From NCBI GenBank assembly GCA_945869405.1, contig CAMBPD010000008.1:1-33483 (forward strand): a stretch of DNA of 33,483 nucleotides. Reading direction: 5' to 3'. Numbering within the stretch: position 1 is the stretch's first letter; the number at the start of each line of letters is the position of its first letter. A program made the position numbers and the translations under genes. The notes beneath the pieces were generated by a model. That model worked only from the letters and a program-made list of their open reading frames with translations, did no database searches and was not told the DNA's origin. The DNA comes from Chryseobacterium gleum. Lineage in GTDB: Bacteria > Bacteroidota > Bacteroidia > Flavobacteriales_D > Sanyastnellaceae. Of this stretch, positions 1 to 33,483 are shown piece after piece.

Positions 1-214
1 ACACGACCGCACTTTTCGCGAAATGCGCTTTGTCGAGTGTTGTTTGAGCTAGTGCCCGCAAGAGAAATACCCAAAGGATGTTTGGTTAGCCTTTGAGCTG
101 TTCATATGTTTTTTGCTAGATTGTTTGGCAGATTACACGTCCTTTCCTACACTTGTGTTAACTAAACTACTGAGGGCGGTTCTTTTAACCGCTTACCACT
201 AATCAATAATTGCC

Positions 215-376
215 GTGAATACTCCAATCGAAAACAGCCAAAAGCCTGAAGAGTTAAACGACTTACAGGCTAAAATCGAGATTTTGGAAGCCGAGAAGTC
301 CAAATTAGAAACCGAGTTGAAATCGCGCGAGGAAATGATGAGCAACCTCCTTTCATACATCCAGTCTTCGAAATAA
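215..376 (+). CDS. small Glu/Lys-rich, probably coiled-coil protein (53 aa, GTG start)
   Basis: Read directly: GTG start, V/M-NTPIENSQKPEELNDLQAKIEILEAEKSKLETELKSREEMMSNLLSYIQSSK, stop TAA; heptad-like leucines. In-frame stop at 200-202 limits the 5' end. Not in the supplied track (<60 aa). Confidence 0.5.
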   Translation: MNTPIENSQKPEELNDLQAKIEILEAEKSKLETELKSREEMMSNLLSYIQSSK

Positions 377-542
377 GCTCGCTTTTAGTTTTAATTGCAT
401 TCGTGTGAAATCTCCGCAATCTTGGAGTGTGTCCATGTCTTTATCTGAATGTTTAATTTTTCTTGTCAGGTTATAACAGCCCATTCATTGCCTTAAGTTA
501 ATTCTCAAATGCGTCAGGCGTTTGGTTTACTATGGAATAAAT

Positions 543-557
543 GGAATAATTTATTCC
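543..557. promoter_or_regulatory. inverted repeat GGAATAA-T-TTATTCC, with an extra direct copy GGAATAA at 534-540, upstream of the helicase gene
   Basis: Perfect 7-bp arms with 1-nt centre, 36 bp upstream of the ATG at 594. Confidence 0.35.
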
Positions 558-593
558 ACTCACACAAGCACCTTGCTTCGTTTCTTTGTCCCC

Positions 594-2858
594 ATGGAGT
601 CAACAACAGACATGATAGCCACTGCTGCAGCATTCGTAAACAGCACAGGGAGTCACATTTTTCTAACGGGTAAAGCGGGCACAGGTAAGACAACCTTTCT
701 GCGCAGTTTGGGCGAACGCACGCACAAACGTTTTGCGATTGTAGCGCCAACAGGCATTGCCGCGCTCAATGCTGGTGGAGTAACCATACATTCTATGTTT
801 CAGTTGCCACTAGGAACGTTCTTGCCTGATAGAACACCCTCCGGTCAGTTTGCCTCAGATGCCAATATTTACACACAGTATACGCTCTCGCGAAAGCATC
901 CCATTAGTGCCTTAAAAAAGCAGGTGCTGCGCAGCATAGATCTGCTCATTATTGATGAGGTGAGTATGCTCCGCGCCGATGTGCTCGATGCCATCGACTA
1001 CCGCATGCGCAGTGTGCGAGGCAATTTCTCTCGTGCCTTCGGAGGTGTGCAGGTGCTTATGATTGGTGACCTGTTTCAATTGCCGCCCATCGTGAAAGAC
1101 CATGAATGGGGCTTACTCAAGCGGTATTACCACAGTGCATTTTTCTTCGAAGCTAAAGCGATGCAAGCCGAAGGATTTGTATACATCGAATTGGATAAAA
1201 TCTACAGACAGACAGACGATCGTTTCATCAATGTCCTTAATCACTTGCGTGAGAATGCGGTTTCTGCCGCCGATATCGCTTTGCTCAATGAATACTACAA
1301 TCCAAGGGCTGCGCAGGAAGATGGGGTAATTACACTTACCACACACAACTACAAGGCCGACGAGATGAATCTGGCGCAGCTGCGCAAATTGGCGGGAAAG
1401 TCGTTTATCTACCAAGCGGCTATTGATAAGGATTTCCCGGAGTCGATGTACCCTTTGCCACAGAAGCTTGAACTCAAGGAAGGTGCGCAAGTCATGTTTG
1501 TGCGCAACGACAGCAACGGCGGTAAGTTCTTCAACGGGATGCTCGCCACTGTTAGTGATTTGGACGAAAATTCGATTAGCGTGCGCGTAATCGATAGCGG
1601 ACTTGTCATCATTGTGCCGCGCGAACAATGGGAGAATAAAAAGTATTCAGTGAGTGCCTCCACCCGCGATCTCGATGAAGAAGTAGTGGGCACGTTCAGT
1701 CAGTTTCCCATTAAGCTAGCTTGGGCGGTAACGGTGCACAAAAGTCAGGGCCTTACATTTGATCGTGCGGTGATCGACGTCGGCCAGGCATTCGCATCTG
1801 GTCAGGTCTATGTGGCACTTTCCCGGTTAAGATCACTCGACGGATTGACACTCAAAACACGCATTGACCCATCGGTCATTAGCAATGACTCCTTGGTGGT
1901 GAACTTCTCTCAGTCGAAGCATGCCTCCGATAAGCTTCAGCAAATACTCAACGATAGTCGTATACACTACATGCATGATCTTGTGGCAGCTACCTTCGAG
2001 TTCGTTTCTCTTGTGCGCGAACTCGAACACGTAGTTAAGGAAGAAGATACCTCGGGTGAGTTCGACGACGAGAACATGCAACCCGTGCTCACGACCATCA
2101 TGAACGCTCTTCGCGCTGAGGTCATCAACACCCAACGATTTGTGCAACAACTGCAAACTGTTTTAAGACAGGATGAACGCGATACCCTGCGCACAAGGTT
2201 GGATAAGGGAAGCAGTTATTACATGCAATTGCTGAGCGAACAGATTGCAAAACTTCTCCTGCACCATCAGCAAATGATGTGGGTGAGCTCTACCAAGACC
2301 TATATGAATATGCTTGGAGAGGTCGATCAGTTGCTCATGAAGAAGTACGAGGATATTGATAAGTCGGCGATAATTATAAATGGGCTCATCAGTCGAGATG
2401 AGTTTATAGATGTCTCGGTGATTGATAAGCGCAGAAGCTCTTTGCGTTTGCGATGGGTAGAGCAAGCACGTCTGCAGTTTCAAGAGCGACGTGCAACGGA
2501 AGTGGAAGTTGGTACCAAGAAAGAAAGAAAACCACGAGCTTCCAAGCGAACCGATCGCACGAGTAGGTCTGAGAAGCCTGATACGGTTGCTTTATCGTTG
2601 GGGCATTTTTTGGAAGGAAAATCGCTTGAAGAGATTGCTGCATTGCGTTCATTGGCGGTGTCAACCGTCGAGAATCATTTGACCAAGGCCATCGCCGCAG
2701 GGCAGTTAAAACTCGAGTCGTGGGTTCCCACTGATGAAAGCGCACTTATTGAAGGCGCTATTCGTGAGCACGGTGCTGAAGGGCTGAAGCCTGTCTTTGA
2801 TGCTTTACAGGGCAAATACTCCTATGGCATCATTCGCGCAGTTGGGGCTTCATTGTAG
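594..2858 (+). CDS. PIF1/RecD-like AAA ATPase helicase with C-terminal helix-turn-helix region
   Basis: Walker A GKAGTGKTT, Walker B LLIIDEVSM, C-terminal helicase motif AVTVHKSQGLTFDRAVIDVG...VYVALSR. C-terminal GKSLEEIAALRSLAVSTVENHL resembles the HTH seen at RecQ-type C-termini. ATG at 594 preferred over the track start at 522. Confidence 0.88.
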   Translation: MESTTDMIATAAAFVNSTGSHIFLTGKAGTGKTTFLRSLGERTHKRFAIVAPTGIAALNAGGVTIHSMFQLPLGTFLPDRTPSGQFASDANIYTQYTLSRKHPISALKKQVLRSIDLLIIDEVSMLRADVLDAIDYRMRSVRGNFSRAFGGVQVLMIGDLFQLPPIVKDHEWGLLKRYYHSAFFFEAKAMQAEGFVYIELDKIYRQTDDRFINVLNHLRENAVSAADIALLNEYYNPRAAQEDGVITLTTHNYKADEMNLAQLRKLAGKSFIYQAAIDKDFPESMYPLPQKLELKEGAQVMFVRNDSNGGKFFNGMLATVSDLDENSISVRVIDSGLVIIVPREQWENKKYSVSASTRDLDEEVVGTFSQFPIKLAWAVTVHKSQGLTFDRAVIDVGQAFASGQVYVALSRLRSLDGLTLKTRIDPSVISNDSLVVNFSQSKHASDKLQQILNDSRIHYMHDLVAATFEFVSLVRELEHVVKEEDTSGEFDDENMQPVLTTIMNALRAEVINTQRFVQQLQTVLRQDERDTLRTRLDKGSSYYMQLLSEQIAKLLLHHQQMMWVSSTKTYMNMLGEVDQLLMKKYEDIDKSAIIINGLISRDEFIDVSVIDKRRSSLRLRWVEQARLQFQERRATEVEVGTKKERKPRASKRTDRTSRSEKPDTVALSLGHFLEGKSLEEIAALRSLAVSTVENHLTKAIAAGQLKLESWVPTDESALIEGAIREHGAEGLKPVFDALQGKYSYGIIRAVGASL

Positions 2859-2875
2859 CTTATGCCGCCAGTGAT

Positions 2876-4231
2876 TTAATACCTCAACCACTTCCACAAC
2901 TCCTTATACGACGGCTTCTTGCCATACATGAGTATGCCCACCCGATAGATTTTGGCGGCAAGCCAAACAAAAAAGAAAATGGTAGCAACTAGGGTAACAA
3001 TGGAAAGAAGCTTCAAACCAATCGATACGCCTATCGCCGTCTTCACCATCATCACAATAGGCGAGGTGAAGGGCACAATTGCGAAGATAGTACCGATGCT
3101 ACTCTCCGGATTTTCAATCATCATGGTCGATACGATGTAGCCGAATACCAGCGGCAACGTAACGGGCATCATGAACTGTTGCGTGTCGGTTTCATTGTCT
3201 ACACTTGCCCCAATGGCAGCAAACATGGATGCGTATAACAAATAACCGCACACAAAAAAGACAAGGAATGAAAGAACTACGTCGGTCCATGGAACCTCTT
3301 GGATCACAGCGAGAATATCTGTTTGCATGCTGGCGGCGTCTGTCTCGTCCGACATGTTTTGAGCTTCAATGATGCCTCCGCTATCTATCATAGCAAGTTG
3401 CTCTTTTTGCTTTTCAAGCAACTGTTTTTGCATGGCTCCTACACCGAAAGCAGAGATGGCTGCTGTAAGCCCAACCCAAATCAAAAACTGTGTAAGTCCT
3501 ACCAATCCTATACCGATGATCTTACCCATCATCAACTGAAACGGCCTTACACTAGAGATAATTACTTCCACAATGCGGTTGGTCTTTTCTTCCATTACAC
3601 CGCGCATCACTTGCACTCCATAAAAGAAAATGAAAAAATAGATGATGAGCGCAAACCCAAATCCAATCATCGCTTTTACAGAGGTAAGATCTTCCTTGTC
3701 ACCAGCACTGGGCTTAATCACATTGATGTCTACCGATTGACGTATGCTTTTGTAGGTTTCAATGGAGATGTTGTTTTTTTTCGCGCGATACAATTCGAAG
3801 GCATCCTCTATGTCGCTGGCAATACGGTTTTGGATGGACATGCTGGGCGTCTTCTCTGCAAACATCTCAACCTTCCCATCGGTGTACGAAATTTCAGACA
3901 ATTGAATTACTGCTGTGTAAACCCCTGATTCCAGTTCTTGCTTCGCGTCTACCGCACCCTTTCGGAAATCATACGATAGTTTTTCGGTGCTCCGAAAACG
4001 GGGCCGATCAACGCCGGCTTGCTGGTAAACTAGAATTTCATCTTCAAGGAGGTAGCCCAAATCGTCGGCCAAAAGGATATGGTGGTGCGTCGTGTCGCTT
4101 GCTGCCAATAATGCAACCCCTACGATAAGTCCCCCAAAAATAATAGGGCCTAAAATGGTCATAATCAAAAAGCTCTTCTTTTTGACCTTGCTCAAATATT
4201 CGCGTTGGATGATGAGGAGTGTCTTATTCAT
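2876..4231 (-). CDS. ABC-2 type transporter permease (NatB-like)
   Basis: MNKTLLIIQREYLSKVKKKSFLIMTILGPI N-terminus, large extracytoplasmic loop, VMRGVMEEKTNRIVEVIISSVRPFQLMMGKIIGIG motif, C-terminal TM helices. Start overlaps the upstream ATPase stop (ATGAATAA). Confidence 0.87.
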   Translation of the reverse strand: MNKTLLIIQREYLSKVKKKSFLIMTILGPIIFGGLIVGVALLAASDTTHHHILLADDLGYLLEDEILVYQQAGVDRPRFRSTEKLSYDFRKGAVDAKQELESGVYTAVIQLSEISYTDGKVEMFAEKTPSMSIQNRIASDIEDAFELYRAKKNNISIETYKSIRQSVDINVIKPSAGDKEDLTSVKAMIGFGFALIIYFFIFFYGVQVMRGVMEEKTNRIVEVIISSVRPFQLMMGKIIGIGLVGLTQFLIWVGLTAAISAFGVGAMQKQLLEKQKEQLAMIDSGGIIEAQNMSDETDAASMQTDILAVIQEVPWTDVVLSFLVFFVCGYLLYASMFAAIGASVDNETDTQQFMMPVTLPLVFGYIVSTMMIENPESSIGTIFAIVPFTSPIVMMVKTAIGVSIGLKLLSIVTLVATIFFFVWLAAKIYRVGILMYGKKPSYKELWKWLRY

Positions 4232-5153
4232 GGGTAGCATTGAATTGTTGTACTGCTTGAATGAAGATCTGCTCCATATCGGGAACAAGCTCATTCACAG
4301 CTTGAATATTCACATGGGGTAGCAAGGATTGCAATAACTCATTGAGCGTGCGACCATGCAAAAGCTTTATCTCTGCGTATGACTCAGTGTTAGAGTTCAC
4401 TGTGCGCAACAACTCAAACTCTGCCCACAAGCCAATACCAATGTCCAAAGCGGCTCCTTCGAAATCGACACGATAGGTTTGTGTGCGAAAGCGTGATTTG
4501 ATTTCTTTCACAGATCCTTCTAAAATCACTTGCGATCGATTGATGAGTGCAATGTTGTCGCAAAGCGATTCAACGCTTCCCATGTCGTGTGTTGAAAGTA
4601 TTATGGTGGCTCCTTCATCCTTCAATCGTAGCATCTCCTGCCGAATCAGTTCTGCATTGATGGGGTCAAAACCGCTAAATGGCTCATCGAGTATAAGCAA
4701 CTTGGGCTTGTGCAATACTGTGGTGATGAACTGTACTTTTTGAGCCATCCCTTTCGAGAGATCCTCTACTTTTTTGTCCCACCAACTCGTTATTTCAAAC
4801 CGCTCAAACCATTCCTTCAATCGAGTGCGGGCTTCTCGTGAAGAAAGTCCTTTCAACTGTGCCAGGTACATGCATTGCTCACCGACATTCATCTTTTTAT
4901 ACAGGCCACGCTCCTCAGGCAGATAACCGATATGCTCTACATCGCCCGGCTGCAGAGGCCTTCCTCCGAAGAGCACTTCCCCTTGGTCGGGACCAGTGAT
5001 TTGGTTGATGATGCGTATGAGCGATGTTTTACCGGCTCCGTTGGGCCCCAGTAATCCAAATACACTATTCTCTGGAACAACGATGCTAACATCGTTCAGA
5101 GCCTTGTGTTTCGCATAGGATTTATGAATGTGACGGGCTTCGAGAGCGTTCAT
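4224..5153 (-). CDS. ABC transporter ATP-binding protein (NatA-like)
   Basis: Walker A GLLGPNGAGKTS, signature LSKGMAQKVQ, Walker B LLILDEPFSGFDP. The track start at 5174 is a TTG; ATG at 5153 preferred. Confidence 0.9.
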   Translation of the reverse strand: MNALEARHIHKSYAKHKALNDVSIVVPENSVFGLLGPNGAGKTSLIRIINQITGPDQGEVLFGGRPLQPGDVEHIGYLPEERGLYKKMNVGEQCMYLAQLKGLSSREARTRLKEWFERFEITSWWDKKVEDLSKGMAQKVQFITTVLHKPKLLILDEPFSGFDPINAELIRQEMLRLKDEGATIILSTHDMGSVESLCDNIALINRSQVILEGSVKEIKSRFRTQTYRVDFEGAALDIGIGLWAEFELLRTVNSNTESYAEIKLLHGRTLNELLQSLLPHVNIQAVNELVPDMEQIFIQAVQQFNATHE

Positions 5154-5206
5154 TGGGGTAGGTACAAAATTCAAATTACAAAGGATGTTATGGAGCGCTG
5201 CTCTTT

Positions 5207-6334
5207 TTACTTCAAAGAATCGAGAACCCCCGCTACGATGTAGTCAAGTTGCTCGTGGGTGAGTTCAGTGTGCATAGGAAGTGAAATCACATTGTGTGAG
5301 AGTGTTTCCGTGACCGGGAAATCTCCCTCTTTGTAACGTGCATCCGTGTAGGCCTTCTGCATGTGCATCGGCACAGGGTAGTATACCATAGAGGAGATTC
5401 CTTTCTCTTGAAGTGAGGCCTGAAGTGCAGTGCGATCAACTCCGCACAACACGAGTGTATATTGGTGAAAAACGTGCGTGCTCTTTGGGTCGCGCACTGG
5501 TATGGCTAGTTTCTCGTGACCGGCAAACGCCTTGTCGTAATGAACCGCCGCACGCTGGCGATTGGCGATATACTCATCGAGTTGGGCCAATTTCACATTG
5601 AGCACCGCTGCTTGAATAGTGTCTAGGCGAGAATTTACTCCAATGCTATCATGGTAGTAGCGCACCTTCATGCCATGGTTGGAGATGACGCGAAGCTTCT
5701 CTGCCAGCGCATCATCGTTGGTAAACATGGCGCCACCATCTCCGTAGCAACCTAAGTTCTTGGATGGAAAGAAACTGGTGGTTCCCACGTTGCCCATCGT
5801 ACCGGCTTGCTTGCGTGTGCCATCACTAAAAGTATATAGGGCACCAACAGCTTGGCAATTATCTTCAATTACCGCAAGATTGTGTTTCTGCGCTATGCGC
5901 AGAATGCTCTCCATGTCGGCGCATTGACCAAAAAGATGAACAGGTACAATCGCTTTTGTTTTAGGGGTAATAGCATTCTCCAGAGAAACGGGATCGATGT
6001 TGTATGTGCCAGGCAATGCATCTACCAATACGGGGGTGAGCTGCAATAAAGCAATCACTTCAACAGTGGCCACGAAGGTGAACGAAGTGGTAATTACTTC
6101 ATCACCGGGCTTGAGGTCGAGCGCCATCATAGCTATTTGCAAGGCATCTGTTCCGTTGGCACAAGGTATCACATGCTTTACATCCATGTACTTTTCCAAC
6201 GAGGCTTGAAATTCTTTTACTGCGGGTCCATTGATGAAGGCAGTGTTCTCCACCACATTTAAAATGGCTGCATCAATTTCCTGCTTCACTTTGAGATATT
6301 GGGTCTTTAGATCGACCATAGGAATATTCATCAT
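5207..6334 (-). CDS. DegT/DnrJ/EryC1/StrS-family PLP-dependent aminotransferase
   Basis: VDLKTQYLKVKQEID, GTDALQIAMMALDLKPGDEVIT, PVHLFGQCADM, PLP-lysine motif SFFPSKNLGCYGDGGAMFT. Confidence 0.92.
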   Translation of the reverse strand: MMNIPMVDLKTQYLKVKQEIDAAILNVVENTAFINGPAVKEFQASLEKYMDVKHVIPCANGTDALQIAMMALDLKPGDEVITTSFTFVATVEVIALLQLTPVLVDALPGTYNIDPVSLENAITPKTKAIVPVHLFGQCADMESILRIAQKHNLAVIEDNCQAVGALYTFSDGTRKQAGTMGNVGTTSFFPSKNLGCYGDGGAMFTNDDALAEKLRVISNHGMKVRYYHDSIGVNSRLDTIQAAVLNVKLAQLDEYIANRQRAAVHYDKAFAGHEKLAIPVRDPKSTHVFHQYTLVLCGVDRTALQASLQEKGISSMVYYPVPMHMQKAYTDARYKEGDFPVTETLSHNVISLPMHTELTHEQLDYIVAGVLDSLK

Positions 6335-6420
6335 ACTTCAATAGGCTTTTTTGGAGCGCCGAAGATACTATGAATTGCAGCCGCACGGAAGGGCTGGGTT
6401 GTCTACAAACGATTAAAATC

Positions 6421-8466
6421 TTATCGCCAAAACTTGATGAGTAGAATCTCAATTGCCAGAAATATGAGCGACCAAACAATGAGGCTAAGCCAGAATTTTT
6501 GACCATCCTCTATAGTTGCCGCCCCGAGGGCTACCGACTCAATGTCGCCGGCTAACACAGACCAATTTGTGAGCCCAAGCGATTTCAGTTGGTCTGTGAA
6601 TGAGGTAATGTCCATGGTCTTGTTGTAAGACTCCGTGCGATTGTAATTAAAGGCCAACGGCTGCACTGCATTGCTGCCCCAGTTTAGCATATAGTTGCCC
6701 GCTGTTCCTAGGTCGCTGCGCACATACACTTCTACTTGGTTGCCTGCATTGCGATGCTCTGGTATGACCTCTGAATTCGTCAATAGGTTGGCGAGTCTAA
6801 ACGTCTCCTCTCCGTTCATCTGAATATTTCGTAGCACAATGGCTTCTTCACCTCCTAGCACATAGCTCAGTTGCGCTGTTGGTTGAGAGAATTCTGCCAT
6901 GCGCACCAGAGTAGCAGGGAAAAAAGCATGCTGTGTGAAGTTAGTTTCCTCCAAAGCAAGTGAAACGCATGAGAAATAAAGTCGACCATGACCTATCGAC
7001 GCCGAAACTAAAAATGAACTCCCGTTTTGAAGGGTAAGCATAGGCTCTGCCAATTGAGCTGTCGAAAGGGTGAGGTTGTAGTAAAGTGTCGCTGTCGGCA
7101 GGTCGATGTTGCCCGCGCTTCTTTGAAAAGCTTCTTTGAAAATGTAGTGCTCATAGTTCACGGTGGTCACAGGCGACGGAGTGTTCATCTTTCCCGCGAT
7201 TTGGCCTGCCTTCCATAGTGCAAGTGCGGCGTTGTATTCATTGAGAATAATTTCTGTAGCAGGAATAACCAATACGCTGCCGCCCGACTCCATGAATTTA
7301 TTGAGCTCACTTACCAAGCCAGAAGATAGCGAGCGTAGTTGGTTGATCACAATCATCTGCTGACCCGCAAACCGACTGTAGTCGATGGCACTTTCAGGCA
7401 GGCTCGTCCACTCGTAAAAAGGATCATCAGAAAATACAGCTCTCACAGCTTGCGTCGCAGCCAATGTGCCTGCAATTTCCATCACTCGAATGCGCTCGGC
7501 TACGGTGTAACTGAAGTAGTAGGCATCATCTTTTGTAATAGATGCATCATCTATCGACAGTGAACAATGCTTGAATCCAGCCTCTGTATTGGTGTATGTA
7601 ATATCGATAGTGCTGGTGGATGATGCCGGAAGGCTAGCGGTGGCAACGCTTTTTTGAGTGCCATTAATTACCAGTTGCAGCGGCATCGACTCGATGTCTT
7701 CTTCGCCTGTATTTACTATCCGTGCATGCAATATTTCGGGTTGATTTATTTGACGAACTGGGGTTTCAAACCAGACCGAATCGATAAATACATTGGCTTT
7801 TATTTCAGGGAGCTCGGGCACCACGGTAACGCGCATCGTAGTATCATTTACTACTTTCTCGAGATCCGTCACTGAGGCTTGTAAATCGGTGAGCACGAAC
7901 GATTGGCGCTTTTCAAGGCCAGAGGTAACTAAAGCGTCGCGCTGCCTAATTACGATCTCGCTAAGCTTGCGGCTGGCAGGCGAGAGGTCAACTTCTTGAA
8001 TGAGTGAGGTCATCTCTTCCTTGCTGACAAGCCGTTGATGCCGACCTTCAAAATCGCCTGTCAAAAGTTGAAATTTGTCGGAAGGAGAAAACGACTCTAC
8101 GATTTCCAAGGCCTTGTTCTTTGCCAAGTCAAGCATAGCTCCATCTTTTCCTGCTCCCTGCATACTAAAGGAGTTGTCGATGTACACGGAAACGGCAGTG
8201 TCGCCCGGCTTTTCAGTTGCGCCTGGCTTGGGAAGGTAGGGCTGCGCAAATGCAAGCACAATCGCTGCCATGGCCAGCATGCGACTAGCCAGAATGAGCA
8301 GATGTTTTAATTTGCGTTTGCTTTGCGTTTCTTGCTTAATCTCTTTCAAAAAATCAACGTTCGAAAAATACACTTTCTTGAACTTTCGAAAGTTGAATAA
8401 GTGCACGATGATGGGTATCGCAGTAGCGGTTAAACACCAAAGCATTTCTGGATGCACAAATTTCAT
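6421..8466 (-). CDS. BatA (aerotolerance regulator N-terminal) domain membrane protein with VWA-like region
   Basis: N-terminus MKFVHPEMLWCLTATAIPIIVHLFNFRKFKKVYFSNVDFLKEIKQETQSKRKLKHLLIL; VSVYIDNSFSMQG VWA-like motif; C-terminal TM helix. Confidence 0.88.
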   Translation of the reverse strand: MKFVHPEMLWCLTATAIPIIVHLFNFRKFKKVYFSNVDFLKEIKQETQSKRKLKHLLILASRMLAMAAIVLAFAQPYLPKPGATEKPGDTAVSVYIDNSFSMQGAGKDGAMLDLAKNKALEIVESFSPSDKFQLLTGDFEGRHQRLVSKEEMTSLIQEVDLSPASRKLSEIVIRQRDALVTSGLEKRQSFVLTDLQASVTDLEKVVNDTTMRVTVVPELPEIKANVFIDSVWFETPVRQINQPEILHARIVNTGEEDIESMPLQLVINGTQKSVATASLPASSTSTIDITYTNTEAGFKHCSLSIDDASITKDDAYYFSYTVAERIRVMEIAGTLAATQAVRAVFSDDPFYEWTSLPESAIDYSRFAGQQMIVINQLRSLSSGLVSELNKFMESGGSVLVIPATEIILNEYNAALALWKAGQIAGKMNTPSPVTTVNYEHYIFKEAFQRSAGNIDLPTATLYYNLTLSTAQLAEPMLTLQNGSSFLVSASIGHGRLYFSCVSLALEETNFTQHAFFPATLVRMAEFSQPTAQLSYVLGGEEAIVLRNIQMNGEETFRLANLLTNSEVIPEHRNAGNQVEVYVRSDLGTAGNYMLNWGSNAVQPLAFNYNRTESYNKTMDITSFTDQLKSLGLTNWSVLAGDIESVALGAATIEDGQKFWLSLIVWSLIFLAIEILLIKFWR

Positions 8467-8474
8467 AGGTGCCG

Positions 8475-8482
8475 CGAAGATA
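8475..8482 (-). promoter_or_regulatory. putative -7 element TATCTTCG (one mismatch to TANNTTTG) of the BatA-domain gene
   Basis: 8 nt upstream of the ATG at 8466; no clear -33 TTG seen. Confidence 0.4.
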
Positions 8483-8586
8483 ACAGCGGGAGACTGTTTC
8501 AGTTAGCTGCTCTTCGGAAAATTGGTTAATCGCGCTTGAAATAAAATCGCAGGAGTATAGAAGTGTAAACTCATTCACACAAATCG

Positions 8587-9816
8587 TCACAACACCCGAC
8601 CACGCAACGTCATGCCTAGCACAGGACTGTTTTTTGATTTGGATTGCCAATTTTCAGAAGTGAACGAGGTGTCTTCATCGGTGAAAATAACGCTTACGGA
8701 AACATTCGAGTCTTCGCTTATAGGGTGCGCGTCCAAGCCCAATACGTGCTCCGGACCAGAGGTGAACTTCTCAATGATTTCTTGGGGTGTCATATGTTTC
8801 TCGAGCGCTGTAAAAGCAGTGCAGAAGGTCGACTCAAGGGAGCTGATCCCGAAAAAGGCGTCGTCAAATTCGCGTACTTTGTGCTCCACATCTTCCGGAC
8901 AATGATCGCTCACAATAGCGTCTATCGTGCCATCTTTCAGTCCGGCGATGAGCGCCCTGCGTTCTTCTTTGCCTCTAAACGGAGGTATAACCTTGAAGTT
9001 GGAATCGAATGTTCTCAGGGAGTCATCAGTAAACAGCAGTTGATGGGCCGCAACAGCACACGTCACGTGCAAGCCATCGCGTTTCGCTTTGCGAATCATC
9101 TCAACACTTCGTGCAGATGAGACTAGCATGAAATGCAACTTGCCGCCGCAGTAGCGCAACAATTCAATATCGCGTTGAACGCGTATTTCTTCGGCAAGGG
9201 TTGGAATGCCTTTCATGCCGAGTGAAACGCTGACTTCTCCTTCGTGCATTTGTCCATTTCCGTTTACTCCGCGATCCCATGGCAGCACCAGTATGCGTCC
9301 GCCGAAATTCTGAGTGTACTCCAGTGCGCGGCACATAAGTTCTGTGCTAATGTCTCCGCGGTCGTCGCTGAAACCAACAGCTCCTGCCTGGTGCATATCA
9401 AACATTTCGGCAAGCTGCTTTCCTTCTAATTTTTGAGAGAGGCCGCCAAGTGAAAGAAGTTCGCACCCAATTTCTGAATGTCCTTTTAGGAAGTGAACAG
9501 CCGATTTAGTATCAACCGCAGGCAGGGTAGAGGGCAAAAGCGCAATCCGCGCGTAGCCTCCTCGTCGTGCAGCTTTTTTTAGACTAATAAAGTCTTCTTT
9601 AAACTCTGCTCCTGGCTCACCGCCGCGAGCGGAAAGATCCGTCCAACCCCTCGAAACAATACAGCCTTTCCCATTGACGGTTTTCGCCTTGGAATCAGTT
9701 ATTTCGTTTGCGATGGAAAGAAGGCGATTACCTTGAACTAGTACATCACGTTTTTTGCCATGATGGCTGGAGGCAGGATCGTGAATCAGCGCTGACTTCA
9801 GAAGGACTTTAATCAT
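8587..9816 (-). CDS. dihydroorotase-like amidohydrolase, probably catalytically degenerate
   Basis: Full-length similarity to type I dihydroorotase (GWTDLSARGGEPGAEFKEDF...RGGYARIALLPSTLPAVDT...HVTCAVAAHQLLFTDD...SDHCPED), but the HxH metal motif reads SAR. Confidence 0.85.
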   Translation of the reverse strand: MIKVLLKSALIHDPASSHHGKKRDVLVQGNRLLSIANEITDSKAKTVNGKGCIVSRGWTDLSARGGEPGAEFKEDFISLKKAARRGGYARIALLPSTLPAVDTKSAVHFLKGHSEIGCELLSLGGLSQKLEGKQLAEMFDMHQAGAVGFSDDRGDISTELMCRALEYTQNFGGRILVLPWDRGVNGNGQMHEGEVSVSLGMKGIPTLAEEIRVQRDIELLRYCGGKLHFMLVSSARSVEMIRKAKRDGLHVTCAVAAHQLLFTDDSLRTFDSNFKVIPPFRGKEERRALIAGLKDGTIDAIVSDHCPEDVEHKVREFDDAFFGISSLESTFCTAFTALEKHMTPQEIIEKFTSGPEHVLGLDAHPISEDSNVSVSVIFTDEDTSFTSENWQSKSKNSPVLGMTLRGRVL

Positions 9817-9825
9817 ACTGAAGCG

Positions 9826-9833
9826 CGAAAGTA
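9826..9833 (-). promoter_or_regulatory. putative -7 element TACTTTCG (one mismatch to TANNTTTG) of the dihydroorotase-like gene
   Basis: 9 nt upstream of the ATG at 9816. Confidence 0.35.
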
Positions 9834-9938
9834 AGCATAAAGTCAGATCAGCGAAACATCACTCGTTATCAAGCTCTGTGCGGAGCGTTCGTTTTGCGTT
9901 GGTAATTAAGCGGCTGAGATGGTAACGGCGTAATTTGA

Positions 9939-10259
9939 TTAGGCCATTCCTTGAGGTCCGCCAAAACCCATACCCATTAGCGGATCTTGCCCTGGGGAAT
10001 CTTTTATAGCGCCGTGCTGTGATTCGTATTTATTGATGTTTTCCATCAACGCTTTCATCAGACGCTTGGCGTGCTGCGGTGTAAGAATAATGCGCGATTG
10101 CACTTTTGCCTTTGGCACACCGGGCATCATGCGCACAAAATCAACAACGAATTCGGCGGGTGAATGGGTAATAATAGCAAGGTTGGAGTAGGTGCCCTGG
10201 GCCACCTCTTCATTCAATTCAATATTGAGTTGCTGATTGTTTTCGTTTTTAGTACTCAT
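9939..10259 (-). CDS. DUF3467 domain-containing protein
   Basis: 106 aa; YSNLAIITHSPAEFVVDFVRMMPGVPKAKVQSRIILTPQHAKRLMKALMENINKYE is the recognisable DUF3467 core. Confidence 0.85.
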   Translation of the reverse strand: MSTKNENNQQLNIELNEEVAQGTYSNLAIITHSPAEFVVDFVRMMPGVPKAKVQSRIILTPQHAKRLMKALMENINKYESQHGAIKDSPGQDPLMGMGFGGPQGMA

Positions 10260-10270
10260 GGCTGCTAATG

Positions 10271-11008
10271 TTATAATATCTCGAGTAATTCAAGAAGCGA
10301 ATGTAATGTATATGTAGGCTTGTAGTTATGGCGCACAGGGCCGTTTCCATTGTGTGCGTTTACTTCGTTTTGCTCCATTTCTTTCGTTGATAGGTATGCT
10401 TGATCAATCCCAAAATCGCGCGCTCCCAAAATATCAGCATCCCAGTCGTCGCCAATCATGAGTGACTCTTCTTTAACCGCCCCCGCTTTTTCGAGGGAAT
10501 ACTGGAAGATGTCGTTGTGTGGTTTGCGCACTCCAACATGCTCGCTATTGATGATGTGTTGAAAGTATCCCTCGAGCTTGGCCGCCTGCATCTTGTGACC
10601 CTGCACCTCAAAAAAACCATTGGTGATGATGTGCATGTGGTATCGGCCCTTGCAATGGTTCAATACCTCATGAGTACCCTCCATGGTGAGCGGTTGGCGC
10701 GGCGCTACCTCGAGGAAGTCGAGGGAAAATCTATCAATGAAATTCGATGATGCAACATGATTTATATCCGAGAATGCCCGCTCGAATCGCACATAACGCA
10801 ACTCCTCTTTCTTAATCTTGTCTTGGCGATACAGGGTCCACACATGATCGTTGTGGTGATGGTATCGAGCGTAAAAAAGCTCGAAATCAAGATGGCCAAT
10901 TTCCTGATGGTGCTGGGTGAATAATTCGGTCATGGCAGCGCGCGTGTTCCGCTTTAAATCCCATAGCGTGCCATCCAGGTCGAAGAATAGATGCTTGTAC
11001 GTTTTCAA
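10271..11008 (-). CDS. YjjG-family noncanonical pyrimidine nucleotidase (HAD superfamily)
   Basis: HAD motif I HLFFDLDGTLWD, motif II IITNGF, KPHNDIFQYSLEKAG, motif IV MIGDDWDADILGARDFGID. TTG start at 11008 inferred from a TTGA overlap with the upstream stop; the track start is 11065. Confidence 0.83.
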   Translation of the reverse strand: MKTYKHLFFDLDGTLWDLKRNTRAAMTELFTQHHQEIGHLDFELFYARYHHHNDHVWTLYRQDKIKKEELRYVRFERAFSDINHVASSNFIDRFSLDFLEVAPRQPLTMEGTHEVLNHCKGRYHMHIITNGFFEVQGHKMQAAKLEGYFQHIINSEHVGVRKPHNDIFQYSLEKAGAVKEESLMIGDDWDADILGARDFGIDQAYLSTKEMEQNEVNAHNGNGPVRHNYKPTYTLHSLLELLEIL

Positions 11009-11466
11009 AATGAGAGTCCTATTTTTTTCATTCCAAAGGCAATCGAGGATAAGGCAATGCTCCAAAGAAAAAACCCGAAGATCATTTTAGGTAATGTATT
11101 CGGATTGTGTCGGTATAGTTTGGCCGCAAGCACTGAAGCTATGGGTACAGAAATAAGCACAGAAATAAGCATCAGTCCGTTTATACCCCAGCGTTTTTTT
11201 ATGCGAATGAACCAGCGGTTGCGCCGATTGAAAATTTTGCGTTTGGTATTGAAATGATGACCAAGCCAATTGAAGATAAATTCTCCGAAGTGGAAGAAAA
11301 TGAAGACTCCTAAGGCTGCTCCGGTTGATGAGATGGTAACTACTTCAAGGAATGACCAATCTTCGCCCGCATCGGGTTTCAACGTCATACCGAACGGTAC
11401 AAACAGAAATTTTACAATGGCAAATAACCACCACCCTAAAACTTTGAGGAAATAATCGATTATCAT
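11005..11466 (-). CDS. uncharacterised integral membrane protein (153 aa)
   Basis: Several hydrophobic segments separated by a basic loop (NTKRKIFNRRNRWFIRIKKRWG). Start overlaps the upp stop (ATGA); end overlaps the yjjG-like start (TTGA). Confidence 0.75.
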   Translation of the reverse strand: MIIDYFLKVLGWWLFAIVKFLFVPFGMTLKPDAGEDWSFLEVVTISSTGAALGVFIFFHFGEFIFNWLGHHFNTKRKIFNRRNRWFIRIKKRWGINGLMLISVLISVPIASVLAAKLYRHNPNTLPKMIFGFFLWSIALSSIAFGMKKIGLSF

Positions 11467-12110
11467 TCTTTTTTGCCGAAGGCTAAATCGCCAGCATCAC
11501 CCAAACCTGGAACGATGTAGGAGTGAGCGGTCAATTCAGTGTCTATAGCTCCAATCCAATAGCGCGTGCTTTCAGGTAGCTTACTACGAAGATGTTTTAA
11601 TCCGGTTTCAGAGGCGATAATGGAGGCGATATGTATGTTCGCCGGTTTGCCGCGCTGCATGATTTTTTTGTACACCTTCTCAAGTGAGAATCCGGTGGCA
11701 AGCATCGGGTCGCAGAGGATGAGATCTACCCCGTTGATAGGCGGCGCGCTTACATAGTCTACCTCGATTTCGAAGTTGCCTGCCGCATCGTGTTTGCGGA
11801 AAGCAGCCACAAATGCAGAATCAGAATGATCAAAAATATTCAGCATTCCATGGTGCATAGGAAGGCCTGCTCGCAGAATGGTGCAAAGCATGGGAGAACT
11901 TTTGGGTAGACTTATTTCAGCCATACCTAGCGGCGTTGTTACTTCTTTAGCGCCGTAGTCAAGCGACTTCGAAATTTCATATGCCATTAGTTCGCCTATG
12001 CGTTCAATATTGCGGCGAAAGCGCATCGAGTCCTTCTGGATGTTTTCATCTCGAATCTCAGCCATAAATTGGTTGAAGATTGAGTTTTGCTTGTTGAATT
12101 CGTATACCAT
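11463..12110 (-). CDS. upp: uracil phosphoribosyltransferase
   Basis: GMAEISLPKSSPMLCTILRAGLPMHHGMLNIFDHSDSAFVAAFRK; LILCDPMLATGFSLEKVYKKI PRPP motif; YIVPGLGDAGDLAFG C-terminus. ATG at 12110 preferred over 12209, which overlaps gap. Confidence 0.92.
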   Translation of the reverse strand: MVYEFNKQNSIFNQFMAEIRDENIQKDSMRFRRNIERIGELMAYEISKSLDYGAKEVTTPLGMAEISLPKSSPMLCTILRAGLPMHHGMLNIFDHSDSAFVAAFRKHDAAGNFEIEVDYVSAPPINGVDLILCDPMLATGFSLEKVYKKIMQRGKPANIHIASIIASETGLKHLRSKLPESTRYWIGAIDTELTAHSYIVPGLGDAGDLAFGKKE

Positions 12111-12132
12111 TCTGGGAATTTTGTAGCGCAAG

Positions 12133-13137
12133 TTAATGCGAGATGGAGCATGCCAATAGAACATCACGCAGTCGGTGGCTATAGCCGATCTCATTGTCAT
12201 ACCAACCAACCACTTTTACCATGTTCCCAATTACTGAGGTAAGTTGAGCATCGAATACACAGGATGCAGGATTGCCTACGACATCGATGGATACAATTGG
12301 GTCGTTGGTGTATTCTAAAATTCCCTTCCATCTGTTTGCAGAGGCCAACTCGAAAGCTTGATTGATAGCAGAAATATTCAGTGGATTACGAACGTTGCAC
12401 GTTATGTCGGTAAGAGAACCGTCGGGTACAGGAACGCGGAATCCACAACCTCCCATCTTCTCAAAGAGGTGAGGGAAAACACGCGTTAGTGCTTTGGCTG
12501 CACCTGTGGTAGTAGGTATGATAGAAAGTGCTGCGGCTCGGCCTCTGCGCAAATCCTGGTGAGGCGAGTCGTGAAGGCGCTGGTCGCCGGTGTAACTATG
12601 CACAGTGGTGATGTAGCAGCTTTCAATGCCGCAAAGCTCATCAAGCAGCTGTATCATAGGAGCTGCATTATTGGTAGTACAGGATGCGTTAGAGATAATT
12701 AAATCGCTGGCAGTTATCTCTTTGTCGTTGATCCCAAACACAATTGTCTTTATGCTCTCATCCTCAGGTGGCACACTCAACACAACTCGCTTTGCCCCTG
12801 CAAGGAGGTGTCCGCGCAGCGACTCAGTAGTCTTAAACTGGCCAGTACAATCTACAATTATTTCTGCGCTGCACTCACCCCATGGTATGGCCTGTGGCTG
12901 GGTGTGTGCGAAAAACGGAATTCGTTTGTCAGCGATAAAAATGGCATCGCCACTCGCTGTTACAGTGGTCTTTGTGCTTCCATGCACTGAATCGTATTTG
13001 AACAAATGAGCCATTACGCGAGGCCCTGCTAAGTCATTGACCCCGACAACTTGAAAACGATTATCATGAAGCAATATGCGGGTCAATGCCCTTCCTATAC
13101 GACCGAAGCCGTTAATGCCAATTCGAATGGGGTTCAT
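12133..13137 (-). CDS. gap: type I glyceraldehyde-3-phosphate dehydrogenase
   Basis: MNPIRIGINGFGRIGRALTR Rossmann motif, active site SNASCTTN, VHSYTGDQRLHDSPHQDLRRGRAAALSIIPTTTGAAKAL, WYDNEIGYSHRL. Confidence 0.95.
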   Translation of the reverse strand: MNPIRIGINGFGRIGRALTRILLHDNRFQVVGVNDLAGPRVMAHLFKYDSVHGSTKTTVTASGDAIFIADKRIPFFAHTQPQAIPWGECSAEIIVDCTGQFKTTESLRGHLLAGAKRVVLSVPPEDESIKTIVFGINDKEITASDLIISNASCTTNNAAPMIQLLDELCGIESCYITTVHSYTGDQRLHDSPHQDLRRGRAAALSIIPTTTGAAKALTRVFPHLFEKMGGCGFRVPVPDGSLTDITCNVRNPLNISAINQAFELASANRWKGILEYTNDPIVSIDVVGNPASCVFDAQLTSVIGNMVKVVGWYDNEIGYSHRLRDVLLACSISH

Positions 13138-13152
13138 ACTAAGCGGTGTCGA

Positions 13153-14031
13153 CTAGAATAAGTGCTTTTCGGCATGGTAAGAGGAGCGAACCAAAGGACC
13201 GCTTTCAACATAGCGAAACCCTTTGGTAAGAGCATATTCTCTATACTCAGCAAATTTCTCAGGTGTTATGAAGGCTGCAACAGGAATGTGTTTCGGAGTG
13301 GGTTGAAGGTATTGACCAAGCGTGAGCACGTCCACGTGAACAGCAGCCAAGTCATCAATCGTTTCGTAAACTTCTTCTTCGCTTTCTCCAAGGCCAAGCA
13401 TGACTCCACTCTTCGTGCGCATTCCACCTTGCTTGAGACGCAATAGCACCTCGAGGCTCCGGTCATACTTTGCCTGTATGCGCACTTGTTTGGTAAGTCT
13501 CCTCACGGTTTCCAGGTTGTGAGATACTATTTCAGGGGCAGCATCAATGATGCGTTGCAGATTGTCCCACTTTCCGGCAAAATCTGGTATGAGCGTTTCC
13601 ATAGTGGTGCCAGCGGATATACTTCTGACGGCAGCTACTGTGGCATACCAAATATCGCTTCCTCCGTCGGCAAGATCATCACGATCAACCGAGGTGATCA
13701 CCGCGTGCTTTACTCCCATTAATCGGATAGATTCCGCCACGCGATTAGGCTCTAGCAGGTCGGCGGTTAGTGGTTTACCCGTTGCAACGGCGCAAAATCC
13801 GCACGAACGTGTGCAGATGTTTCCAAGAATCATAAACGTGGCTGTTCCTTCACCCCAGCATTCCCCCATGTTCGGACAGTTTCCACTTTCACATATAGTA
13901 TGTAGTTTATGCTGGTCTACTAAGCCACGAACCTTCCGGTAGTTTTCTCCGGTCGGTAATTTCACTCGAAGCCATTTGGGCTTAGGTATACGCGCTGGCT
14001 CTGTGGAAATTGTTGTTTGGGTATCGCTCAC
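13153..14031 (-). CDS. lipA: lipoyl synthase
   Basis: [41 protein letters not shown] shows both Fe-S cysteine sets (CX4CX5C and CX3CX2C). GTG start overlaps the upstream stop (GTGA). Confidence 0.96.
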
Positions 14032-14798
14032 TTCTGATCGTATTTGGTGCCAATGAAAAGGGTTAAGAACAAACTCAAAAACAACTGATGGTTTTTCGGG
14101 TTCATGCTCTCATTGTCATAGCTTGCCATAATGGGTATTCTTCGACTAAAAAAATCGGCTGCTGCTCCTGCCTCGATTCCCTTGAGTCGTTCACGCTCGT
14201 TACTGTATTCGAAGGTGAACGATAGTTTTCCAAAAGCCCCAGGCTGGAAAGCGAGCTCGTCAAAGCCCCGCAATGAACTTGCACGCCCGTAGATGTTATC
14301 GATGTAATGTAAATCGGGGTTGAATTTTTCCACTTCCAAGTAAGGCTGGTTGTTGGGCTCGTCGATATAAACGATCTCCAAGTATATAGGCTTGGTAAAT
14401 CCAAACGAAGGACCTACAAGCCAATTGTAAGAAACCTGTACGCCACTGTGGCGGAGTTTTTCAGTGAGTATTTTCTTTCTTCCAATATGGGCTCTGAGTA
14501 CATAAAAGTTGTTCAGTTTGCCATAGAAGTATGGACGCGCATTGGGGTCATTAACAGGATTCCACGTTTTCGTTTCCTTTTCGTGTTTGACGAACATTAA
14601 ATCAGCACCGAAAAGCCAAAGGTGCGTCGCGTCCGAATAACGGCCAAAATCAGCGTTGATGCCATAGCCATTCGTGTTGAGATTGATGCCCACTTGGCGC
14701 ATCTTTTTGTAAAGCAAAATCTCACTTTCAGGTATGGGTTGCGACCATGCTGTAAAATTAAGCATGAGAGCAATAACTATGAATAGACGCACCAACAT
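14028..14798 (-). CDS. hypothetical secreted/outer-membrane beta-barrel-like protein
   Basis: Signal peptide [20 protein letters not shown], then alternating aromatic/hydrophobic strands and a C-terminal [15 protein letters not shown]. Track start at 14831 replaced by ATG at 14798. Confidence 0.65.
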
Positions 14799-14806
14799 AA
14801 CCGATT

Positions 14807-14814
14807 CAAAAGTA
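14807..14814 (-). promoter_or_regulatory. putative -7 element TACTTTTG for the hypothetical-lipA-gap-upp transcript
   Basis: Exact TANNTTTG match, 8 nt upstream of the ATG at 14798. Confidence 0.45.
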
Positions 14815-14848
14815 ACACACTCTTTACGCATCTCATCTTATCATCGCT

Positions 14849-14856
14849 TAGATTTG
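14849..14856 (+). promoter_or_regulatory. putative -7 element TAGATTTG for the OsmC gene
   Basis: Exact TANNTTTG match 21 nt upstream of the ATG at 14878; weak -33. Confidence 0.35.
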
Positions 14857-14877
14857 AGACAAAAACTGACTCGCATC

Positions 14878-15285
14878 ATGAACACTCAAATGACCGTCAC
14901 CTATCAAGGACAACTGCGCAATCAAGCAACGCATTTGAAATCAGGAAACATACTTATAACCGATGCTCCCATAGATAATCAAGGAAAGGGAGAGGCGTTT
15001 TCTCCTACCGACCTGTTATGCACATCATTAGCTACTTGCATGCTGACGTTGATGGGCATCACTTCCCAAAACAAGGGAATTGAGTTGGGCAAGGTGCATG
15101 CTGAGATCGAGAAAGTGATGGCGAGCGATCCTAGGCGAGTGTGCGAAATAAGGATTCTATTCACTTTCGAACCAAATCGCTACACGGAAAAAGAGAAAAC
15201 AATTTTAGAGAATGCCGCGAAATCGTGTCCAGTAGCTCAGAGTATTCACCCCAACATTGCGCAAGTGATAGAGTTCGTCTACTGA
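14878..15285 (+). CDS. OsmC family protein
   Basis: EAFSPTDLLCTSLATCMLTLMGI and C-terminal AAKSCPVAQSIHPNI (paired reactive cysteines). ATG at 14878 preferred; the track start at 14734 overlaps the divergent gene. Confidence 0.9.
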   Translation: MNTQMTVTYQGQLRNQATHLKSGNILITDAPIDNQGKGEAFSPTDLLCTSLATCMLTLMGITSQNKGIELGKVHAEIEKVMASDPRRVCEIRILFTFEPNRYTEKEKTILENAAKSCPVAQSIHPNIAQVIEFVY

Positions 15286-15293
15286 AATTAGAC

Positions 15294-15416
15294 CTATTTC
15301 GACTGAGGAATTGAAGTGCGGTTGTAGGCTGCGCAAGCATCCTTGCGACGTGCGCATGAAGATGCAGCCATTACCACTACTAAAAGAAAGAAAGTAATAA
15401 ATCGAGCGTTTTTCAT
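15294..15416 (-). CDS. small lipoprotein (40 aa)
   Basis: Read directly: MKNARFITFFLLVVVMAASSCARRKDACAAYNRTSIPQSK, stop TAG; hydrophobic signal with lipobox-like AASSC; perfect upstream promoter. Not in the supplied track (<60 aa). Confidence 0.72.
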   Translation of the reverse strand: MKNARFITFFLLVVVMAASSCARRKDACAAYNRTSIPQSK

Positions 15417-15450
15417 TTGCTTTTGAAGGATGTTAATCTTTTCCACAGAA

Positions 15451-15480
15451 CAAAAATAGCAATCTTATTGAGTTTCACAA
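15451..15480 (-). promoter_or_regulatory. Bacteroidota-type promoter TTG-N19-TATTTTTG for the small lipoprotein gene
   Basis: Minus strand reads TTG TGAAACTCAATAAGATTGC TATTTTTG; exact -7 TANNTTTG and -33 TTG with 19-nt spacer, the same spacing as rRNA promoter P1. Confidence 0.65.
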
Positions 15481-15628
15481 GAGTATTCATTCGACGGAAT
15501 TATTAACACCACAATTGTTCTCACTTTCAAAGTTGTAAAGCCCAATGGAGGCGAGTTAAACAACACTTCACGCGGAATGGGTGTGAGATTGTTAAAAATC
15601 CATTGTCCTCGGTATGCGTTTCACACCC

Positions 15629-15636
15629 TAATTTTG
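15629..15636 (+). promoter_or_regulatory. putative -7 element TAATTTTG of carA
   Basis: Exact TANNTTTG, 7 nt upstream of the carA ATG at 15644. Confidence 0.4.
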
Positions 15637-15643
15637 AACCCCG

Positions 15644-16765
15644 ATGATACGTACTCAATTCCCCGCAGTTCTAGTCCTTCAAGACGGTACTGTATTCCAC
15701 GGAAAGTCTTGCGGCAAAAGCGGCACCGCCACAGGAGAAATTGCCTTCAATACAGCCATGACCGGTTACCAAGAAGTATTCACCGACCCTAGTTACTTCG
15801 GTCAAGTGTTGGTAATGGCTTCGGCTCACATCGGCAATTATGGTGTACATCGTGATGAGATAGAATCCGACACCTGCAAGGTGGCTGGTGTAATCATCAA
15901 GAAATTTTCGGATGTAGCCAGTCGTGTCGGACCTATAGGTACTCTGCAAGACTACCTCGATCGTGACGGCGTGGTGGGAATATGTGATATTGATACACGC
16001 GCCTTAGTGCGACACATTCGCAAGGCAGGAGCGATGAATTGTATTATTTCTACAGATGATTCTAGTGTCGAATCACTGAAAAAACAACTCGATCAAGTCC
16101 CTTCAATGGATGGCCTCGAACTGGGAAGTTTTGTGTCTTGTAAAGAAGCCTATGAGATGGGCGACGAGGAATCTGTGTTTCGCATTGCGGTGCTCGATTT
16201 CGGCTTGAAACGCAACATATTACGTTGCCTAACTGAGCGTAATTGTAAGGTGAAGGTGTTCCCGATGAGTGCTTCAAAAGAGGAAATTCTCCACTACAAA
16301 CCTGATGGCATAATGTATGGAAATGGTCCGGGCGATCCATCTGCAATGCCCCAAACCATTCGCCTTATTGCTGAGCTGGTTGAAACAGGCCTGCCCGGTT
16401 TTGGTATCTGCTTGGGGCATCAGCTTATCGGATTGTCACAAGGACTTCAAACCGTCAAAATGTTCAACGGGCACAGAGGCATAAATCATCCCGTAAAGAA
16501 TTTGATTACCGGGAAAAGTGAAATTACTAGCCAAAATCATGGATTTGTTATTTCAAAAGAATCCATAGCCTCAAGTGCAGCAGCAGAAATCACACATGTG
16601 CATTTAAACGATGGCACTGTGGCAGGTATTAGGCTGACGCAGTTTCCTGTTTTTTCGGTTCAGTATCACCCAGAGGCAAGCGCGGGTCCCCACGATTCGC
16701 GCTACCTTTTTGATCAATTTATAGCGAATATTACAAGTGGTAAAAAGATTGCCACAGTTCACTGA
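15644..16765 (+). CDS. carA: carbamoyl-phosphate synthase small subunit
   Basis: AVLVLQDGTVFHGKSCGKSGTATGEIAFNTAMTGYQEVFTDPSY; glutaminase GFGICLGHQLIGLS; VQYHPEASAGPHDSRYLFDQF. Confidence 0.96.
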   Translation: MIRTQFPAVLVLQDGTVFHGKSCGKSGTATGEIAFNTAMTGYQEVFTDPSYFGQVLVMASAHIGNYGVHRDEIESDTCKVAGVIIKKFSDVASRVGPIGTLQDYLDRDGVVGICDIDTRALVRHIRKAGAMNCIISTDDSSVESLKKQLDQVPSMDGLELGSFVSCKEAYEMGDEESVFRIAVLDFGLKRNILRCLTERNCKVKVFPMSASKEEILHYKPDGIMYGNGPGDPSAMPQTIRLIAELVETGLPGFGICLGHQLIGLSQGLQTVKMFNGHRGINHPVKNLITGKSEITSQNHGFVISKESIASSAAAEITHVHLNDGTVAGIRLTQFPVFSVQYHPEASAGPHDSRYLFDQFIANITSGKKIATVH

Positions 16766-16820
16766 GCAGAAGAACGCCTCAATGATAGCCGGGCTTCAAT
16801 CTCTCAAGTTACATGTTTAA

Positions 16821-18125
<1,305 letters not shown>

Positions 18126-18143
18126 AGAATTTTAGAAAATAAT

Positions 18144-18170
18144 GCCCGCCTATACGCGGGCTTTTTTTTT
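18144..18170 (+). terminator. Rho-independent terminator downstream of eno
   Basis: GCCCGC-CTATAC-GCGGGC hairpin followed by nine T. Confidence 0.9.
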
Positions 18171-18175
18171 AAGTG

Positions 18176-19045
18176 ATGAACCACCCACTTCGTATCATAG
18201 AAATATCACTACCCCACGCATCTGTATTGGGAACGCTGAAAGAGGCTGCGCATTTACCGCAACGACTCTCTATGGCTGGATTCAATACGGTATACATTCT
18301 TCCGTGGATGCAGATCGATCGCTCGCTCAGCTCATCACCCTACGCAATTACGAATCATCTCAAGGTCGATGTGTCCATAGGAAGCCTGCAAGACGCTCGC
18401 TCTTGGATTGAAAACTGCCACAAGCATGGGTTAGAGGTTGTATTGGACATGCCACTTAACCACACTTCGCCGAACCACCTTTGGACAAATAATTTGGATT
18501 GGTATACGCGGGATGCAACCGGAAACGTGCAACCACCCCTGGGCACAAATTGGCTGGATGTGGCGCAGTTGAATCACGAATGCTCTAATCTTATTTTAGC
18601 TTGCCAGGAAGTGCTTCAGTTTTGGGTGGAAATGGGTGTCGATGGGTTTCGTTTGGATGCCGCATCTTTCATTCCCAATGATGTAGTAAGGCACTGGGTA
18701 GAGCATACTCGAGTTGAGGCCAACAGACACATTCAGTTTTGGTGCGACGCTCAGGCAAATGGTGGGACACGTTCCTATTTCGATGCCTATTTTGATCATG
18801 AAGCGTGGCGGTTAGCCTCTACCAACTTCGAAGAATGGAAAGTGTCGGTTGCCGGCGAAGAAAGTACAGGAATTCTTTTTCTCACCAATCACGACACTCT
18901 TCATGCCGGAAAAAGTCCATTGCAACAGTGGCAGCCGAGGTACAATGAAATGCGCGTTTTATTGGAGTCAACCCCCCGTCACACTATGCTTTCTTGGAGC
19001 GATTGGTTCAACCCCGATTCGTGCTTTTCGTTTATGCATCGGTAG
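18176..19045 (+). CDS. minimal GH13 (alpha-amylase family)-like protein, barrel only
   Basis: GH13 regions: I DMPLNHTSPNH, II GVDGFRLDAAS, III-like FWCDAQ, IV FLTNHD; about 289 aa with no obvious C-terminal beta domain. Alternative GTG at 18173. Confidence 0.78.
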   Translation: MNHPLRIIEISLPHASVLGTLKEAAHLPQRLSMAGFNTVYILPWMQIDRSLSSSPYAITNHLKVDVSIGSLQDARSWIENCHKHGLEVVLDMPLNHTSPNHLWTNNLDWYTRDATGNVQPPLGTNWLDVAQLNHECSNLILACQEVLQFWVEMGVDGFRLDAASFIPNDVVRHWVEHTRVEANRHIQFWCDAQANGGTRSYFDAYFDHEAWRLASTNFEEWKVSVAGEESTGILFLTNHDTLHAGKSPLQQWQPRYNEMRVLLESTPRHTMLSWSDWFNPDSCFSFMHR

Positions 19046-19075
19046 TGGCGTATCATCTTAGTTTATCTTTACCTG

Positions 19076-20380
19076 ATGCAACTAGTCATTATTATTCTTG
19101 TAGTAGCCATTGCCCTGATCTTGCTGTTTTTTCTTCTTCGAAAAAGGGAAACAATATTGCCCATGGTAGACAACAGTGCGATGGAGTTACTCGAACGACA
19201 ACTAGGCGTCGCACACGCAGATCTAGTCAAGGAGCAAAATCGTGTCGTAGATCTGACCTCTAAAATTGCGGTGGTTGAAACAGAATTAATCGGTGAGCGT
19301 CGCCGAGCAGAAGAGATGAAAAAAGAGGTGCAAGCAATGCAGACTCAGTTTACAGACAACTTCAAAAATCTCGCACAGAATATCCTCGATGAAAAATCGA
19401 AGCACATGCAAGAGCAGAGCGAGTCACAAATAAAGCTACTCTTGAATCCGATACAAACCAATCTGACGGAATTCGAGAAGCGAATCAAGGATGTATACCA
19501 CTTAGAAACGATCGAACGCAACAGCCTCAAGGAAGAAATTAAAAGGCTCAACGACAATAGCACCAAGCTTTCGGAAGACGCCTCAAACCTCACTCAAGCA
19601 CTAAAGTCTGATACCAAGGCTCAAGGCAATTGGGGTGAGCTAGTGTTGGAAAAAATTCTTGAAAGAAGTGGACTAACAGAGGGCGTCGAGTTCACAACTC
19701 AACACAGTACCAGCAACGCGCAAGAGAAAGTTATTCGCCCAGATGTTGTAGTCAATCTGCCAGGTGATAAGCACCTTATTATCGACAGTAAAGTGTCATT
19801 GACTGCCTATAGCGCGTGGGTCTCTGCATCAAGTGAACAAGAGCGGGAGGCTGCTGTAAAGGCACACTTGCAAAGCGTTCGAAGTCACGTGAAGTTGCTG
19901 GGCGATAAAAACTACCCTTCTGCGAAGGGATTGAATAGCCCTGATTTTGTAATCCTCTTTACTCCAATAGAGGCAGCCTTTGCCCTTGCCATACAGCAGG
20001 ATAAGGATCTCTATAGCGATGCATGGGAACTCAATATCATCATTGTCTCCCCAACTACATTGCTCGCTACACTGCGCACGGTGAGTAATATATGGATGCA
20101 GGAAAGACGCATCAGCAATGTGCAGGCAATAGCCGACGAGGGTGGGAAGTTGTATGATAAGTTCGTGGCATTTCTTGTAAACATGAAGGAAATGGGCGAT
20201 CGTTTGAAGGGCGCAACCAAGGCCTATGATGAGGCGATGAATAAGTTGGAAACGGGCAGGGGAAATATCATAGCCCGAACGCAGAAAATGAAGAAATTGG
20301 GCGCCAAGACAAGTAAGTCATTGGATAATGAAACAATTGAACAGGCTGAATACGATGACGATACAGACAATGAATCCTAG
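19076..20380 (+). CDS. rmuC: DNA recombination protein RmuC family
   Basis: N-terminal TM helix, long coiled coil, then GNWGELVLEKILERSGLTEGVEF...RPDVVVNLPGDKHLIIDSKVSLTAY, IEAAFALA, SPTTLLATLRTVSNIW. Confidence 0.94.
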   Translation: MQLVIIILVVAIALILLFFLLRKRETILPMVDNSAMELLERQLGVAHADLVKEQNRVVDLTSKIAVVETELIGERRRAEEMKKEVQAMQTQFTDNFKNLAQNILDEKSKHMQEQSESQIKLLLNPIQTNLTEFEKRIKDVYHLETIERNSLKEEIKRLNDNSTKLSEDASNLTQALKSDTKAQGNWGELVLEKILERSGLTEGVEFTTQHSTSNAQEKVIRPDVVVNLPGDKHLIIDSKVSLTAYSAWVSASSEQEREAAVKAHLQSVRSHVKLLGDKNYPSAKGLNSPDFVILFTPIEAAFALAIQQDKDLYSDAWELNIIIVSPTTLLATLRTVSNIWMQERRISNVQAIADEGGKLYDKFVAFLVNMKEMGDRLKGATKAYDEAMNKLETGRGNIIARTQKMKKLGAKTSKSLDNETIEQAEYDDDTDNES

Positions 20381-21641
20381 GAGTTATTTCTCGTTGGTAG
20401 TGTTGGTGCTTACAATACTTAGTTTGTGCGGCTGCAAATGGAACGCAATTGTTCCTACAGGGTCCTATCAGTATTTGTACGATTTGGAGAGCAGAGAATT
20501 GCATCCAGAGTATGTTGTTTACCATCACACCAATGACTCGAGCACAATTCATTTCCGAGTGTTTTCTGGTGAATTGTTGTACACACGTGTCGCGGCGAAT
20601 GCCCCGTTTGTTCTCAACCTGAACGTGAAAGCTACGGTCAGCAATTCGGATGGTCTCGCACAGGACACACTTTCGCTTATGCTGCACGAAGGCGCCAAAG
20701 ACAAGCAGGGTTGGCTTATTGGGTCGATGGTGGTGCCCATGAAGGAGGGACAGTGGAATTTGCTCATGGAGTTTACCGATGCGTCACGCAATCACACTCA
20801 ACCGACGTTTATTGTTTGTGATAAATCGTCCTCCTTCACGGCACAGAATTATTTGCTTTCGAAATTTGAAACTGGAGAGCCGGTTTTCGGCGGCTTTGTT
20901 TCACCGGGGCAAATGGTTGAGCTTTTTTCAGCGCGTAACACGAATTCTGAGGTGGTGCCATGGCTCGGTAAAATCGTTACCGAATTGAAACTTCCTCCGC
21001 CTCCATTCTCTTCCAACGATCCTGAACAACCCAGCATATTGGGCGCTCAGTCTATGCCTGTGAAAAGAGAAGAGTCGGGCAGTTTTGTTTTTGAGGTTAC
21101 GAGCGGGCTTTATTTCTTGTCTCACGATCCTTCTAGGCGCGCAGGTTGTGCTATCAAAACATCGAACACGCATTATCCTCTTGTAAAAGATATAAGCGCC
21201 TTAGAATGGCCCATTCGATTCATTACAACCAAAACAGAACACGAAGAGATTGTAAAGAACAATTACCCAAAGACCGTGATAGATAGGTTTTGGCTCGAGT
21301 GCGCAGGCACTAAGGAACATGCACGAGAGCTTATTAGAGTCTATTACAGAAGGGTGGAGGAGGCCAATTTTTATTTTTCAACCTACACAGAAGGATGGAG
21401 GACAGATAGAGGAATGATCCACTTATTGTTTGGTAATCCCAATCAAATTATTCGATCTTCTCAAGGAGAGGTTTGGAACTATGGTGAAGATAGTCAGGCG
21501 GCATTACTCTCCTTTACCTTTAGAAAAATGGACTCTCCTTTCACGAATAATCTGTACACCTTGGAGCGTGAATCGGGTTACAAGCCATACTGGGAACGTA
21601 TGGTGCAGACTTGGCGCAGTGGGAAAATTTACAGCGAGTAA
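20370..21641 (+). CDS. GWxTD domain-containing lipoprotein
   Basis: Signal/lipobox MNPRSYFSLVVLVLTILSLCGC; C-terminal YRRVEEANFYFSTYTEGWRTDRGMIHLLFGNPNQI...EVWNYG. Start overlaps the rmuC 3' end; alternative ATG at 20355. Confidence 0.88.
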   Translation: MNPRSYFSLVVLVLTILSLCGCKWNAIVPTGSYQYLYDLESRELHPEYVVYHHTNDSSTIHFRVFSGELLYTRVAANAPFVLNLNVKATVSNSDGLAQDTLSLMLHEGAKDKQGWLIGSMVVPMKEGQWNLLMEFTDASRNHTQPTFIVCDKSSSFTAQNYLLSKFETGEPVFGGFVSPGQMVELFSARNTNSEVVPWLGKIVTELKLPPPPFSSNDPEQPSILGAQSMPVKREESGSFVFEVTSGLYFLSHDPSRRAGCAIKTSNTHYPLVKDISALEWPIRFITTKTEHEEIVKNNYPKTVIDRFWLECAGTKEHARELIRVYYRRVEEANFYFSTYTEGWRTDRGMIHLLFGNPNQIIRSSQGEVWNYGEDSQAALLSFTFRKMDSPFTNNLYTLERESGYKPYWERMVQTWRSGKIYSE

Positions 21642-21651
21642 AGAAGAGCAT

Positions 21652-21686
21652 AAAAAAATGGCGAGGAACTTTCGTTACTCGCCATT
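21652..21686 (-). terminator. Rho-independent terminator of the PorE-like gene
   Basis: Minus strand: AATGGCGAG-TAACGAAAGTTC-CTCGCCATT followed by a T tract (A tract 21652-21658 on plus). Confidence 0.88.
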
Positions 21687-21707
21687 AAAACATTGAGTGT
21701 TTCTTTC

Positions 21708-23669
21708 TTATTTCTTCTTACCCGTGACGATAAACTCCGTGCGACGGTTATCCTCGTGAAGAGGCTCCTCGCAGAATATTCCGTCTGTGCAGTCATTCAA
21801 TAACTCACGTTCTCCATAGCCCTTCGATACAATAGTCGCTCTAGGCACGCCTTTCTTAACCATATAATCTGTAACCGCTTTCGCTCGCTTCGATGAAAGA
21901 TCATCGTTGTATTCAAAGCTTCCACGGCAATCGGTATGGCTGCGAAGTTCAAATTTCAAGTTGTTATTCTCACGGAATAGTTTCACCAAATTATCCAAGT
22001 ATGGTGTTGCATCATTCCGAATATCCCACTTGTTATAGTCCCAGTGAATATCAGGTAAATCATAAATTCCCTTGGCTTTAACCTTGCTGTTATCTTTCTT
22101 TCCGCCACTTGCCCCGTTAGCATCGGTTACATACAACTCGGCCATCTCAATCATTTTATTGATTGGATCTCCGTTGCCACGGGTGTCAAAATTTTCGGTT
22201 TGGTTGAAATACCCTTCCAATTCGTTAATCATTTGGTAGTCTTTACCCTTCATCAACTCAGCGGTTAACTTACCATTACCATCTGTGATGTACATCTGTT
22301 CTGTTCCATCCGTTAGGTTCTTCAATGTAATTTTGGCTCCACCTAGGGGAAGCTTGCTATCTCTGCCCGACACCAAAACATTGAACGTTACCTTAGAGTC
22401 GTCTTCAATGAAGCTGAAAATGCGGTCGCTGCCATATCGATCACTCGAAAAGTAGCCAGTTTTGTTGTCTGCGTTCCAGGCTATGCTGAAATCATCATAA
22501 GAGCTATTTAGAGGATAACTTAGGTGAACAGGTCTTTCCCAAATACCGTTACGGTTGGCAGAGGTCATCAAATCATAGCCTCCTATGCTTTCGATTATAT
22601 CGCTTGAATAGTAAAGCTCGTCATCGCGTCGTAGAGTAGGGAAAATTTCATTTCCTGCTGAGTTTACATTGCCGCCCAAATTCATTGGAGTACCCCAAAC
22701 GTTGTCACTCATTTTAACAACCCAAATATCCATGCCTCCAAAACCTCCAGGCATATCACTAGAAAAATAGAGTGTCTTTCCATCAGACGCAAAAGCAGGG
22801 TGAGCAAACATATTCTTATTATCGCTGAAAGGCAGAATCGTAGCCTTTTCCCATGTACCATCCGCTGCCTTACGACTTGTATACAATTGAGTAGTACTCA
22901 CCTTATTCTCGTTTCCAGCCAAACTACCCGACTCAAGCGTGTAGCTGCGTGTGAACACCATCGTGTTTCCTGTCGGAGAAACAGAAGCGACAGCATCGTG
23001 ATAGTTACTATTGATTCCAGATATTTCTTGCGGCTGGCTCCAAGAAGCACCCTCACGTTTTGTAAAGTATAAATTGGTGTAGGACATTTTGGTGTATGGA
23101 TCGAGTTCTCCAGTTCCAGATGGACTTGTGATCAATAACCCTCCGTTGAATAGACTAGGGGCATAAACGGGACCCGCAGTTGGTATATTCATTGGTTCGA
23201 CAATGTAGCTCATTGAGTCTGATTTCAAACGAGCGATATTCTTACAGCTAGCCAGTAATTGCTTCGCATAGGCATTGGATGCATCACGGCTTGTGATTCC
23301 CTCCAAAATGGCTTTAGCATCGAGGTAACGCTCCTTCGCCATGAGGGCGCGTGCATAGCTTACTCGATCCTTGTCTGTGTTATCAGTGTAGGTAGAGGTG
23401 ATCTCAAAATTAGCTAATGCATTGTTGTAATCATTCACCTTCATATAACTATCCGCAAGTTTGCGACGCGCATCAGCCTCATCTTTCTTGGCTATTCCTT
23501 TACCTAGGTAATAAATAGCGTCGTTGTATTGCAAATTGTCGTAAGCATCCTTGCCTGCTTTAGTATACAAACTTGCGCAACTGCCTAGCATAAGACTGGC
23601 TAGTAAAAGAGCAGTAACGCTTTGTAGTATTGAATTCTTTTTCATGATCTTCGTTTTGTTGATGTTCAC
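21708..23669 (-). CDS. PorE-like OmpA-family lipoprotein (TPR - PD40/WD40-like propeller - regulatory beta domain - OmpA)
   Basis: Lipobox LMLGSC; TPR-like repeats; HPAFASDGKTLYFSSDMPGGFGGMDIW propeller motifs; GGAKITLKNLTDG carboxypeptidase-regulatory-like segment; OmpA motif LRSHTDCRGSFEYNDDLSSKRAKAVTDYMVKKGV. Possible start at 23645 (MKKNSILQ). Confidence 0.88.
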   Translation of the reverse strand: MNINKTKIMKKNSILQSVTALLLASLMLGSCASLYTKAGKDAYDNLQYNDAIYYLGKGIAKKDEADARRKLADSYMKVNDYNNALANFEITSTYTDNTDKDRVSYARALMAKERYLDAKAILEGITSRDASNAYAKQLLASCKNIARLKSDSMSYIVEPMNIPTAGPVYAPSLFNGGLLITSPSGTGELDPYTKMSYTNLYFTKREGASWSQPQEISGINSNYHDAVASVSPTGNTMVFTRSYTLESGSLAGNENKVSTTQLYTSRKAADGTWEKATILPFSDNKNMFAHPAFASDGKTLYFSSDMPGGFGGMDIWVVKMSDNVWGTPMNLGGNVNSAGNEIFPTLRRDDELYYSSDIIESIGGYDLMTSANRNGIWERPVHLSYPLNSSYDDFSIAWNADNKTGYFSSDRYGSDRIFSFIEDDSKVTFNVLVSGRDSKLPLGGAKITLKNLTDGTEQMYITDGNGKLTAELMKGKDYQMINELEGYFNQTENFDTRGNGDPINKMIEMAELYVTDANGASGGKKDNSKVKAKGIYDLPDIHWDYNKWDIRNDATPYLDNLVKLFRENNNLKFELRSHTDCRGSFEYNDDLSSKRAKAVTDYMVKKGVPRATIVSKGYGERELLNDCTDGIFCEEPLHEDNRRTEFIVTGKKK

Positions 23670-23681
23670 TTTCAGTTTGTT

Positions 23682-24602
23682 TTAGAAGTAACGAGGTGAA
23701 CGTGTTTTCACCAAAGCTGCTTTGCCCAAATCGTATCCAAGCATCACCTCATGAGAGTTGCTGCTGTAGTTGGAAATAGAACTCAGCGTGTAGTCGAAGG
23801 CATAACCGATGCGTAATTGAGTATTGACATTCCACTCGAGCATCGTTACTAAGGCATCGCCTGTGCGATAGCCCGCACCAAACCAAAACTTATTCATGAA
23901 TAAAACATTGCAGTTAAGGTCTACGCTCACAGGTGCATCTCCTTGAACCTTCACCAAAATGCTTGGTTTTACAGCCAGTTCAGGTATAGGAGTAAAGACC
24001 ATTCCCGTGTTGATGTAAATGTGGTTCTTGTAAAAACTATTTACGCCTGTTGTTGTGTAGCTGATTTTATCGTCTATTGAGAGTAACGACGGAATGGCAA
24101 GCCCGGCGAAGAAATTACTTTGGTAGTAATACAAACCAGCACCAACTCGTGGAATCATTGTGCCATTGATGTTGTTGGCATACACTGGATCTTCCACATC
24201 TTTGATTATGGCGTCTGTAAGTTGGGCTGTGTAACGAGACATTCCCAAGCGTAAACCAAAGCTTAGCTTTCCTTTGCCCATGTTTACGTGCGTGGCTCCG
24301 TTGGCATTTATATCGAGCACATTGGTTATTCCTAACGCATCATTGCTCACATTGAAGCCAAGACCTGCTTTGCCACCCATGATCTGGCCGTCAGCGCTCA
24401 AAAATTGTGTGCGAGGGGCATTGTCAAATTTCACCCATTGACTGCGATGTAGCAAACTAGTGCTCCAGTAGTCGTGCGTGCCAGCGTATGCCGGGTTCAA
24501 TACCATGCTGTTGAACATGTATTGACTAATCATAAGCTCCTGCTGGGCTGTGAGGCTAACGGCAGAAATTACGATGGCTATGAGGATAATATATTTTTTC
24601 AT
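23682..24602 (-). CDS. type IX secretion system membrane protein, PorP/SprF family
   Basis: Signal peptide then QQELMISQYMFNSMVLNPAYAGTHDYWSTSLLHRSQWVKFDNAPRTQFLSADGQIMGGKAGLGFNVSNDALG, the characteristic PorP/SprF N-terminus. Confidence 0.95.
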   Translation of the reverse strand: MKKYIILIAIVISAVSLTAQQELMISQYMFNSMVLNPAYAGTHDYWSTSLLHRSQWVKFDNAPRTQFLSADGQIMGGKAGLGFNVSNDALGITNVLDINANGATHVNMGKGKLSFGLRLGMSRYTAQLTDAIIKDVEDPVYANNINGTMIPRVGAGLYYYQSNFFAGLAIPSLLSIDDKISYTTTGVNSFYKNHIYINTGMVFTPIPELAVKPSILVKVQGDAPVSVDLNCNVLFMNKFWFGAGYRTGDALVTMLEWNVNTQLRIGYAFDYTLSSISNYSSNSHEVMLGYDLGKAALVKTRSPRYF

Positions 24603-24641
24603 AGTGTTGTTGTCTTTATTGAATTCTTGTTACCGTTCGTA

Positions 24642-27600
24642 TTAGTTTCTACGGAGGTCAACGTACGTATTGAATTTCGCACCACATCCTTCGAATATCA
24701 CAAAGTAGGTACCGTCAGAGAGGGTGTTGCCATCCATATCTTGACCAAACCATTCGTTTAAGTAACTGTCTTTTTCATAAACAAGATTACCCCAACGGTT
24801 GAAAACCTTGAATTGATTGTCCGGACAGTCTTGAACACCATCAATAACATAGGTGTCGTTGAAGCTGTCTCCATTCGGAGATAGAGCCGTATACAACTTC
24901 AAAGCATCTGGATCTGTTAATGTGATAACCGTGTCTACCGAACAACCGTTGGCGTCCACAATTTGTAACGTGTAATCACCAGCAACTAATCCAGTTGGAT
25001 TATTCTCATCTGTTTCAATCGTGTTTGGCGTCCAATTATAAATGTAGTCTGGCGTTCCTTCCTCTGCATCCACGAGGATAGATCCGTTAGAGCCCCCCGG
25101 GCTAGATATGTTGTATACGTTGGTGGCGATGCTGTACTCACTCAACGTGATAGTAACGCTTAATGCCAATGGTGATGCAATAACAATGGTCGCTGTAGTG
25201 TCACATCCTGAAGCATCCGATACGAAAACTTCATAAGAGCCAGTTGGAAGATTTGAAATCAATGATTCAATTCCAATAACGTTCTCATTGCTATCTGTCC
25301 ATGAATATGTGAACTCAGGTGTTCCACCATTTGTGAGCACACTTGCAGCGCCCGTGCTGTCGCCAGCACAAAGAGCGTTAGTTATATCCAAAGTGACCAA
25401 TAATCCTGTGGATTGTTGAATGTTGAAGCTCAGCGAATCAGAACATCCAAGTGCGTCAGTTACAACGATAGTGTAGAGATCCGCACACAAATTGCTCAAA
25501 TCTTCTGTTTGCTCTCCATTGGCCCACTGGTAAGTGAATCCTGCAGAACCACCACCCACCGATACATCAATACTACCATTGCAGCCACCGCAACTCGCAT
25601 CTGTATCTATACCGTTAATGGCAAATGGTGCATCCGGAACTTGCACATTCACTTCATTTGTTGCAGATGGGCAGTCATTTGCATCAGTTACGATAACACT
25701 TAGGTCGCCGCTACTGATAACATTCACGCAATCGAGGTTTCCACCATTGCTCCAATCCAAGGTTAGTGGGGCAGTGCCTCCGGTAACAACCGCGCATGCA
25801 CTGGCAGTGCCTAAAGCACAATCACCGGTTACAACGATTTCGACACTTAACAAACCTGGATCAACTATGGTTATAGTTTCCTCATGTGAACATCCGCTGT
25901 CAATGTCATCAATACTGATGATATAATCTCCAGCGCAAAGCTCAGTAAGCACAGTCTCTGAGGAACTAAAACCATTCGGACCTGACCACACAATTAGTGC
26001 GTTGGAACCTACATTGTTTATGGTAGCGTTGATAGATCCGTCGCATGGAACTACACCTGTGCAACTGATGGCTTCAACAATTGCGTCCACTGTAATCGCA
26101 GGAGGAGCGACTAATGTGAATGTAATTGGAAACTGGCAGAAGTTAGCGTCTATTACGACAACATCGTAGACACCAGGACCCAAATCAATCTGATCCTCTG
26201 AACCATCAATGACATTGTTGCCTTGCCATTCGAAGGTGTAGGGTGCAACACCACCTGATACTGTGAGGTCTATGAAGCCATCCGTGCTATTGAAACAAGC
26301 AAGGTTGAATTCAGTGCTGAATTGCGACATTGTATCTGAGACAGAAAGGGGCAACTCCGGTTCAGTGAGAATAACACAACTTTGTGCTGAACAGGCATCG
26401 CCATCAATAATGTTCAAACAATAGATTCCTGCCGCAAGTGAACTAGGGTCTTCAGAAAGTGAAATGATCGTTCCTGATGCATCTGTCCAAGAAATATCGT
26501 ATGGCGCTGTGCCTCCAGAAATAGTTGCGTTTACAGAGCCTGTTGAATCGCCCGAGCATTGAATTGAATACTGTTGGCCTTCTTCCTGAATAAGGATCTC
26601 TGTGAGAACGATTAATTCATCAGGACTGTTTATAGTGATCGTGCTTGAACTCTCACAACCGTTGGCATCAATAATCACTAGGTCATGTGTTCCTCTGCAT
26701 ATACTGTCTATCACACCAGGAATAACGATTGATAATTCTATACCATCCACAAGCACTGTGAAAGGCGCTTCACCGCCTTCTACCGATACAGATGCTGTTC
26801 CATCACAAGTAGCGAAGCAACTGGCATCAGTGGTTGATTCAACGGTTGTTTCCGGAGTGGATACATCCATGATTTCGTAGTCGAATGTCTCCTGACAGCC
26901 ATTCGAATCGGTAATGGTTAAAGTGAAAGCTCCTGCTGACAGACCGCAGAGTGTAGCCGCATTTGGCTCGTTAGCACCAATGTTGCCGGTCCATTCATAT
27001 GCGATGAATGTACTGCTTCCTCCTTGAATGTTGGGGGTAATACAACCCTCATCGCTTGCGCAAGTAATGTTCTGAATTATTGCGGGTGATTGTATTGAAT
27101 CGGGTGCAATCAAGTCTAAGCAAGTGGTTGCTAAACATCCATTGGCATCAGTAACATTTATACCATAGGAACCACCAGGTAGGTTAGTTGCATTAGGAGC
27201 GTTAGGGTCGTTGCCGTAGAGTGAAGGGTCAATCTCTGAGCAGTCGTTAATCCAATCGTATTGGTAGTCGAAAGGTGCAAATGCTATCGGGTCAGGGGTA
27301 CCACCAGATACGAACACAGATATGGCTCCGTCATTCGAATTGTGGCAACTCAGATTATAGCCACCTTCAAATTGTGAGGTAACAACAGTAAGTTCCATTA
27401 CTAGAGGTGCATCTAAGGTGAACTCAGAAAGTATGTTACATCCTGTTACTAAGTCAGTAATACTCACAGTGAAGTCACATGCAGGTAAGTTGTTTACGTC
27501 TTGTGTGGTAGCACCAAAGAAGAAACACGCAGGCTGTGGAATCCATTGATAGTTGTAACTACCACTGCCACCAAGTACGTTGATGTCTATACTTCCGTTG

Positions 27601-30600
27601 TTTTGACCAAAGCAAGTCGGATCAATTTGATTTACTACTTGTACACTGATAGACTCTGCCGCCGGAACGGTAAAGAAAAGTGTTTCCTCACAGTCTCCGT
27701 TGCTAATTAATACTGAGTAATCGCCCGGGCAAAGACCCGATACATCTTGTGTGGTTGGTGCTGGTCCATTGAATGGACCGCTCCAAGTGTAAGTGAAGTT
27801 GCCTTCGACCGGGTTGCCACCACCGCCGCCGCCACCGCCGCCGCTTCCACCGGTAGTTTCCACCTGGAAGATTGAGGCGGATGCTGCAGAGCACGAGTTG
27901 TCGTTGATGGGGGAATTGAATCCAATAGGCGTAGAATAGCTTGAAGTTGTCGTAGCACCTGCGCCATCTGTATCCGAGAATGTCAATGTAGCGTCGGTTA
28001 GAGAACCAAAGTCGAGGCTTACGCAGTCATAAATTTGAACAGCCCATCCCGGTTGGTTCGCGTCACAGCCATACAATGGTGACCAATCGATCGCGGTGCC
28101 ATTAGAATAAGCACCGTAGTTACCCGAAAGTGGAGTAGCTGCAGCGCATACACTAAAGGCATCCGTGTTTGAATTGGTGAAGCAAAGACTGTTGATGTTG
28201 TTGCCGCTATTGCACGGTGCACTTGAGTTTTGAGACAACAAAATGTCTGGGCTGCCGCAGCTTGGCGGACCAACTAGGTGAAATGCCAAGTCGGATACAT
28301 ATGTGTGCAAGGCAGTAAAGCAAATTTGAATCGTTGAATTCGGGGAGAGTGGAAATGGCGTGACTCCACCACCACCACTGCCATCGGTGAGTGTGATATC
28401 GATTGAACCGTCGCACAACTCAGGGCATGTTTCGCCTGTAACGTCACCGGTAGCAACGAACGCATCATTTTGTCCAATATTCGCGCTGGTCGAATCCGCA
28501 CAACCTTGCGCATCGGTAACGATGAGTAGGTAATCACCAGAATCAAGGTTAGTGATATCTGCAGTAGAACAAGGCGCGCAGCTAGGGCCTGTCCAAACAT
28601 AGTTATAGGGCTCCCCTTGTCCACCCGAAGTTGATGTAACCGTAATAGCACCTAGAGAAGCTGTAGGGCTTCCGCAAGGGTTGTTTTGAACATCGATTAC
28701 CACATCAATTTCAGGAACGCATGTAAGTGTTACCTCTTCTGTAATCTCGCAATCATTAGAGTCTGTAACTCTCAACGAATAAGATCCGCATGCTACGTCA
28801 GAAAGGTCTTCCAAATCAGAAAAAATAGCGCCTGTTGCATTATTGGTCCACTCGAATGTGTATGGAGTTGTGCCTGCACTCGACGTGACATTCACAAATC
28901 CATCTGTGCTGTTTGGACAGCTAACACTAAAGCCTCCGGGGTATAAAGAAACCTCGTCAATGATTACCTGCAATGGATCGATTGGATCGTTGATTACAAT
29001 CGTAACACTACCTGCGCTGTTACAACCGTTTTGATCTGTTACACTTACGTCGTAAGTCCCGCTGCCCAAATTAGTAGCTACTGGACCGATTACAGTTGCG
29101 CTATGGCTCCACGAATAGGTGTAAGGTGCACAACCTCCTGTTGATGCAACACTGGCTTCACCCGTCTCTACTCCTGTGCACTGCAAATCAACTGAGCCCA
29201 CTACTTCGATTAAAACTACTGACGGCTCTGTCAATGTGTATGAGTTACTGTATTCACATCCCGTTGCGTCAGTTAGCGTCAATTCATACGTGCCCGCGCA
29301 GAGAGCGGAAATACCCTCGGTTGAGGAATTGTATCCTTCCGGACCTGTCCAAGCGAAATTGTAAGGAGCTTGACCGCCGCTTATATCAAGGCTAATTGAG
29401 CCATCACAAGATCCAAAACATGAAATTTGGTTACATGTGAAATCTGAAAGGGTTGAAATTGCAGTTAATTCATTCGTCTGAATTACACTCGTGCAAGCAG
29501 TATCTAAGCAACCTGTTGCATCTGTAAGGGTAAGGCAGTATTCACCAATAATTAACCCAGTCAAACTATCCGCATTACTTGTAAAACCATTTGGTCCTGT
29601 CCAGTTGTAGGTGCTCGGAGCAATGGCGTTTTCAATGGTTACTGATATAGTGCCATTCGTTCCATTAGCACAAAATACGGGTGTTGATGTCAATTCGATC
29701 TGAATAGATGATGGGAGCAATTCGACTAGGGTACATGCACTGTTGACGCATCCTGCTGCATCTGTAACAGTTAAGCAATATTCTCCACCATCAACATTGA
29801 TAAGGCTATCATTGCTGCTGACAAAACCATTCGGGCCTGTCCAACTATAAGTGTATGGTTCTATGGCATCCCTTATGTCGGAAGTAACAATGCCATTGCC
29901 AGCTCCTTGGCAGCTCGCTGGGCTTGCGGTAAGTTCAACAGCGATGCTTGAAACGTTGATGGTAATTTCATCTGTTCCGCTACACGCTCCAACTGATGCA
30001 TTAAGGCTGTAGGTTGTAGCTTGCGTTGGGCAAACTTCAGCAGTCAAGCTTTCACCATTAGTCACATTTGAAGACCATTCGAATGTCGTGCTGGGAAGGT
30101 TTGGAACAACACCTGTAAGTGTGACGCAATTGCCAATGCAGCTATTTGTTGAATCCGCTGTTAGTTGCACATCCAGAAAATCGTTGATGTAAAAATTAAT
30201 GCTGTCAGAAGCGCCGTTTTCCAAACACAATGGATTAGCGAGATAAATAGTAATGTACTCTTGGCCTTCAGGCAAGTTGTCGTCCGTTGCTGTGATATTA
30301 AAGGTCACAGAAGATTGATTCGGTGGAATAATAACAGCGTTTTGCGCAAATGGAATTCCATTGCCGATAGTTGGTGTGTAATCAACTCCATTCGTTGCTG
30401 AACCTCCGACCCAATAAAGAACTTCTGTGGGCTGATCATCTACAATTTGGCGTGTGAACGTGATGCTTCCATCAGAGCAGCCTTCAACCATATACTCTAA
30501 TCCGTTCGAAGTAGCAGTAGATACTAACACTGGATTTGACTCAATAGATTGAATGAAAACTCCAGAGTCGTATACGTGGTCGGTGCCGTCGGCAATAACC

Positions 30601-31319
30601 AATTTCAGGTGGTAGGTCTCGCAGGGAAATAGTCCACCAACCTTAGCGATAAGGTTACGCGTAAATCCATCGTACTGCACAAATTGCCCAAGAGGGTTTT
30701 GGTTGTTGTAATAGAACGCTTGGTTGGTCAAAGCGTTGATAGTGTTGATGGATACGACTTGGCCCGTCGTGGGTATGAGGGCGATGTTCACATCGGTGCC
30801 AATTCCAGGACCACTAATGTAAAATCCGAATACATCGTTAAACTGTGATCCAACCCACTCATTATACTCCTCAGAAGCAAATGTATATTTGAATTTCAGC
30901 GAGTCACCTTGTGGTACGATGTCGAATTCAAACTGCGTTGCATCGTATGTAGTGCGACTTTGTGCTTGGTTGAGCAAAACACTTCCAGGACAATCATTAT
31001 CGAAGTAATCGCAAGTGCCTGCACTAGTGGAGCAATTGCCAATCGAGTTGTTAGGTCCCTGAGCATAGAGCGCTTTACCGGTTGTTAGGAGCAAGCCTTG
31101 CGATGTTCCAATTTCGGTTGCGGCAGATTGATAGTAACCGTAGCTACTATCACAAGCAGTCACGGTAACGTTCGAAATTGCCACCCCTGGTCCAACAAGG
31201 TTTTGAACTATTTGTTCTGGCGTGAGCGACACATTCACGTTCAATTGGGCGTTCAACCCTTGGATACTCAGCAACCCTAGGGCTACTACGAAGAGTTTTT
31301 TGAAGTTTAATCGTATCAT
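24642..31319 (-). CDS. giant SprB-repeat adhesin with choice-of-anchor L head, Calx-beta-like domain, about 18 SprB-type repeats, P-domain-like insert and gliding-motility-associated (T9SS type B) C-terminal domain
   Basis: Signal peptide MIRLNFKKLFVVALGLLSIQGLNAQ; many CDGSI...PYTFxW...GxYxLxVTDxxGC units; C-terminus LYTALSPNGDSFNDTYVIDGVQDCPDNQFKVFNRWGNLVYEKDSYLNEWFGQDMDGNTLSDGTYFVIFEGCGAKFNTYVDLRRN. ATG at 31319 preferred over 31340. Confidence 0.95.
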   Translation of the reverse strand: MIRLNFKKLFVVALGLLSIQGLNAQLNVNVSLTPEQIVQNLVGPGVAISNVTVTACDSSYGYYQSAATEIGTSQGLLLTTGKALYAQGPNNSIGNCSTSAGTCDYFDNDCPGSVLLNQAQSRTTYDATQFEFDIVPQGDSLKFKYTFASEEYNEWVGSQFNDVFGFYISGPGIGTDVNIALIPTTGQVVSINTINALTNQAFYYNNQNPLGQFVQYDGFTRNLIAKVGGLFPCETYHLKLVIADGTDHVYDSGVFIQSIESNPVLVSTATSNGLEYMVEGCSDGSITFTRQIVDDQPTEVLYWVGGSATNGVDYTPTIGNGIPFAQNAVIIPPNQSSVTFNITATDDNLPEGQEYITIYLANPLCLENGASDSINFYINDFLDVQLTADSTNSCIGNCVTLTGVVPNLPSTTFEWSSNVTNGESLTAEVCPTQATTYSLNASVGACSGTDEITINVSSIAVELTASPASCQGAGNGIVTSDIRDAIEPYTYSWTGPNGFVSSNDSLINVDGGEYCLTVTDAAGCVNSACTLVELLPSSIQIELTSTPVFCANGTNGTISVTIENAIAPSTYNWTGPNGFTSNADSLTGLIIGEYCLTLTDATGCLDTACTSVIQTNELTAISTLSDFTCNQISCFGSCDGSISLDISGGQAPYNFAWTGPEGYNSSTEGISALCAGTYELTLTDATGCEYSNSYTLTEPSVVLIEVVGSVDLQCTGVETGEASVASTGGCAPYTYSWSHSATVIGPVATNLGSGTYDVSVTDQNGCNSAGSVTIVINDPIDPLQVIIDEVSLYPGGFSVSCPNSTDGFVNVTSSAGTTPYTFEWTNNATGAIFSDLEDLSDVACGSYSLRVTDSNDCEITEEVTLTCVPEIDVVIDVQNNPCGSPTASLGAITVTSTSGGQGEPYNYVWTGPSCAPCSTADITNLDSGDYLLIVTDAQGCADSTSANIGQNDAFVATGDVTGETCPELCDGSIDITLTDGSGGGGVTPFPLSPNSTIQICFTALHTYVSDLAFHLVGPPSCGSPDILLSQNSSAPCNSGNNINSLCFTNSNTDAFSVCAAATPLSGNYGAYSNGTAIDWSPLYGCDANQPGWAVQIYDCVSLDFGSLTDATLTFSDTDGAGATTTSSYSTPIGFNSPINDNSCSAASASIFQVETTGGSGGGGGGGGGNPVEGNFTYTWSGPFNGPAPTTQDVSGLCPGDYSVLISNGDCEETLFFTVPAAESISVQVVNQIDPTCFGQNNGSIDINVLGGSGSYNYQWIPQPACFFFGATTQDVNNLPACDFTVSITDLVTGCNILSEFTLDAPLVMELTVVTSQFEGGYNLSCHNSNDGAISVFVSGGTPDPIAFAPFDYQYDWINDCSEIDPSLYGNDPNAPNATNLPGGSYGINVTDANGCLATTCLDLIAPDSIQSPAIIQNITCASDEGCITPNIQGGSSTFIAYEWTGNIGANEPNAATLCGLSAGAFTLTITDSNGCQETFDYEIMDVSTPETTVESTTDASCFATCDGTASVSVEGGEAPFTVLVDGIELSIVIPGVIDSICRGTHDLVIIDANGCESSSTITINSPDELIVLTEILIQEEGQQYSIQCSGDSTGSVNATISGGTAPYDISWTDASGTIISLSEDPSSLAAGIYCLNIIDGDACSAQSCVILTEPELPLSVSDTMSQFSTEFNLACFNSTDGFIDLTVSGGVAPYTFEWQGNNVIDGSEDQIDLGPGVYDVVVIDANFCQFPITFTLVAPPAITVDAIVEAISCTGVVPCDGSINATINNVGSNALIVWSGPNGFSSSETVLTELCAGDYIISIDDIDSGCSHEETITIVDPGLLSVEIVVTGDCALGTASACAVVTGGTAPLTLDWSNGGNLDCVNVISSGDLSVIVTDANDCPSATNEVNVQVPDAPFAINGIDTDASCGGCNGSIDVSVGGGSAGFTYQWANGEQTEDLSNLCADLYTIVVTDALGCSDSLSFNIQQSTGLLVTLDITNALCAGDSTGAASVLTNGGTPEFTYSWTDSNENVIGIESLISNLPTGSYEVFVSDASGCDTTATIVIASPLALSVTITLSEYSIATNVYNISSPGGSNGSILVDAEEGTPDYIYNWTPNTIETDENNPTGLVAGDYTLQIVDANGCSVDTVITLTDPDALKLYTALSPNGDSFNDTYVIDGVQDCPDNQFKVFNRWGNLVYEKDSYLNEWFGQDMDGNTLSDGTYFVIFEGCGAKFNTYVDLRRN

Positions 31320-31360
31320 AATTGATTTGAAAGAATACATTGTTAATGACAGTGGGTAAA

Positions 31361-31711
31361 TCAGTTTCCTGTGCGTGCGTCTTTACAACGATCGTCAAAG
31401 GCTTTCGCTGGTTGCTCGCTCAACCACTCGCTTGCAGCCAGTCCGACTAAATCAGCGAGTTGTTTGAATCCGATCGAAGAGTAGCGTGTATCCAATGGCT
31501 TCACGCAAATTACTTTGGCGGGTATGCAGGCAGTTTCAATCACATAGTGACCATCAGCTTTAACGGACTCATACAACTCTGTATACTTGTTGAAATCAAG
31601 TTCGGTAAACTCGAAATAAATGAGCCCCGCTGTCTCTGTGTTGGATGTTTGAGCAACTGATAAAAGGCTCATGAAAAGAGCACAAAGAGTAAAAAAAGTA
31701 ATTTTTTTCAT
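31361..31711 (-). CDS. small secreted protein of unknown family (116 aa)
   Basis: Signal peptide MKKITFFTLCALFMSLLSVAQ, then TSNTETAGLIYFEFTELDFNKYTELYESVKADGHYVIETACIPAKVICVKP. ATG at 31711 preferred over 31759. Confidence 0.72.
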   Translation of the reverse strand: MKKITFFTLCALFMSLLSVAQTSNTETAGLIYFEFTELDFNKYTELYESVKADGHYVIETACIPAKVICVKPLDTRYSSIGFKQLADLVGLAASEWLSEQPAKAFDDRCKDARTGN

Positions 31712-31838
31712 GTATATGACGGTGTTAGGTCCAGATTCAAACGCGCAGGTTACGCGCATTTTTGCAAATATGTTTCAAAAATTGACACGTTGTTCGATTT
31801 GAAAAAAAAGGATGTCATTTTTTACGTGTTGAAAAATG

Positions 31839-32639
31839 CTATTGTTGGCTTGCCTTATGTTGTCTTAGAACCTCATAAAGTATAATTCCTGTGGCAACGG
31901 ATACGTTGAGTGAGGAGGTTTTCCCCGTCATTGGTACACGAGCTATTTCATCAACTATTCGCAAGGCGTCCGTTGATATCCCCGTTTCCTCAGACCCCAT
32001 GATTATGCACGTTGGCTTAGTGAGATCTACTTCGAAAATTTCTTTCTGCGTTTTTTCTGAGCAGGCGACCACGCAAATTCCCGAGAGCTGAAGTGTTTGG
32101 ATAGTTTGTTTAACCGATTTTATTCTACACACAGGAATGTTGTAGAGAGCGCCCGCAGATGTTTTGATTGCTTCTTCGTTGATTTGAGCACTTCCTTTTT
32201 CAGGAACCAATACCGCTTGGGCCCCCATGCATTCAGCGTTTCTGCATATTGCTCCAAAATTTCTAACATCCGTGACTCCGTCAAGCATGAGTAGGAGAGG
32301 GGTTTTTCCAGACTCGAAAACCTCTGCTATAATGTTTTCGAAGTTCCCGTAAGTAATTGGAGAAACAAAAGCAACGACTCCCTGGTGGTTTTTCGTGGTT
32401 ATTGAGTTTAGTTTCTCTAGCGGAACGTACTGAAACGGGATGCTGTATTGTTGAATCAGTTGTTTCGTCTGAGTCATAATTTCTCCCTGAAGTCCGCGCT
32501 GTATAAGAACTTTATCAAACTCACTTCCGGCTTGTATTGCCTCTTGCAAGGGGCGTAAGCCAAAAATCATTTGATTTCTCGCAGATTGAGGCTTTCTTGA
32601 CTGACGTGCCGGATAGCGATTGTTTTGTGGGGCTTGCAT
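31839..32639 (-). CDS. rlmB: 23S rRNA (guanosine-2'-O-)-methyltransferase RlmB, SpoU/TrmH family
   Basis: IFGLRPLQEAIQAG; DGVTDVRNFGAICRNAECMGAQAVLVP; IMGSEETGIS; MTGKTSSLNVSVATGIILYEVLRQ (SPOUT knot motifs). ATG at 32639 preferred. Confidence 0.93.
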   Translation of the reverse strand: MQAPQNNRYPARQSRKPQSARNQMIFGLRPLQEAIQAGSEFDKVLIQRGLQGEIMTQTKQLIQQYSIPFQYVPLEKLNSITTKNHQGVVAFVSPITYGNFENIIAEVFESGKTPLLLMLDGVTDVRNFGAICRNAECMGAQAVLVPEKGSAQINEEAIKTSAGALYNIPVCRIKSVKQTIQTLQLSGICVVACSEKTQKEIFEVDLTKPTCIIMGSEETGISTDALRIVDEIARVPMTGKTSSLNVSVATGIILYEVLRQHKASQQ

Positions 32640-32666
32640 TGTGCGTGAATAGTGTGTTTGAACCCG

Positions 32667-32674
32667 CAAAGATA
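32667..32674 (-). promoter_or_regulatory. putative -7 element TATCTTTG of rlmB
   Basis: Exact TANNTTTG, 27 nt upstream of the rlmB ATG; no clear -33 TTG. Confidence 0.4.
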
Positions 32675-32824
32675 CACGCGTCCAACAGGGAGTGATGATG
32701 GGACTGCACGATACTTTGCTGCACATTTGAGAAATGTGAAGTGAACATGAAATTATTTTCAAGTTTTTTGTGCTTGACAGTCAGTGATTAACGCACTAGT
32801 CGTATTTCTTTTTTTATTCAGCAC

Positions 32825-32854
32825 TTGCGCGAATCAAAAAGCAGGATACATTTG
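32825..32854 (+). promoter_or_regulatory. rRNA operon promoter P1: TTG-N19-TACATTTG
   Basis: Exact Bacteroidota -33/-7 match upstream of the 16S gene. Confidence 0.6.
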
Positions 32855-32955
32855 CACCCGCTTTTGAAAATAACGAAAAAGTTCGTCTATCTTCATTGGC
32901 AGTGCTGTCGAGGGTTTCAATAACAAAAAGTATTTTCGAAATAATGAAAATAAAT

Positions 32956-32987
32956 TTGGAAACAGCGAGACAAGCATAGTAGTTTTG
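32956..32987 (+). promoter_or_regulatory. rRNA operon promoter P2: TTG-N21-TAGTTTTG
   Basis: Second exact TANNTTTG element with upstream TTG, about 110 nt before the 16S 5' end. Confidence 0.55.
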
Positions 32988-33097
32988 CCGACCCAATTCA
33001 GAAGTGAAAAGGGGAAGTTTTGAAAGAAAAGTTCTTTGATATAATGCAGCAGCGAACAGGTTAATTATTTTAAGAAGCCAGAGAGATTAAACATCTT

Positions 33098-33483
<386 letters not shown>

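Follow-up and report, generated by a model that had tools for sequence, protein, structure and literature searches.

A dihydroorotase homologue with a degenerate active site accompanies native PyrB across Bacteroidia

The window, the 33,483-nucleotide stretch of DNA analysed here, carries on its reverse strand a gene for a homologue of type I dihydroorotases (DHOases), designated pseudo-dihydroorotase (pDHO), beside a gene for a BatA-like membrane protein (Table 1). The open reading frame has no internal stop codons, and its product aligns end to end with the DHOases of T. thermophilus (2z00; E 2.7e-68) and A. aeolicus (3d6n and 4bjh; E about 1e-61, with 2.6e-61 for 3d6n). Its score of 269.5-269.7 bits against TIGR00857, the model of the catalytic type I enzyme, fell short of the curated cut-off of 279.05 bits; that cut-off was also missed by the catalytic paralogue of the same genome (L002), which passes its own equivalog, PRK09236. 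A Pfam scan of pDHO at E 0.001 returned zero matches and was uninformative. The AlphaFold2 model was confident (pLDDT 91.4, pTM 0.92), and a Foldseek search with this model returned type I DHOases as the nearest structures, including chain A of 3d6n, the A. aeolicus DHOase bound to aspartate transcarbamoylase (ATCase; TM 0.90), whereas the free form of the Aquifex enzyme was more distant (TM 0.74-0.77). The closer match of the predicted fold to the bound form is at most suggestive of an ATCase-bound role. Elsewhere in the window, a uracil phosphoribosyltransferase-family gene and carA were observed, which with pDHO makes three pyrimidine-related genes in about 8 kb that do not form an operon; farther along, a 2,232-residue repetitive protein adjoins PorP/SprF-like and OmpA-like genes in an apparent type IX secretion/gliding cluster.

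Table 1 Coordinates of the pDHO gene, its degenerate and retained active-site positions and other features of the window.
Feature	Position	Strand	Evidence
Pseudo-dihydroorotase (pDHO), 409 aa, ATG start	8587..9816	-	homology to DHOases; AlphaFold2/Foldseek
BatA-N-terminal-domain membrane protein, conserved pDHO neighbour	6421..8466	-	PF07584, E 2e-21
DLSARGGEPG, degenerate DxHxHxREPG motif (H61 to S, H63 to R, R65 to G)	9610..9639	-	alignment to A. aeolicus/T. thermophilus DHOase
Ser96 in place of substrate-binding Asn95 (N95 to S)	9529..9531	-	alignment
Asp152, kept counterpart of A. aeolicus D153 (FSDD)	9361..9363	-	alignment
Leu178 in place of His180 (RILVLPWD)	9283..9285	-	alignment
Leu231 in place of His232 (LHFMLVSS)	9124..9126	-	alignment
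Asp304, kept counterpart of D305 (SDH)	8905..8907	-	alignment
Glu308 in place of substrate-binding His309 (H309 to E)	8893..8895	-	alignment
Uracil phosphoribosyltransferase-family gene	11463..12209		
carA	15644..16765		
PorP/SprF-like and OmpA-like genes with the repetitive protein	21708..31340		
2,232-aa repetitive protein	24642..31340		

Active-site residues, numbered as in A. aeolicus DHOase, were assigned by alignment to the A. aeolicus and T. thermophilus enzymes. The loss of both histidines of the D-x-H-x-H motif, which the earlier note had read from the sequence, was borne out (A. aeolicus DIHVHLRDPG corresponds to DLSARGGEPG), as were its replacement of the two later histidine ligands, H180 and H232, both now leucine, and its retention of the aspartate of the SDH region. 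The alignment goes beyond that note in showing that D153 is also kept and that R65, N95 and H309, the substrate-binding residues of type I DHOases, have changed to glycine, serine and glutamate. Four of the six metal ligands and three substrate-binding residues are therefore altered, and of the alpha-metal HxH plus Asp and substrate-binding Arg/Asn/His that mark the catalytic type, S/R stand for HxH, G/S/E for the substrate-binding trio, and the Asp alone persists. Because an A. aeolicus H180A/H232A double mutant is still fully active (PMC3880350), the H180 and H232 losses carry less weight and are not diagnostic; what is diagnostic is that the alpha-site pair H61/H63 has gone together with the substrate-binding residues. 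Nor does loss of zinc ligands alone prove inactivity, because a Pseudomonas PyrC paralogue lacking them has been reported to possess DHOase activity (cited in PMC2770081). Judged by the full set of residues lost, pDHO probably has no catalytic activity.

Whole-genome searches, and a scan over the genomes of named species, recovered relatives of pDHO from Flavobacterium, Gillisia, Pedobacter, Pontibacter, Emticicia, Fulvivirga, Saprospiraceae metagenome-assembled genomes (MAGs) and many others. In an alignment of 168 DHOase-like sequences, the roughly 140 Bacteroidia homologues keep none to three of the six metal ligands, whereas the pyrB-adjacent DHOases of the other classes of the phylum keep six of six. 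Among 107 non-redundant pDHOs, the H61, H63, H180 and H232 columns fall in the 84th-93rd percentile of variability, and D153 survives in only seven, being G or Y in most; the same four histidines do not vary at all among 15 pyrB-linked relatives, and in both sets many scaffold positions are invariant. Conserved stretches of the pDHO surface include EGKxLAEMxDM and MHEGxVSTxLGLKGIP. The active site has been freed from selection, and the remainder of the protein has not. The closest relatives (74% identical) show the same kind of active-site changes, and one pair, the closest that was not fully saturated, gave a dN/dS of about 0.07, a rough figure with dS near saturation. Sequencing error and pseudogene decay were considered and rejected, given a frame open in all close relatives, this low ratio and a pattern recurring in about 140 homologues. 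Clear Bacteroidia pDHO loci also occur in three public MAG records (L088, L124 and L141), whose respective labels, Chryseobacterium gleum, Bifidobacterium breve and Thalassobius, look wrong. Our search of the open literature found no paper on this Bacteroidetes family, although the study of ATCase quaternary structures by Labedan et al. (2004) may touch on it.

The earlier note had advised looking for a second pyrC, and the genome does contain one: L002 (G000, contig C158, 734-2074) encodes a full-length PRK09236-type DHOase scoring 714 bits against a cut-off of 535 and 552 bits against P. gingivalis 2gwn. A separate catalytic DHOase, which is a feature of genomes with class A2 ATCases, was also found in G045, G206 and G262. 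Catalysis of the third pathway step would thus fall to the PRK09236-type enzyme and not to pDHO, as far as the sequences of the two proteins indicate. The motif of L002, the presumed catalytic enzyme, reads DDQVHFREPG, with glutamine for the first histidine of the HxH pair; P. gingivalis 2gwn shares this glutamine, as do several relatives from Bacteroidia, whereas some others (L198, L202 and L203) have histidine at this position.

In a tree of 78 sequences, 49 pDHOs formed a single clade (SH-aLRT 99), which grouped with the pyrB-adjacent, six-ligand DHOases of the other classes and with A. aeolicus DHOase (SH-aLRT 94), while the catalytic L002 branched apart from this group. The simplest history would be that a PyrB-bound DHOase lost catalysis in the ancestor of most Bacteroidia and that an unrelated DHOase then took over step three. 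Furthermore, pDHO grouped with alphaproteobacterial PyrX in the DHOase tree (SH-aLRT 96), which included no Pseudomonas sequence; the PyrB tree disagrees, as the PyrX-linked PyrB of Alphaproteobacteria is not sister to native Bacteroidia PyrB. The two pseudo-DHOases, pDHO and PyrX, may share an origin or may have converged.

With the PyrB of this genome as query, 247 Bacteroidia genomes were divided into those with native PyrB and those in which PyrB was of another kind or absent. Native copies were 63-82% identical to the query in the sample compared, and the others were 33-50% identical or absent. Fragmented native copies in four drafts (G322, G346, G438 and G449) were recognised by query scores far above the general-model score, unlike foreign copies; a PyrB is called foreign here if it falls outside the native clade, on a long branch, and it may represent either a transferred replacement or fast divergence after release. 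Among 215 good Bacteroidia genomes (at least 90% complete, at most 5% contaminated; counts tallied by hand), 185 had native PyrB and pDHO, none had native PyrB without pDHO, 28 had neither, and two had pDHO with no PyrB found (Fisher's exact p about 4e-33, uncorrected for kinship). PyrB was not found in the pDHO-bearing drafts G431 and G483, nor in G312 (estimated 100% complete), where a very diverged pDHO sits beside BatA. The homologues in G312 and in family f87 (checked in G366) are very remote and degenerate, and both were counted as lacking a close pDHO; G072 was reclassified as negative, its match being L183, a DHOase with six of six ligands on a long branch outside the pDHO clade.

By family code, the 28 double-negative genomes represent at least eight lineages, with the PyrI-bearing families f11, f98, f103 and f107 counted as one. 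Families f84, f66 (G312) and f72 (G318) have no convincing PyrB; f87, f94 and the Weeksellaceae-like f5 have a divergent one, and G379 of f64 a foreign one; in the Hymenobacter-like f9, G166 has no PyrB, and G072 has a foreign PyrB with an adjacent six-ligand DHOase. A comparison within one genus (f64 g158) is consistent with this pattern: G434, with both native and foreign PyrB, keeps pDHO, and G379, with only the foreign copy, does not. All nine PyrI-positive genomes lack pDHO; PyrI exclusion as the sole proof was nevertheless rejected as too weak, since these genomes carry one PyrB lineage, and the test by PyrB type was used instead. The genome studied here has a pyrB gene (G000:C43:3876-4775) and no match to the PyrI model TIGR00240, and this class A2 combination of PyrB without PyrI holds across the class. 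Collectively, pDHO tracks the native PyrB lineage almost perfectly and went too where PyrB was lost or replaced. As a separate observation, a Hymenobacter volaticus plasmid (L254) bears the same ligand-complete pyrB-pyrC pair as G072 (L249), the PyrBs being 96% identical, and neither PyrB nor a PRK09236-type DHOase was found in G166, which shares its genus code with G072, suggesting that pyrimidine synthesis was lost and regained via plasmids.

The genes around pDHO show a different association. Across 80 named loci, BatA adjoins pDHO in 61 and lies immediately upstream in 59, and DUF4199 and GT2 glycosyltransferase genes lie within 3 kb downstream in about 40. Retained without pDHO, the BatA-like gene occurs in G166, G330, G364 and G072, precisely in genomes that lack native PyrB, and G254 has pDHO with no BatA found; the Weeksellaceae-like, f94 and PyrI-positive families lack both. 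Because each gene is kept without the other, pDHO follows PyrB and not its neighbours. A functional tie to BatA, DUF4199 or the glycosyltransferase was therefore set aside as weaker than the PyrB link, and the BatA-like neighbour is probably not functionally tied to pDHO. No pyrB was found beside pDHO in the flanks (up to 8 kb) of the 80 named loci, and in this genome the two genes lie on different contigs, so that the class A2 feature of a gene next to pyrB is missing; such adjacency is usual, not essential, for a class A2 pseudo-DHOase, whose defining trait is the complex. Two local peculiarities were also seen. In this genome (6421-9816), L087 and L088, the BatA-like gene follows pDHO, whereas in L091 and most other loci BatA comes first; we read this as a local rearrangement in a small clade. 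In Rufibacter tibetensis plasmid 2 (L255, NZ_CP012645.1), a 12.5-kb circle with six annotated genes, pDHO, two DUF4199 genes and a glycosyltransferase make up the whole content; this is a genuine excised plasmid or else a chromosomal fragment produced by misassembly.

We consider it very probable that pDHO is a type I DHOase devoid of catalysis that provides a class A2-like ATCase with its non-catalytic subunit. In Aquifex, two PyrB trimers are held together by three DHOase dimers to give a dodecameric ATCase; the pDHO of P. aeruginosa is dead, but in its absence the PyrB chain is a monomer with no activity (PMC7053772). Disruption of S. meliloti smc01361, a DHOase-like gene adjoining pyrB, causes pyrimidine auxotrophy (PMC5929573). 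These reports agree with the statement of the earlier note that inactive DHOase-like subunits support ATCase in other bacteria. Its suggestion of a structural role in pyrimidine synthesis likewise appears well supported by genomics, through the clade-wide site loss, the second DHOase and the distribution following native PyrB, and we propose this role in Bacteroidia from the homology to the P. aeruginosa and S. meliloti systems and from the distribution of pDHO. By analogy with the active DHOase of Aquifex and with PyrC' of Pseudomonas, dimers of pDHO would join two PyrB trimers in a PyrB6-pDHO6 dodecamer, native PyrB would need this partner to assemble and be active, and the third step would be performed by the separate PRK09236-type DHOase; we infer the contact with PyrB, the 6:6 stoichiometry and the dependence from those systems. 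Counting against a role as ATCase subunit are the unlinked pyrB, the possible exceptions G312, G431 and G483, with pDHO or a very diverged form of it and no PyrB found, and the conserved neighbours, which could hint at another role.

Such a role could lie in the cell envelope or at the cell surface, with pDHO recruited together with its BatA-like, DUF4199 and glycosyltransferase neighbours and no longer in pyrimidine synthesis. The gene order conserved over the named loci and the joint absence of BatA and pDHO from the Weeksellaceae, f94 and PyrI-positive families would fit this idea, which is nonetheless very improbable given the genomes that keep one gene without the other and the far tighter association with native PyrB. 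A working DHOase with another metal arrangement, or with no metal, for instance under zinc shortage, has in its favour the retained D153 and D305, the dispensable beta-site histidines of A. aeolicus (PMC3880350) and the Pseudomonas paralogue reported to be active (cited in PMC2770081). We judge it extremely improbable, since the protein has neither the two alpha-site histidines nor R65, N95 and H309, orthologues share no substitute set of ligands and vary freely at the positions concerned (even D153 is mostly G or Y), a full-length PRK09236-type DHOase is present, and the distribution of pDHO follows PyrB and not the catalytic DHOase. Finally, pDHO might mainly regulate ATCase by nucleotide sensing, in the manner of PyrI, with PyrB active on its own. 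Mutual exclusion with PyrI in nine of nine genomes fits a swap of one regulator for another; pDHO is, however, also gone where PyrB was replaced without PyrI (Weeksellaceae, f94, G379 and G072), and nucleotide effects on P. aeruginosa ATCase have been ascribed to destabilisation of the complex and not to allostery (PMC7053772), which makes this reading decidedly unlikely.

Extending the ATCase-subunit reading to the phylum, we think it likely that catalysis was lost once in the ancestor of most Bacteroidia, that step three passed to an unrelated DHOase, and that the inactive subunit turned into an obligate assembly partner of native PyrB encoded away from pyrB, discardable only with the loss or replacement of PyrB (at least eight times), so that many genomes misannotate as 'dihydroorotase' an ATCase subunit needed for pyrimidine synthesis. 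The annotation would be corrected in Flavobacteriales, Cytophagales, Sphingobacteriales, Chitinophagales and Saprospirales, and the prediction is that the committed step of pyrimidine synthesis requires pDHO, although pDHO itself catalyses nothing. The phylum offers natural experiments on the passage from enzyme to obligate scaffold, with a ligand-complete, pyrB-linked partner in sister classes, a dead partner in Bacteroidia, and replacement by PyrI or a new pyrB-pyrC pair, which make the dependence of PyrB on pDHO directly testable.

Among known systems, pDHO would be a phylum-wide addition to the pseudo-DHOase subunits of class A2-type ATCases, as it shows the sequence and genome features examined, namely a full-length type I homologue with its catalytic centre lost and its fold kept, a separate catalytic DHOase and PyrB without PyrI, except for adjacency to pyrB. 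It resembles Pseudomonas PyrC'/pDHO of class A2 in being a type I homologue without zinc ligands that coexists with a catalytic DHOase (PMC7053772, PMC2770081); PyrC' is required for PyrB trimerisation and activity (PMC7053772), whereas the Bacteroidia protein belongs to a different phylum and is not encoded beside pyrB. Alphaproteobacterial PyrX (S. meliloti smc01361; Shinella L253, Azospirillum L252) has also lost its ligands (RFGEQS, RLGHHD) and shares R65 to G with most pDHOs, but it directly follows pyrB. The class A1 DHOase-ATCase complex of A. aeolicus (3d6n) is among the closest folds and homologous over the full length, although in Aquifex the DHOase has its full set of ligands and is catalytically active when complexed. 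In contrast to the pseudo-DHOase domain of the fungal CAD-like Ura2, which is fused into a eukaryotic multienzyme, pDHO is a separate protein. Its nearest ligand-complete relatives in the DHOase tree are the pyrB-adjacent DHOases of the other classes of the phylum (L040-L065), which, unlike pDHO, keep six of six ligands and are encoded right behind pyrB, and the PyrBs of those loci are sister to native Bacteroidia PyrB.
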